A DNA stretch of 64,000 bases from Pseudomonadota bacterium (GTDB taxonomy: Bacteria > Pseudomonadota > Gammaproteobacteria > Steroidobacterales > MnTg04), in contig JACZVC010000015.1 of the NCBI GenBank assembly GCA_022572885.1, forward strand, positions 1 to 64,000. The letters are read 5' to 3'. The notes below the pieces were generated by a model. The model was not told the origin of the DNA, searched no databases, and saw only the letters and a list, made by a program, of their open reading frames with translations. Of this stretch, positions 1 to 64,000 are shown one piece after another. Within the stretch, counting starts at the first letter, position 1. Each line of letters begins with the position of its first letter. A program made the translations under genes and the position numbers.

Positions 1-1862
1 AACTCGAACTGGTTGGTCAGCGTCCATACCAGGCTGACCGGCACGCTCCAGCCGCGGTTGAACAGGTCGTCGAATTCGTAGCCAGCCGATAACTCGAAAC
101 CGCTGACCACGGCCTCGCCGCCATCGAACTGGTCGCCGATCTGGCCACCGCCGCCGGTCGAGGCGGTCACGGTGCCGACCAGGTTGTCGTAGGCGTTGTA
201 AAAATAAACCACATCGACGGAGGCCAGCCCGCCGCGATAGCGGATGCCGGTTTCAAAGTTGGTGCTCTCTTCCTCGTTGGCCGTGCTACCGGGAGCCGGC
301 GGGTTGTAGCCGCGGTAAACGCCGGCCAGCAGTCGCCAGTCATTATTTAACAGATAGGTCGCGCCCAGTCCGGGGATGACGACCTTGATGTTGTTTACGC
401 GCCGGCGCAGCGGGTTGCCCTGTCTGCCCGGGTCCATCGTGTCGTAGTCCAGCCGTTCCAGCTCCATGCTTTCGAAGCGCACGCCCGGCTGGAAGATCCA
501 GTTGCCGGTCTGGATTTCGTTGTCCAGCCAGACACTGAAGACTTTCGCAGAGCTGACACGGTTGGCCTGGCTGCCGCCGGGGTTGTCGGTGGTCAGCTCA
601 AGCATGCCGGCGGTCATCCGATAACCGTCCTGGTCCTGGAAGCGGTCTTCTTCGTCCTCGTGATAGCCGGCGCCCAGGGTCGCCTGCCAGCGCGTAGCTC
701 CGAGCCACTGAGTTTTGGTGACCGTGGAGCGGATACCGCGCGAATAATACTGGCGATTGTTGTTGCGCAGGGTGAACGCGTCATCGGGGCTGTCGCCACC
801 GCGTATCCAGTCCATTTCCTGCATAAAGCTGCCCGGATCGGCCAGGATTTCGCTTATTCCGATGCCGTTGACATGGCCGAGTTTGAACCAGTTGCGGTTG
901 AAATCGTTGTTATAGGCTGTCGTGATCAGGCTCCAGTCGGCGTTGGCCGGCTCCACGGTCCAGGTCAGCCGATACTGGCGGTTACGGCCTTCGAAGTGGT
1001 CGTTTTGCGAGGCTGCGTAACGTTGCAGCGGATCGCCGGCAAAGTCATCGGCGGTCAGGCCGAGATATGTTTCATCGGCAGCCTGGTCGGTGTAACCGAA
1101 TTTGAACTCCAGCGCTTGAAAAAAGGTTGCGGAGGGGTCCGATGTAACCCGGAACTTGGCCAGGTAATCTTTCAGCTGGTAACCGGTGTTGCCGTCGGCA
1201 AGTCGCTTGAACCCATCGCTTTTCTGTTGCACCGTTTCGATCAGCCAGCCCGTGCGGTCGCTGCTGCCGCCGGCATAGCCATAGAATTCCTGGTACCGGT
1301 CGCTGCCCGCCACCAGGCTCAGGAAGACAGCCGTTGCGTCTGGAATAGCGGTCGAACGCAGGTTGATCGCGCCGCCGGTGGTTCTTGGTCCCACGCTGAT
1401 CGCGGCCGGTCCTTTCAATACCTCCACGCCTTTCATGCGGCGCTGGGTCGGAAAGTAATAAGCCGCAGGCGCGGCATAAGGCGCCGGCGCGATCAGGATG
1501 CCGTCTTCGAGCACGGCGATCCTGGCGCTGCGGTCGAGGCCGGATCCGCGAATACCGATATTGGGCCGCAGACCGAAGCCTTCCTCTTCCTGTACATAGA
1601 CACCGGGCACCGAACGCAGCACCCGGAGAATATCGTCGTAGTCGAATTCCGCGAGTTGTTTTTGGTCCACCACGTACGCCGAGCCCGCGATATTCTCGAA
1701 TCGATCGAGACGGCCGAGAATACTGAACGGGTCGAGGGCGAGCGGTCGCTGGTCAGCAGTTTCCGGCTCGCTGGGCGGGGCAGATTCGGTTGGTGGCGCT
1801 GGTTGCGCAAAAACGGGCATGGCCAGCAGCAAAAATGCCCCCATGGTGGACACACGGTGCAT
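1..1862 (-). CDS. TonB-dependent outer-membrane receptor, FecA-like (3' end outside window)
   Basis: The frame is open from an ATG at 1862 to the window edge, giving 620 codons with no stop, so the C-terminus is missing. The protein starts with a signal peptide (MHRVSTMGAFLLLAMPVFAQ) and a proline/glutamate-rich linker. A plug domain follows, with motifs such as LRSVPGVYVQ, IGIRGSGLDR, VLEDGI and VEVLKGP. It then continues as a long beta-barrel; the last visible residues, NRGWSVPVSLVWTLTNQFEF, look like a barrel strand. The plug most resembles the ferric-citrate receptor group (FecA/COG4772), so uptake of a ferric chelate across the outer membrane, energised by TonB, is likely. The ligand is inferred. 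A Fur-like operator overlaps its promoter. No fecR/fecI pair is visible in the window. Confidence 0.9.
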   Translation of the reverse strand, partial: MHRVSTMGAFLLLAMPVFAQPAPPTESAPPSEPETADQRPLALDPFSILGRLDRFENIAGSAYVVDQKQLAEFDYDDILRVLRSVPGVYVQEEEGFGLRPNIGIRGSGLDRSARIAVLEDGILIAPAPYAAPAAYYFPTQRRMKGVEVLKGPAAISVGPRTTGGAINLRSTAIPDATAVFLSLVAGSDRYQEFYGYAGGSSDRTGWLIETVQQKSDGFKRLADGNTGYQLKDYLAKFRVTSDPSATFFQALEFKFGYTDQAADETYLGLTADDFAGDPLQRYAASQNDHFEGRNRQYRLTWTVEPANADWSLITTAYNNDFNRNWFKLGHVNGIGISEILADPGSFMQEMDWIRGGDSPDDAFTLRNNNRQYYSRGIRSTVTKTQWLGATRWQATLGAGYHEDEEDRFQDQDGYRMTAGMLELTTDNPGGSQANRVSSAKVFSVWLDNEIQTGNWIFQPGVRFESMELERLDYDTMDPGRQGNPLRRRVNNIKVVIPGLGATYLLNNDWRLLAGVYRGYNPPAPGSTANEEESTNFETGIRYRGGLASVDVVYFYNAYDNLVGTVTASTGGGGQIGDQFDGGEAVVSGFELSAGYEFDDLFNRGWSVPVSLVWTLTNQFE

Positions 1863-1894
1863 CGGTTTCTCCGGATTTATCGAAAGAGGGACGG

Positions 1895-1923
1895 ATTGTA
1901 TGGGCTGCAGCAGCAAATGTAAA
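1895..1923 (-). promoter_or_regulatory. Sigma70-type promoter of the TonB receptor gene
   Basis: On the minus strand there is TTTACA (1923-1918), a 17-bp spacer and TACAAT (1900-1895). Transcription would start near 1888, about 26 bases before the ATG at 1862. The match and spacing are close to the sigma70 consensus. Assignment is by inspection only. Confidence 0.6.
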
Positions 1924-1941
1924 TAGGAATCATTCGCATTT
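1921..1941. promoter_or_regulatory. Probable Fur box over the -35 of the TonB receptor promoter
   Basis: The 21 bases here form an imperfect palindrome: half-site AAATAGGAAT, central C, then ATTCGCATTT. Eight of ten positions in the arms are complementary, and the core GAATCATTC matches the centre of many gammaproteobacterial Fur boxes. It overlaps the -35 hexamer at 1918-1923, where bound Fe-Fur would block RNA polymerase. That fits an iron-uptake receptor gene. Confidence 0.55.
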
Positions 1942-2074
1942 AAAAGGTATTATTACTTGTAAAACGGGCCTTCTGCAGCAAAATCAAAAGCGGCTTCCAC
2001 TGGCTGCCGGTAGCTGCGAAAACCATCCCCCGTTGGCCCATGAACACCCGCAAACAGGCGCCAAAATCCGCCAC

Positions 2075-2104
2075 TTGTTTGCCTCCCGCGGATGTGGCTA
2101 TATA
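2075..2104 (+). promoter_or_regulatory. Probable promoter of the 2-oxoacid oxidoreductase operon
   Basis: TTGTTT (2075-2080), an 18-bp spacer and TATATA (2099-2104) form a reasonable sigma70 promoter about 40 bases before the ATG at 2145. The 1863-2144 gap is shared with the divergent TonB receptor gene and contains no other gene that I can see. Confidence 0.45.
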
Positions 2105-2144
2105 AGGCTCCTTGACTGTCGCAACCGTTGCCGGGAAAGGGATC

Positions 2145-3944
2145 ATGGATCCTGTCGATACCAAAAATCCGGATTATTACCACAAAGTGGTCGATTGCCA
2201 GTGGGCGTGTCCGGCGCACACGGATGTGCCTGGCTATATCCGGCTGATCGCCCAGGGCCGGTTCACCGACGCCTACATGCTGAATCGTCAGTCGAATGTG
2301 TTTCCCGGCATCCTGGGCCGAGTCTGCGACCGGCCCTGCGAGCCAGCTTGTCGTCGTGTCCGGATCGAGGAAAAACCGGTCGCGATTTGCCGCCTGAAGC
2401 GTGTCGCAGCAGACCTTCGCGACGACATCAGCGACCGCCTGCCGAAAGCGCCGCAGCAAAAAAATGGCAAAAAGATTGCCATGATCGGTGCTGGCTGCGC
2501 ATCGCTGACGGTGGCCAATGACTTGTTGCCGATGGGCTACGAAGTCGTGATTTTCGAAAAATTCGACACCACCGGTGGCCTGATGCGCACCAATATTCCG
2601 ACGTTTCGTCTACCGCCCAAGGTGCTGGATGAAGAAATCGACATGATCGTGGACATGGGCGCGGACCTGCGGCTCGGTCACGAGATCACCAGCATGAAAG
2701 ACCTGCTCGACGAGGATTTCGATGCGGTATTCGTCGGTTCGGGCGCGCCGCGCGGCCGCAACCTGGAAGTCCCGGGCCGCTACGACAGCGACCGTATTTA
2801 TATCGGTATCGATTGGCTGGAATCGGTTGCGTTCGAGCACACCGAATCGATTGGCAAAAACGTGGTAATCGTTGGCGGCGGCAATACCGCGATGGATTGT
2901 TGCCGCACTTCACTGAGGTTGGGCGGTACACGGGTCATGGTTACGGCGCGTAAGCCGCGACACTTGCTCAAGGCATCCGACTGGGAACTCGAAGATGCCG
3001 AGGAAGAGCAGATCGAATTGTTGCTGAACCATGCGCCGCTGCGGATGATTATCGAAAAGGGCAAGCTGACCGGCATGGAGTTTGCGATAGTCGAGTGGCA
3101 CGAAGATAAGAACGGTCGACTGCAGTCTACCGAACTCGACCGGGTCATCCTGCCCTGCGACGATGTAATCCTCGCGGTCGGTCAGGAGAATGCCTTTTCC
3201 TTCATGGAAAGGGATATCGGCATCGAGTTCGACCAGTGGGATGTACCGGTCGTCGACCCGGTAACCTTCCAGTCCACCCGCGCAGGCGTGTTTTTCGGTG
3301 GCGATGCGGCGTTTGGTCCGAAAAACATCATCTGGGCCGTCGCGCACGGCCACCAGGCCGCGATCTCCATTCACAAGTACTGCCATGACGAGGACATGAC
3401 AGAGCGCCTGCCGGACCAGGTGACGATGGAGAGCACCAAGATGGGCATGCACGAGTGGAGCTACAGCAATGACTACGATATGGGCTCGCGCAGGCTGGTT
3501 CCGCATGTCAGCCTCAAGGAGCGTTTCAAAAAGCTCGATATCGAAGTCGAACTGGGGTTCACAGCCGACCAGGCAATCGCCGAGGTCGAGCGTTGCCTGA
3601 ATTGCGACATCCAAACGGAGTTCGTGGCAAAGCGATGCATCGAGTGCGACGCCTGCATCGATATTTGCCCGGTAGACTGCCTTACGATGACTGAAAACGA
3701 GCCGGAAGAAGCATTGCGAACCCATCTCACCGCACCGAGCACTAACCTGGAGCAGGCGCTGTTTGTATCCGAAGCGCTGCCGCAGACTGGTCGCGTGATG
3801 GTAAAGGACGAAGACCTGTGTATCCATTGCGGCCTGTGTGCGGAACGTTGTCCGACCGCCGCGTGGGACATGCAAAAATCCCTGATTACAATTCCACAGG
3901 CCGCGGATCAACCGGTATGTCAGAAACAACGCCGCAGCGCGTAA
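2145..3944 (+). CDS. FAD/NAD(P)-dependent oxidoreductase with C-terminal 2x[4Fe-4S] ferredoxin domain (GltD-like)
   Basis: 599 aa. The N-terminus has the cysteine-rich GltD-type segment (CQWACPAHTDVPGYI, then CDRPCEPACRR), which binds Fe-S clusters in glutamate-synthase small subunits. A first dinucleotide fold (IGAGCASLTVANDL, about residue 108) should bind FAD, and a second (VIVGGGNTAMDCC, about residue 235) should bind NAD(P)H. The C-terminus has CIECDACIDICPVDC and CIHCGLCAERCP, a two-cluster ferredoxin. I chose the ATG at 2145 (AAAGGG just upstream) over a TTG 11 codons earlier. It overlaps korA by 28 bp. Inferred role: pass electrons between the KorAB 2-oxoacid oxidoreductase and NAD(P). 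The electron acceptor is not proven by sequence. Confidence 0.85.
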   Translation: MDPVDTKNPDYYHKVVDCQWACPAHTDVPGYIRLIAQGRFTDAYMLNRQSNVFPGILGRVCDRPCEPACRRVRIEEKPVAICRLKRVAADLRDDISDRLPKAPQQKNGKKIAMIGAGCASLTVANDLLPMGYEVVIFEKFDTTGGLMRTNIPTFRLPPKVLDEEIDMIVDMGADLRLGHEITSMKDLLDEDFDAVFVGSGAPRGRNLEVPGRYDSDRIYIGIDWLESVAFEHTESIGKNVVIVGGGNTAMDCCRTSLRLGGTRVMVTARKPRHLLKASDWELEDAEEEQIELLLNHAPLRMIIEKGKLTGMEFAIVEWHEDKNGRLQSTELDRVILPCDDVILAVGQENAFSFMERDIGIEFDQWDVPVVDPVTFQSTRAGVFFGGDAAFGPKNIIWAVAHGHQAAISIHKYCHDEDMTERLPDQVTMESTKMGMHEWSYSNDYDMGSRRLVPHVSLKERFKKLDIEVELGFTADQAIAEVERCLNCDIQTEFVAKRCIECDACIDICPVDCLTMTENEPEEALRTHLTAPSTNLEQALFVSEALPQTGRVMVKDEDLCIHCGLCAERCPTAAWDMQKSLITIPQAADQPVCQKQRRSA

Positions 3945-5737
3945 ACGATTTCGTTGTCAAGCTCGCCAATGTTAACGGCACCGGTTCAGCCAGTGCCAAT
4001 GGGCTGCTCATGAAGACCATTTTCCGCATGGGCGTGCCGGTCACGGCGAAAAACTTTTTCCCATCGAATATCCAGGGTCTGCCGACCTGGTATGAGATTC
4101 GGGTCAGCAAGGACGGTTACCAATCGCGCACCGACCGCATCGACCTGATGGTGGCGATGAATGCCCAGACCTATGCCGACGACCTCGCCGAAGTCGCAGC
4201 CGGTGGCTACCTGCTGTACGACTCTTCCTGGCCGCGCGACCGGCAACTCAAGCGGGACGATATCCAATTGTTGGGTGTACCGCTGGCCATGATGGTCAAC
4301 CAGCAGTACGACGATCCACGTTCGCGCATATTGTTCAAGAATATCGCCTATGTCGGCGTCCTCAGCGCATTGCTGGATCTTGATCTGGCGGTGATCGACG
4401 AGATTCTCGATGAATTGTTTGCCAGGAAACCCGGTTTGCTCGAGGCCAATCACCAGGCGGTGGGCCTCGGCCGGGATTATGCGCTCGCGCATTTTGCCTG
4501 CCCGTTGCCGATTCGCATCGAGCCGATGGATAAGACCAAAGGTCACGTGGTTATCGATGGCAACACGGCGGCTGCCATGGGCTGTCTGTATGCCGGCGCA
4601 TCCGTTGGCGCCTGGTATCCGATTACGCCGTCCACATCGTTGATGGATGCGTTCAAAGCGCTGTGCGAGCGCCATCGCATCGATCCAGAGACCGGCAAGA
4701 ACCGCTTTTGCATTATCCAGGCCGAGGACGAACTCGCGGCGATAGGCATGGCATTGGGCGCGAGTTGGGGTGGCGCGCGTTCCTTTACCCCGACCAGTGG
4801 CCCGGGCCTGTCTCTGATGGGTGAGTTTCTGGGCCTGGCCTACTTTACCGAACTGCCGCTGGTGGTGTTCGATGTCCAGCGCTCCGGCCCGTCTACCGGT
4901 CTGCCGACGCGCACCCAGCAATCCGATATTATTGCGGCCGCCTACGCCTCGCACGGCGATACCCGGCATGTACTGTTGTTTCCGAAAGATCCGGAGGAAT
5001 GCTTTTACCTGACGGTCGAGGCCTTCGATCTCGCCGACCGTCTGCAGACGCCGGTGATGGTGCTCAGCGATCTTGATATAGGCATGAACGACTGGATGTG
5101 TCCGGAGTTCAAGTGGGACGATAACTACCGACCCGATCGCGGCAAGGTGCTGCGCAAAAAAGAACTGGAATCCGTGGATTCCTTCTCTCGCTACCTGGAT
5201 GTGGACGGCGATGGAATCTGTTATCGCAGTTATCCGGGAGATCACCCGAGAGGCGCTTATTTTCTGCGCGGTTCAGGACACACGGCCCACGCGAAGTACA
5301 CCGAAGACCCGGATGAGTACACCGAACTGGTGGATCGTCTCAGCCGCAAGTGGGAAACCGCAAAGAGCCATGTGCCCGAGCCCGTATTGCTGTCCCGTAA
5401 CCAGGCGGTGGCCGGCGTGATCGCGTATGGCAGCAGCGACAGCGCAATGCAGGAGGCGCTGGACCGGCTGGAGGAGCAGGGCGTGCCGATCGATTACCTC
5501 CGCATCCGGGCGTTTCCGTTCAATGAGCAGGTCGACGAGTTCCTGGCCGGTCACGATCGTGTCTTTGTCGTCGAGCAGAACCGCGACGCGCAATTGAGGA
5601 TGTTGTTGCTCACTGAAAGCGCGGCGAGACGGGAGCAATTGATTTCGGTGCTGCATTACAATGGATTCCCGATGAGCTGCGACATTGTAATAACGCGAAT
5701 CCAGGCCGCGATGTCTGCCCAAGGGGCTGCCGCATGA
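3917..5737 (+). CDS. korA: 2-oxoacid:ferredoxin oxidoreductase, fused gamma-alpha subunit (KorA-type)
   Basis: 606 aa. The first roughly 190 residues are the gamma domain (GTGSASANGLLMKTIFRMG, SNIQGLPTWYEIRVS). The rest is the alpha (pyrimidine-binding) domain, with GNTAAAMGCLYAGASVGAWYP, EDELAAIGMALGASWGG and the family signature SGPSTGLPTRTQQSD. Gamma-alpha fusions of this length are typical of KorA, which with KorB oxidatively decarboxylates 2-oxoglutarate or a related 2-oxoacid to the acyl-CoA with thiamine diphosphate. The exact 2-oxoacid cannot be read from sequence. The ATG at 3917 lies inside the end of the upstream gene, and the stop overlaps the korB start (ATGA), so translation is probably coupled. 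Confidence 0.9.
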   Translation: MSETTPQRVNDFVVKLANVNGTGSASANGLLMKTIFRMGVPVTAKNFFPSNIQGLPTWYEIRVSKDGYQSRTDRIDLMVAMNAQTYADDLAEVAAGGYLLYDSSWPRDRQLKRDDIQLLGVPLAMMVNQQYDDPRSRILFKNIAYVGVLSALLDLDLAVIDEILDELFARKPGLLEANHQAVGLGRDYALAHFACPLPIRIEPMDKTKGHVVIDGNTAAAMGCLYAGASVGAWYPITPSTSLMDAFKALCERHRIDPETGKNRFCIIQAEDELAAIGMALGASWGGARSFTPTSGPGLSLMGEFLGLAYFTELPLVVFDVQRSGPSTGLPTRTQQSDIIAAAYASHGDTRHVLLFPKDPEECFYLTVEAFDLADRLQTPVMVLSDLDIGMNDWMCPEFKWDDNYRPDRGKVLRKKELESVDSFSRYLDVDGDGICYRSYPGDHPRGAYFLRGSGHTAHAKYTEDPDEYTELVDRLSRKWETAKSHVPEPVLLSRNQAVAGVIAYGSSDSAMQEALDRLEEQGVPIDYLRIRAFPFNEQVDEFLAGHDRVFVVEQNRDAQLRMLLLTESAARREQLISVLHYNGFPMSCDIVITRIQAAMSAQGAAA

Positions 5738-6789
5738 GTTATATTTCCAAACCCAGGGTTGGCCACCCGGCGCTGCAGCGCAACGAGCTTGGCATGCGGC
5801 AACGCGACTACGAAGGCACGATCTCGACCTTGTGCGCCGGCTGCGGCCACGACTCGATATCGGCGGCGCTGATCCAGACCTTTTTCGAGTTGAATATCGA
5901 ACCCTACCGCGTGGCAAAAACCAGCGGTATCGGTTGTTCATCGAAGACGCCGGCCTACTTTCTCAGCCAGTCGCATGCGTTTAACTCGGTACACGGTCGC
6001 ATGCCATCGGTGACGATGGGCGCGAACGCGGCCAACAGCAGCATGATTTTTGTCGGCATATCCGGCGATGGTGATTCCCTGTCCATCGGTATGGGTCAGT
6101 TTTGCCATGCGATCCGGCGTAATCTGAACATGGCCTACATCATCGAGAACAACGGCGTGTATGGTCTGACCAAGGGGCAGTTCTCGGCTACCGCCGATAT
6201 CGGCAGCACCGCGAAGAAAGGCGAGGTAAACAACCAGAAACCGATTGACGCTGCGCTCACTGCGATCAACCAGGGCGCCAGCTACGTTGCACGCGGTTTC
6301 TCCGGCGACAAGCAGCAACTCGTACCGTTGCTCAAAGGTGCACTGAGACACAAAGGCTTTGCGCTCGTCGACATTATTTCACCGTGTGTGACTTTCAACG
6401 ATCACCAGGGCTCGACAAAGAGTTACGCGCATACGCGTGAACACTTTCACCAACTGGAGCAAACCGATTTCGTCGCGCCGGCGGAGGAAATAACCGCGAG
6501 CAGCGATGGCAGGGACCTGACGCCAGTCACCTTGCATGATGGTAGCCGGATTCTTTTGCGGAATGTGGAAAATGGTTATGATCCGCGCGACCAGGCGGCG
6601 GCTTTTGCCTATTTGAAGAACTGTCAGTTACGCGGCGAAATACCAACGGGTTTATTGTTTATCGATGAAAACAGCATCGATTTCCACGAACGCAACAACA
6701 CGATCGAAACGCCGCTAATCGATCTTGCGCACGAAGACATTTGTCCGGGCGCAGACGCGTTGGCAGATATGCTCGGCAAATACCGCTAG
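5734..6789 (+). CDS. korB: 2-oxoacid:ferredoxin oxidoreductase, beta subunit (KorB-type)
   Basis: 351 aa, the catalytic thiamine-diphosphate subunit. Cysteines for one [4Fe-4S] cluster are visible in LCAGCGH (about residue 33), SGIGCSSKTP (about 70) and SPCVTFN (about 212). The ThDP/Mg site is GISGDGDSLSIG followed by NNGVYGLTKGQ. These match KorB/PorB families. The start overlaps korA by 4 bp, and the stop overlaps the convergent rpiA stop by 4 bp (CTAG). With the upstream oxidoreductase it forms a closed three-gene unit carrying all the redox centres needed between substrate and NAD(P). Confidence 0.92.
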   Translation: MSYISKPRVGHPALQRNELGMRQRDYEGTISTLCAGCGHDSISAALIQTFFELNIEPYRVAKTSGIGCSSKTPAYFLSQSHAFNSVHGRMPSVTMGANAANSSMIFVGISGDGDSLSIGMGQFCHAIRRNLNMAYIIENNGVYGLTKGQFSATADIGSTAKKGEVNNQKPIDAALTAINQGASYVARGFSGDKQQLVPLLKGALRHKGFALVDIISPCVTFNDHQGSTKSYAHTREHFHQLEQTDFVAPAEEITASSDGRDLTPVTLHDGSRILLRNVENGYDPRDQAAAFAYLKNCQLRGEIPTGLLFIDENSIDFHERNNTIETPLIDLAHEDICPGADALADMLGKYR

Positions 6790-7448
6790 CGATCCATGCG
6801 CCGTACCGAGTCGCGGCTGGCGATATAGAGCGTATCCGCCGGCCGATTCGCGAAAATCCCGACCGTGACAACGCCCGGTATCTGGTTGAACCGGCTTTCC
6901 ATTTCAGGCGGGCTCATGATCTTGAGATTGTAGACATCGATGATGTGATTGCCGTTGTCGGTTACAAAATCCTGCCGCCAGACCGGCTGACCGCGTGATT
7001 TCACCATCTGCCTGGCAACAAAAGAACGTGCCATGGGAATCACTTCCACAGGCATCGGGAAACTGCCCAGCAGGCCGACCAGCTTGCTTTCATCGATAAT
7101 GCAGACGAAACAGCGCGAGGCCTCGGCGAGGATTTTCTCCCGGGTCAGCGCGCCACCCCCGCCCTTGATGAGATGCAGGTGTTTATTCGCCTCGTCCGCG
7201 CCGTCAACATAGAGATCCAGCGTGCCGACGTCATTGAGGTTGCTGACGGCAAACCCGGCCTGTTCCAATAGTTTTGCGCTGGCGTCCGAACTGGAAACCA
7301 CGGCGTCAATATGGGATTTGACGCTGGCCAGAGCCTCGATAAAGAAATTGACGGTGGAACCGGTGCCGACGCCCAGCAGGCAGCCAGGCTTGATAAGTTC
7401 CAGCGCTGCTTCCGCGGCAGACTTCTTTAATAAATCCTGTCCATGCAT
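6786..7448 (-). CDS. rpiA: Ribose-5-phosphate isomerase A
   Basis: 220 aa, the usual RpiA length. It interconverts ribose-5-phosphate and ribulose-5-phosphate in the pentose phosphate pathway (cytoplasm). Family motifs are clear: GVGTGSTVNFFIEAL (phosphate loop), DGADEAN (active-site aspartates) and KGGGGALTREKI. The frame stays open 37 codons further upstream, but that extension is unlike RpiA and would run across a terminator hairpin, so I chose the ATG at 7448 (MHGQDLLKKSAAE). It stands near fau, 6S RNA and zapA, as in E. coli. Confidence 0.95.
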   Translation of the reverse strand: MHGQDLLKKSAAEAALELIKPGCLLGVGTGSTVNFFIEALASVKSHIDAVVSSSDASAKLLEQAGFAVSNLNDVGTLDLYVDGADEANKHLHLIKGGGGALTREKILAEASRCFVCIIDESKLVGLLGSFPMPVEVIPMARSFVARQMVKSRGQPVWRQDFVTDNGNHIIDVYNLKIMSPPEMESRFNQIPGVVTVGIFANRPADTLYIASRDSVRRMDR

Positions 7449-7486
7449 AGCGGGGACAGAGTATGCCGTGGTTTGTATCGCGGAGC

Positions 7487-7512
7487 AAAAAAAGTGCCCG
7501 CAATGCGGGCAC
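7487..7512 (-). terminator. Intrinsic terminator of the H1-like gene
   Basis: On the minus strand a perfect 8-bp stem GTGCCCGC / GCGGGCAC with a 3-base loop is followed by seven T residues. It lies about 70 bases after the stop of the histone H1-like gene and just before the rpiA start. rpiA therefore needs read-through or a promoter of its own in the short space between. Confidence 0.85.
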
Positions 7513-7581
7513 ACTATGACAATCCTTGTCCCGGATGATGGCGGGGGTTGGCCCGCCACACCGGTTATCCATAACTACGGC

Positions 7582-7917
7582 TTATTTTTTCCTTGCCGCA
7601 GTTTTTTTCTTGGTCCTTCTCTTAGCCTTTTTCTTGGCTACCTTGCGTTTGGCCTTTTTCTTGGCGACCTTCTTTTTACCTCTTTTCTTCTTGGCTACCT
7701 TTCTCTTGGCCTTTTTCTTGGTGGCCTTCTTTTTACCTCTTTTCTTGGTCGCTTTTTTCTTGGTAGCCCTTTTCTTCTTGGCTACCTTCTTTTTCGCTGT
7801 CCGCCGCTTGGCGACTTTTTTCCGGGTTACCTTCTTCTTGGCAACCTTTTTACGTTTCTTAGCTGCAGAAATCTTCTTTTTTACAGAAGTTTTCTTTCTC
7901 GCTTTCTCTTTAGCCAT
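7582..7917 (-). CDS. Lysine-rich histone H1-like DNA-binding protein
   Basis: 111 aa made almost only of Lys, Ala, Arg, Thr and Val in short irregular repeats (KKKVAKKK, AKRKVAKKK, KKATKKRGKKK). This is the composition of eukaryotic H1 tails and of bacterial H1-like proteins (HctB, AlgP/AlgR3, BpH1 groups). Such tails are disordered and bind DNA or RNA through charge, so nucleoid compaction is a reasonable inference. The sequence gives no domain beyond that. A GGAG lies about 10 bases before the ATG. The 223-bp gap upstream (7918-8140) is strongly A+T-rich and probably holds its promoter; I saw no other gene there. A strong terminator follows, so it looks like a single-gene transcript. Confidence 0.85.
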   Translation of the reverse strand: MAKEKARKKTSVKKKISAAKKRKKVAKKKVTRKKVAKRRTAKKKVAKKKRATKKKATKKRGKKKATKKKAKRKVAKKKRGKKKVAKKKAKRKVAKKKAKRRTKKKTAARKK

Positions 7918-8140
7918 GGCTAGTTTATCTCCGTGTCGGGTGTCCGAGGCCGAGTATAACTATAAATTTGGAAAATTCCAGTTTGTCAAAGATATTTTTC
8001 CCACTGTTTTGTTGCGTAATAACATATTTTCATTTCTTCCTGTTTTTATTACTCGATAAATAATTTTTTGTAAACAGAAAAAACTCATCACGTCACACTT
8101 TTGCAAACTGAAATTGTTCGCGTTTTTGTTTAAGACATTC

Positions 8141-8605
8141 TTAAAGAAGGTTGTTTATAAAGTTCCAGTGCGCTTTTTTTACGGGCATAACTGAAAGTCG
8201 ATTTCCACGCATTAGTAGCTGAAACCCTTGTAGTTCCTTGTCCTGGAACTGTTTGAGAAATGTTAGCGGCAGTTCTCTGGCAAACTTTCGTTTAAATTTT
8301 ACGTCGACCATAAACCAGCGTGGATTTTCGGAATCCGATTTTGCATCGAAATGTTTGTCCATTGGATCGAACGCCGTGTGATCGGGATATCCTTCACCAA
8401 CAACGATTACGGTTCCGACGATAGCGGGTTGATCGCAGTTGGAATGATAAAAAAAGGCGAGATCACCTTTCTTCATTTGATCGCGCATCATGTTTCGCGC
8501 CTGGTAATTGCGCACGCCGTCCCAGTGATTTGTTTTCCCGGGGGAGTTCGCCAGGTCATCAATCCCGAATTCTCCAGGCTCCGATTTGAACAGCCAGTAA
8601 TTCAT
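8141..8605 (-). CDS. EVE domain-containing protein
   Basis: 154 aa, one EVE domain from end to end (MNYWLFKSEPGEFGIDDLA, WDGVRNYQARNMM, GDLAFFYHSNC, PRWFMVDVKF). EVE domains are PUA-like folds that bind modified nucleobases in DNA or RNA; the target of the bacterial single-domain form is not established. It follows fau by 16 bp on the same strand and is probably cotranscribed with it. Confidence 0.92.
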   Translation of the reverse strand: MNYWLFKSEPGEFGIDDLANSPGKTNHWDGVRNYQARNMMRDQMKKGDLAFFYHSNCDQPAIVGTVIVVGEGYPDHTAFDPMDKHFDAKSDSENPRWFMVDVKFKRKFARELPLTFLKQFQDKELQGFQLLMRGNRLSVMPVKKAHWNFINNLL

Positions 8606-8621
8606 CAGCTTTCCTTCGCTT

Positions 8622-9236
8622 TCATTTTTGGTTTGCCGCAGCGCTCGAAGTGTAAAAAGCGGTTTCGGTTGCCACGGCGCTTAGCGAGACGTCCCATTCC
8701 CGTGGTTCCAGCTCAGTTACCCGCTGAAAATCGTACGCGAGTCCGATCAAGCGTGGCTTTATCCGGTTTTTGCGATGCCGCAGGAACGAGAAACAACGAT
8801 CATAATAGCCGGCCCCCACGCCGATCCGGTGCAACGAGTGGTCAAAGGCCACCAGTGGTGTCAGCACCAGGTCCAGTTGATCGGTAGCAACGTAACGGCG
8901 GTCTTCACGAGCGGGTTCCGGAATGCCGTAGTGGTTGACCAACAGACGCTGCCCGGGCTTGTAGACCGCAAATCTCATATTTTTCCCGCGGTCGACCAAT
9001 ACCGGCACGCACACGGTTTTGCCTGCGTCGATTGCCATGGAAATCAATGACCCGGTGTCCACTTCGCCGTCAAATGGAAGATAAGCCGCTATTTTTATGG
9101 CTTGGCGAAACAAATCCTGGCTGCTCAGCCGAGCGGTGATGGCTTGTGCGGCGGCGGATTGTTCCGCCCGCGGGAGTGATCTGCGCAGGCCGCGCATTTT
9201 CTTGCGGAGTTCAGATCGCCGGTTATCAGTCACCAT
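8622..9236 (-). CDS. fau: 5-formyltetrahydrofolate cyclo-ligase
   Basis: 204 aa. It converts 5-formyl-THF to 5,10-methenyl-THF with ATP, returning folate from a dead-end form that arises from glycine metabolism. Visible motifs are the N-terminal basic helix (RRSELRKKMRGLRR), AAYLPFDGEVDT, and the nucleotide-binding region LVAFDHSLHRIGVGAGYYDR. The ATG at 9236 is chosen because the upstream in-frame extension is 6S RNA sequence. The order zapA, 6S RNA, fau is the conserved gammaproteobacterial arrangement, in which fau is read from the 6S transcript. Confidence 0.94.
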   Translation of the reverse strand: MVTDNRRSELRKKMRGLRRSLPRAEQSAAAQAITARLSSQDLFRQAIKIAAYLPFDGEVDTGSLISMAIDAGKTVCVPVLVDRGKNMRFAVYKPGQRLLVNHYGIPEPAREDRRYVATDQLDLVLTPLVAFDHSLHRIGVGAGYYDRCFSFLRHRKNRIKPRLIGLAYDFQRVTELEPREWDVSLSAVATETAFYTSSAAANQK

Positions 9237-9245
9237 GGATTCGCG

Positions 9246-9444
9246 AAAAAAACGCACCCCGCCTGAGCCGTCACAAACCATTGCTCTCGAACCAGAGCAA
9301 AAAGTGGGACTGGCCGTGGTGTCGCAGGCTTTCCGCAATAGGCGGCCATGCTCAAAAACACCGACAGTACCTGGTCCCAGGATTGAGTAATTAGGGTCGA
9401 GAGGTATCCCGGTCCGTGTCGAACCCCGCAGGGTGCGCCCTGAA
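9246..9444 (-). ncRNA. ssrS: 6S RNA
   Basis: The 248-bp space between zapA and fau holds a long self-complementary RNA. The outer closing stem pairs CGCACCCUGC near the 5' end (about 9437-9428) with GCGGGGUGCG (9262-9253) and runs into seven U (9252-9246). A second inner stem pairs CUCUCGA (9403-9397) with UCGAGAG (9290-9284). Size (about 190-199 nt), shape and position between zapA and fau match 6S RNA, which binds sigma70 RNA polymerase and represses transcription in stationary phase. The exact ends are inferred from the promoter and the U tract. Confidence 0.85.
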
Positions 9445-9448
9445 CATC

Positions 9449-9476
9449 AGTATACATAGAAGGACCAGCTTGAAAA
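9449..9476 (-). promoter_or_regulatory. Promoter of 6S RNA
   Basis: On the minus strand there is TTTTCA (9476-9471), a 16-bp spacer and TATACT (9454-9449). This puts the start near 9442-9445, just ahead of the outer closing stem of the 6S RNA. Confidence 0.6.
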
Positions 9477-9485
9477 GCGCCGGGA

Positions 9486-9800
9486 TCACAAATCCATTTG
9501 CTGGCCCTTTTGCAGGGCCGTTTCGACGCGCTCTGTCAGGTTTCGCAGCCTGATGCTTACAGTTTCGTCAATCGTTGTGCCTGCGCTTTGCGCCATCAGA
9601 AAGTCGTTGGTGATATTTAACGCGGCCATGACGGCGATACGGTCCAGACCCATGACCTTGCCGCTATCCTTGATTTCACGCATTTTGTTGTTTAGCAATT
9701 CCGCGGCATCGAGCAACGCAGCGCGCTCGTCGACCGGGCAGGAAACCTGGTATTCCTTTTCCAGGATGCGCACGTTTACCCTGGCAAATGTGTCACTCAT
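9486..9800 (-). CDS. zapA: Cell division protein ZapA
   Basis: 104 aa. ZapA cross-links FtsZ protofilaments at the Z ring. The N-terminal beta-alpha-beta region (VNVRILEKEYQVSCPVDER, AAELLNNKMREIKDSGKV, DRIAVMAALNITNDFL) and a C-terminal helix for dimer/tetramer formation match the family. Its ATG overlaps the stop of the upstream small coiled-coil gene by one base (TGATG), so the two are probably translated together. Confidence 0.93.
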   Translation of the reverse strand: MSDTFARVNVRILEKEYQVSCPVDERAALLDAAELLNNKMREIKDSGKVMGLDRIAVMAALNITNDFLMAQSAGTTIDETVSIRLRNLTERVETALQKGQQMDL

Positions 9801-10030
9801 CAGCTTTGCTCCATCGCTTTAAGGCGAGTGATCATGGATTCGACACGCGATCGTACCTGCTCGTTCTTCTGAACCAGGCTGGCCCGTTCGTTGATCAGGT
9901 TGTCCTGACGTTCGCGCAGGGAGCGGTTTTCGTCCTTTAGCTGGCTGGTTATGACCACCAGCTCGTCAAGGCGCTTTTCCAGCTTGCGAAGCTCATTTTC
10001 GAATAGTTTTAACGAGTCGTTTCTAGACAT
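9800..10030 (-). CDS. Small coiled-coil protein, TIGR02449/ZapB-like
   Basis: 76 aa, nearly all heptad-like charged helix (FENELRKLEKRLDELVVIT, LKDENRSLRERQDNL). The family lies just upstream of zapA in many gammaproteobacteria; a division role is suggested by position and a ZapB-like coiled coil, but not shown. The ATG at 10030 is chosen because 56 further upstream codons would run into the divergent ygfB promoter region and look non-coding. Confidence 0.85.
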   Translation of the reverse strand: MSRNDSLKLFENELRKLEKRLDELVVITSQLKDENRSLRERQDNLINERASLVQKNEQVRSRVESMITRLKAMEQS

Positions 10031-10177
10031 GGTGCAAATATAGAACCGCCGCATAGGCGCGGTCAATCTGAATGCTTGCCAAAAGCTTGCCGAAGGCGCC
10101 AAAACAGACCCCGAATTGCCGGCGATTTTTTGGTATTGGACCGCAGATGCCTGATAATCGGTATCTTGGACAGGATC

Positions 10178-10741
10178 ATGAGCATGCCTGACTTTCACAC
10201 GCTAAACGATGCCCTGGAAAACGCCGATGCATGCTGTGGAGCAGCCGAGGCGCCCGGTATGTTGTGCGGGATTTTGTGCGCCGAGGCGCAACAGTCTGGA
10301 ACTCGCTGGCTTGCCGAGATTTTCCCGGCTAACGGGCAACAGGCGCAGCCGGGAGATTGCCGCGAGCCCCTGGGCGAGTTGTTCGCGCAGACCTATCGCG
10401 GGCTCGAAGAGGGGCAAATGGAATTCATGCCACTGTTGCCGGGGGATGGCGAAGCCCTGGACCAGCGAACGGACAGCCTGGGCAAGTGGTGTCAGGGGTT
10501 CTTGAGCGGGCTTGGTCTGGGTGGTCTGGGCGATACGCAGGACCGGCTGCCTGAGAGCGTCAGCGAAGTGATGACCGATCTCGCGCAGATCGCGAAGGCG
10601 ATCAACGGCGGGGGCGATGCGGAAGAAGGGGAGGCTGCATTCACCGAGGTACTCGAGTATCTTCGGGTAAGCGTTCAACTCATCTACGAAGAGCTCGCCG
10701 GCCTGCGTGGCCCCGTGGGTGAACGGCCCGTGACACATTAG
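10178..10741 (+). CDS. ygfB: UPF0149 family protein YgfB
   Basis: 187 aa, alpha-helical UPF0149/YgfB family (APGMLCGILCA, WCQGFLSGLGL, LPESVSEVMTDLAQIAKA). In Pseudomonas, YgfB has been linked to control of ampDh3 and beta-lactam response; here only the family is seen. It starts at ATG 10178 with AGGA upstream. A second ATG two codons on is an alternative. It lies divergently from the zapA genes and is followed by pepP, as in E. coli. Confidence 0.9.
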   Translation: MSMPDFHTLNDALENADACCGAAEAPGMLCGILCAEAQQSGTRWLAEIFPANGQQAQPGDCREPLGELFAQTYRGLEEGQMEFMPLLPGDGEALDQRTDSLGKWCQGFLSGLGLGGLGDTQDRLPESVSEVMTDLAQIAKAINGGGDAEEGEAAFTEVLEYLRVSVQLIYEELAGLRGPVGERPVTH

Positions 10742-10764
10742 AACAGGGTGAAAGGTTCCAGGGA

Positions 10765-12075
10765 ATGACGCCAACAGAATTTGCACGCCGCCGCCGGCAG
10801 TTGATGCGGATGATCGGCAGCGGCGGGATTGCGATCCTGCCGGCGGCGCCGGAGAAGATTCGCAACCGCGACACCACATATCCATTTCGCCAGGATAGCG
10901 ATTTTATTTACCTGACCGGCTTTGACGAGCCGGATGCGGTTGCGGTACTGATACCCGGGCGCGCGCATGCCGAATACATCCTTTTTTGCCGTGAGCGGGA
11001 CCCATCGCGGGAGACCTGGGACGGGCCAAGAGCAGGTCCTGAGGGCGCGCAGGCCGACCACGGCGCCGATGACGCGTTTCCGATATCGGATATCGATGAG
11101 ATTCTTCCCGGCCTGATGGAACACTGCGAGCGTGTTTATTACACGATGGGCGCACACCCGGATTTTGATACGCAGGTTATGGGCTGGTTCGACGGCTTGC
11201 GCAATCGCGGGCAAAGCGACGGGCTGATACCGCGGGAATTCGTCGCGCTCGATCATCTGTTGCACGATATGCGCCTTTACAAGAGTCGCCGCGAAATCAG
11301 CGCATTGCGCAAGGCCGCGCGCATCGCCGCCGCCGCCCACAAAAAACTGATGGCAGCGTGCAGGCCCGGGATCATGGAATACGAACTCGAGGCAGAACTG
11401 CTCCACGAGTTCAAGCGGAACGGATGCGAAACGGCTTATCAGCCCATCGTCGGATCCGGGCCAAACAGCTGCGTTCTTCATTATGTGAAAAATAACCGCC
11501 GCATGGAGGACGGGGAAATGCTGCTGGTGGACGCCGGCTGCGAGTATCGCGGTTATGCGTCGGACGTTACTCGCAGCATGCCTGTCAATGGCCGCTTTTC
11601 GATCGAGCAGAAGGCGGTCTACCAGATAGTCCTGGACGCGCAAAAGGCCGCGATCGAAAAAGTCTCACCGCGCTGTCACTGGAACGAACCGCATGACGCA
11701 GCAATCAAAACCATCACCCGCGGCCTGGTAAAGCTGGGCCTGTTGAAGGGGCGTGTACCCTCGCTGATCAAATCCGCTGCCTACAAGAAATTTTTCATGC
11801 ACCGCACCGGCCATTGGCTGGGAATGGATGTCCACGACGTTGGCGATTATCGCGTCGGTGAAGAGTGGCGTCACCTGGAGCCCGGGATGGTCATGACCGT
11901 GGAGCCCGGAATTTATATCCCGCCCGGGACCAAGGGGGTCGCCAGGAAGTGGTGGGGGATCGGCGTGCGTATCGAAGACGATGTCCTGATAACCAAGGAC
12001 GGTTGCGAAGTCCTGAGCCGCGATGTGCCCAGGGAAATTGCCGACATCGAGGCCTTGATGAGCGGCGGGATCTGA
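10765..12075 (+). CDS. pepP: Xaa-Pro aminopeptidase (PepP)
   Basis: 436 aa, close to E. coli PepP. It removes N-terminal residues before proline and is a cytoplasmic dinuclear metal enzyme of the pita-bread fold. The N-terminal creatinase-like domain has the FRQDSDFIYLTGFDEPDA signature. Metal ligands are in LVDAGCEYRGYASDVTRS, HRTGHWLGMDVHD and VMTVEPGIYI. It is spaced 23 bp after ygfB and followed by ubiH, the standard order. Confidence 0.96.
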   Translation: MTPTEFARRRRQLMRMIGSGGIAILPAAPEKIRNRDTTYPFRQDSDFIYLTGFDEPDAVAVLIPGRAHAEYILFCRERDPSRETWDGPRAGPEGAQADHGADDAFPISDIDEILPGLMEHCERVYYTMGAHPDFDTQVMGWFDGLRNRGQSDGLIPREFVALDHLLHDMRLYKSRREISALRKAARIAAAAHKKLMAACRPGIMEYELEAELLHEFKRNGCETAYQPIVGSGPNSCVLHYVKNNRRMEDGEMLLVDAGCEYRGYASDVTRSMPVNGRFSIEQKAVYQIVLDAQKAAIEKVSPRCHWNEPHDAAIKTITRGLVKLGLLKGRVPSLIKSAAYKKFFMHRTGHWLGMDVHDVGDYRVGEEWRHLEPGMVMTVEPGIYIPPGTKGVARKWWGIGVRIEDDVLITKDGCEVLSRDVPREIADIEALMSGGI

Positions 12076-12084
12076 GCACGGGTC

Positions 12085-13314
12085 ATGCAAATTGAGCAGA
12101 CAGAATTTGATGTCATTATTGTCGGCGGCGGCATGGTCGGTGCATCGCTGGCGGTCGCACTGGCGCCGTTGCCGTTGCGGATTGCAGTGATCGAAGCATT
12201 CGATCCGCGACAACGCGGTGTTTCCCAGCCCAGCTATGACGATCGCTCGACCGCAATAGCGAATGGATCGCAGCAAATACTCGAGACCATCGGTGTCTGG
12301 GCGGGCATGGCTCAGGATGCGACCGCGATTACCGATATACACATTTCCGATCGCGGTCATTTTGGTATCGGCCGCATCAGCGCCGCGGAAGAAAAGGTCC
12401 CGGCTTTGGGATATGTCGTTCCCAACCGTGCGCTGGGCCGGTCGTTGTGGGCGGCGCTCGAGTCTTTTGACAACATCCGGGTGTTCTGCCCGGCGCGTCT
12501 GGAGTCGCTGGTCAACGAAGGTGATTCGGTTCAGGTTGCGCTCATCGAAGAAGACGGCAAGACCATCCAACTGCAGGGGCGGCTGGTCGCCGCCGCCGAT
12601 GGCGCACAATCGGTGGTTAGAAAAATACTCGGCATCGATGCCACTGTCTGGGACTATGACCAGACTGCGATCATCAGTAACGTGACCACGGAAAAGCCGC
12701 ATCGAAATGTCGCCTACGAACGGTTTACGGCGCATGGGCCGATGGCGGTGTTGCCGATGACCGAAGGCCGCAGCGCGCTGGTATGGACCGTACCGAGCGA
12801 GCAGGCTGAGGAAATCCTGCAACTGAGCGACCGGCAGATTCTCGACCGCCTGCAGGAACTGTTTGGCTATCGTCTCGGGCACTGGCAAAAAATCGGCGCG
12901 CGGGTCTCCTATCCGCTGAGCATGAGCAAGGCAAAAGAGCAGACCCGGCACCGGGTGGCGATTATCGGCAACGCGGCCCATGGTCTGCACCCGATCGCCG
13001 GGCAGGGATTCAATCTCAGCTTGCGGGATGTCGCGGTCCTGGCCGAGGTGATCGCGGGTGCGGACGACCCCGGTGGCCCGCAGGCACTCGAAAAATATCG
13101 CCGCTTGCGCGCGGGCGACCAGGCCAGAGTCATGAGTTTCACCGATGCGCTGGTCAGGGTGTTCGGTAACCCGCTGACCTCTGTCCAGCTCGTACGCAAC
13201 CTCGCGCTGCTCATGTTTGATTTGTTGCCCGGTGGCAAAAGCCTTTTGGCCAGGCATACCATGGGCCGCGGCGGCGATCTGCCCAGGTTGGCGCGGGGTG
13301 TCCCGTTGCTATGA
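12085..13314 (+). CDS. ubiH: Ubiquinone hydroxylase UbiH (2-octaprenyl-6-methoxyphenol 4-hydroxylase)
   Basis: 409 aa flavoprotein monooxygenase of ubiquinone synthesis. The N-terminal FAD fold is DVIIVGGGMVGASLAVALA. The mid motif DGAQSVVRKILGI and the late FAD motif IIGNAAHGLHPIAGQGFNLSL (DG and GD-like motifs) are present, the latter with N replacing the usual D. UbiH rather than UbiI/F is assigned from position directly after pepP, where UbiH stands in related genomes. The two paralogues here could be swapped. It overlaps the next gene by 4 bp (ATGA). Confidence 0.85.
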   Translation: MQIEQTEFDVIIVGGGMVGASLAVALAPLPLRIAVIEAFDPRQRGVSQPSYDDRSTAIANGSQQILETIGVWAGMAQDATAITDIHISDRGHFGIGRISAAEEKVPALGYVVPNRALGRSLWAALESFDNIRVFCPARLESLVNEGDSVQVALIEEDGKTIQLQGRLVAAADGAQSVVRKILGIDATVWDYDQTAIISNVTTEKPHRNVAYERFTAHGPMAVLPMTEGRSALVWTVPSEQAEEILQLSDRQILDRLQELFGYRLGHWQKIGARVSYPLSMSKAKEQTRHRVAIIGNAAHGLHPIAGQGFNLSLRDVAVLAEVIAGADDPGGPQALEKYRRLRAGDQARVMSFTDALVRVFGNPLTSVQLVRNLALLMFDLLPGGKSLLARHTMGRGGDLPRLARGVPLL

Positions 13315-14570
13315 AAACGCCCACGGTCTGCATTGTTGGCGGTGGCATGGTCGGTTGCGCGCTGGCCGCGTTGCTTGGCCGCGATCAGCGCTACCCAGGC
13401 ACCGTGGTGTTGCTCGAAGCCGGCGATCCGCCGGTGCTAAACGACGACTACGATCTTCGCGTCGTCGCGCTTGCCACCACTTCTCAGCGCGTACTGGAAG
13501 CCGCCGGGGCCTGGCGAGAGATCGCCGCGACGCGCATTTCACCCTATCGCGAGATGCAAGTCTGGGATGCCGGCTCGAAGCCGGGGTTCCCCGGTTCGGT
13601 GCATTTTTCCGCCGCCGAAGTGGGCGCGGCAGCGCTTGGCCACATCGTCGAGAATCAGTTGATTCGCCACGCCTTATGGCAGTCGCTGGCTGGCATGGAG
13701 CGGGTCATTGTTCGTTCGAACTGCCGGGTCGGCGATCTGCGGCTGGGCGATGAGACAGCCAGATTGGTGTTGGCTGACGGGGAAGTGATGGATTGCACAT
13801 TGGTGGTGGCCGCTGACGGCGCTTCGTCGCCGATCCGCGAAATGGCGGAAATCGAAACCACCGGCTGGTCTTACCGGCAAAAGGCGGTCGTTACCCACGT
13901 GCAAAGCCAGCTCCCGCATCGGGAAACGGCCTGGCAACGATTCCTGCCATCCGGTCCGCTGGCTTTTTTGCCGCTGGCAGATGGGCGCAGTTCCGTGGTT
14001 TGGTCGAATACGGTTGACGGCGCCGATCGGCTGCTCGGGTTGAACGACCGGCAATTTCTTGGCGAACTCGAGGTCGCCAGTGACGGAACTTTGGGCCGGA
14101 TGCTGGCCTGCGGTAAGCGGGCCGCGTTCCCGCTGCGTTTGCTCCATGCACGAAACTATTGCCGGCAGAGGCTGGTATTGATCGGCGACGCGGCGCACGC
14201 GATTCATCCGCTGGCCGGACAGGGCGCCAACCTGGGATTCCTCGATGCGGCGGCGCTCCACGAAACATTGGTCAAGGCGTTGCAGGCCGGGGAGGATCCC
14301 GGGGACCGTTCGGTTTTGCGCCGCTACGAGCGCTGGCGTAAGAGCGACAACCTGGCCATGCTGGCGGCGATGGATGGTATCAAGCGACTGTTTGGCAACG
14401 ATCTGCCATCGCTGGCGCGGATTCGCAGTCTTGGGTTGAGCCTGGTCAACGCCTTGCCACCGGCCCGCAAGGCCTTTGTCCGGCGGGCGATGGGAATGAG
14501 CGGAGATCTGCCGGAGTTGCTCACCAGGCCGGCACATTCCGGGCGCGGATTAGGCGAGGAGATTCGATGA
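13311..14570 (+). CDS. ubiI: Ubiquinone hydroxylase, UbiI/VisC type
   Basis: 419 aa, a paralogue of the preceding gene and the same flavoprotein fold: CIVGGGMVGCALAALLGRD, ADGASSPIREMAEI and LIGDAAHAIHPLAGQGANLGF. The last is the typical Ubi hydroxylase stretch. Position after ubiH suggests UbiI, which does the C5 hydroxylation. UbiF/UbiM activity cannot be excluded. The start overlaps ubiH and the stop overlaps the GNAT gene (ATGA), so four or five genes from ygfB onward look like one operon. Confidence 0.85.
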   Translation: MKTPTVCIVGGGMVGCALAALLGRDQRYPGTVVLLEAGDPPVLNDDYDLRVVALATTSQRVLEAAGAWREIAATRISPYREMQVWDAGSKPGFPGSVHFSAAEVGAAALGHIVENQLIRHALWQSLAGMERVIVRSNCRVGDLRLGDETARLVLADGEVMDCTLVVAADGASSPIREMAEIETTGWSYRQKAVVTHVQSQLPHRETAWQRFLPSGPLAFLPLADGRSSVVWSNTVDGADRLLGLNDRQFLGELEVASDGTLGRMLACGKRAAFPLRLLHARNYCRQRLVLIGDAAHAIHPLAGQGANLGFLDAAALHETLVKALQAGEDPGDRSVLRRYERWRKSDNLAMLAAMDGIKRLFGNDLPSLARIRSLGLSLVNALPPARKAFVRRAMGMSGDLPELLTRPAHSGRGLGEEIR

Positions 14571-15082
14571 GCGCGGGTCGTTTCCGGTTGCGCGCGGCCG
14601 AGCGGAAAGATGCTTCGTTGATCCTCGCTTTTATCAAGGAACTGGCCGATTACGAGGAACTGGGCGACCAGGTAAGCGCCACCGAGGAAAAACTGGTGGC
14701 CAGTCTGTTTGCCGAGCCAGCTTTTGCCGAAGTGCTGATTGCCGAGGCGGTTGCGGATAAAGGCACCATGGAGGCGGCTGGCTTCGCATTGTATTTCTAC
14801 AATTACTCGACCTTTCTCGGCCAGCCCGGCATCTTCCTCGAGGATTTGTTTGTTCGCCCGGCGTTTCGCGGCCTCGGGATCGGCATCGGCCTGTTGCGCG
14901 AGCTGGCGAAAAAAACCATCGAAGAAAATTGTGGGCGTCTGGAATGGATGGTGCTTGACTGGAACGAACCCGCCATTGATTTTTATCATTCCATCGGCGC
15001 GCGGCGGGTGGATGGATTCGTGCCCTACCGGCTTAGCGGAGACGCCTTGCAAAGGCTGGCGCAAAGCGGGCAAGATGGATAA
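14567..15082 (+). CDS. GNAT family N-acetyltransferase
   Basis: 171 aa, one GNAT domain. The acetyl-CoA site is the strand plus loop EDLFVRPAFRGLGIGIGLLR, with DWNEPAIDFYHSIGARRVDG near the C-terminus. The N-terminal pattern (RLRAAERKDASLILAFIKEL, DYEELGDQVSATEE) resembles the spermidine/diamine acetyltransferase-like (SAT2/YhcH-like) group. The substrate is unknown. It is translationally coupled to ubiI. Confidence 0.88.
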   Translation: MSAGRFRLRAAERKDASLILAFIKELADYEELGDQVSATEEKLVASLFAEPAFAEVLIAEAVADKGTMEAAGFALYFYNYSTFLGQPGIFLEDLFVRPAFRGLGIGIGLLRELAKKTIEENCGRLEWMVLDWNEPAIDFYHSIGARRVDGFVPYRLSGDALQRLAQSGQDG

Positions 15083-15094
15083 AGGAGCAACAGC

Positions 15095-15358
15095 ATGCCG
15101 CACGCCGAACTGGAAAAACTACTCGATGAGTTGCAGCAGGAGCTGGCCGAGGGGAGCAGCCTGGATGACGATGCGAAGGCTCAGCTGGCAGAGTTGCATG
15201 CCAGCATTGGCCATCTATTGGCCGAAGGCGCGCAGGAAACGCCGGCCAACCTGGCCGAGACGGTTAGCGGAAATATCGATCGCTTTGAAACCAGCCATCC
15301 CGCGCTGACGATGGTACTCGGTAGGATTGCCGATATTCTCAACAAGCTCGGTATCTGA
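15095..15358 (+). CDS. DUF4404 family small protein
   Basis: 87 aa, acidic and helical (KLLDELQQELAEGSSLDDDA, FETSHPALTMVLGRIADIL). It matches the DUF4404 family, whose function is unknown. A strong ribosome site (AAGGAG) stands 7 bases before the ATG. It is the last gene of the ygfB-pepP-ubiHI run, and its stop abuts the convergent phhB stop with no space. Confidence 0.8.
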   Translation: MPHAELEKLLDELQQELAEGSSLDDDAKAQLAELHASIGHLLAEGAQETPANLAETVSGNIDRFETSHPALTMVLGRIADILNKLGI

Positions 15359-15697
15359 TCAGGCTCCTAGCGCGTCTATTTTTGCCGCGCAAATAAAATC
15401 ATTCTCAGAAAGGCCGTCGATCGAGTGGGTCGTGTAGCGTACCAGGCAATGGCCATAGCCGAGTTCGAGGTCCGGGTGGTGGTTTTCCGCATTGGCGATC
15501 CAGGCCACGGCATTGGCAAAGCTCATGGTCTGGTAAAAGCCGCCAAAGGAATAATCGCGGCGGATTTCCTTGCCATCGGCTGACAACGCCCAGCCATCCT
15601 CAAGTTGCCCGACCATCGCGGTCGCGGCCTCATGCGACAGCGGTTCCACCCCGCCTTCACAGGGCTTGCAGTGCCTGTTTTGCAGCTTATTGTCCAT
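15359..15697 (-). CDS. phhB: Pterin-4a-carbinolamine dehydratase
   Basis: 112 aa. It dehydrates 4a-hydroxytetrahydrobiopterin formed by phenylalanine hydroxylase. The signature [17 protein letters not shown] and the active-site region [13 protein letters not shown] are present. No phenylalanine hydroxylase gene is in the window. It overlaps the end of ispG by 11 bp and should be cotranscribed with it. Confidence 0.92.
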
Positions 15698-16913
15698 GTT
15701 TTTCCGAGTAGTGACTGCGAATATAGTCGGCTACCAGTCCCTTGAATTCCCCGGCGATATTATCGCCTTTAAGCGTAACCGTTTTCTTACCGTCTTCGTA
15801 TACCGGCGCCACCGCTTTTTCGCCGCTGCCCGGCAAGCTGATGCCGATGTTGGCGTGTTTGCTTTCGCCAGGGCCGTTAACGACGCAGCCCATCACCGCG
15901 ACGCTCATGTTTTCTACGCCAGGGTAACGTTCCCGCCATTCGGGCATGCGTTGCCGGATATCGGCCTGGATTTCCTGGGCCAGTTCCTGGAAAATCGTGC
16001 TGGTGGTGCGTCCGCAACCCGGGCAGGCGATGACCACCGGCGAGAACGCGCGCAGGCCCATGCTTTGCAGTATTTCTTGTGCGACCTGGACTTCCCGGGC
16101 GCGCGAAGCGCCCGGTTCCGGCGTCAGCGAAATACGTATGGTGTCGCCGATGCCTTGTTGCAGCAGCACGCCCAGCGCGGCGGTCGAGGCAACTATGCCC
16201 TTGCTGCCCATGCCTGCCTCGGTCAGGCCCAGGTGCAACGGATAGTCGCAACGTCCCGCCAGGTCCTGGTAAACCGCGATCAAGTCCTGAACGCCCGACA
16301 TCTTGCAAGACAGGATAATCTGTTCGTGCCCCAGGCCGATCTCCTCGGCACGGCTGGCGCTGCGCAGGGCGGATTGCTGCATGGCCTCCAGCACGACCCG
16401 GCGCGCATCCAGCGGCTCGCGGCGGGCCGAGTTTTCGTCCATCAGCGAGGTCAGCAAATCCTGATCCAGGCTGCCCCAGTTGACGCCGATGCGCACCGCT
16501 TTGTTTTTCTTGCAGGCGACTTCGATCATCTCGGTGAACTGGGGGTCGCGCTTTTTGCCGCGGCCGACGTTGCCGGGGTTGATGCGGAACTTGGCGAGCG
16601 CATCGCCGCAGGCGCCGACTTCGCGCAGCAGCTTGTGGCCGTTGAAGTGAAAATCGCCGATCAGCGGCGTATCGCAATCGAGTTGATCCAGGCGCTCGCG
16701 AATCTCCGGCACGGCTTTGGCTGCCTCGATATTGTTGACGGTGATTCGTACCAACTCGGAACCGGCCTGGGCCAGTTCAAGAACCTGGCTGACCGTCGCC
16801 TCGATATCGGTGGTATCGGTATTGGTCATGGACTGGACCACGATCGGCGCGTCACCGCCGATGCTTATTCCGCCGACCCGGCAAACCGTGGATTTTCTAC
16901 GATCGATACTCAT
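15687..16913 (-). CDS. ispG: 4-hydroxy-3-methylbut-2-en-1-yl diphosphate synthase (IspG/GcpE)
   Basis: 408 aa. It reductively opens methylerythritol cyclodiphosphate in the MEP isoprenoid pathway, feeding ubiquinone and cell-wall carriers. TIM-barrel N-terminus: [20 protein letters not shown] and [11 protein letters not shown]. Three [4Fe-4S] cysteine sites lie at IACPGCGRT and [10 protein letters not shown] near the C-terminus. It starts 10 bp after the DUF885 gene. It is a little longer than E. coli IspG but similar to other gammaproteobacterial forms. Confidence 0.96.
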
Positions 16914-16923
16914 GCTATGGCTT

Positions 16924-18711
16924 TCATTGCTTTAGCGAGTTTCGGCCAAAGCGGTTTTTCTCCGCCGTTATCCAGGCGTCGATCTGGCTTTCCAGCACAT
17001 CGAGCGGTACCGCGCCCTTTTCGAGCACCGCGTTGTGGAAGCGCTTGATATCAAAATCTTCACCCAGCGCATCCTGGCTTTGCCGGCGCAGTTGTTTGAT
17101 TTTCAGCTCGCCGATCTTGTAGGCCAGGGCCTGACCGGGCATGACGATATAGCGATCTATCTCGTTGACGATGTCGAACTCGGTTTTCGCCGCATTGTCC
17201 TTGAAAAAAGTTATCGCTTTTTGCCGGCTCCAATGCTTCGCATGCATGCCGGTATCGACGACCAGGCGTACGGCACGCCACATTTCATAGGTGAGCTGAC
17301 CGAACTCGGAATAGGGGTCCGCGTACAGCCCAAGGTCTCCGCCCAGGCTTTCGCTGTACAGGCCCCAGCCCTCGATGAAGGCGGTAAATCCACTATAGCG
17401 CCTGAACGCGGGCAGCTCGCCCAACTCTTGCGCGAGCGCGATCTGGAGGTGATGGCCGGGTACCGCTTCGTGCACGCTCAATACTTCCATTTCGTATTTC
17501 GGCCGAACTTCCGGGCGGTACAGGTTGACAAAATATGTGCCCGGCCGGCTGCCATCGGCGGCCGGCCGCGAGTAATACGCGGTCGTGGTGTCAGGCGCGA
17601 TCGCGGCAGGAATTGCTTTGACCACGTAAGGCGCTTTTGGCAACCGGCCAAACAACCGTGGCACCTCCGGATCGATCCGTTTGGTGATCGCAATGTACCC
17701 GGCCAGCAGTTCGTCCGAACTGTCATAGTAAAATTGCGGATCTGTGCGCAAAAATTTAAGAAAATCGTCAAAACTGCCGCTAAAATTCAAGTTCTTGATG
17801 ATTTCCATCATTTTGCCGCGAATTCTGGCGACTTCCCGCAGGCCGATTTCATGGATTTCATCGGCGCTTAAGGATGTGGTTGTGTAGTGCTCGACCCGGA
17901 ATTGGTAAAAGGCCTCGCCATCGGGCTGTGCATCTGCGCCGACCTGGTCGCGGGTCACGGGCAGGTAGTCATGGTCGATGAATTTAGCCAGGCGCTTGAA
18001 ACTCGGCAGGACTGCGCGCGCGATCGCCTTGCGCGCCCGGGCTTTCAGCTTGCCCTGGCGGTGCTCGGATATGCTCTCGGGCATATCGTTGAAGGGTGCG
18101 AAAAACGAGCTGGCGAACGGATCGTCAACGAGCTGGGCGGTGATCTGCGCCGGTAAACGCTGCATGATGATGGTCGGGTGGACCCGGCCCTCCTTGATCC
18201 CCCGTCGCATCAGCTTGATGGTCTGGTCCATGTAAACATCAAAGGACTGCAGACGGGCTATCCAGTCTTCATAAGCCCTTGCATTATCGAATTTCAGGCG
18301 GTCGGCGAGCTGATCCGCGGTCTGGATACCGCCACGTTGATTTAACGGCAGCAGGAATTGTCTGAACCGGTAGGCTTTGACCTGGTCCTGCGTCTGGCGC
18401 ATGAACAGGTCATAGTTGATCCGGTCCGTCTCAGACAGCGCCGAACGGTCGATCTGCCTGATCCTGGCCAGGTCGCGCCGGTCCTCGGCGTGAGAAACAG
18501 CGATGGCGCCGAGGCTGCGATCGGGCCATTGCCGGTTATAACGCAGATCGCCAAAGCTGGATGCGACGGTGGGGTTTTCGCGCAGCGTCCGTTCCCAGGA
18601 TTCCGCAAACAATTGATGCAGATCGGAGCTTGCATCGGCTTTGACCCAGCCCGGCTGGCCGGCCAGCATGAAGGCAGCGGTGGCGATCATGAAAACTTTG
18701 CCTGCGATCAC
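16924..18711 (-). CDS. DUF885 family metallopeptidase-like exported protein
   Basis: 595 aa with an N-terminal signal peptide ([20 protein letters not shown]). The DUF885 hallmark [19 protein letters not shown] (about residue 407) looks like a metal-binding HExxPGHH site, and [12 protein letters not shown] follows. The family is regarded as probable zinc peptidases, mostly uncharacterised. It is first of a three-gene minus-strand run with ispG and phhB; a functional link to isoprenoid synthesis is not evident. It is divergent from the gcv operon. Confidence 0.88.
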
Positions 18712-18783
18712 GTAAATCTCCTGTCCTGGTGCGCGGATGGCTATTCTCGCCGCTAGCGGATGCGATCGGCAAGTCCGGATCGA

Positions 18784-18812
18784 TTACAATCGACGGGGCG
18801 ATGGGCTATTAT
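18784..18812 (+). promoter_or_regulatory. Promoter of the glycine cleavage operon
   Basis: TTACAA (18784-18789), a 17-bp spacer and TATTAT (18807-18812) form a good sigma70 promoter. The start would be near 18819, about 20 bases before the first glycine aptamer. Confidence 0.6.
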
Positions 18813-18829
18813 TCTCAGCCCGATTCAAA

Positions 18830-19001
18830 GTATCCGCTGGAGAGAACCCGACAGGGTCGCCGAAGGCGCAACTTGCCCGGAAACGCTCAGGCACACGGAC
18901 AGTGGGTACGTATCGGCTCTGGAGAGCGGCCGCGATGCGGTCCACCGAAGGGGTGCGGCCAGGATTTTCCCGGCCCGATCTCTCAGGTCTAAGGACAGAG
19001 G
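18830..19001 (+). promoter_or_regulatory. Tandem glycine riboswitch
   Basis: Two glycine aptamers stand in series in the leader of gcvT. Aptamer 1 runs from GGAGAG at 18839 through GCCGAAGGCGC (18859) and CUCAGGCACACGGACAG (to 18902). Aptamer 2 runs from GGAGAG at 18921 through CCACCGAAGGGG (18942) and UCUCUCAGGUCUAAGGACAG (to 18998). These conserved blocks and their order are those of the gcvT-type riboswitch. Binding of glycine is expected to switch on the downstream cleavage genes; the terminator at 19002 is the likely expression platform. Confidence 0.95.
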
Positions 19002-19033
19002 GGCGGCAGATTTATGGTCTGCCGCCTTTTTTT
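19002..19033 (+). terminator. Riboswitch-controlled intrinsic terminator in the gcvT leader
   Basis: An 8-bp perfect stem GGCGGCAG / CTGCCGCC with a 9-base loop is followed by seven T. It begins immediately after the last strand of the second glycine aptamer, so folding of aptamer and terminator are likely linked. The ATG of gcvT is 27 bases past it. Confidence 0.88.
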
Positions 19034-19059
19034 ATTGCCAGGGCTACGAGAGGAGTGGC

Positions 19060-20142
19060 ATGCCAGACCAGACCCCATTATACGACGCACATGTCGCTCT
19101 CGGCGCCCGGATCGTCGATTTCGGCGGCTGGAACATGCCGGTCAATTATGGCTCGCAGATCGAAGAACACCACGCGGTGCGCAACGATGCGGGTATGTTC
19201 GACGTGTCGCACATGACGGTCGTCGATCTGCAAGGCGCGGCGGTGCGTCCTTTCCTGTCCCGGCTGTTGGCCAATGACGTCGGCAAATTACGCGAGCCGG
19301 GCAAGGCCCTGTATTCGTGCATGCTGAATCACGATGGTGGCGTGATCGACGACCTGATCGTGTATTACCTGGCCGAGGACTGGTTCCGGATGGTGGTCAA
19401 CGCGGCTACCCGCGACAAAGACCTGGCCTGGATCATGGCACAGGCGTCCGCTGACGGGCCGACGGTCAGCGAGCGCGACGACCTGGCCATGATCGCGGTC
19501 CAGGGGCCAAACGCGCGGCAAAAAGCGGCGGGGGTGCTGCCACCGGAACAGGCGGCGGCGGCGCTGGCGCTGAAACCCTTCAGCGCAGCCGGGATCGGTG
19601 AGTTGTTTATCGCACGGACCGGTTATACCGGTGAGGACGGTTGGGAGATCATGCTGCCGGCGGCTGCCGCGGCCGAATTCTGGGGCAGGCTGAACCAGGC
19701 TGGCATCCATCCTTGTGGTCTGGGCGCCAGGGATACATTGCGTCTGGAAGCCGGCATGAACCTTTATGGAAACGACATGGACGAGAGTACGACACCTCTG
19801 GAATCTGCGTTGTCCTGGACGGTCGCGTTCGAGCCGCGAGACCGTGATTTTATCGGTCGCGCCGCGTTGGAAAAACAGCAAGCCGAAGGCGTGGACCGGA
19901 AGCTGGTTGGCCTGCTGCTCGAAGGCAGGGGGGTACTCCGGGCGCACCAGAAAGTCACTTGTGCCGCTGGCGAAGGCGAGACCACCAGCGGCAGTTTCTC
20001 GCCGACGCTTGGCGGTTCGATCGGCATGGCAAGAGTGCCGGCCGGGTGCGGCAGCGAATGCGAGGTCGAAATTCGCGGCAGAGTCTTGCCTGCGAAAGTC
20101 AGCAAAACCACCTTCGTGCGCAATGGCAAGGCAGTTGTATAA
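19060..20142 (+). CDS. gcvT: Glycine cleavage system T protein (aminomethyltransferase)
   Basis: 360 aa. It takes the aminomethyl group from lipoyl-GcvH to tetrahydrofolate, giving 5,10-methylene-THF and ammonia. It shows the family start [32 protein letters not shown], the folate-site region [14 protein letters not shown], and [19 protein letters not shown]. The ATG at 19060 has GAGGAG 5 bases upstream; the frame stays open upstream across the riboswitch but that is not coding. gcvH follows after 10 bp. Confidence 0.96.
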
Positions 20143-20152
20143 GGAGTACACG

Positions 20153-20545
20153 ATGAGCAATGTACCTGCGGATCTCAAATACAGTAGCGACCACGAATGG
20201 GTGCGCGTGCAAGACGATGGTTCTGCCGTTATCGGCATCACCGATCACGCCCAGGACGCGCTCGGCGACCTGGTCTTTATCGAGGCGCCGGAGGCTGGCA
20301 GCGTCTTTGCCAGTGGCGACGCCTTCGGCGTCGTCGAGTCGGTGAAGGCTGCGTCCGATGTACTCAGCCCGTTCAGCGGCGAGGTGCTGGGAGTTAATTC
20401 CGCGCTGGACGATACGCCGGAATTGGTGAATACGGATCCTTACGGCGATGGCTGGTTGATCCGCATGCAGCCTGGCGACGCGACCGAGCTGGATGGGCTG
20501 ATGGACGCGGCGGCCTATGAGCAGTTCCTGGAAAAAGAAGCATAA
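20153..20545 (+). CDS. gcvH: Glycine cleavage system H protein
   Basis: 130 aa lipoyl carrier of the glycine cleavage system. The lipoylated lysine is in GVVESVKAASDVLSP (about residue 65), in the usual sandwich fold, with the start PADLKYSSDHEWVRVQDDGS. Lipoylation needs LipB and LipA, encoded at 52069-53672. A strong AAGGAG lies before the ATG at 20153. Confidence 0.96.
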   Translation: MSNVPADLKYSSDHEWVRVQDDGSAVIGITDHAQDALGDLVFIEAPEAGSVFASGDAFGVVESVKAASDVLSPFSGEVLGVNSALDDTPELVNTDPYGDGWLIRMQPGDATELDGLMDAAAYEQFLEKEA

Positions 20546-20563
20546 AGGGCGGCCGGAGCAAAG

Positions 20564-21937
20564 ATGCCATTCATACCGCACACCGATGATGACGTCGGCA
20601 AAATGCTCGCTGTAATCGGCGTCGAGTCGGTTGAAGATCTTTTTGACGAGATTCCTGACGAGCTGCGGATAAAGTCGCTGGATCGCGTGCCCGAGGCCGT
20701 CAGCGAAATGGAAATTGCGCGCCTGATGCAGGATCGGGCACGGATGGATAGCGGCGCGCTGAATTTCATCGGCGCGGGCGCTTACGAACACCATGTGCCG
20801 GCGGCGGTCTGGGAGATCGCCACCCGCGGCGAGTTTTACACCTCATATACGCCGTATCAGGCCGAAGCCAGCCAGGGGACGCTGCAGCTTATTTACGAAT
20901 ACCAGACCATGATGACCGGCCTGACCGGCATGGAAGTCTCCAACGCTTCGTTATATGACGGCGCCTCTGCGCTGGCGGAAGCCTGCCTGATGGCGGTGCG
21001 CGCCAACCGTGCGTCAAAATCCCGTCGCATTCTGATCGCCGGCGCCTTGCACCCGATGTATCGGCAAGTCGCCGAGGCGATCTGTGCCGCTCAGGAAATC
21101 GAGTTCATCGGTCTGCCGTTTTGCAGCGAAGGCGGCCACGCCGTCTTGCAATCGCTGGACGAATACAGCGGCGAAGACCTGACCGCCGTGATCGTGCAAC
21201 AACCGAATTTCTTTGGCGTGCTGGAGGAGGTCGACGCGATCTCCGACTGGGCCCGGGCGCAAAAGGCGCTGACCATCGCGGTCGTCAACCCGACTTCGCT
21301 GGCCTTGCTGACGCCGCCCGGTGAATGGGGCGCAAAGGGTGCGGATATAGTCTGCGGCGAGGGCCAGCCGTTGGGCATTCCGTTGTCATCGGGCGGGCCA
21401 TATTTTGGTTTCCTGACGACGCGCCAGGCGCTGGTTCGCCAGATGCCGGGCCGCCTGGTGGGGCGCACCGTCGATCTCGATGGCAAGCGCGGATTTACGC
21501 TGACCTTGCAGGCCAGGGAACAGCACATAAGGCGTTCCAAGGCTACCTCGAACATCTGCACCAACCAGGGGCTGATGGTCACCGCCGCGACCATATACAT
21601 GAGCTTGCTGGGTGCGGAAGGCCTGGCCAGGGTCGCCGGCGCTGCGCACCGAAGAACTGGCGAGCTCTGTGCTGCATTGTGCGAACTGCCAGGCGTGGAA
21701 CGCGTATTCAACAGGCCGTTTTTTCATGAAGTGGTCATTCGCCTGGACCGCCCGGTCGCACCGCTGCTGGACATCCTTGCGGAACAGGGAGTTCTCGGCG
21801 GACTGGATTTGAGCGCGTCACACCCGCAGCTGGGCAATGCCTTGTTATTGTGCGCGACCGAAACGAAAAGCGAAGCGGACATCGTCCGCTACCGCGATTT
21901 ACTCGCGGAAATTATCGACCAGGAGTGTGCCGCTTGA
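20564..21937 (+). CDS. gcvPA: Glycine dehydrogenase (decarboxylating) subunit 1
   Basis: 457 aa, the N-terminal half of a split P protein. It shows [58 protein letters not shown] and [19 protein letters not shown]. This two-subunit form pairs with GcvPB; E. coli has a single fused GcvP instead. The subunits together use pyridoxal phosphate to decarboxylate glycine and load the lipoyl arm of GcvH. The next gene, tpx, separates it from its partner. Confidence 0.96.
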
Positions 21938-21987
21938 TTAAAAAGCACGCAAACCTGGCGAGTGTCGGATATTTTAAGGAGAGAAAA

Positions 21988-22488
21988 ATGGCAACAATTA
22001 CATTGAAGGGCAACGAGATTCATACCGCTGGCGATTTTCCGGTGGTTGGCGGCAAGGGTCCGGATTTCCACCTGACCAACGGTGACTTGCAGGAAGTATC
22101 GGTAGCGGATTTTTCGGGTTCCAAGAAATTACTCAATATTTTCCCGAGCGTCGATACGCCGGTCTGCGCAATATCGACAAAGAAATTCAATGACTATGCG
22201 CGTGAGCACGAGGACACTGTCATGCTGATGATTTCGGCGGACCTGCCGTTCGCGCAGAAAAGATTTTGCAGCAATGAGGGTCTGGAAAATGTCGTGGTGC
22301 TTTCGACGATGCGCTCGCCGGATTTTGCCAGGAGCTATGGCGTCGAAATGATTGACGGCCCGCTCCGCGGGCTCACTGCGCGCGCTGTCGTGGTACTGGA
22401 TGAGAACAACACGGTGCTGCATGCAGAGCTGGTCGCGGAAATCGCCCAGGAACCCGATTACGAAACGGCGTTGAAAGCGCTAGGCTGA
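21988..22488 (+). CDS. tpx: Thiol peroxidase, atypical 2-Cys peroxiredoxin (Tpx)
   Basis: 166 aa. Tpx reduces hydroperoxides with thioredoxin. The peroxidatic cysteine is in FPSVDTPVCAIST (about residue 60) and the resolving cysteine in LPFAQKRFCSNEG (about residue 94). The ATG at 21988 has AAGGAGAG upstream. It sits between gcvPA and gcvPB, 50 and 18 bp from them, on the same strand, so it is probably read from the glycine-riboswitch transcript. The frame is open further upstream into gcvPA's end; that part is not Tpx-like. Confidence 0.95.
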   Translation: MATITLKGNEIHTAGDFPVVGGKGPDFHLTNGDLQEVSVADFSGSKKLLNIFPSVDTPVCAISTKKFNDYAREHEDTVMLMISADLPFAQKRFCSNEGLENVVVLSTMRSPDFARSYGVEMIDGPLRGLTARAVVVLDENNTVLHAELVAEIAQEPDYETALKALG

Positions 22489-22506
22489 GCAGAGGCAAAC
22501 CGGGGT

Positions 22507-23970
22507 ATGAGCGACAAACTGATTTTCGAACACTCACGCAGCGGCAGGCGGGCAAGCGCTCAGGCGCCCCTGAGCTCATCGGCAAATGATTTGCCGGAGA
22601 AGTTTCTTCGCCGGTCGCCGCCGCTGTTGCCCGAGGTGTCTGAATTGCAGACCGTGCGTCATTATACGCGCCTGTCGCAGAAAAACTTTTCCATCGATAC
22701 CCACTTTTACCCGCTGGGCTCGTGCACGATGAAGTACAACCCGCGTGCCTGTAACCAGCTTGCGATGCTGCCGGGCTTTTTGTCGCGTCACCCGCTCGGT
22801 CCGGAATCCCACGGCCAGGGTTTCATGTCGTGCATGTATGAACTTCAGGAAATGCTGAAAGCGGTTACCGGGATGAAAGAAGTATCGCTGACGCCGATGG
22901 CGGGCGCACAGGGTGAGTTCGCCGGGGTCGCGATGATCCGCGCGTATCATCGCTCGCGGAACGACAAAGGTCGCAGCGAGATCCTGGTTCCCGACGCGGC
23001 GCACGGAACCAACCCAGCGACTGCGACCATGTGTGGTTACAGCTTGCGCGAAATACCCACCGGCAAGAACGGTGACGTCGATATCGAGGCGCTGAAAGCG
23101 GTGGTTGGACCGCAGACGGCCGGCATCATGCTGACCAACCCATCGACGGTCGGCGTGTTCGACCGAAGTATCCAGGAAATGTCGCGCATCGTTCATTCAG
23201 CGGGCGGCCTGCTGTACTACGACGGCGCCAATCTGAATGCCATCCTCGGCAAGGTTGCCCCGGGCGACATGGGGTTCGACGTGATCCACATGAACCTGCA
23301 CAAGACCTTTTCCACGCCGCACGGTGGTGGCGGGCCCGGCTCGGGCGCGGTTGGCGTCGGCGACCGCCTGAAGGAATTCCTGCCGTTACCGGTGGTCGGA
23401 AAGGATGGTGACCGCTACCGTTGGCTCACGGAGCCAGATTTTCCACGAAGCATCGGTCGGCTGTCAGCCTTTATGGGAAATGCCGGCGTGCTGCTACGCG
23501 CTTACGTTTACATGCGTTTGCTGGGTCGCAATGGCATGCAACGAGTGTCGGAAAATGCCGCGCTTGGCGCCAACTACCTGATGAAAAAACTGCAGGACGC
23601 GGGTTTTGAACTGGCCTACCCGGAAAGACGTGCGAGCCATGAGTTTATCGTGACATTGAAGAAAGAAAAGAGTGAACTGGGCGTGACCGCAATGGATTTT
23701 GCGAAATGCCTGCTCGATCATGGTTACCATGCACCGACCACTTATTTTCCGTTGCTGGTGCCTGAATGTCTGTTGATCGAGCCGACCGAAAGCGAGGCAA
23801 AAGAAGATCTGGATGGCTTCGTTGCAGCCATGATTGCGATCCGCGAGCAGGCGAAAACCGACCCGGAAAAAGTGAAGGGCGCGCCTTATACCATGCCGGT
23901 CCGGCGTCTCGACGATGTGCGGGCGGCCCGCCAACTCGATTTGCGCTGGCAGCCAGGCGCAAAGCACTGA
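22507..23970 (+). CDS. gcvPB: Glycine dehydrogenase (decarboxylating) subunit 2
   Basis: 487 aa, the catalytic C-terminal half of the split P protein. The PLP lysine is in [20 protein letters not shown] (about residue 265). Also seen are [20 protein letters not shown] near the N-terminus and [17 protein letters not shown]. It closes the gcvTH-gcvPA-tpx-gcvPB operon. The protease gene starts 47 bp later on the same strand. Confidence 0.96.
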
Positions 23971-24017
23971 AGCCGGCGCAGGCGTCTGCGGGGCAGATGC
24001 GGATAAACAGGAGTTTC

Positions 24018-26855
24018 ATGAGACACAGGCCTATAGTTGTGCTGACCCGGGTGTTGGCAGTATTCGTGCTGGCCGGCGCCGCGAACGCCCAGGACAGCGA
24101 TCAGTGGAAAAATACGCTGGGCAAAGTCAGTAGTGGGATCGTGTCGATCCGCATTGACGGAACCCGGGCATTCGACACCGAATGGAACATGTCCAGCCAG
24201 GCCACCGGTTTCGTCGTGGACGCGAAACGCGGCCTGATCCTGACCAACCGCCACGTGGTGACCGCCGGACCGGTGACCGCCGAAGCGGTCTTTGCCAACA
24301 ACGAAGAGGTCGAGCTAAAGCCGGTATACCGGGACCCGGTCCATGACTTCGGGTTTTATCGCTACGACCCGGATCAGCTCTCCTATATTCAGCCCCACCA
24401 GTTTTTGCTGGCGCCCGAGTACGCGCAAATCGGGCGGGAAATCCGGGTCGTCGGCAACGATGCGGGCGAGCAGCTTGCAATACTTGCCGGCACCATCGCG
24501 CGGCTGGATCGTGCCGCGCCCGATTATGGCCGTGGCAATTACAACGACTTCAATACCTTTTATATTCAGGCCGCCTCCAACACCTCCGGTGGCTCGTCGG
24601 GTTCCCCGGTGATCGACATCGATGGGCGGGTGGTTGCACTCAATGCTGGTGGCACCAGTTCCGCTGCCTCGAGCTTTTACCTGCCGCTGGATCGCGTGCA
24701 ACGGGCGCTGGATCTTATCCGGGCCGGTGCCGCGGTTAGCCGCGGTACGCTACAAACAATTTTCTCGAGTAAGCCTTACGACGAGCTGCGTCGCCTCGGT
24801 CTAAGCCCGGATATCGAGGCCGAGGCCCGCCAGGAGTTCCCCGGCCGGACCGGCATGCTGGTCGTCCAGCAAGTCGTGCCGGGTGCGGGTACGGAGGTAG
24901 TCCTGCAACCCGGCGACATCCTGGTTCGCGTGAACGATGCGATGGTTACGGATTTTGTGACCCTAGAGGAAGTTCTTGATTCCAGCGTCGGCGAGCTGGT
25001 CAAATTATCGATCAGCCGTGGCAGCAAGGTGCTGACATCGAAGCTCGAGATTCAGAATCTTCACGACATCACCCCGGATCGATACATCGAATTTGGCGAT
25101 GCGGTTATCCACGATCTTTCCTACCAGCAGGCGCGTCATTTCAATATGCCCCCGCGTGGTGTGTATATCGCGAATCCAGGCTATGTATTCGGTACCCAGG
25201 CGATACCCCGGGCGTCCGTGATTACAGAACTGGGTGGCACGCCGGTCAGCAATATAGACGAATTCGAGGCGGTGCTGAATGAGCTGGCGGATGGCGAGCG
25301 GGCCAGCATCCGCTTTATTACTTTCGAAGACCCGACCAATTCAACCTTGCGCGTGATGCGCATGGATCGGCGCTGGTTCCCGGCGCAGTATTGCATTCGC
25401 GATGACAAGCTGGGTGTGTGGCCCTGCCGTGACCTGGCAAGCGGCCCGCCGGCAAAGCCGCTGCAGCCGGCGAGTACCCGGATCGCCGGTAACGGCGACC
25501 CGCGTTCACGGCGGCTGGCGCCCTCGCTGGTCATGGTCAATTTCGATATGCCATACACAGTTTCCGGCGTCGCCGATCGCTTTTATCACGGCACCGGCCT
25601 GATCGTCGACACCGAACGGGGGCTGGTGGTCGTCGATCGCAATACCGTCCCGGTCGCGATGGGCGATGTCAGCCTGACTTTCGCCGGTAGCCTGGAAATA
25701 CCGGGTCGCGTCCTCTTTATCCATCCGCTGCACAACTTCACCGTGGTTTCCTATGACCCTGCGTTGATTGGCGACACACCGGTCAAGGCGGCGCGTTTCA
25801 GCGAGCGGGAGGTGGCCGCGGGAGACCCGGTCTGGGCGGTGGGTCTCAAGGGCGATCACAAGCTGGCCGTGCAGGCCACCGAGGTCGCTTCGATCGATGC
25901 ACTGGTTTTGCCGTTGTCGCGCACGATGCGTTTTACCGACAGCAACCTGGAAACGATTTCGGTGGTCAATCCGCCGAGCGAATTCGATGGCGTGCTGGCC
26001 AACCGCAAGGGCGAAGTGGTGGCCATGTGGTCGAGCTTTGCATATCAGGCGGGGCAGGAACTCGGCCAGCGAGCCGAGGGCGTATCCGCCGAGCTGATCC
26101 TCGAAACCGTGGAACTGGCACGCAGCCAGCGGCCGTTGCATTCGCTGGAAGTCCGGTTCAACCTGATACCGCTGGCCAGCGCACGCAAGCTCGGGCTGCC
26201 GGATGGTTGGGTATCGCGGCTGGAAGCGCATGACGGCAAGAGGCGGCAGGTACTCAGCGTCAGGCGTACGGTTGCGGAATCGGCGGCCTCGGAGCTACTG
26301 AAACCGGGTGATCTGTTGCTCACGGTCGATGGCCGGATGGTCAGCAGTTTTCGTGAAGTCGAGCGGATGGTTCGGCAATCGCGGGTCACCGTCGAAGTCT
26401 GGCGCGACAACGAACTGCTCGAACTTGAACTACAGACGGCGGCGTTGGACGGGCGCGGCCTCGACCGGGTCGTGATGTGGGCGGGCGCCTTGTTGCAGGC
26501 GCCGCACCGGGCCATGTCGGTACAACGGGGCATATCGCCGGATGGCATTTATGTCGCTTTTTTTGCCTATGGTTCCCCGGCGAACCGCTTTGGCCTTTGG
26601 GCCGGGCGCAGGATACTGGCGGTCGATGAAATCGAGACGCCGGACCTGGACAGTTTTATTGCCGTTGTCAGCGGCAAGAAAGATCGGGAAGCCGTGCGTC
26701 TGAAAACCGTGACCTGGAACAACCGCATCGAGGTCATTACGCTGAAACTGGATAACCGCTACTGGCCCGCATACGAGATCAACCGGACGGAACAGGGCTG
26801 GCGACGCAGCCCGTTACCCGCCACCGGCGAGGAGCACCAACATGCGGGTCGTTAA
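24018..26855 (+). CDS. Double HtrA-like serine protease with PDZ domains (Nma111-like architecture)
   Basis: 945 aa with a signal peptide (cleavage near AANAQ, residue 25), so periplasmic. The first trypsin-like domain (about 35-235) has a full triad: His79 in LTNRHVV, Asp110 in PVHDFGF, and Ser194 in SGGSSGSPVID. PDZ-like domains follow (about 260-450). A second trypsin-like domain (about 495-700) is degenerate: VVVDRNTVP replaces the histidine motif and no GxSGG serine motif is seen. Further PDZ-like segments end the protein (KPGDLLLTVDGRMVSS, RFGLWAGRRILAVDE). This active-plus-dead repeat and the SGGSSGSP motif recall yeast Nma111. The start is the ATG with CAGGAG upstream. It overlaps the M23 gene by 14 bp. 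Confidence 0.85.
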   Translation: MRHRPIVVLTRVLAVFVLAGAANAQDSDQWKNTLGKVSSGIVSIRIDGTRAFDTEWNMSSQATGFVVDAKRGLILTNRHVVTAGPVTAEAVFANNEEVELKPVYRDPVHDFGFYRYDPDQLSYIQPHQFLLAPEYAQIGREIRVVGNDAGEQLAILAGTIARLDRAAPDYGRGNYNDFNTFYIQAASNTSGGSSGSPVIDIDGRVVALNAGGTSSAASSFYLPLDRVQRALDLIRAGAAVSRGTLQTIFSSKPYDELRRLGLSPDIEAEARQEFPGRTGMLVVQQVVPGAGTEVVLQPGDILVRVNDAMVTDFVTLEEVLDSSVGELVKLSISRGSKVLTSKLEIQNLHDITPDRYIEFGDAVIHDLSYQQARHFNMPPRGVYIANPGYVFGTQAIPRASVITELGGTPVSNIDEFEAVLNELADGERASIRFITFEDPTNSTLRVMRMDRRWFPAQYCIRDDKLGVWPCRDLASGPPAKPLQPASTRIAGNGDPRSRRLAPSLVMVNFDMPYTVSGVADRFYHGTGLIVDTERGLVVVDRNTVPVAMGDVSLTFAGSLEIPGRVLFIHPLHNFTVVSYDPALIGDTPVKAARFSEREVAAGDPVWAVGLKGDHKLAVQATEVASIDALVLPLSRTMRFTDSNLETISVVNPPSEFDGVLANRKGEVVAMWSSFAYQAGQELGQRAEGVSAELILETVELARSQRPLHSLEVRFNLIPLASARKLGLPDGWVSRLEAHDGKRRQVLSVRRTVAESAASELLKPGDLLLTVDGRMVSSFREVERMVRQSRVTVEVWRDNELLELELQTAALDGRGLDRVVMWAGALLQAPHRAMSVQRGISPDGIYVAFFAYGSPANRFGLWAGRRILAVDEIETPDLDSFIAVVSGKKDREAVRLKTVTWNNRIEVITLKLDNRYWPAYEINRTEQGWRRSPLPATGEEHQHAGR

Positions 26856-27786
26856 TTTTCATCGCGCGCTCTGGCCATTGGCATTGCTGGTTTTGCTGGC
26901 GCCACTTTTGGCTGCGACCGAGTTGTACCGCTATAAGGACGAGCAGGGCAACTGGGTCTATTCGGATCGGCCGCCGCCCGGACGGCAGGACGTAATCAGC
27001 CAGGAAATGAGGGTCGAGCGCCCGCGGCCGACGATCCGGATGACCGATAGACGACGGGCCGGTGAAGTTGACCTGGTCGCGATCAATACTTTTGAGGTTC
27101 CGATCGAAGTGATCCTGCAGATCACCGAGGCTGACAACCTGAACCACAAGGTTGGCGACGTCATCCGTCATGTGGTCGCCGCGACGGCCGATGAAGTCGT
27201 CGCTACGGTTACCTCCGCTCAACCCGGTGGCTGGTCGTTTGCCTACCAAACCCGTTTCGTCATCGGTGACCCGCAGGCCAGGCACCGGCCGCCGGTACCG
27301 TATCGAGCGCCTTTTGCGGCTGCTTCCCAGTACCCGATCAGCCAGGCTTTTCCCGGGAAATTGTCCCATTTCGATGCCGCGAACCGGTATGCGGTCGATA
27401 TTCAAATGCCGGTCGGCACGCCAATCTACGCAGCGCGTGGCGGCACGGTAATCGACCAGGCGACGCATTTTTTCGCCAACGGCACGGATCTGGAAAAAGA
27501 CGGGCCCAGGGCCAACCTGGTGCGTATCGTTCACGACGATGGCAGCATCGCGGTCTATGCACACCTCAACTGGGACTCGATCCGGGTCCGCATCGGCGAT
27601 GAAGTGGACGAAGGTGAGTACATCGCAGATTCGGGCAACACCGGTTTCAGCACCGGGCCTCATTTGCATTTCGATGTGCAGCTCAACCGCGAAATGGAAC
27701 TGGTGTCGGTGCCGTTCCGGTTTCGCAACGAAAGGGGTGACGGCGAAGTACCCCGCGCCGGCCAGATGCTGCAGAACCTTCCCTGA
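26842..27786 (+). CDS. M23 family (LytM/lysostaphin-type) metallopeptidase with N-terminal DUF4124
   Basis: 314 aa. A signal peptide (RALWPLALLVLLAPLLAA) is followed by a DUF4124-like segment (ELYRYKDEQGNWVYSDRPPP). The C-terminal M23 domain has its zinc residues in HFDAANRYAVDIQMPVGTPI and in TGPHLHFDVQL. Such proteins cut peptidoglycan cross-bridges or, when degenerate, activate amidases; here the metal ligands look intact. It overlaps the end of the protease gene by 14 bp, so both act in the envelope and are cotranscribed. Confidence 0.9.
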   Translation: MRVVNFHRALWPLALLVLLAPLLAATELYRYKDEQGNWVYSDRPPPGRQDVISQEMRVERPRPTIRMTDRRRAGEVDLVAINTFEVPIEVILQITEADNLNHKVGDVIRHVVAATADEVVATVTSAQPGGWSFAYQTRFVIGDPQARHRPPVPYRAPFAAASQYPISQAFPGKLSHFDAANRYAVDIQMPVGTPIYAARGGTVIDQATHFFANGTDLEKDGPRANLVRIVHDDGSIAVYAHLNWDSIRVRIGDEVDEGEYIADSGNTGFSTGPHLHFDVQLNREMELVSVPFRFRNERGDGEVPRAGQMLQNLP

Positions 27787-27873
27787 ACTGCCGGCGCCGC
27801 CGACAGCAAACGGCGAAATACTGAACTACACTAAGGCACGGCCAATAAAAAAAGATCAAAACGGAGGCCTCCG

Positions 27874-28437
27874 ATGAAAGAGCTTTTGCTGGGTAGCGTG
27901 ATCGCTGCGGTCGCGTTATTTTTCTGGGGTTTTGTCTATTGGGCCGTAAGCCCGCTTCCCTATACCGCGCTAAAAACAGTGGCCGACGAGCCGGCGGCGG
28001 GGCAGGCCCTGCTGGAACATTTTCCGCAATCGGGAACTTATTACTTGCCTGACCCGCAGAATCCGGATATCGACGAAATGAACGCGCTGCACCGGCAAGG
28101 CCCGGTCGCGATGGTCGATATCGATGTCGATGGCGCCGTACCCCAAAGCCCGATCATGATGCTGGCAGGCTTTGCGCACATGTTGATAACGACCCTGATG
28201 ATAGCGCTGTTGATGAGGTTGACCGGCAACGCGCTGGCTACTTACGGCGACCGCGTGTTGTTCGTGTTTCTGGCCGGTGTGATCGTGGCTTTCTGGACGC
28301 GGATCTCGGGTGTCATCTGGTGGGGTCTGGGGCTCCCATGGCAAATGTATAACGCGATTTACGATGTCAGTTCCTGGCTGATTGCCGGGTTGATACTGGC
28401 GAAGTTTGTCGGGCCAAAACCAGCGCCGGCTCTTTGA
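27874..28437 (+). CDS. Hypothetical integral membrane protein
   Basis: 187 aa with an N-terminal hydrophobic segment (GSVIAAVALFFWGFVYWAV), a roughly 80-residue non-membrane stretch rich in acidic residues, then three more hydrophobic segments (MLAGFAHMLITTLMIALLM, VLFVFLAGVIVAFWT, and a C-terminal helix SSWLIAGLILAKFVG). I do not recognise the family with confidence. A strong ribosome site (GGAGG) precedes the ATG. Its stop abuts the convergent DUF255 gene. Confidence 0.75.
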   Translation: MKELLLGSVIAAVALFFWGFVYWAVSPLPYTALKTVADEPAAGQALLEHFPQSGTYYLPDPQNPDIDEMNALHRQGPVAMVDIDVDGAVPQSPIMMLAGFAHMLITTLMIALLMRLTGNALATYGDRVLFVFLAGVIVAFWTRISGVIWWGLGLPWQMYNAIYDVSSWLIAGLILAKFVGPKPAPAL

Positions 28438-30486
<2,049 letters not shown>

Positions 30487-30560
30487 GATCTCTTTTCCAT
30501 GTCGGTGCCTACCTTATCATCGCGAATCCCCGGGTCCATCCTTTGTTACACTTACACCCC

Positions 30561-31349
30561 ATGTGGACTTATCCTGGTTTCGATCCCGTCGCCCTGTCCC
30601 TGGGCTCGCTCAAAATTCGCTGGTACGGCCTGATGTATTTGCTGGCGTTCGCGACCGCCTGGTGGCTGGCGCGGCGGCGGGCCAAAAGGCCGGACTCCGG
30701 CTGGACGCCGGTACAGGTCGATGACCTGATTTTCTATGGCGCCATGGGGATCATTCTCGGCGGCCGCATCGGTTACATGCTGTTCTACGGCGGCGCGCAA
30801 ATCCTGGAAAATCCGCTGTCGATACTCAAGATCTGGGAAGGCGGCATGTCTTTCCACGGCGGTCTGCTCGGCGTAATCATCGCGCTGATGCTGTTTGCCC
30901 GGAAAAGCGGCCTTGGTTTCTGGCAAATCGGCGATTTTACCGCACCGCTGGTGCCGCTCGGGCTCGGCTTTGGCAGGATCGGCAATTTTATCAACGGCGA
31001 ACTGTGGGGCGGGCCGGCCGACCCGAGCGCGCCCTGGGCGGTCATGGTCAACGGCCAGGCGCTGCACGCATCGCAACTCTACGAGGCTTTCCTGGAAGGA
31101 TTCTTGTTGTTCGGCATCCTCTGGGTTTATACGGCAAAACCGCGGCCGCTGATGGCGGCCGGCGGCCTGTTTTTGCTGTTGTATGGCAGTTTCCGCGTCC
31201 TGATCGAGTTTGTGCGCGTGCCTGACGAGCACCTGGGGTACCTGGCTTTCGGTTGGGTCACGATGGGGCAGATTTTATCCCTGCCGATGATCATAGCGGG
31301 CGTCGCTATCGTCACAATTGCCTACACCCGCAACCGGGCGGCCGCCTGA
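30561..31349 (+). CDS. lgt: Prolipoprotein diacylglyceryl transferase
   Basis: 262 aa inner-membrane enzyme with about seven membrane segments. It transfers diacylglycerol from phosphatidylglycerol to the lipobox cysteine of prolipoproteins. Signature: [19 protein letters not shown]; also seen are [12 protein letters not shown] and [12 protein letters not shown]. The ATG at 30561 ([13 protein letters not shown]) fits the usual Lgt start; an ATG six codons earlier is possible, and no clear ribosome site distinguishes them. It overlaps thyA by 3 bp (TGATG). Confidence 0.95.
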
Positions 31350-32143
31350 TGAAACAGTACCTGGATATGCTGCACCTGGTGCGCGACCACGGCGCGGTCA
31401 AGGATGATCGTACCGGTACCGGTACCCTCAGCATATTTGGCCACCAGATGCGCTTCGATCTTGGTGCTGGCTTCCCCCTGCTAACGACCAAGAAGCTGCA
31501 CCTGAAATCGATCATTCATGAGTTGTTGTGGTTTTTGCAGGGTGACACCAATGTGGCTTACCTGAATAAACATGGTGTGAAAATCTGGGACGAGTGGGCC
31601 GATGACAACGGCGATCTCGGCCCGGTGTATGGCAGGCAATGGCGCTCCTGGCCCACGGCGGGCGGTGGCGAAACAGACCAGATCAGCAAAGTGGTCGAGC
31701 AAATAAAAAATGAGCCGGATTCAAGACGAATCATCGTTTGCGCGTGGAATGTCGGCGAGCTCGAGCAAATGGCCCTGTTGCCGTGCCATTGCCTGTTCCA
31801 GTTCCACGTCGCCGATGGCCGTCTGTCCTGCCAGCTCTACCAGCGCAGCGCCGATATTTTTCTCGGTGTGCCATTCAACATCGCCTCTTATGCCTTGCTG
31901 ACGCACATGCTGGCTCAGCAATGCGATCTCGAACCGGGCGATTTCATCTGGACCGGTGGCGACTGCCACCTGTACAGCAATCATCTCGAACAGGCGGACC
32001 TGCAATTGACACGCGAGCCCTTGCCCCTGCCAAGGCTGAAAATCAAACGCAAGCCGGCCAGTATTTTTGACTATCGTTACGACGATTTCGAAATAGAGGG
32101 CTACCGCTATTACGAGCGTATTCCTGCAGCCATCGCTGTCTAG
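31349..32143 (+). CDS. thyA: Thymidylate synthase
   Basis: 264 aa, the same length as E. coli ThyA. It methylates dUMP using 5,10-methylene-THF, producing dihydrofolate. The active-site cysteine is in [32 protein letters not shown] and [19 protein letters not shown] are diagnostic. lgt-thyA-folA is a common gammaproteobacterial order, and folA directly downstream regenerates the folate. Confidence 0.97.
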
Positions 32144-32149
32144 GCGATT

Positions 32150-32656
32150 ATGAAAATCTCCCTGATACTGGCGATGGGCAGAAATCGAACGATCGGCCGC
32201 GACAACCAGTTGCCATGGCATTTACCCGCCGATCTCGCCCACTTCAAAACGACGACCCTGGGAAAACCCATCCTGATGGGGCGCAAAACCTGGGAGTCGA
32301 TCGGCAAGGCGCTACCGGGTCGGCTGAATATCGTGCTGACCGGGCAAGCCGGTTACCAAGCCGATGGCGCAACCGTCGTCCACAGCATCGACGATGCGAT
32401 TTCAATCTGCGGATCGGCGGACGAGCTGATGGTCATCGGCGGAGCCGGCGTGTACGAGGCGTTTCTGCCCAGGGCGCAGAAAATCTACCTGACCCTGATC
32501 GACGAAGATTTCGAAGGCGATACATTTTTCCCCGAGCTCGATGAGCAAAAGTGGCGCGAAGAAGCCCGCGAGGATCACCTGGCGGGTGACAAGAACCCAC
32601 ACGATTATTCTTTCCGGGTCCTGAGAAAAACGGCCGGCATTAATCCATATCCTTGA
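32150..32656 (+). CDS. folA: Dihydrofolate reductase
   Basis: 168 aa. It reduces dihydrofolate made by ThyA with NADPH. Motifs: ILAMGRNRTIGRDNQLPWHL, LMGRKTWESIGKALPGRLN, VIGGAGVYEAFLP and LTLIDEDFEGDTFFPE. It is spaced 6 bp from thyA. In many relatives apaH lies next to folA; here apaH is about 9 kb away, with the kynurenine operon and a peptidase gene between. Confidence 0.96.
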   Translation: MKISLILAMGRNRTIGRDNQLPWHLPADLAHFKTTTLGKPILMGRKTWESIGKALPGRLNIVLTGQAGYQADGATVVHSIDDAISICGSADELMVIGGAGVYEAFLPRAQKIYLTLIDEDFEGDTFFPELDEQKWREEAREDHLAGDKNPHDYSFRVLRKTAGINPYP

Positions 32657-32792
32657 CAAAGGCGCAGGTGAGCATTGCAAATGTTGACTCGCGGGCATCC
32701 AGTTGCCATGGTATTGGCTGGCTGTGGTTTGACCAGCCCATCTCCGGGCATTATCCGGATGGACTGGCAAAGGGTATCGCTCAGGGGGTGTA

Positions 32793-34766
32793 ATGATCCG
32801 GTCAATTTTTCTGCCGCTTATTGCAATGATTGCAGGGTTGGTTGCCACGACCGGCATTGCGGACGCAAACACGATCGAAGATTTTTTCCGTAACAGGGAA
32901 ATCAGCAACGTACAGTTGTCACCTGACGGAGCATACCTGGCCGCGCTTGTCAGAACGGAAAAAGATCCGGATGCGAAAAACCTCGTGGTAATGGACGTCG
33001 TCACCGGGAAATCGGAGGCCATTACCGGGTATAAAGTAGCAGATATTGTTTGGTATTACTGGGCCAGCAAGGACCGAATCATTTTCAGGCTCACCAGCGA
33101 TAGTGATGAGCCATTCGTAAGATCGACTGGCAGGGGCGTTTTCAGTATCAGCCCAGATGGAAAAGATTTCAGACAGTTATACGGCTCGGGCGTCGCGCAA
33201 ATCAAATATGAGCTCGGAGGACTTGACAGCTTGCCGAACGACGATGATCACATCCTCGTTCAACGGCGGGGCAATCGACCTGCGTTTCCCGACGTTTATC
33301 GGATGAACATAAAAAACGGAAAGCTCAAAAAGATCATTCGAAACAAAAACCATGTTTTTACTTGGATCACGGACAATAAAGGAGTCGTGCGTGCGGGTAT
33401 ATCCGCTGGTTCCGTGATCGAGGATCTGAACTACGAACTGATCTACAGATCAGACGCGAAAAGTCCCTGGAGAACTCTGCTCGAGTTTTATGACAGTGAT
33501 ACTTTTACGGTTTTCGGCTTTGATGAAACGAACAGCAAAATGTTTGTGGCCGCCCGCCTGGATGGTGGTCGCTACAAACTCTATGCGATGGATCCCGAGA
33601 CCGGGCAACTGGGTAAACCGATCCTCGAAGATGCTGAGTACGATATTTACTACGAGTATTCAAACACTCCCCACCTGGTGACGACGGATGAGGGCAATCC
33701 TGTCTATTTCGAATACATGCGGGATCGCCCAAGACGAAAGTTTTTTGATGCGAAATGGCAAATGCGTCAAAAAACAATCGATCAGGCCTTGCCGGGGTTA
33801 GAGAATCGAATGGTGGGTTGGGACCGGGATGAAACGCGGTTCCTGATTTTTCGATACAGCGATCGCGACGAAGGGTCTTACTATTTGTATGACGAAAAAG
33901 AAAAGAGCATCAGGTTCCTGCTTGCGATCTCCCCGTGGCTGAACAGCGAGAATCTTGCCAGTACGAAACCATTTGAATATGAAGCGCGCGACGGCTTGAA
34001 ACTGCACGGATATATCACCAGAAAGACGGGTGACTCAGAGGGACCCGCTGCGACCATAATACTGCCGCATGGCGGTCCCTGGGGCATCAGGGATCAGTGG
34101 GGTTTTGACAGGGAGGTCCAGTACCTGGCCAGCCTCGGATACACCGTGATCCAGCCCAATTTCCGCGGGTCCGGTGGCTATGGGTACGACTTCGAGGTTT
34201 CCTCTTACCGCCAGTGGGGTCTGCAAATGCAGGACGACTTGACGGATGCGACTTATTGGGCGATTGAAAACGACATCGCGGATCCACAGCGCATATGTAT
34301 TTTTGGGGCGAGTTACGGGGGTTATGCCGCGCTGATGGGTGTGGCGAAGGAACCGGATCTGTATGCCTGCGCTATCGGTTATGTCGGTGTCTACGATCTC
34401 GAATTGAAAGTGCGGGGGCTTACTCGCGGACGCAGATTAAAAGGTTACGGACGTATCAAAACATGGGGCAAGGAAGCATTTGGTGATTATAAGAAGGATG
34501 TCGAACGATTGAGAAGTACATCGCCTGTTTACCTGGCTTCAGAAATCAAAGTGCCCGTATTCATTGTAATAGGGGACAATGATCGTGTTGTTTCGGCTAT
34601 CCATGGCTATAACATGATCAGTCAGTTAAAACGCTACAAAAAAGACTATCGGTTTATGATACGGAGGACGGAAGGCCATGGCTTTTTTGCGGAACAAAAC
34701 GTGATCGATCTTTATTCTGCGGTCGGCGATTTCCTTGGCGCCAATCTTGATAACGATGGGCAATAG
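32793..34766 (+). CDS. S9 family prolyl oligopeptidase-type peptidase, exported
   Basis: 657 aa with a signal peptide (IFLPLIAMIAGLVATTGIADA). The N-terminal beta-propeller has WD-like repeats (ISNVQLSPDGAYLAALV). The C-terminal alpha/beta-hydrolase has Ser at about 506 in IFGASYGGYAALMG, Asp at about 595 in VIGDNDRVVSA and His at about 628 in RRTEGHGFF. It probably acts on peptides in the periplasm. AGGGGGTG precedes the ATG. The gene is visibly richer in A and T than its neighbours and lies alone between folA and the kynurenine operon, which suggests separate origin. The 136 bp before it hold nothing I can identify. Confidence 0.92.
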   Translation: MIRSIFLPLIAMIAGLVATTGIADANTIEDFFRNREISNVQLSPDGAYLAALVRTEKDPDAKNLVVMDVVTGKSEAITGYKVADIVWYYWASKDRIIFRLTSDSDEPFVRSTGRGVFSISPDGKDFRQLYGSGVAQIKYELGGLDSLPNDDDHILVQRRGNRPAFPDVYRMNIKNGKLKKIIRNKNHVFTWITDNKGVVRAGISAGSVIEDLNYELIYRSDAKSPWRTLLEFYDSDTFTVFGFDETNSKMFVAARLDGGRYKLYAMDPETGQLGKPILEDAEYDIYYEYSNTPHLVTTDEGNPVYFEYMRDRPRRKFFDAKWQMRQKTIDQALPGLENRMVGWDRDETRFLIFRYSDRDEGSYYLYDEKEKSIRFLLAISPWLNSENLASTKPFEYEARDGLKLHGYITRKTGDSEGPAATIILPHGGPWGIRDQWGFDREVQYLASLGYTVIQPNFRGSGGYGYDFEVSSYRQWGLQMQDDLTDATYWAIENDIADPQRICIFGASYGGYAALMGVAKEPDLYACAIGYVGVYDLELKVRGLTRGRRLKGYGRIKTWGKEAFGDYKKDVERLRSTSPVYLASEIKVPVFIVIGDNDRVVSAIHGYNMISQLKRYKKDYRFMIRRTEGHGFFAEQNVIDLYSAVGDFLGANLDNDGQ

Positions 34767-34781
34767 GCCGGATTGGCTCCT

Positions 34782-36152
34782 TCACTCCATACGCTCCAGT
34801 TTCTCCGATATCAGCTTTCCCGCATGCTCAAAATCCACTTCGTCCAGCGAAGTCTTGCCGGCGGTCAACTCACGCAGGATCCTTGTTTGAATTTCGCCGC
34901 GGCGTTTGGCTTCGGCGTAAGGTATTTCATGATGGAACATGACCATCGAGTAGCGCGGTACGAACCGGTCCGCGTATTTGTTTTCCAGTTCGAACGACAG
35001 TTTTTTCTGTAGCAGGAAAATCGGATCGGTCACGCTGTCGCGCATCTCCAGGTAGTTTTCCAGCGCCATGTCGGCAATCGCATCGCAATTGGGTTTGCGT
35101 TGCTTGCTAAACGCGGCGAACGCATCGCCCCAGTCGTCGTTGCACTGGTCGAGTATGCGGTCCAGCTCCAGACAATCTTCGAAGGCGCAATTCATGCCCT
35201 GGCCATGGAAGGGCACCACGGCGTGCGCGGCGTCGCCGAGCAGCAGGATTTTGTCCTTGTAGTGGTAGGGGTAGCTTCGGATCGTGCCGAGTTCTCCGGC
35301 CGGGTTGGCGAAGAAATCCTTTTCCAGGTCCGGCAACAACTCAACGGCGTCGGGAAAATGCGCCTGGAAAAAAGCGCTGACTTCCTCACGCCCATCGAGT
35401 TCGACAAAGCTGATTGGTCCTTCGCTCGGCAAAAACAGCGTTACCGTGAAGTCGCCACCGGGATTGGGCAGCGCGATCAGCATGAACCCGCCGCGGGGCC
35501 AGATGTGCAAAGAATTTCCATCGATCCGGTGTTTGCCGTTCTCATCCGCCGGTATGCGCAGCTCCTTGTACGCGTGTGGCAGTATTTCCTCGTGCGAATC
35601 GTAGCCGGTGTAAGCCGACATCGTGCGCCGGACGATGGAACCGCCGCCATCGGTCGCCATCACCCGATCGGCCGCCACCCGAACGATGCTGTCGTCATGC
35701 GACCTTTTGAATTCCATTTCGCAGCTCTCTGGCTGAAGCGCATGCAAGCGGTGATCGAAATGAAATTCGACGCCGTGGTCTTGCTCGGCCAGGTCCATCA
35801 GCCGCTTGTTCAGTTCGCCGCGCGATACCGAGTAAATGACCTCGCTCTCTTTTTGCCCGTACGGTTGCAGTATCTGGCTGCCATCGTGGTTGTGAATCAT
35901 GCGCCCGCGCATGGTGATCAATTGGTTTTCAATCAGGGACAGTGCACCCGCTTCGCGTAGCGCGTTGATGCCGCGTTCGGCGAGCGCCAGGTTGATGGAA
36001 CGACCTGCCGGTATATCCCGTTTGCGCATATCGGCGCGCAATTCATAGACTGCAACCTTGTGCCCCCGTCTTGCCATGTAAATCGAGAGCAACGGGCCGG
36101 CCAGACCGGCGCCTACAATGACCAGTTCCTTGCGCTCGCTCATTGCAGGCAT
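34782..36152 (-). CDS. kmo: Kynurenine 3-monooxygenase
   Basis: 456 aa flavoprotein. It hydroxylates L-kynurenine to 3-hydroxykynurenine with NADPH and O2. The FAD fold is IVGAGLAGPLLSIYMARRGH; LGDAAHAVVPFHGQGMNCAFED is the late FAD/NAD motif; YELRADMRKRD and GRSINLALAERG are typical of KMO. A hydrophobic C-terminal tail as in eukaryotic KMO is not seen. It overlaps kynU by 13 bp and is last in the operon. Confidence 0.95.
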   Translation of the reverse strand: MPAMSERKELVIVGAGLAGPLLSIYMARRGHKVAVYELRADMRKRDIPAGRSINLALAERGINALREAGALSLIENQLITMRGRMIHNHDGSQILQPYGQKESEVIYSVSRGELNKRLMDLAEQDHGVEFHFDHRLHALQPESCEMEFKRSHDDSIVRVAADRVMATDGGGSIVRRTMSAYTGYDSHEEILPHAYKELRIPADENGKHRIDGNSLHIWPRGGFMLIALPNPGGDFTVTLFLPSEGPISFVELDGREEVSAFFQAHFPDAVELLPDLEKDFFANPAGELGTIRSYPYHYKDKILLLGDAAHAVVPFHGQGMNCAFEDCLELDRILDQCNDDWGDAFAAFSKQRKPNCDAIADMALENYLEMRDSVTDPIFLLQKKLSFELENKYADRFVPRYSMVMFHHEIPYAEAKRRGEIQTRILRELTAGKTSLDEVDFEHAGKLISEKLERME

Positions 36153-37426
36153 GCTTCCAGGCGTTCGACGAATAGCCAGACATCTTCGTGGCTGTTGTAA
36201 AGGGGAACCGGCGCGGCACGGATCACATCGGGTTCGCGCCAGTCGCAGATAACATCTTTTGCGGCCAGCGCATCGAAAACCTCGCGCCGGCTCTCTCGGT
36301 CGTTGCGCTTACCGGTCAGGCGAATGGAAAGCTGGCAGCCTCTTTGCCGCGGATCATCCGGCGTCAGAATCTCCAGCCGGCTGCCGAGGCGTTCGTGCAA
36401 CAGTCTTGCCATCAACGCGGTCAGCGACAGGGACTTCTCGCGCAACCTCCCCATACCGGCTTCGTGGAATATTTCCAGCGAGGCGAGTACGGGCGCCAGC
36501 GCCAGTATCGGCGGGTTGGACAATTGCCAGCCCTCTGCGCCGGTCATCGGCTTGAATTCCGGCCCCATCTCGAAACGCGATTCCTGGTCGTGACCCCACC
36601 AGCCGGCAAAACGCGGCAATTCCCGGTCGCTGGCATGTCGTTCGTGGACAAAACAGCCGGCGACCGAGCCGGGCCCGCTGTTGAGATACTTGTAGCTGCA
36701 CCAGGCGGCGAAATCGACGCCCCAGTCGTGTAATTGGCAGGGTATATTGCCGGCCGCGTGGGCCAGGTCGAACGCCGCCAGGCAGCCCTTCTTGTGCGCC
36801 GCTTCGGTGATCGCCGCCATCTCAAAAACCTGGCCGGTGTAATACTGCACGCCGGGCAATAGGATCAGCGCGATCTGCTCGCCTTGTTCGTCGATGATGC
36901 GCAGCAGGTCATCATCGCGAACGGTGTACTCGCCGTCGCGGGGCGCGATTTCCAGCAGGTCCGTGGCCGGGTCCAGCCCGTGAAACAACACCTGCGATTC
37001 CACGGCGTGACGGTCGGAGGGGAAAGCGCCTTTCTCGATCAACAATTTGCGGCGTTCGCCCTGCGGCCGGTAAAAACTGACCATCATCAGGTGCAGGTTG
37101 ACGGTCAGGCTGTTCATGTTGACCACTTCGGATGGCAGCGCGCCGACGAGCTCGGCCGTGTACTCGGTCAGGAAACGGTGATACGGCATCCACGGATGCC
37201 GCGAGCGGAAATGGCCCCCGACGCCCAGCCGTTGCCAGTCATCCAGTTCGTCGGCGACAACTTGCGCCGTGGTCTTTGGCTGCAGGCCCAGCGAATGCCC
37301 GCAGAAATAAATCTGCGGTTTGCCGTCTTTGCCCGGCGGCAAGTGGAACCGGTCGCGAAATGCCGCGAGCGGATCGTCGGCATCCAGTTTCCTCGCGTCA
37401 TCGACGGTGAAAGACTGCTTTTCCAT
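36140..37426 (-). CDS. kynU: Kynureninase
   Basis: 428 aa PLP enzyme, which cuts 3-hydroxykynurenine to 3-hydroxyanthranilate and alanine. The PLP lysine is in FAAWCSYKYLNSGPGSVAG; IYFCGHSLGLQPKT and FDLAHAAGNIPCQLHDWGVD fit the family. It lies 18 bp after the decarboxylase gene and overlaps kmo. Confidence 0.95.
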   Translation of the reverse strand: MEKQSFTVDDARKLDADDPLAAFRDRFHLPPGKDGKPQIYFCGHSLGLQPKTTAQVVADELDDWQRLGVGGHFRSRHPWMPYHRFLTEYTAELVGALPSEVVNMNSLTVNLHLMMVSFYRPQGERRKLLIEKGAFPSDRHAVESQVLFHGLDPATDLLEIAPRDGEYTVRDDDLLRIIDEQGEQIALILLPGVQYYTGQVFEMAAITEAAHKKGCLAAFDLAHAAGNIPCQLHDWGVDFAAWCSYKYLNSGPGSVAGCFVHERHASDRELPRFAGWWGHDQESRFEMGPEFKPMTGAEGWQLSNPPILALAPVLASLEIFHEAGMGRLREKSLSLTALMARLLHERLGSRLEILTPDDPRQRGCQLSIRLTGKRNDRESRREVFDALAAKDVICDWREPDVIRAAPVPLYNSHEDVWLFVERLEACLQ

Positions 37427-37444
37427 TGGCGGCTGTGCCTTAGG

Positions 37445-38473
37445 TTATTGTTTTCCGGCGGCTTGCAGGAATTGTTTCTGGTCCAGGTTGAGCCAGCGCA
37501 GTGCGGTGCCATGCAGCAGCCTCGCCGCGGTTTTTTCGTCGAGGCCCATCGATTCGATCATGCTGCCGGGCACGTGCTCGCCAAGCGGGAACGGGTAATC
37601 GCTGCCGAGCGCTATTTGCTCGGCGCCCATCAGCTTGATCATATAGCGCAGCATCTCGGGATCGTGCACCAGCGAATCGATAAAAAACCGGTCGATGTAC
37701 GAGCGCGGGTTGATGTCGTTATCGACCGCGACCAGGTCCGGTCGTACATTGAAGCCGTGCTCGATGCGGCCAAGCGTCGCCGGGAAAGCGCCGCCGCCGT
37801 GGGCAAAGGCGACCCGCAGGCGGGGCAGCCTTTCGAAAACGCCGCCGAAAATCATCGAGCAGATGGACAGCGAAGTTTCCGCGGGCATGCCGACCAGCCA
37901 CGGCAGCCAGTACTTGGACATGCGTTCCCGGCCGAGCATCTCCCAGGGATGGACGAAAATCGCGGAGCCCAGTTCCTGGGCTGCCTCGAAGATCGGGAAC
38001 AGCCGCGGGTCGTCGAGGTTCCAGCCGTTGATGTGGGTGCCGATTTCAATCCCGGCCAGCCCCAGTTCTTTCACGCAGCGCTCCATTTCACCGATCGCCA
38101 GGTCGCAATTTTGCATCGGCACGGTACCCAGGCCGATGAAACGCGCCGGGTTGCCGGCAACCACGCCGGCGATGTGATCGTTCAGCAGGCGGGACAGGTC
38201 GAGGGTGTCTTTTGGCCGCGCCCAATAGCTGAACATGACCGGAACCGTGGACAGTACCTGCACATCGACGCCATGCTCGTCACACTCGGACAGCCGCTGC
38301 TCTGCACTCCAGCAGTTCGACTCGATGTTGCGAAACGGCTTGCCTTCCAGCAGCATGCGCGCACACCCGGGGCCATGGTGTTCGAGCTGCACAAAGCCAC
38401 CGTAGCCATACCGTTCCTTCAGGTCAGGCCAGTTCTCCGGCAGCACGTGGGTGTGTATATCGATCTTCAGCAT
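37445..38473 (-). CDS. 2-amino-3-carboxymuconate-6-semialdehyde decarboxylase (ACMSD)
   Basis: 342 aa amidohydrolase (NbaD type). It decarboxylates the ring-opened product of 3-hydroxyanthranilate, sending carbon to aminomuconate rather than quinolinate. The zinc site begins at [12 protein letters not shown]; further metal residues lie in [22 protein letters not shown] and [14 protein letters not shown]. It is placed directly after the dioxygenase that makes its substrate. Confidence 0.94.
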
Positions 38474-38486
38474 AGTCGCCGGGGCG

Positions 38487-38999
38487 TCATGGCTTTTGCA
38501 TAACCGTGCCGCATTGATCGCAGGTACGGTTTTTTTCGTTCGACCAGAAGCGGTCGAATACGGGCGTGAGCTGCGTCTCGATATTGCTCACGTGCAGGTA
38601 TTCTTCGTATAACTTGTGGTTGCATTTCTCGCAAAACCACATGAAACCGTCCTTTTCTTCCCTGTGGCGCTGGCGTTCGATGACCAGCCCGATCGTGTTT
38701 GCAAAGCGCTGCGGCGAATGCGGCATGCGTGCCGGGAGCAGGAAAATTTCACCCTCGCGAATCGGGATATCCACGGGTTGCCCGACCTGCATGGTTTTCA
38801 GCACCATGTCGCCTTCGAGCTGGTAGAAAAACTCCTCGCTTTCGTCGAAATGGTAATCTTTGCGGCTGTTGGGTCCGCCGACGACCATGATGATGAACTC
38901 ACTGTCGCTAAACACCTGTTTGTTGCAAACCGGCGGTTGCAGAACCTCGCGATGCTCGTCTATCCATTGCTTGAAATTGAAAGCGGAAAGCTGGCTCAT
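38487..38999 (-). CDS. 3-hydroxyanthranilate 3,4-dioxygenase
   Basis: 170 aa cupin (HaaO/NbaC type). It opens the ring of 3-hydroxyanthranilate with O2 and Fe(II). Iron ligands lie in [20 protein letters not shown] and RMPHSPQRF. The C-terminal part carries two CxxC pairs (FCEKCNHKL and CDQCGTVM), the rubredoxin-like metal site found in bacterial forms. It overlaps the RidA gene by 4 bp. Confidence 0.95.
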
Positions 39000-39430
39000 G
39001 CTGGTCCTCCGTGGTTACCCGTGGTGGCGATGCATTTTAGTTCAATGGCGATCGGCGTGGGCAGGCGGTTGATTTCGACCGTCGTGCGGCAGGGCTGATT
39101 GTCGCTGAAATACTCGGCGTAGACCCGGTTGAAGGTTTCAAAATCCCGATCCATGTCGGTCAGAAAGACCGTGACGTCGACCAGATCGCCCCAACCCAGG
39201 CCAGCCGCTTCGAGCACGCTACGGACATTGGCAAAAACCGCGTGGCACTGGGCGGCCATATCGTATTCGAGGATTTCACCATTGCCGTCGAGCACCAAGC
39301 CGGGTATTTCGTCGGTTACCGGGTTGCGCGGACCCAGACCAGATAAAAACAGCAAATCGCCCACCTTGCGCGCGTGCGGGTAGGCGCCGACCGGTTTTGG
39401 CGCCCCGCTGGCTCTGACGACATCGCTCAT
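38996..39430 (-). CDS. RidA family protein, probable 2-aminomuconate deaminase
   Basis: 144 aa YjgF/RidA fold (GAYPHARKVGDLLFLSGLGP, DLVDVTVFLTDMDRDFETFN, PCRTTVEINRLP). General RidA proteins hydrolyse enamine/imine intermediates. Position between the semialdehyde dehydrogenase and the dioxygenase suggests it is the NbaF-type 2-aminomuconate deaminase of this pathway. The arginine in PCRTTVE is the usual catalytic one. Confidence 0.85.
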   Translation of the reverse strand: MSDVVRASGAPKPVGAYPHARKVGDLLFLSGLGPRNPVTDEIPGLVLDGNGEILEYDMAAQCHAVFANVRSVLEAAGLGWGDLVDVTVFLTDMDRDFETFNRVYAEYFSDNQPCRTTVEINRLPTPIAIELKCIATTGNHGGPA

Positions 39431-39455
39431 TGCATTATCCTTTGGCCCATTTTCC

Positions 39456-40904
39456 CTAGCGATACTTGATGCAGACGTTGCGCGGCTCGGTGAAAAAGCG
39501 CATCGCCTCCAGACCGCCTTCGCGGCCGACCCCTGAGTTCTTGACGCCGCCCATCGGCGTGCGCAGATCTCTCATCATCCAGGTATTGATCCAGATCAGC
39601 CCGGCTTGCAGTTGTTCCGCCATGCGGTGGCAGCGCCCGATGTCGCCGCTCCACACCGACGCAGCCAGGCCGTATCGCGTACCGTTGGCGATGCTCAGCG
39701 CCTGCGCCTCATCCGCGAACGGGATCAGGCTGACCACCGGGCCAAAGATTTCTTCCTGGTTACAGTCGCTTTCCGCCGCCATGCCGTCGATAACCGTCGG
39801 CTCGATGAACCAGCCGTCGCGGCACCGTTCCGCATCCGGTTCGATCGCGCCGCCGCCGGTCAGGATCTTGCCGCCCGCCTGGCGGGCTTTTTCCACGCAC
39901 TCGAGGATCTTGTCGCGGTGGGCCAGCGAGACGACCGCACCTTGCTCGGTGTCTTCGTTTAGCGGGTCGCCGATTCGCAGCGCGCCGACACGGGCCACGA
40001 ACTCGTCGCGAAATTTTTCATAGACCGATGATTCGACCAGCACGCGAGAACCGCACAGGCAAATCTGCCCCTGGTTGCTATACCCGGCCCGCACCACGCC
40101 AGCCATCATCGACTCCCAGTCGGCGTCGGCAAATACGATGCTGGGATTCTTGCCGCCCAGTTCCAGCGATAGCTTGCGGAACTCCGGGGCCACCGCACTA
40201 GCGATGGATGCGCCGGTCGCCGTGCCGCCGGTAAACGAAATCGCGCTGATACCCGCGTGCTCGACGATGGCCCGGCCGATGCCGGGGCCATTGCCGTGGA
40301 GGATGTTCAGAACGCCTGGCGGCAGGCCGGCTTCCTGGCACAGGCGGCTGAACAGCCAGGCCGTGACCGGCGTAATCTCGGATGGCTTGGCGATGACGCA
40401 ATTGCCGGCAGCCAGCGCCGGCGCGATTTTCCAGGTCAGCAGGTACAGCGGCAGGTTCCAGGGCGAGATGCAGGCCACCACGCCCAGAGGCAGGCGCAGT
40501 GTGTAATTGATCGCGCCCGCTTCCATGTAATGCGATTCGCTGGCGAACTGGCTGGCCGCATCGGCAAAAAAGTGCAGGTTCCGCGCTGCCCTGGGAATAT
40601 CGACCTTGCGGGTCACCGCGATCGGCTTGCCGGTGTCGATCGATTCGGCCAGCGCCAGCGGCTCGCACATTGCCTCAATTTTTTGCGCCAGGCGGCGCAG
40701 CATCCGGCCCCGGTCCTCCGCCGGCGTCTGGCTCCACGCGGGGAACGCCGATTGCGCGGCGGCAACGGCGAGTTCAAGATCCTCGTCGCCGGAGTCGTTG
40801 AGTTGCCCATAGGTCGTCGCGGTCGCCGGTTCGATGACATCCAGCCAGCGTCCGGTGGTCGAAGCCAGCAGATCGCCATTGATGTAATTGAGAATTTTTT
40901 CCAT
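39456..40904 (-). CDS. 2-aminomuconate 6-semialdehyde dehydrogenase (aldehyde dehydrogenase family)
   Basis: 482 aa. Aldehyde dehydrogenase motifs are complete: SPWNLPLYLLTWKIAPALAA, GFTGGTATGASIA-type NAD site (ISFTGGTATGA), LELGGKNPSIVF (general base) and GQICLCGSRVLVESS (nucleophile cysteine). Context makes NbaE-type oxidation of 2-aminomuconate semialdehyde to 2-aminomuconate most likely. I used the ATG at 40904 (MEKILNYINGDLL); a TTG four codons earlier is possible. Confidence 0.92.
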   Translation of the reverse strand: MEKILNYINGDLLASTTGRWLDVIEPATATTYGQLNDSGDEDLELAVAAAQSAFPAWSQTPAEDRGRMLRRLAQKIEAMCEPLALAESIDTGKPIAVTRKVDIPRAARNLHFFADAASQFASESHYMEAGAINYTLRLPLGVVACISPWNLPLYLLTWKIAPALAAGNCVIAKPSEITPVTAWLFSRLCQEAGLPPGVLNILHGNGPGIGRAIVEHAGISAISFTGGTATGASIASAVAPEFRKLSLELGGKNPSIVFADADWESMMAGVVRAGYSNQGQICLCGSRVLVESSVYEKFRDEFVARVGALRIGDPLNEDTEQGAVVSLAHRDKILECVEKARQAGGKILTGGGAIEPDAERCRDGWFIEPTVIDGMAAESDCNQEEIFGPVVSLIPFADEAQALSIANGTRYGLAASVWSGDIGRCHRMAEQLQAGLIWINTWMMRDLRTPMGGVKNSGVGREGGLEAMRFFTEPRNVCIKYR

Positions 40905-40922
40905 CGGTATTCGCAATCCCGC

Positions 40923-41708
40923 CTACAGGCAATCGGTCCGCCCGCCATCGACCGGCAGGTTGATGCCGTTGATGTAGGCGGCGGCGGGGGAGGCCAAGAA
41001 CGCAATGGCGCAGCCAATTTCACCGGGTTCTGCGAACCGCGCCATCGGGACCTGGGCGAGGGCGGCGGCGCGCACCTGCTCGAAACTTGCCCCTGATTTC
41101 TCGGCCCGGTTGCGGAACAGGTAATCGAGTCTTTCCGTCGCGGTGAAGCCGGGTAATACGTTGTTGACGGTTATCCCCTCGGGTCCGAGTTCCGCCGCCA
41201 GGGTTTTCGCCCAGCTCGCGACGGCGCCGCGAATGGTGTTGGAAACGCCGAGACCCTTGATCGGCTGTTTGACCGAGGTCGAGATGATATTGATAACCCG
41301 TCCGTAGCCGCTGTCGCGCATGCCGGGCAGGGCGAGCCGCAAAATGGTCTGGGCCGCGACCAGGTGCTGACGAAAAGCCTGTTCGAAGGCATCGTTGTCG
41401 GCGAGATGGGCTGGGCCGGCCGCCGGCCCGCCGGAATTGTTGACCAGGATCTGGACCGGCTGCTTTGCCAGTTCCGGCTGCAGCTTTTCTTCCAGGCCGT
41501 TGGTATCGGCCATGTCGGTTGCGAGGTTGCGGTGCGCTTGACCATCGCCCGTCGGCAGAGAGTCGCGGGCCGCCGCCAGGGCCTCTTCATCGCGCGCCAG
41601 CAGCAGGATGTTGCAACCCAGGCCGGCCAGTTCCTGCGCGGTGGCCAGGCCGATGCCCCGGCTCGCGCCGCAGACGAGGGCGTTTTTTCCGTGTAAGTCG
41701 AGATTCAT
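40923..41708 (-). CDS. SDR family oxidoreductase lacking the usual catalytic tyrosine
   Basis: 261 aa Rossmann protein. The cofactor loop CGASRGIGLATAQELAGLG and the NNSGGP motif (normally NNAG) are clear, with VNNVLPG near the expected place. Where YxxxK should be, the chain reads GVSNTIRGAVASWAKTL: N and R stand in place of Y and K. Related SDRs with SNxxR exist and their reaction is not well known. It is the first gene of the kynurenine operon (15 bp before the dehydrogenase gene), so a role on an aminomuconate-derived metabolite is possible but unproven. Confidence 0.85.
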   Translation of the reverse strand: MNLDLHGKNALVCGASRGIGLATAQELAGLGCNILLLARDEEALAAARDSLPTGDGQAHRNLATDMADTNGLEEKLQPELAKQPVQILVNNSGGPAAGPAHLADNDAFEQAFRQHLVAAQTILRLALPGMRDSGYGRVINIISTSVKQPIKGLGVSNTIRGAVASWAKTLAAELGPEGITVNNVLPGFTATERLDYLFRNRAEKSGASFEQVRAAALAQVPMARFAEPGEIGCAIAFLASPAAAYINGINLPVDGGRTDCL

Positions 41709-41791
41709 GCTCTGGTTCCGCCGGCCTTTTCAGCCATTGATTATTCTGTCGGCAAAGTATCGGGTTTGCCCGGTAACGGTCAAGCGCCGCG

Positions 41792-42625
41792 TCAGCCGGG
41801 CGCCTGGTATGCCGGGCATTGTACGCTGACCGCGGGCCCGGACCGGTCCATGCGCACGGCACTGAGCTGCCCGCCCCAGACACAGCCGCTGTCCAGGCAC
41901 TGCACGCCGTCTTCTTCGGCCAGGCCCAGCGTCGACCAATGGCCGAATACGATGCGCGACCCCCGGCTGGCCCTGCTCGGTACGCGGAACCAGGGCAATA
42001 TCGATTCGGGCAGGCCCGCCGGCGATTCCTTGCGTGCCAGCAGCAAATGACCCTGCCGGTCACAGTAACGCAGCCGGGTCAGGCAATTGACGATGAACCG
42101 GATCCGCTCGTGGCCGGCCAGCCCAGGATCCCAGCGGTCGGGCAGGTCACCGTACATGTTGCGGAAGAATTCCCGGTAGTCCGGTCCGCGCACTACGGCC
42201 TCTGCCTCCGCAGCGAGTTGCAGCGCCAGTTCGACGTTCCATTGCGGCGCCAGCCCCGCATGTATCAACAGTATGCCGTTTTCGTGGTGAGCCAGCGGCC
42301 GGTGTCTGAGCCAGTGCAGGAGCGTCGCGGCATCGTCGGCATCCAGGATTTCCCGCAGACCGGGATCCATGGGCTTGCTATCCTGGTTCGGGACCGCACC
42401 ATCCGCCAGCGCCAGGAAATGCAGGTCGTGATTGCCCAGCACGCTGACCGCGGCGTCACCCAAAGAGCTGACGAAGCGCAGGCACTGCAGCGATTCCGGT
42501 CCGCGGCTGATCAGATCGCCGGTGAACCAGAGGTGGTCGGCGGCAGGGTCGAAGTCGATTCGCTCCAGCAGGCGGCACAGGTCTCGATAACAACCCTGCA
42601 AATCGCCGATGGCATAGATCGCCAT
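41792..42625 (-). CDS. apaH: Bis(5'-nucleosyl)-tetraphosphatase, symmetrical
   Basis: 277 aa metallophosphatase. It splits Ap4A to two ADP and removes Np4N caps from RNA. Motifs: GDLQGCYRDLCRLL, TGDLISRGPESL, VLGNHDLHFLAL and HAGLAPQWNV. Its length matches E. coli ApaH. apaG, the usual partner between rsmA and apaH, is absent here; uspA takes that place. Confidence 0.95.
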   Translation of the reverse strand: MAIYAIGDLQGCYRDLCRLLERIDFDPAADHLWFTGDLISRGPESLQCLRFVSSLGDAAVSVLGNHDLHFLALADGAVPNQDSKPMDPGLREILDADDAATLLHWLRHRPLAHHENGILLIHAGLAPQWNVELALQLAAEAEAVVRGPDYREFFRNMYGDLPDRWDPGLAGHERIRFIVNCLTRLRYCDRQGHLLLARKESPAGLPESILPWFRVPSRASRGSRIVFGHWSTLGLAEEDGVQCLDSGCVWGGQLSAVRMDRSGPAVSVQCPAYQAPG

Positions 42626-42655
42626 CAGCGCGGGTATCCAATGGTCAGGGGGCGG

Positions 42656-43099
42656 TTACGAATCTTTGTGACCCAGCCTGACCGCGAGTACGTCACAGGG
42701 CGCGGCATGCAGCATCGTGTCTTCGGTGAAGTTGATGATGATCGCCAGTCCATGGCGCTCGCGGCAGCCGAGTACGATCAAGTCACATTCCTGGTCCCTG
42801 GCCACTCGGATGACCTCGGCCTTGATGTTGCCGACCTCGACATAGCGCGGCGTGTCACCCAGACCCAGGCTGGCGGCCAGCGCCTCGAACCGGGTTTTCG
42901 CGGATTTGACCAACTCGTCTTCGATCTGGACCGAGGGCAAAAGCGCCTCGCCCATGGGTTCGACCGGGACATACTCGACGACATGAACCAGGCAGAGATC
43001 CGCCTGGTAACGATTCGCCATGTCAACAGCGCGCTTGCCGATAATTTCACTATCGTCCGACAGATCAACCGCCAGCAGAATTTTCCTGTAATCGCTCAT
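42656..43099 (-). CDS. Universal stress protein, UspA family
   Basis: 147 aa Usp fold (YRKILLAVDLSDDSEIIGKRA, DLIVLGCRERHGLA). The ATP-binding pattern G-x2-G-x9-G-(S/T) is not intact: NFTED stands where G(S/T) is expected, as in the non-ATP-binding UspA branch. The chain ends VLAVRLGHKDS. It lies between apaH and the long inverted repeat behind rsmA on the same strand. Confidence 0.9.
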   Translation of the reverse strand: MSDYRKILLAVDLSDDSEIIGKRAVDMANRYQADLCLVHVVEYVPVEPMGEALLPSVQIEDELVKSAKTRFEALAASLGLGDTPRYVEVGNIKAEVIRVARDQECDLIVLGCRERHGLAIIINFTEDTMLHAAPCDVLAVRLGHKDS

Positions 43100-43190
43100 G
43101 TCTGCACCCCGTTTACCACCCGCTCACGGTCCCGTTATTGTGGTGACGCCATATTGATTATAGATGAATGGCTTTAACTTGAAATGACCT

Positions 43191-43400
43191 AGGAGTCTGC
43201 GCGGTAGAAATATCCGTAGCGAGAAAGTGTCACAGCGAGGACAGTTTTTCGATCTTTTGAGGCGCATAGTGGGACTACGCAACGAAAAAGATCGGAAAAA
43301 TGGACCGCTGTGGCGCTTTCGCACGACTGCAGGGACGCAGGAGGTAGAGCAACGCAGGAGCGGTTGCCGAGTAGGAATACTTTCTACCGCGCAGACTCCT
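43191..43400. repeat. 210-bp long inverted repeat (MITE-like) overlapping the 3' end of rsmA
   Basis: The outer 20 bases are a perfect inverted repeat: AGGAGTCTGCGCGGTAGAAA at 43191-43210 and its complement at 43381-43400. Inside, the arms go on pairing with gaps. 43216-43258 (with CACAGCG, TTTTTC, GATCTTTT) answers 43283-43325 (AAAAGATC, GAAAAA, CGCTGTG), around a small apical hairpin GCATAGT-GGG-ACTACGC. The right arm carries an extra stretch of about 45 bases (43327-43374) with its own hairpin. No reading frame of note lies inside. The right end contains the last codons (ESAR) and stop of rsmA. It could be a small non-autonomous mobile element or a transcript-ending hairpin. The rest of the 43100-43383 gap shows nothing else. 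Confidence 0.8.
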
Positions 43401-44184
43401 TGCTCAAAGCGGCCAGGGCCGCGAACTGGGCCGGTGACAGGTTTTCCGGACGCAGGCCCGGGTCGATACCCAGACCGCCGATCTGCTCCACGGAGACCAT
43501 CCCCCTGAGCGCGTTGCGCAAGGTTTTGCGGCGCGCGCTAAAAGCCTGGGTTACCAACTGCCGAAAGCGTTCGGGGTCGGGAACCTCGAATGGGCGTTGC
43601 GGCCAGGGGGTCAGTAAGCAAAACGCCGACTCGACCGCCGGTGGCGGCTTGAATGCACCGGCGCCGATAGTGAACAGTTTCTCGACTTTGACGGACGCCG
43701 CCAGCATCACGGTCAGCCTGCCATAGCGTTTGTTGCCGGGCGCGGCCGCCATCCGCTCGACGACCTCTTTCTGCAGCATGAAATACATCACGGAGACGCA
43801 GTCAATCTGCCCGAGCAGATGAAACAGCAGTGGCGTGGAAACATTGTAGGGCAGATTGCCGACGATTTTCAGCGCGCCGCCAGCCTGTTTGCGCTGGCGG
43901 AAATCGAACTTCAGGGCATCGGCCTCGTGGATCAGCAACTCGCCGTGACCGGCGGCTTTTTCCCGCAGCAACGCCACCAGGTCGCGATCCAGTTCCACCG
44001 CCTCCAGCGCGCCATGTTTTTGCAGCAGGGGCAGGGTGATCGCGCCCTGGCCCGGGCCGATTTCGATGATGGTGTCGCCCGGCCGCGGGTCGATCGCGCT
44101 GACGATGCGCTCGATGACAGCCGGGTCATGGAGAAAATGCTGACCGAAACGTTTGCGGGGGCGGTGGGTTATGGGGCGGCTCAT
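43384..44184 (-). CDS. rsmA: 16S rRNA (adenine1518/1519-N6)-dimethyltransferase
   Basis: 266 aa from the ATG at 44184 (MSRPITHRPRKRFGQHF); an ATG eight codons earlier (44208) is possible and neither has an ideal ribosome site. RsmA dimethylates two adenines at the 3' end of 16S rRNA. Motifs: KRFGQHFLHDPAVIERI, IIEIGPGQGAITLPLL (SAM site) and VGNLPYNVSTPLLFHLL (NLPY catalytic). The last residues, KESAR, and the stop lie inside the arm of the long inverted repeat, so the C-terminus may have been altered by that element. Confidence 0.94.
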   Translation of the reverse strand: MSRPITHRPRKRFGQHFLHDPAVIERIVSAIDPRPGDTIIEIGPGQGAITLPLLQKHGALEAVELDRDLVALLREKAAGHGELLIHEADALKFDFRQRKQAGGALKIVGNLPYNVSTPLLFHLLGQIDCVSVMYFMLQKEVVERMAAAPGNKRYGRLTVMLAASVKVEKLFTIGAGAFKPPPAVESAFCLLTPWPQRPFEVPDPERFRQLVTQAFSARRKTLRNALRGMVSVEQIGGLGIDPGLRPENLSPAQFAALAALSKESAR

Positions 44185-44431
44185 TTTTTTCTCAGTTCCC
44201 TTGGTCATTCCCCTTGATCAACGACATGGGAGTCGGGGGAAATTCATAATATCAGGCTGCCCGATTTTTGAAGTTTCTGATTCTCAAGGATGCCCGTTGA
44301 CGCGCAATCTGCAGCCCATTTACAAGCCCGGTTTCTGGGCAAATCAAGACGATTAAAGCTTTATTTTTCAGTAAGATAAGCCTATACTACTGGGATTAAG
44401 AACAGCATCGATTCAACCCCCGGAGCCCACC

Positions 44432-45760
44432 ATGTACTTGTCCCATGCCCAGCGACTACAGAACCAACGACACCGCAAAGAACTCGGTGCCGAGATCACC
44501 AAACTGTGCGGTTATCTGAATGCCGCCGAGTACCGGCTGCTGAAGCTGATCCGCGAATTCGATGAAGCCAATGGCTGGCATGAAGAAGGTTTGTATTCAT
44601 GCGCCCACTGGCTGAACTGGCAATGCGGCATCGGCATGAACGCAGCCCGAGAGAAGGTCCGCGTGGCGCATTGTCTGGCAGATTTACCAAAAATCAGCAC
44701 GGCTTTAGAAAAAGGCGAGATCAGCTATTCGAAGGTGCGGGCCATGACCCGGGTTGCGAATAGTGAGAACGAAGTTTTTCTGCTGATGATCGCCAGGCAC
44801 GGCACTGCCAGCCACATGGAAAGACTGATCGCCAAGACCCGCTGGGTCAAAAGACTGCAAGACGCCCAAAACGCCAACCAACAGCATGAACAGCGCAAAT
44901 TGACTTTTGCCTCCGATGAAGACGGTTCGTTAGTGATTCGTGCCCGATTGCCCGCCGAACAAGGCGCGCTGGTCCTCAAAGCCCTGGAAATGGCGATGGA
45001 CCGGGCCAAGGCCGAAAGACAAGAACCCGATGTTTCCGCGGAAACATTCAACAACCCCAATCCTAAATCAAGGGTCCCGTTCAGCGTCCACCGGGCCGAT
45101 GCCTTGATCGAGCTGGCCGAGACTTATTTGAGCCATGGCGCCAAGACCTCAACCACCGCGGAGCGTTACCAGGTCGTCATCCATGTTTCCGCGGAAACAC
45201 TCGAAGACGGCAGCGGCGAGATCTGCGAACTCGAACACGGCCCCAATGTTTCCGCGGAAACATCGAGACGCATCAGTTGTGACAGCAGTGTGGTCAAGCT
45301 TTTCGAGGACGAAACCGGCGAACCGATCAATATCGGCCGCAAATCCCGGGTTATTCCATCGGCCATGCGGCGAATATTAAAAGCCAGGGACAAAGGCTGC
45401 CGCTTTCCCGGTTGTACCCATCAATATTACATCGATCGCCACCACATCAAGCACTGGGCCGAGGGCGGTGAAACCAGTATCGACAACTTGGTGCAGCTAT
45501 GTCGTTATCACCATCGATTGGTACATGAAGGCGGTTTTGGCTGCGAGAAGACCGCCGATGGCCGCATTGTTTTCAAAAACAAAGATGGCAATGTCATCCG
45601 CCGTGCCGAATATTACCCCCCGATCCCGCCAAAAACCGACGCGGCGGACTTGCTGAGCCATGAAATCCCCGGGATCGACATCGACTCCAAAACCTGCGTG
45701 ACCCGGTGGGAAGGCGAGAAGATGGATTACAGTGTGGCGGTCGAGGCGTTGTTGGGGTAG
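44432..45760 (+). CDS. DUF222 / HNH endonuclease (13E12-repeat family)
   Basis: 442 aa. Residues about 20-300 are the DUF222 region (LNWQCGIGMNAAREKVRVA, ISYSKVRAMTRVA). The C-terminus is an HNH nuclease (CRFPGCTHQYYIDRHHIKHW, about 323-345, and LCRYHHRLVHEGGF). Such genes are often multicopy in marine gammaproteobacteria and actinobacteria; their function is unknown and a mobile or selfish character is suspected. It stands in opposite orientation between pdxA and rsmA, breaking an operon that is normally continuous. TATACT at 44383 is a possible -10, and CCCCGGAG precedes the ATG. Three identical 16-bp palindromes lie in its coding sequence. Confidence 0.92.
   Translation: MYLSHAQRLQNQRHRKELGAEITKLCGYLNAAEYRLLKLIREFDEANGWHEEGLYSCAHWLNWQCGIGMNAAREKVRVAHCLADLPKISTALEKGEISYSKVRAMTRVANSENEVFLLMIARHGTASHMERLIAKTRWVKRLQDAQNANQQHEQRKLTFASDEDGSLVIRARLPAEQGALVLKALEMAMDRAKAERQEPDVSAETFNNPNPKSRVPFSVHRADALIELAETYLSHGAKTSTTAERYQVVIHVSAETLEDGSGEICELEHGPNVSAETSRRISCDSSVVKLFEDETGEPINIGRKSRVIPSAMRRILKARDKGCRFPGCTHQYYIDRHHIKHWAEGGETSIDNLVQLCRYHHRLVHEGGFGCEKTADGRIVFKNKDGNVIRRAEYYPPIPPKTDAADLLSHEIPGIDIDSKTCVTRWEGEKMDYSVAVEALLG
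45031..45262. repeat. Three in-frame copies of palindrome TGTTTCCGCGGAAACA inside the HNH gene
   Basis: Identical 16-bp perfect palindromes lie at 45031-45046, 45184-45199 and 45247-45262. The first and third extend to 18 bp with A and T flanks. Spacings are 153 and 63 bases, both multiples of three, so each is read in the same frame and gives VSAET (DVSAETF, HVSAETL, NVSAETS). The third sits where DUF222 proteins normally have a similar VSAET-like motif, so the other two may be copies of it. Confidence 0.9.
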
Positions 45761-45779
45761 CGGTGAGGTAGCGCTGCTA

Positions 45780-46814
45780 TCAGTCTTTGGTTCGCCTCTC
45801 AACCAACTCTATCGCCAGTCGTAACGCCGCCTGCAAACTTCCGCTGTCGGCTTTACCCGTTCCGGCCAGGTCCAGTGCCGTGCCATGGTCCACCGAGGTG
45901 CGGATCAGCGGCAGACCGAGACTGATGTTGACGGCCTGGCCGAAGCCGGCATGTTTTAGCACCGGGAGGCCCTGGTCGTGATACATCGCCATGACCGCGT
46001 CGCACTGTTCCAGTTGTTGCCGGGTAAAAGCGGTATCCGCCGGTAACGGGCCGCGGATGGCCAGGCCTTCTTTGCGCAGCCGATCGACCGCCGGTGCGAT
46101 GATTTCGTCGTCTTCGCTGCCCAGGTGACCGCCTTCGCCGGCGTGCGGGTTGAGGCCGCAGACCAGGATTCTCGGTTCCTCGATGCCGAACAGATCATGC
46201 AGATCCCGGTGCAGCACCCGCAGGCTGTGCTCCAGTTTGTCCCGGGTAATCGCATCGGGGACCTCACGCAACGGCAAGTGGGTGGTCGCGAGCGCGACCC
46301 GCAGATCGCCGGCCAGCAACATCATGACGACATCGGACGCATGGCCTGACAACTCGGCGAGCATCTCGGTGTGACCGGAAAACCGGATGCCCGCTTCGTT
46401 GATGATGCCTTTGTGCACGGGTGCGGTAACCAGCGCATCGAAGACGCCGGCCAGGCACTCCTTCGCCGCGTGGCCGATGCACTCGACGACCTGGGCCGAG
46501 TTGGCCGGGTCAAGCTCCCCTGGGGTCGATGCCTTGCTCAGGGGAATGGACATGCACGGCAGGCGGCCGGGCTCGTGGGTTGCCGCCGCGGACGGGTCGT
46601 AAGCGCTGATCTCGACGGACGAGCCGACCTGAGCCGCCCGCTGCCTGAGCAGTTCGGCGTCGCCGACGGCGACCAGCAGCGCGGGCCATTCCAGGCGCGC
46701 TATGTCCAGGCAAAGCTCCGGGCCGATGCCGGCGGGCTCGCCAGTCGTCAACAGGATGCGGGGATGAGCCAAATCAGAGGCTTGCTTACAAGCGGTATTC
46801 CACGAACGCTTCAT
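45780..46814 (-). CDS. pdxA: 4-hydroxythreonine-4-phosphate dehydrogenase
   Basis: 344 aa. It oxidises 4-phosphohydroxy-threonine in pyridoxal phosphate synthesis. Motifs: LLTTGEPAGIGPELCLDIA, the metal histidine regions VTAPVHKGIINEAG, FSGHTEMLAEL and AMYHDQGLPVLKHAGFG, and GLPLIRTSVDHGTALDLAG. The start at 46814 overlaps the end of surA by 29 bp. The 3' neighbour, normally rsmA, is replaced by the convergent HNH gene 19 bp away. Confidence 0.95.
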   Translation of the reverse strand: MKRSWNTACKQASDLAHPRILLTTGEPAGIGPELCLDIARLEWPALLVAVGDAELLRQRAAQVGSSVEISAYDPSAAATHEPGRLPCMSIPLSKASTPGELDPANSAQVVECIGHAAKECLAGVFDALVTAPVHKGIINEAGIRFSGHTEMLAELSGHASDVVMMLLAGDLRVALATTHLPLREVPDAITRDKLEHSLRVLHRDLHDLFGIEEPRILVCGLNPHAGEGGHLGSEDDEIIAPAVDRLRKEGLAIRGPLPADTAFTRQQLEQCDAVMAMYHDQGLPVLKHAGFGQAVNISLGLPLIRTSVDHGTALDLAGTGKADSGSLQAALRLAIELVERRTKD

Positions 46815-48099
46815 CGCGCAGGCGCTGAATCCAGACCTCGGTTTCCTCGGACGCCCTGGCGGTGCGAATTTCCTGGACAGCCTGTTGCCGCCTCAGGTCA
46901 TCGGTGTTGTCGTACTCGCGGTGCTCCAGCAATTGGACGATGTGCCAGCCGAAAAAGCTCTTGAAGGGCTCTGATATTTCGTCGATCTGCAGCGTGGTCA
47001 GCATTTCCTCGAATTCCGGGACGAAGGAGCCGACTTTTTGCCAGCCCAGGTCGCCCCCGTCGCGTGCCGAAAGCGAGTCTGCGGATACGGCGATTGCGAT
47101 GGTGGCGAAATCCTCGCCGTTGATGATTCGCTCCTTGATATCGACCAATTTCTTCCTGGCCGTCTGGTCATCGACGATGGCGTCCGTATGAATCAGGATG
47201 TGCCGGCTGCGGTGCTGGGAGACTATCGATCTTTGAATTTCCGTGCCGCGGATTTCGTTTACCCTGATAATGTGAAAGCCGCTCGGGTTGCGCGCCGGTT
47301 CGGAGACATCTCCGGGCTTCATATCGATGACCAGTTCATTCAGAAAACCCGGTAACTGGGCGCCTTTGCGCCAGCCCAGATCGCCGCATTCCAGCGCTTG
47401 CTGTCCATCCGAATATGCCAGCGCCAGTTCACAGAAATCCTCACCGGACTGGAGCCGCCGGTAAATATCGGTGGCCTTTTTCTCCAGTTTTTTCACAATT
47501 TCGGGTGTCGAGGATGGTGAAACCGAAACCAGGATATGCGACAGCAGGAATTCATTGCTGGCGCTCTCGGCCAGTCTCTGTGCTTCCAGATGCTGGTCCA
47601 GCTCTTTCGGCGAAACCCGGATGCGGCGCAGGACGTCGCGCTGCTTCAGCAGGTCGATAATTATCTCTTCGCGCATTTCTTCGCGGAACACGCGGTAATT
47701 GATCCCGGTTTTTGCCAGTGCCTCCGGCAGCTCGGTAAATGAAACCTCGTTTTGGACGGCGATCCTCTCAAGATAAGAGTTCAGCATCTGGTCGGAAACG
47801 GCGATGCCGGTCTTGGCCGCAAACTGGGACTGAATTTTTCTGACTACGAGCCGGTCCAGCACCTGCTGCTGGATGATATTCATCGGCGGCAGGTTGGTCG
47901 TTCGTTCCCGTAGCCGATCTATGATCAGGGTCACTTGCCGGTCGAGTTCGCTCTTCAGCACGACACCATCGTTGACCACGGCCACGATGCGGTCGAGAAG
48001 CTGGCCTTGATCGCTGAGCTCTCGGTTCTGGGCCTGAATCGCGATAGCCGGCATCAGGCAGGCGATGCTGGTCAGGGCAATAATTTTCTTGGAAAGCAT
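46786..48099 (-). CDS. surA: Periplasmic chaperone / peptidyl-prolyl isomerase SurA
   Basis: 437 aa with a signal peptide (LTSIACLMPAIAIQAQ). The N-terminal chaperone domain (LDRIVAVVNDGVVLKSELDR) is followed by two PpiC-type parvulin domains (about 180-280, LAYSDGQQALECGDLGWRKG; and about 290-390, AVSADSLSARDGGDLGWQKV) and a C-terminal helix. SurA escorts outer-membrane proteins, including LptD encoded next to it, to the BAM complex. It is spaced 9 bp from lptD. Confidence 0.95.
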   Translation of the reverse strand: MLSKKIIALTSIACLMPAIAIQAQNRELSDQGQLLDRIVAVVNDGVVLKSELDRQVTLIIDRLRERTTNLPPMNIIQQQVLDRLVVRKIQSQFAAKTGIAVSDQMLNSYLERIAVQNEVSFTELPEALAKTGINYRVFREEMREEIIIDLLKQRDVLRRIRVSPKELDQHLEAQRLAESASNEFLLSHILVSVSPSSTPEIVKKLEKKATDIYRRLQSGEDFCELALAYSDGQQALECGDLGWRKGAQLPGFLNELVIDMKPGDVSEPARNPSGFHIIRVNEIRGTEIQRSIVSQHRSRHILIHTDAIVDDQTARKKLVDIKERIINGEDFATIAIAVSADSLSARDGGDLGWQKVGSFVPEFEEMLTTLQIDEISEPFKSFFGWHIVQLLEHREYDNTDDLRRQQAVQEIRTARASEETEVWIQRLRDEAFVEYRL

Positions 48100-48108
48100 T
48101 GTTGATTA

Positions 48109-50358
48109 TCAATTGCCGGGGTAGCCAAGGATACCATTTTTCAAGACGTTGCTGGCGCGGCTGCCAATTTTACTGAGCCCCTTGAGTTCGATCTGCAGGA
48201 TAAACGAACTGTCGGATTCTCCCGATCGCCGGGAAATAAACTTTCGCGAAACCAGTTGCAGTCCCCAGCAGCAGCTTTGGTATTCCAGCCCGACCAGTCG
48301 TTCCAGCGTCGTGTTGTCCCGCAGAGAGTAATTGAGGCGCCCGAGCAGGCTCCAGCGGCTCGTAAAAGGCAAGACGAACGAGAAATCCGCTTCTTCGAAC
48401 ACACCCTTCTGGTATCGATGCATCACATTGATCACGCTGGATTGCGTGGGCAGGTATTGCACACGGGTTCGCGAGATCGCGGTCGCATTTGTTTCCGGGT
48501 CCCATTGATAAACAAGGTCCAGGTTCCACTGGCGATACAACGCCAGGTTCAGTTCGGCGATAAGCTGCGAGCTGCTGGATGTGAGGGGCGCCTGGCCGGG
48601 CAGCGTGATCTGGCGGTCGCTGAGAAAAAAGGCCTGGCCCAGCGTGGCCGATAAAACCTGGCGACCCTCGCTCTCATCCAGGATGCGGGTGGTGACACCG
48701 ATACTGACCTGGTCGGTTTCACCCAGCCGGTCAATACCGATAAAGCGGTTGGCTCGAAACAGTTCGATGGTGTTGAAGGTCGGTAACTCACTGTCAAATA
48801 CCGGCAGGTCATTCTGATTTCGAAACGGAATGTGCGCATAGAAAATCCGCGGCTCAAGCGTTTGTACGAACGCCCTCTTGCTTTTCACGGTGCGCTCAAA
48901 AACCAGGCCGCCAGCCATGGTAAATATGGGCGTTGAGCGAGTCGGTTTCCGCTCCTGTCCCGGTGCGGTGTTATCGAGATCGTATGTCGTGTAGTCCCAG
49001 GCCACGCTTGGGGTCAGGTAGTAGCTGGGACTGCCCAGCGTGAAAGACAGCCCGGGCCGTAAATTCATCCGCTTGCCGGTCACGCCGGTATCGCGGTGGA
49101 AATTCACCAGTTCCAGATCCAGTTGCCAGTCCAGTGCCGACAGGCCGGTATGACCCTGCCCGCGAACGAGTATCTGGGGTAGCCGTTCGTATGGCAGTTC
49201 ATCATCGGCCAAGGTCGGATCGATGGTGCGAAAATTCTGTGCGCGGGTGGATATCCGCCAGTTGTCGTTGACGTAATCAAGCTGAACGTTGCGTTCGAGG
49301 TGGGTTCTGCTGGTGGTGTCGATGTCGCGGCCAAAATCCTCGAAATATGTCCTGTCGGACACATCCTCAATGTGGGTGGTTGCCCGCCAGCCGTTGTTCC
49401 AGGTTGTATTGTGCTTCCACAAACCGTAACTGCGCTGGGTTCGCAAGCTCTTGTCCTTGCCCAGGTACTCGAGCTCGATCGTCCCCCGGCTTTTGTTGCT
49501 CAGGTAGCGAAAATCCACGTTTTGTTGCCAACCGCGGGTACTCATGAACATCGGTGTGTAGGTGAGGTCATAATTTGGCGCGATGTTCCAGTAATAAGGC
49601 AGTCCAAATTCAGTGCCGCTGCGCTCGGTACGACCAAAGGTCGGCAGCAGGAATCCGGACCTGCGTTTGTCGGAGACCGGGAAAGACAGGTACGGGAAAT
49701 AAAATACCGGGATTTTGCCGAATCGAATCTGTACATTGCGGGCTACGCCCCAGCCCTCCTCCTGATCGATTTCCATCGATTTGGCCCGCAGTGTCCAGTC
49801 GTTGGTGCCTTCCGGGCAGGTCGTATAGACGATGTCCCGCAAAAGCAATTGGTCCTCGCTTATGTTTATCTCACTGGCTGAACCGCGGGCCGGTCGTTCG
49901 GTGAGCACGAATTCAGAGCCTTTAAATTCGATGTTTTTGCCGGTCCCGCTGATGCGTCCCTCGGAACCTGAGATACTGAGGCCTGGTTCCAGGTACTGGA
50001 AGTCGCCGCTGATGCTGAAAGATTCTGTTTCCGGGTCGTACTGGGCCTGGTTGGTGCGGACAAATCGCTCCCCCATCCTGACTTCGACGTCGCCGGTAAC
50101 GGTGATTTTGCCATCGCGGTTGACGCGGCCTTCGCGGGCACGGAATTTGACCTGCCCATCCATTGGGTGACTATAGACAGGCGCTTGCGATTCCGGCGGG
50201 GAATCCAGCGGGGGAATAATGCACAGGCTCTCGTCGGCGGTGGCAGCAGTGGCCAGCAACATTCCCAACCAGGCCAGGTGCTTGAAGCCGATATTCAGAA
50301 TCTCAATGCTCCGCGCTTGGGCGGCCGTTACAATGGCACAGATGGCTATGGCCTTCAA
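48109..50358 (-). CDS. lptD: LPS assembly outer-membrane protein LptD
   Basis: 749 aa. LptD with LptE inserts lipopolysaccharide into the outer leaflet. An N-terminal OstA/jellyroll domain (KITVTGDVEVRMGERFVRTN, ISGSEGRISGTGKNIEFKGS) leads to the barrel (NLRPGLSFTLGSPSYYLTPS). Cysteines for the structural disulfides are present in ESLCIIPP, TTCPEGTNDW and QSCCWGLQL. The start is unclear: the open frame begins at a TTG (50358) without a ribosome site. A CTG at 50298, with GGAG upstream, would give a normal signal peptide (NIGFKHLAWLGMLLATAATA). The divergent amgK starts only 44 bp away. Confidence 0.92.
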   Translation of the reverse strand: MKAIAICAIVTAAQARSIEILNIGFKHLAWLGMLLATAATADESLCIIPPLDSPPESQAPVYSHPMDGQVKFRAREGRVNRDGKITVTGDVEVRMGERFVRTNQAQYDPETESFSISGDFQYLEPGLSISGSEGRISGTGKNIEFKGSEFVLTERPARGSASEINISEDQLLLRDIVYTTCPEGTNDWTLRAKSMEIDQEEGWGVARNVQIRFGKIPVFYFPYLSFPVSDKRRSGFLLPTFGRTERSGTEFGLPYYWNIAPNYDLTYTPMFMSTRGWQQNVDFRYLSNKSRGTIELEYLGKDKSLRTQRSYGLWKHNTTWNNGWRATTHIEDVSDRTYFEDFGRDIDTTSRTHLERNVQLDYVNDNWRISTRAQNFRTIDPTLADDELPYERLPQILVRGQGHTGLSALDWQLDLELVNFHRDTGVTGKRMNLRPGLSFTLGSPSYYLTPSVAWDYTTYDLDNTAPGQERKPTRSTPIFTMAGGLVFERTVKSKRAFVQTLEPRIFYAHIPFRNQNDLPVFDSELPTFNTIELFRANRFIGIDRLGETDQVSIGVTTRILDESEGRQVLSATLGQAFFLSDRQITLPGQAPLTSSSSQLIAELNLALYRQWNLDLVYQWDPETNATAISRTRVQYLPTQSSVINVMHRYQKGVFEEADFSFVLPFTSRWSLLGRLNYSLRDNTTLERLVGLEYQSCCWGLQLVSRKFISRRSGESDSSFILQIELKGLSKIGSRASNVLKNGILGYPGN

Positions 50359-50402
50359 TTACAATGCCGGGTCAAAGGTGTGGACCGCAGCCAGGAGATT
50401 TT

Positions 50403-53045
<2,643 letters not shown>

Positions 53046-53049
<4 letters not shown>

Positions 53050-53672
53050 GAGGCGTATTTTAGGTTTTTTAGCAAATAATGTTCAAGCTCAGCCGCAACT
53101 TTTTCGAGATCGGCGGGTCCGCCAAGGTCTTTCAGTTGAATCACTTCGAGGTCGGCAAAGCCACAGGGGTTGATGCGGCTGAAAGGCTCGAGATCCATGT
53201 CGATATTGAACGCCAGCCCGTGGTAACTGCAGCCGCGGCGAATCCGCAGCCCGAGGCTGGCGAGTTTACGGCCATCGACATAAACCCCCGGCGCGTCGGC
53301 CTTCGACTGTGCTTCGATGCCATAATCCGTGGCCAGGTCGATAACCGATTGTTCCAGCGCGCTGACCAGTTCGCGGACCCCGAGGCTCTGTCTGCGCAAA
53401 TCGATCAGTGGGTAAACCACGAGTTGCCCCGGGCCGTGATAGGTGACCTGCCCGCCGCGATCGATGTTGATGACAGGAATATCGGCCGGCGCCAGCAGGT
53501 CTTCGCGGTTGCCGTTCAGACCCAGCGTGTAAACCGGCGGATGCTGCAGCAACCAGATTTCATCGGTCGTCTGCGCATCGCGACGATCGGTAAAGGTCTG
53601 CATGTCGCGCCAGGTGGGCTCGTACTCGACCAGCCCCAGCCGCTTGATAACGACATCGGCACGCTGGCTCAT
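53046..53672 (-). CDS. lipB: Octanoyl-[acyl-carrier-protein]:protein N-octanoyltransferase
   Basis: 208 aa. It moves octanoate from ACP to lipoyl domains, the substrate of LipA. Motifs: [40 protein letters not shown] and the region around the catalytic cysteine, [14 protein letters not shown]. The lysine in [17 protein letters not shown] matches the family. It overlaps both neighbours by 4 bp. Confidence 0.96.
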
Positions 53673-53941
53673 AATGCCATCAGGACTCGTTCGGTGGAGG
53701 TCAGTTCCAGATACAGCTCATCCAGCTGCTGCTTGCTTTGCGCCCTGATCACGATGGTGACCGAGACAAACCGCCCGTTGCTGCTTGACCGCGAACTGAC
53801 CGCTCCCTCCGGCAGTACGCCGACATGGCGCTCGGCAATCTCCTTGACCAGGGCCTCAAAATCATCGGCATACTTTCCCATGACCTTGAGCGGAAAATCA
53901 CAGGGAAACTCGAGTAACGTGTCAGCAGGTTTTTTTGGCAA
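53669..53941 (-). CDS. ybeD: DUF493 / YbeD family protein
   Basis: 90 aa if started at a TTG at 53941 (LPKKPADTLLEFPCDFPLKV), which fits the roughly 87-residue YbeD family. The frame stays open to an ATG at 54007, giving 112 aa, but the extra part is unlike YbeD and overlaps the aminotransferase end more deeply. YbeD has an ACT-like ferredoxin fold (VSVTIVIRAQSKQQLDELYL) and no known activity. It stands before lipB as in E. coli. Confidence 0.85.
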   Translation of the reverse strand: MPKKPADTLLEFPCDFPLKVMGKYADDFEALVKEIAERHVGVLPEGAVSSRSSSNGRFVSVTIVIRAQSKQQLDELYLELTSTERVLMAL

Positions 53942-54770
53942 TTTGAAAAGCCCGATAAACTTTTTTCCACACCGGTCCCGGCAATCCGTCTCCGACCGCC
54001 CGGCCATCCAGCCGGGTAACCGGCAAAAGCTCGCGCAACGCGCTGCAGATCCAGACTTCGTCTGCCTGGTATAACTCAGCCTTGCTGAATCCCTGGCTGA
54101 CTACCGTTATTCCCTGGTCGCGGGCAACATCGATGACCCGGTCGCGCGTTGTTCCGGGCAACAACACGGGTGCGTCCTCGGGTGTGCGCAAGGTGCCGCC
54201 GATCAACGCGAATACACTGCTGGACGAGCCCTCGGTAATCATCCCGTCTCTTTCGAGTATGGCTTCATCCGCATCCTCATCGGCCGCCTGTTGCCGGAGC
54301 AGCACATTGGCCAGCAACGATGTCGCCTTGATGTCGCATCGCTGCCAGCGAAAATCCTCGCAGATTGCTGCCGATAGCCCGGTTTCTATTGCCTTTTCCG
54401 ATGGCGCCGGGAAGGCTTGCGTCATCGCGAAGACGGTTGCCTCGATAGCCGCCGGAATCAGGTGGTTTCTTTCCTTTGGCGCACCGCGGCTGACCTGGAG
54501 ATAGATTGCCATATCGCCGCCGCCATTTTGTTCGATCAGCCGTGCAACCAGGCCGGCAAAATCGAAATCGCAGCGCATATGCACCGCGGACAGGCTGTTG
54601 GCCAGCCTTTGCAGATGGGAGTCGAGGGCGAACGGCTGGCCATCGTAAACCGGAATGACTTCATACACGCCGTCGCCAAACAGGAAACTTCGGTCGAGCA
54701 CCGAAACCTTCGCTTCGGCCAGCGGCAGCATTTCGCCGTCAAGAAAACACAACCGATGTCGATCGCTCAT
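53922..54770 (-). CDS. dat: D-amino acid aminotransferase
   Basis: 282 aa class IV PLP aminotransferase. It interconverts D-alanine and D-glutamate, both used in peptidoglycan. Motifs: DRSFLFGDGVYEVIPVYDGQ, the PLP lysine in CDIKATSLLANVLLRQQA and EGSSSSVFALIGGTL. Exact specificity (D-alanine versus branched-chain) is inferred from the context beside dacA. The ATG at 54770 is preferred over a TTG five codons upstream. It overlaps ybeD by 20 bp. Confidence 0.9.
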   Translation of the reverse strand: MSDRHRLCFLDGEMLPLAEAKVSVLDRSFLFGDGVYEVIPVYDGQPFALDSHLQRLANSLSAVHMRCDFDFAGLVARLIEQNGGGDMAIYLQVSRGAPKERNHLIPAAIEATVFAMTQAFPAPSEKAIETGLSAAICEDFRWQRCDIKATSLLANVLLRQQAADEDADEAILERDGMITEGSSSSVFALIGGTLRTPEDAPVLLPGTTRDRVIDVARDQGITVVSQGFSKAELYQADEVWICSALRELLPVTRLDGRAVGDGLPGPVWKKVYRAFQIAKKTC

Positions 54771-54785
54771 AGGCTGCGTTCCCAA

Positions 54786-55931
54786 TCAGTAGAACCAAAG
54801 CTTGATTTCATCAATTGTCCGGTCGAAAAAACCGCCCAGAGGGATATTGACCAGCGGGTACAGGGGTTGTTGCGCGATCAGCTGCTCGTCCAGCGTGACC
54901 CGTATTTCGCCGATTGCCTGTTCGGTGCTAAGCGGAGCCAGAATTTGCGGCGGCAGGTCAATCTCCGCTCGCAGGTCGTCATAGCGGCCTCTCGGGATAG
55001 TGATGAAAAGTCCCTGCTTTACCCCGAGGCCGGCGGTTTCCCGGGTTCCCTTCCAAACCCTGATATCGTTGACGCTCTGCCCGGCGACATACAATTCATG
55101 AGTTTCGAAAAAGCGAAAGCCATAGTTGATCATCGCCTGGCTGGCATCGCTGCGCGCCCTTGAACTGGTTGTGCCCATGACCACCGATATCAGTCGCATC
55201 GTGCCGCGGCTTGCCGACGTTACCAGGCAATAGCCGGCCGATTCGGTATGCCCGGTCTTGATTCCGTCGACCGTCGCATCCTGCCACAGCAGGGCATTCC
55301 TGTTGCGCTGGGTAATTCCGTTGTAGGTGTACTCTTTTTGCGAATACCAACGGTAGTAATCCGGAAACCGCGCGATCAGCGCCCGGGCCAGTATCGCGAT
55401 GTCGCGTGGCGAAGTGTAATGGTCCTTCGCCGGCAGGCCGGTGCTGTTCCGGAAGCTGGAATTGACCATGCCGAGTTGTACCGCGTACTGGTTCATCATT
55501 TCGGTAAAAGATTCTTCGCTACCGGCAACGAATTCGGCAAGCGCCACACTCGCGTCGTTCCCCGACTGAACGATCATCCCCTGCAACAGTTCCTCGACGG
55601 AAACCTGGCTGTTTACCTCGATAAACATCCGCGAGCCAGGTGTGCGCCAGGCTTTCTCGCTGACCTGTACCTTGTCGGCAAGGGAAATATTGCCATTCGC
55701 CAGTTCATTGAAAACCGTAAACGCGGTCATCATTTTGGTAATGCTGGCTGGCTCGATATGCTGGTTCGGATTTTTTTCACCGAGCACGAACCCGGTATGC
55801 GCTTCCATCAATATCCACGCAGTCGCGTTGATCGCCGGCGGCGCGGGGATCGGCGTGTTTTGCGCTGCGACCGGCAATGCGATCAGCGTCAACAGAACGA
55901 ATGACAGGAGTCCTTGCGATTTGCTGTTCAT
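54786..55931 (-). CDS. dacA: D-alanyl-D-alanine carboxypeptidase (PBP5/6 type)
   Basis: 381 aa with a signal peptide (LLSFVLLTLIALPVAAQ). It trims the terminal D-Ala of peptidoglycan stem peptides in the periplasm. The active site is complete: SxxK in EPASITKMMTAF, SxN in VQSGNDASVALAE and KTG in DGIKTGHTESAGY. The C-terminal domain ends in an amphipathic membrane anchor (NIPLGGFFDRTIDEIKLWFY). It is preceded by 105 bp with no gene, where a promoter is possible. Confidence 0.96.
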   Translation of the reverse strand: MNSKSQGLLSFVLLTLIALPVAAQNTPIPAPPAINATAWILMEAHTGFVLGEKNPNQHIEPASITKMMTAFTVFNELANGNISLADKVQVSEKAWRTPGSRMFIEVNSQVSVEELLQGMIVQSGNDASVALAEFVAGSEESFTEMMNQYAVQLGMVNSSFRNSTGLPAKDHYTSPRDIAILARALIARFPDYYRWYSQKEYTYNGITQRNRNALLWQDATVDGIKTGHTESAGYCLVTSASRGTMRLISVVMGTTSSRARSDASQAMINYGFRFFETHELYVAGQSVNDIRVWKGTRETAGLGVKQGLFITIPRGRYDDLRAEIDLPPQILAPLSTEQAIGEIRVTLDEQLIAQQPLYPLVNIPLGGFFDRTIDEIKLWFY

Positions 55932-56036
55932 GGGTTCTTCCGGGAAACAGTGTATGTCTGGTGAAAAAACGAATTGTAATTCGGCTGCGGCAGAGTTGAC
56001 AGCTTTGCAGGCGAGCCGTACAAAAAAACCGCCGGC

Positions 56037-56852
56037 CTATTCGCTCGCAAGATAGGCATCGCTGACGCCGAGCTTGCCGACCCGCGCAACAGTGGCATCA
56101 AATTCCTCCACACTTGCGACCGGGCCTATGCGGACGCGGAAAATCCGCTCGCCGTCGACGCGATCCTTGCGGATGACCACATTCTTCAGGCCTGCTTTGC
56201 GCAGCATGGATCGCAGGCGGGACGCGTTGCCGCGGTCGGCAAACGCACCAACCTGTACAAAAAGTGCGCCGGCGACCATTGGCAGCCGGCCGCCGCGTTG
56301 TTTCCGGCCACTGGATCTTGGGGTAACGACCTCGACTTCGACAAAACTTGTGCCGTTTCTGATCATATCCAGCTCCACGGCGGCGCCGTAGGAAAGGTCG
56401 ATCAGGCGGTTGGCTACAAAGGGTCCGCGATCGTTGATCCGAACGATAATGTTGCGGCCGTTTTCCAGGTTTGTCACCCGCGCGTATGCAGGCAGCGGCA
56501 GCGTTTTGTGCGCGGCGCTTGCCGCGTACATATCGTATCGCTCGCCGGTCGCGGTCAGGCGGCCATGGAATTTTTTTCCATACCAGGACGCCACGCCCCT
56601 TTCCCGGTAACCGATTGCATCATTCAGCACATAATAGCGTTTCCCACGAACTTCATAGAATGCCGGGTTGCCGCTGGCGCTTCTGGGCTCCGCTTTTGGA
56701 ATGACTTCCCGCATCTGCCCCGGCGCCGCTGGTGTGGACGGCGCGCTGTCTTTGCGCGCCGCACAGGCAGAAAGGGCCGGCAAAATAGCGGCAATCAACA
56801 ATATTTTCGTTACCCTATTCAGCGTCTGTCTGCCGGCGTTTTTTGATTTCAC
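56037..56852 (-). CDS. rlpA: Septal-ring lytic transglycosylase RlpA, lipoprotein
   Basis: 271 aa from a GTG at 56852. This start gives a textbook lipoprotein signal (KSKNAGRQTLNRVTKILLIA, then AILPALSAC). The double-psi barrel (GVASWYGKKFHGRLTATGER, VRINDRGPFVANRLIDLSYG) carries the catalytic Asp region, and the C-terminal SPOR domain (FVQVGAFADRGNASRLRSML) binds denuded glycan at the septum. The start overlaps mltB by 38 bp. Confidence 0.92.
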   Translation of the reverse strand: MKSKNAGRQTLNRVTKILLIAAILPALSACAARKDSAPSTPAAPGQMREVIPKAEPRSASGNPAFYEVRGKRYYVLNDAIGYRERGVASWYGKKFHGRLTATGERYDMYAASAAHKTLPLPAYARVTNLENGRNIIVRINDRGPFVANRLIDLSYGAAVELDMIRNGTSFVEVEVVTPRSSGRKQRGGRLPMVAGALFVQVGAFADRGNASRLRSMLRKAGLKNVVIRKDRVDGERIFRVRIGPVASVEEFDATVARVGKLGVSDAYLASE

Positions 56853-57846
56853 TGGCAAGCTCGAATACGGCCATCGCATACATGCGGCTGCGGTTGTAAC
56901 GGGTAAGCGCATGGAAGTTGGCAAACCCGACCCAGAAAACCGGCCCATCTTCGCTTTCCAGCTGGATCAGCACGGCCGGCGTATCGTCATCCATCTGCCC
57001 GCTGTCGAATTGCACGCCTTGTGCGCGGAGCTGACCCACGCTGGTGTCCAGGCCAAGCGCATTGCCAGGCGCCGTGGCCGCCATTGCTGCCGGGACTTGC
57101 GCCGGCACCGCAACGGTGGCCTCACTTTTCCAGCCGTGATGTACCAGGTAATGGCCGACACTGGCGGTGACATCGGCGATGTTCTCCCAGATGTCTTTCT
57201 TGCCGTCGCCATCGCCATCCTCGGCATAGGCCAGGTAACTGCTGGGCATGAACTGCGGCATGCCCATGGCGCCTGCATAGGACCCGACAGGTGCGAGCGG
57301 GTCTAATCCTTGTGCGCGGGCCAGCTCGAAGAATTTGGCCAGTTCCCGGCGAAAAAATTGTTGCCGCGGCGGGTAATCGAAGGCCAGCGTACTGAGCGCG
57401 TCTATAATTCTGTTCTTGCCCGGGCGGTCGCCATAATAGGTTTCCACACCGATGATGGCTGCGATTATTTTTGCGTCAACGCCGGAGGTATCCGCTGCGG
57501 ACAGGATGGCCGCCAGGTTGTCTTGGTAAAATTCCTTGCCGCGCCTGATGCGTTCATCGGTCAGGAATATCTGCCGGTACTCGTGCCACGGCTTCACTTT
57601 TTCCGCCGGCCGGCTTATCAGTTCGATGATTCCTGGTTTGGATTCCGCCTGGCTGAGCCAACCCGCCATTTGCGCGTTATCAAACCCATGATCACGCTGC
57701 ATTTCCTGAATAAATGCGCGTATGTCTGCTCTTTCGATATCGATCGCACCGGCCGGGACAACCAGCGTCAGCAAGAAAATAAAAAGGAAAAAACGAAAAC
57801 CGGTTTGGTCGGGTATGGTGAGCGTTAGTGGCAATGGTCGGGTCAC
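56815..57846 (-). CDS. mltB: Lytic murein transglycosylase B
   Basis: 343 aa with an N-terminal hydrophobic signal (FRFFLFIFLLTLVVPAGA); no lipobox cysteine is seen, so it may be a soluble periplasmic form. It cleaves glycan strands to 1,6-anhydro-MurNAc ends. The catalytic glutamate is in IAAIIGVETYYGDRPGKNRI; AGAMGMPQFMPSSYLAYAED and DIWENIADVTASVGHYL are typical. It overlaps rodA by 4 bp. Products of such enzymes feed the AmgK/MurU recycling path. Confidence 0.94.
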   Translation of the reverse strand: MTRPLPLTLTIPDQTGFRFFLFIFLLTLVVPAGAIDIERADIRAFIQEMQRDHGFDNAQMAGWLSQAESKPGIIELISRPAEKVKPWHEYRQIFLTDERIRRGKEFYQDNLAAILSAADTSGVDAKIIAAIIGVETYYGDRPGKNRIIDALSTLAFDYPPRQQFFRRELAKFFELARAQGLDPLAPVGSYAGAMGMPQFMPSSYLAYAEDGDGDGKKDIWENIADVTASVGHYLVHHGWKSEATVAVPAQVPAAMAATAPGNALGLDTSVGQLRAQGVQFDSGQMDDDTPAVLIQLESEDGPVFWVGFANFHALTRYNRSRMYAMAVFELASEIKKRRQTDAE

Positions 57847-58979
57847 GTTGGCAGCAGTTTTCGATGTGACTGGAAAGACATCAGCATACCGAAACCCACC
57901 ATAAGGGTCACCATCGAGGTACCGCCATAACTAACCAGGGGCAGAGGGATCCCGACGACGGGTAACAGCCCTGTGACCATTCCGGCATTGACGAAAACAT
58001 AAATAAAGAAGGTCAGGCTGATTGACCCGGCGAGCAGGCGGCTGTAGGTGTCCTGCCCGTGTACGGCGATATACAGGCCTCGGCTGACCACAAAAAGATA
58101 AGCGACAAGCATCAACAACAGCCCGAGCAGACCGAATTCCTCGCCGAGTACGGCGAAAATGAAATCCGTCGATCGTTCGGGCAGAAACTCCAGGTGGGCC
58201 TGGGATCCGTTTAGCCAGCCTTTGCCAAATACGCCGCCTGACCCGATCGCGATTTTCGACTGGATAATGTGATACCCGGAACCGAGCGGGTCGGTTTCCG
58301 GGTTGAGAAAGGTCAGTACGCGTTGCTTCTGATAATCGCGCATGAAATGCCAAAGTAGCGGCAGCGCGCCCATCGCGAGTCCGCCGGCCAGCAGAATGAA
58401 GCGGCCCGACAAACCGGCAAGCAGGATCAGCAGGATGCCCGACGCACAGATCAGTAATGCGGTGCCAAGGTCGGGTTGCGTGGCGATCAGGATCGTCGGC
58501 AGCATAATGATCACCAGCAGCTTTAACAGGTCCTTGGCGTCAGGGGGCAGGCGCCGGCTATGCAGGACCCACGCGGCCATCATTGGAACCGCGAGCTTCA
58601 TGATTTCCGCCGGCTGAAAGCGGATCAGGCCGAGATCGAGCCAGCGCTGTGCGCCTTTACCACTGGCGCCCGTTACCAGCACCAGTATCAGCATTACCAT
58701 ACCGGCCAGGTACAACCATGGAGACCACATACGCAGGTATTTTGGCGGTATTTGGGCCACCATCAGCAAGGCGGCGAGGGCAACGCCGATCCTGAGCAGT
58801 TGGCGTAAAACCAGATCGACCTGCTGACCGCCCGCGCTGTACAGCACGAACAGACCGGCGCCGGCCAGCAGCAGCAAGCCGATCAGCAGCGGGCCATCGA
58901 TACATAGCTTGCGCAGGAGGCGCCCCGCGAAACTCAGCGCGCGGTTGGGTCGGAACTGTTCGGCATCCAGAAAAATCAC
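57843..58979 (-). CDS. rodA: Rod-shape peptidoglycan glycosyltransferase RodA
   Basis: 378 aa SEDS membrane protein with about ten membrane segments. It polymerises lipid II for side-wall growth together with PBP2. Signatures: GAQRWLDLGLIRFQPAEIMK, ATQPDLGTALLICASGILLI and GIPLPLVSYGGTSMVTLMVG. It overlaps mrdA by 4 bp. Confidence 0.96.
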   Translation of the reverse strand: MIFLDAEQFRPNRALSFAGRLLRKLCIDGPLLIGLLLLAGAGLFVLYSAGGQQVDLVLRQLLRIGVALAALLMVAQIPPKYLRMWSPWLYLAGMVMLILVLVTGASGKGAQRWLDLGLIRFQPAEIMKLAVPMMAAWVLHSRRLPPDAKDLLKLLVIIMLPTILIATQPDLGTALLICASGILLILLAGLSGRFILLAGGLAMGALPLLWHFMRDYQKQRVLTFLNPETDPLGSGYHIIQSKIAIGSGGVFGKGWLNGSQAHLEFLPERSTDFIFAVLGEEFGLLGLLLMLVAYLFVVSRGLYIAVHGQDTYSRLLAGSISLTFFIYVFVNAGMVTGLLPVVGIPLPLVSYGGTSMVTLMVGFGMLMSFQSHRKLLPT

Positions 58980-60868
58980 CGGTTTTGCCCCCGGTACCAG
59001 GCGTCGAGGACCTGCCGGACCACCGGCCCGGCGGCTTTGCCGCCGCTGCCGCCGTTTTCGACCAGGACGGAAATGGCTATCTGCGGGTTCTCCAGCGGAG
59101 CGAAGGCCACGAACAGCGCATGATCGCGCAGGCGTTCGTCGATTTCCTCCTCGTTGTACTCTTCTTCCTGGCCGACGCTGAATACCTGTGCGGAACCGGT
59201 TTTGCCAGCCATTTTGTATGCAGCGCCCAGCGACGTTGACCAGCCGGTGCCGCGCGGCGTGTTCATCACGGCGTCCATGGCCCGGTGAATATCGTCCCAG
59301 TGACGGTCGTCTGCCAGTTCGACCGCCGGCAATTCTTGCGGCGGAATCTCGGTAGTCTCACCGCTCAGTGGATTGCGAAGAGCGGTAACCAGCCTCGGTC
59401 TGAACCGTTTACCCCGGGTCGCCATGGTCGCCGTGAAGTGGGCCAGTTGCAGCGGTGTGGCCAGCATATATCCCTGGCCAATACCGGTAATTACCGTCTC
59501 GCCGGGAAACCAGATTTGGTCGGAGCGCCTGGAAAAGGCGCCTCGCTTCCAGTCCCGCGAAGGTAACAAGCCGCTTTTCTCGTTTGGCAGATCCAGCTTG
59601 GTGGGCTCACCAAAACCGAAATCCGCCAACATCGCGTGGATGCGGTCGATTCCCAGATCCATCGCCAGCAGATAGAAAAAAACATCGCAGGATTCGACAA
59701 TTGCATCGTTTAAATTGGTCTCGCCATGACCTTCTTTTTTCCAGTCACGGTAACGATGCTCGTTGCCGGGGATGGAGTAATAACCCTCGCAAAGAATGTT
59801 ATGTCCGGCGGTGAACGCGCGGTACTCGAGGCCAGCCAATGCGATGAAGGGCTTTACCGTCGATCCGGGCGGGTAGGTACCGCTGAGCGCGCGATTGAAC
59901 AGCGGTTTATCGATGTCGTTGCGCAGGGCCAGGTATTCTTCATTGCTCATGCCTCCGGCGCTGAAGCGGTTTGGATCGAAACTGGGTTGGCTGACCAGCG
60001 CGAGTACGTCGCCGTTGTTGACGTCGATGACGACCACGGTACCGCGCCGGCCCGCAAGTGCGGTTTCGGCGACGGTCTGCAGGCGGCTGTCCAGGCTGAG
60101 AATCAGGTCGCTGCCCGGCACAGGTTCCTTGCGATTGCGTAACAGTTCCTCACGGGCTCCGCCTTTGGCATCCATCTCGCGGCCTTGCGCGTTGACCAGC
60201 AACTGCCGGTTGCCCGGTTCGCCGTGCAACTGGTTTTCGTACTGGCGCTCGATACCGTTTTTTCCGATGTGGCTGGTTGCTGCATAACGGCTCGCATCCA
60301 CCCGTTGCATATCAGGTTCCGACAAGGCGCCGACGTAGCCCAGCACATGCGCGGCGCTGGACCCCAGCGGATAACTTCTGACCAGCGCGGCCTGAATATC
60401 GACGCCCGGTAGTTCATGCCGGCGAACCGAAAGCCTTGCCAGTTCCTCGTCGTTCAGTCGGTAGCGCAATGGCACAGCTTCAAAACTCCTTTTGCCGCGT
60501 TTGCGCTGAAAAAAGCGTTGTCTTTGCTCCTCATCGATCAACTTCAGGTCGCTCAGCCGGTCCAGGGTTCCATCGAGATCAGATACCTGCTCAGGTATCA
60601 GCACCATCTGGTAGACGGGCAGGTTTTCCGCCATGACGATGCCGTTGCGGTCGAAGATGATGCCGCGGGTCGGTGCCAGCGGCTGAATCCGGATTCGGTT
60701 GCCATGAGACAAGTCGGCGTAGCGTTGATATTCGACGACTTGCAGGTTGATCAAACGGCTGGTCAGCAGGCCGGTCAACAGGAGCAGGCCGGTGAACGCC
60801 CACACGATCCGGTTATTGAACAACCGTTGCTCGGCCCAGGTGTCTTTTAGCGGTTCGTGACGCAGCAT
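58976..60868 (-). CDS. mrdA: Penicillin-binding protein 2, peptidoglycan transpeptidase
   Basis: 630 aa with one N-terminal membrane segment (VWAFTGLLLLTGLLTSRLIN). A PBP dimerisation/pedestal region is followed by a transpeptidase domain with SxxK in GTYPPGSTVKPFIALAG, SxN-type in VESCDVFFYLLA and KTG in KMAGKTGSAQVFSVG. It is the transpeptidase partner of RodA in the elongasome. It lies 3 bp after mreD. Confidence 0.96.
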   Translation of the reverse strand: MLRHEPLKDTWAEQRLFNNRIVWAFTGLLLLTGLLTSRLINLQVVEYQRYADLSHGNRIRIQPLAPTRGIIFDRNGIVMAENLPVYQMVLIPEQVSDLDGTLDRLSDLKLIDEEQRQRFFQRKRGKRSFEAVPLRYRLNDEELARLSVRRHELPGVDIQAALVRSYPLGSSAAHVLGYVGALSEPDMQRVDASRYAATSHIGKNGIERQYENQLHGEPGNRQLLVNAQGREMDAKGGAREELLRNRKEPVPGSDLILSLDSRLQTVAETALAGRRGTVVVIDVNNGDVLALVSQPSFDPNRFSAGGMSNEEYLALRNDIDKPLFNRALSGTYPPGSTVKPFIALAGLEYRAFTAGHNILCEGYYSIPGNEHRYRDWKKEGHGETNLNDAIVESCDVFFYLLAMDLGIDRIHAMLADFGFGEPTKLDLPNEKSGLLPSRDWKRGAFSRRSDQIWFPGETVITGIGQGYMLATPLQLAHFTATMATRGKRFRPRLVTALRNPLSGETTEIPPQELPAVELADDRHWDDIHRAMDAVMNTPRGTGWSTSLGAAYKMAGKTGSAQVFSVGQEEEYNEEEIDERLRDHALFVAFAPLENPQIAISVLVENGGSGGKAAGPVVRQVLDAWYRGQNR

Positions 60869-60871
60869 GGC

Positions 60872-61357
60872 TTATGCCCGGCGGGTGAGGACCAGCGCCC
60901 ACTTCAGCAGGGCGACCAGGGGAAGCCACAAGGCGGCGCTGGACAGGACCGGCAGCCATCTTGCCATCCCCCTGGTGCTGTATCCGGCGACGCCGTCGAC
61001 CCAGAAAAGCAGGAATTCGTAAACCAGGACCAGCAGCAGAATTGCCAGTGCCTGCTGCCCCTTCGGAAACACGCGAATTCGCAAATGAAGTTTGAGGTTG
61101 ATGAACGCGATAAACATCAGGGCCAGCGCGTGCTGACCGAGTAGAGTGCCGGTCAAGGTGTCCATGGCGATCCCGACCAACCATGCGCCAAGCAGGCCAA
61201 AACGTTCAGGTCGGTGCAGAGTCCAGTATAGAACCAGCATGGCCAGCCAGGCCGGGCGCCAGGCGTTGATGGCATCGGGTAGTGGCACGATCGTCAGGAT
61301 CAGTCCGCCGATCAGGCTGGCAAAAATAAAACCATCGAATCTGTAGACAGCTTTCAT
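60872..61357 (-). CDS. mreD: Rod shape-determining protein MreD
   Basis: 161 aa, five hydrophobic segments (FIFASLIGGLILTIVPLP, WLAMLVLYWTL, LLGAWLVGIAMDTL, ILLLVLVYEFLLFWVDG). It bridges MreC and the elongasome in the inner membrane. It overlaps mreC by 4 bp. Confidence 0.93.
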   Translation of the reverse strand: MKAVYRFDGFIFASLIGGLILTIVPLPDAINAWRPAWLAMLVLYWTLHRPERFGLLGAWLVGIAMDTLTGTLLGQHALALMFIAFINLKLHLRIRVFPKGQQALAILLLVLVYEFLLFWVDGVAGYSTRGMARWLPVLSSAALWLPLVALLKWALVLTRRA

Positions 61358-62205
61358 TGGTCCTGCACGTCGCCTGGCCAGATCAGTAAAAGTTCGCGAA
61401 CCTTGTCCAGCTCTGCCGCCGGCGCCGCCTCGACATGGGCAAACGACCGGCTCGGATCGATCTCTATCTTGTTGACTTCCGCAACCGGATAACCCGCTGG
61501 AAACACGCCGCCCAGTCCCGATGTTACCAACAGGTCGCCGAGCCTGATGTCGGCGTTGTTAGGCAGGAAGGGCAGGTTCAGGATTTGCGCATCACCGGTT
61601 CCGACCGCAATGGTTCTCAGGCCGTTGCGATTGACTTCCACCGGCACCGCATGTTCGGGGTCGCTGATCAGCAGTACCTGTGAACTCAGCGGGCCAAAGT
61701 CGCTGATCTGGCCGACGATTCCGAATGCATCGACCAGTGCCTGCCCCCGATAAGTGCCAGCGATGCTTCCTTTGTTGATGGTTAGCAGGCGGCGGTAGGG
61801 ATTCAAATCGATGGCCATGATTTCCGCAACCATGGTGCGATCCGCCATTAAGGCGGCGGTATCCATCAGCGCCCGCAGCCTGGCGTTTTCTGCTTCGATA
61901 GCGATCATTTTTTGAATGCTGGCATCGCTGCGCAGTTGTCGGCGTCGCAGGTCCTGGTTTTCCGCCAGCAGCTGGCGCCTGCTGGCCAGGCTGGTGGACA
62001 TCCAGTCGGCGAGCGCAAACGGCAGATCGACCGCCGCCTGGATCGGGTATACAACGATACTGAGTTTCGAATGGATGGACTGGAGATAGTCCTCACGGCT
62101 GTCGAGGACCATCAGCAGTATGGAGCAGGCCAGCAGCAGAAAAAGCCGCATACCCAGTGCCGGGCCGCGACCGGGCAATACATCTGTCGGCTTCAATCCT
62201 GCCAA
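61354..62205 (-). CDS. mreC: Rod shape-determining protein MreC
   Basis: 283 aa. One N-terminal membrane helix (MRLFLLLACSILLMVLDS) leads to a coiled coil (LLAENQDLRRRQLRSDASIQ) and the periplasmic double beta-barrel (VVAEIMAIDLNPYRRLLTIN, GIVGQISDFGPLSSQVLLIS, GGVFPAGYPVAEVNKIEI). It activates PBP2-RodA. The gap to mreB is 39 bp. Confidence 0.95.
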   Translation of the reverse strand: MAGLKPTDVLPGRGPALGMRLFLLLACSILLMVLDSREDYLQSIHSKLSIVVYPIQAAVDLPFALADWMSTSLASRRQLLAENQDLRRRQLRSDASIQKMIAIEAENARLRALMDTAALMADRTMVAEIMAIDLNPYRRLLTINKGSIAGTYRGQALVDAFGIVGQISDFGPLSSQVLLISDPEHAVPVEVNRNGLRTIAVGTGDAQILNLPFLPNNADIRLGDLLVTSGLGGVFPAGYPVAEVNKIEIDPSRSFAHVEAAPAAELDKVRELLLIWPGDVQDQ

Positions 62206-62244
62206 GGCCGTGTGCTCACCTCATCACCCGGCCAGTAGCCGGAT

Positions 62245-63417
<1,173 letters not shown>

Positions 63418-63435
63418 CTATTGGGAGACAAGCGC

Positions 63436-63723
63436 ATGTCACTGAGTCGCAACGAGATGAATAACATCGCCCATCTTGCTCGCCTGGAAATTGCAGAGGA
63501 AGAAGTGGCTGCGTTTGCAGACGATTTGTCGCGCATTATCGATTTTGTCGAGCAACTGAGTCAGGCCAGCACAGACGATGTGCTGCCGATGGCCCACCCG
63601 CTGGATATGGCGCAAAGACTCAGGGCGGACGAGGTGACCGAAACGGACCAGCACCAGAAGTTTCAACAAAATGCAGCCAGCGTGGAAGAGGACCTGTACC
63701 TGGTACCGAAGGTGCTCGAATAG
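63436..63723 (+). CDS. gatC: Aspartyl/glutamyl-tRNA amidotransferase subunit C
   Basis: 95 aa. GatC stabilises the GatAB amidotransferase, which converts misacylated Glu-tRNA(Gln) and/or Asp-tRNA(Asn) to the amides. Signature: EMNNIAHLARLEIAEEEVAA, DLSRIIDFVEQLSQ and MAHPLDMAQRLRADEVTE. The ATG at 63436 (MSLSRNEMNN) fits the family; the upstream in-frame part is leader. Confidence 0.95.
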   Translation: MSLSRNEMNNIAHLARLEIAEEEVAAFADDLSRIIDFVEQLSQASTDDVLPMAHPLDMAQRLRADEVTETDQHQKFQQNAASVEEDLYLVPKVLE

Positions 63724-63807
63724 GCTCCTGAACCTCACTTTCCGCAAGGCACGCGCAGGCGGCGGTTGCCAGTCCCCGATATTGAATTGTTAGCTTTTTG
63801 GTGAATC

Positions 63808-64000
63808 ATGCACGACAAAACCATCTCCCAGCTCTCCAGCTCATTGCAGTCTGGCGACTTCAGCAGCGTAGAGTTGACCACGCATTTGCTCGACCGGGTC
63901 GAAAGACTGGGTCCGCAACTGAACGCTTTTGTCACGGTGACCGGCGAGTTGGCGCTCGAACAAGCCCGTCAAGCCGATCAAACGCGTGCCGCCGGCGATG
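63808..64000 (+). CDS. gatA: Aspartyl/glutamyl-tRNA amidotransferase subunit A (5' part, cut by window end)
   Basis: 64 codons are visible from the ATG at 63808 (MHDKTISQLSSSLQSGDFSS), followed by VELTTHLLDRVERLGPQLNA and FVTVTGELALEQARQADQTR. This matches the N-terminus of GatA, the amidase subunit that supplies ammonia from glutamine. The amidase signature lies beyond the window. It is 84 bp after gatC on the same strand. Confidence 0.92.
   Translation, partial: MHDKTISQLSSSLQSGDFSSVELTTHLLDRVERLGPQLNAFVTVTGELALEQARQADQTRAAGD

Follow-up and report, generated by a model that had tools for sequence, protein, structure and literature searches.

The 3' end of rsmA in the window (the whole 64,000-nucleotide stretch analysed) carries a palindromic mobile element that has supplied the last codons of the gene. 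We read it as a non-autonomous palindromic MITE that inserts at CTAG-like targets with a 4-bp duplication and whose ends are most likely recognised in trans by a DDE transposase of the IS1182 family; at rsmA the stop codon would have been rebuilt on insertion and then lost. We put the probability of this reading at roughly 0.87.

Positions 43191-43400 form a near-complete palindrome. An inverted-repeat search gives arms at 43185-43210 and 43381-43406, with perfect 20-bp ends to the palindrome (43191-43210 and 43381-43400) and a second, inner inverted pair around 43242-43302. Folding of the 210 bases yields -110 kcal/mol, whereas shuffled sequences average -62.3 (sd 4.1; z -11.6), and none of 200 shuffles folds as well. 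Hence the palindrome described in the first-pass annotation, with perfect ends and arms pairing almost throughout, is real, however its limits needed correction. The outermost AG and CT come from the CTAG target duplication, leaving a mobile unit of 206 bp rather than 210 bp, and the insertion in one arm, put at about 45 bases, is present with an exact length of 47 bp (Table 1). On the + strand the borders read CTAG followed by GAGTCTGCGCGGTAGAAA at the left and TTTCTACCGCGCAGACTC followed by CTTG at the right.

Table 1. Features at the rsmA-uspA junction (window coordinates).
Feature	Position	Strand	Remarks
Palindromic MITE, terminal repeat to terminal repeat	43193..43398	+	159-bp palindrome plus 47-bp nested repeat
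Left terminal inverted repeat GAGTCTGCGCGGTAGAAA, 18 bp	43193..43210	+	inverted-repeat search
Right terminal inverted repeat	43381..43398	-	rsmA strand: GAG TCT GCG CGG TAG = E S A R stop
Target-site duplication, left copy, CTAG	43189..43192	.	
Target-site duplication, right copy, CTTG (rsmA strand CAAG)	43399..43402	.	
Conserved subterminal superfamily motif CGTAGCGAG	43215..43223	+	
Conserved hairpin apex TTTTGAGGCGCATAGTGGGACTACGCAACGA	43255..43285	+	
Nested 47-bp two-hairpin repeat	43324..43370	+	splits motif CGCA^GTAG (43320-43323 / 43371-43374)
rsmA	43384..44208	-	PF00398; last five codons K-E-S-A-R plus stop from mutated target duplication and terminal repeat
uspA	42656..43099	-	next gene downstream of element

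The features expected of a MITE are present, namely a length of 206 bp, terminal inverted repeats, the lack of a transposase open reading frame among the listed surrounding frames, a 4-bp target duplication, and dispersal, with copies elsewhere and element-free sites in relatives. The duplication is exact CTAG at many copies of the family; at rsmA it is CTAG/CTTG, and this single difference counts against the proposed history. An Rfam search of the element returned nothing above the gathering threshold, only sub-threshold miRNA matches.

The window genome (G000, a 2.76 Mb draft) holds a second copy, free of the insert, at C17:235-397, as well as end-like sequences at C3 and C13. Copies are found in all four congeners (G001-G004), with 4 to 14 BLAST matches per genome; all the genus genomes examined are drafts. 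The rsmA-uspA junction is intact and element-free in three of them, reading TTGAG ATAG GTCA in G003 and G004 and TTGGCTTAAGTC in G001, and in G002 the site holds an unrelated 162-bp repeat, R2. Two further insertions in the genus, L011 (CTAG..CTAG) and L015, have element-free sites in relatives, and in one element-free and filled pair G000 reads ACAGG CCAG CCCG where G001 reads ACAGG CTAG-element-CTAG CCCG. The non-autonomous palindromic mobile element envisaged in the first-pass annotation is supported by the C17 copy, the congener copies and the element-free junctions. Given the dispersed copies and the junctions without it, the hairpin is neither restricted to a single locus nor conserved in position. 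A local bidirectional terminator, or a structured 3'-end RNA native to the rsmA-uspA junction, would explain a strong hairpin directly after the coding sequence, but is highly improbable, since three congener junctions lack the element and many genera carry homologous copies at loci unrelated to this one. Furthermore, no terminator-like stem with a T-run was found, and the elements that start at gene stops are split evenly between co-directional (12) and opposed (12) orientations.

RsmA ends in ...ALSKESAR-stop. As the first-pass annotation had it, ESAR and the TAG stop lie in the right terminal repeat; the Lys codon AAG before them (43399-43401) can now be assigned to the mutated duplicated target. 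RsmA in all four congeners stops exactly at the codon that is AAG in the window, so the ancestral rsmA stop was most likely the TAG of a CTAG. We propose that the element integrated at a CTAG holding this stop, the simplest ancestor being ..TTG AGC TAG GTC.., although the nearest element-free congeners have ATAG and not CTAG at the target, which counts against such a history. The 4-bp duplication would have restored AGC TAG on the rsmA side of the insert, leaving RsmA unchanged at first. The stop would have been abolished at a later stage, when the copy next to the gene underwent a T-to-A change (CTAG to CAAG; TAG to AAG), giving AGC AAG GAG TCT GCG CGG TAG (S K E S A R stop) and adding five codons before the in-frame TAG that lies in the terminal repeat. 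As judged from the sequences compared, we infer that insertion preceded the stop-loss substitution, and that most likely insertion alone would have kept RsmA intact and the later substitution altered it. In this way a point mutation following insertion can extend a core protein with codons taken from a transposon. In G004 a 39-bp relative consisting only of terminal repeats (L033) provides another frame with a similar ending, K-E-S-A-P-stop, so such an extension may have happened more than once. The rsmA mRNA would also carry a hairpin of about 200 nt, which could plausibly block the transcript end or serve as a target for RNase III.

The position of some MITEs at gene ends may be explained by the target itself: the TAG of a CTAG can be a stop codon, and the 4-bp duplication then rebuilds it. 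At the ends of 94 superfamily palindromes (among the matches listed), CTAG coincides with the stop of a frame of at least 100 codons in 24 of 111 cases, compared with 63 of 552 other CTAGs of the same contigs (Fisher p 0.0055), about twice as often, in a test that is approximate owing to shared descent of copies and open-frame noise. Alternatively, an IS1182-type MITE could have taken the place of an inverted repeat already present, in the way that the IS1182-family element IS1272 replaces stem-loops without a target duplication (PMC5678879). The flanks of one copy (G003:C82, L015) are palindromic, GTCAGCC..GGCTGAC, and several copies lie inside another repeat, R2, both of which favour replacement; at rsmA, however, the congener sequence GAGATAGGTC is not palindromic and no flanking sequence was lost, and direct 4-bp duplications of CTAG or CTTG are common in the family. 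We therefore regard replacement as improbable and simple insertion with a 4-bp duplication as the preferred mode.

The first-pass annotation noted no transposase nearby and took the element to be non-autonomous. The neighbouring frames listed indeed contain no transposase, and a likely partner family can now be added. Movement of the element would be by an IS1182-type transposase, the putative partner being an IS1182 with GAGTYTGCGCGGTAG ends. Complete CTAG-bounded IS1182 elements with similar ends occur in Endozoicomonas (L172, L189), Pseudomonas aestuarii (L174), a gammaproteobacterial MAG (L175) and G022 (L049), with NF033551 matches of 371 bits in L174 and 332 bits in L049. The P. aestuarii IS has CTAGCAGCCTGTCGGACTTGA ends, and the same 21 nt open a palindrome found in that genome. 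G225, a genome of the same order (family f7), has a complete 1520-bp IS1182 with CTAG flanks at C40, encoding a 441 aa transposase (NF033551 339 bits, DUF772, DDE_Tnp_1). Its ends, GAGTTTGCGCGGTAGGAA and GAGTCCGCGCTGTAGAAG, are identical to those of the window element at 15 of 17 bases; five other IS1182 elements show 6-10 of 17. At least six matching IS ends are present in G225, one of them belonging to the complete C40 element. An IS1182/DUF772 transposase gave no match in G000 or its four congeners, all of them drafts from which the partner may have been lost or left unassembled, so the partner is deduced from another genome, and the end-matching IS of G225 lies in another family of the order than the window genome. 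These points count against the reading, as does the finding that the palindrome interior matches nothing in the terminal regions read from IS1182 elements. The G225 IS1182 and the 159-bp palindrome provide a concrete pair for testing.

The dispersed palindrome, and a nested repeat with GTAG and two small hairpins, also recall REP/BIME/REPIN-type repeats spread by a RAYT (Y1 HUH) transposase. That origin is extremely improbable for a 159-bp unit bounded by terminal inverted repeats, with a 4-bp duplication and ends matching those of DDE IS1182 elements.

MITEs of the IS1182 type are a known kind, as established by the Methanosarcina elements (PMC3852290) and by the targeting of inverted repeats by IS1272 (PMC5678879). 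In Methanosarcina acetivorans, IS1182-family MITEs with ISMac2 as partner include one of 160 bp (14 copies, IR 26, DR 4) and one of 169 bp (7 copies) (PMC3852290). Compared by description, they resemble the rsmA element in size, 4-bp duplication, IS1182-type ends and in sharing only the ends with their IS, however they are archaeal, whereas the superfamily of the rsmA element is gammaproteobacterial, and its hairpin is conserved and covaries along its whole length. IS1272 of Staphylococcus, which targets inverted repeats (PMC5678879), shares the transposase family and the association with inverted repeats, but differs in replacing stem-loops without duplication where the rsmA element family has CTAG duplications. 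Rickettsia palindromic elements (RPE), palindromes of about 150 bp, can supply codons to host genes (PMC10969869); they lie inside reading frames, whereas the rsmA element hits the stop codon and adds terminal codons only. ERIC and Correia elements, palindromic intergenic MITEs, can become part of mRNA 3' ends and serve as targets for RNases (PMC10969869). They are different elements in other hosts, and their likeness to the rsmA element is functional rather than drawn from sequence.

A single hairpin-apex pattern scan found at least 119 matching stretches, mostly in Gammaproteobacteria (Marinobacter, Pseudomonas, Sedimenticola, Thiorhodococcus, Endozoicomonas, Pseudomaricurvus and Nitrincola), plus Nitrosomonas and a few MAGs. 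Among the matches listed, 82 of 94 complete copies from other genera are 155-166 bp long, with most copies at 159-164 bp, 38 of the 94 complete palindromes have CTAG on both sides, and three have the direct, non-palindromic duplication CTTG..CTTG. Across 26 diverse copies, 94.1% of the cells in 60 pairs are standard pairs, and compensatory changes on both sides occur in 41 of the 60, compared with 29.1 on average after shuffling and no more than 25 pairs when slid. Conservation of the apex is partly built into the scan pattern, so we place the argument on the stems and on CGTAGCGAG and CGCAGTAG, both conserved outside the pattern; apex conservation was also compared with incidental terminal-inverted-repeat pairs of the same loci, which are few. 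The superfamily thus provides a natural experiment in hairpin upkeep while sequence changes. Its terminal repeats vary (GAGYCTGTCGGRYTTRGG, GAGGCTGTCCGAGAATAG and GAAGCTGTTCATGATCTT, with GAGTCTGCGCGGTAGAAA at the rsmA element). An exact-pattern search of 396 genomes of the order finds ends of the GAGTCTGCGCGGTAGAAA type in 17, some possibly by chance; they include 159-bp copies in family f7. Mini elements of 38-39 bp consisting of the two terminal repeats alone (L215, L225, L207, L265, L033) were also seen in several genomes, and these suggest that the terminal repeats are enough for movement.

As a test for constraint on an RNA strand, G-U and A-C cells were counted over pairs supported on both strands (38 vs 27), with no clear asymmetry. 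In 93 of 94 copies (L050-L168, among the matches listed) the + strand, reading TTTTGAGGCG, forms the more stable fold of the two strands (mean -92 vs -76 kcal/mol), a bias that is not independent evidence since the copies share ancestry. A speculative and rather doubtful extension is that the interior is an old constrained hairpin module, carried across Gammaproteobacteria by different IS1182 transposases and adapting only its ends, with the structure (possibly as RNA of one strand) needed for spread or host tolerance; the element would then be a structured-RNA/DNA parasite and not a decayed IS. In plasmid searches the sole matches were to the nested insert, in Pseudoalteromonas chromids, and to one cousin, carried by Pseudomonas sp. 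MPC6. Searches of the open literature for the exact terminal-repeat, apex and insert strings found nothing relevant, and we found no description there of the superfamily, its conserved interior or the link to stop codons.

The 47-bp segment is a second dispersed repeat comprising two hairpins. The first stem varies in sequence from copy to copy but stays paired (CTGCA/TGCAG, GAGTCCA/TGGACTC, CTATCA/TGATAG). By BLAST it is free-standing in Pseudoalteromonas and f14 genomes, and it lies inside palindromes exactly at CGCA^GTAG in this genus, in Sedimenticola (L055) and in G339. This shared position may reflect either a site preference or old common descent. Besides the window, the nested repeat was noted at L055, L219, L223, L037 and L013, and related hairpin inserts occur at the palindrome apex in G243 and G339.

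In the window, rsmA is followed by uspA and apaH (41792-43386). An ApaG-like frame follows rsmA in three genomes of the same order (G005, G008, G022), and hence the gene after rsmA differs in the window genus. A full sigma-70 consensus was not found between the element and uspA; a TATAAT at 43162-43157 is kept in congeners. Between rsmA and pdxA, the opposite strand carries a DUF222/HNH endonuclease-type gene (44432-45760, +). R2, the second palindromic repeat (162 bp), has ends ACCCGCATATTCYACCAAGGATCGCGG; its copy at the G002 rsmA-uspA junction is L042, and it is interrupted by the MITE at four other loci (L002, L016, L017 and L022).
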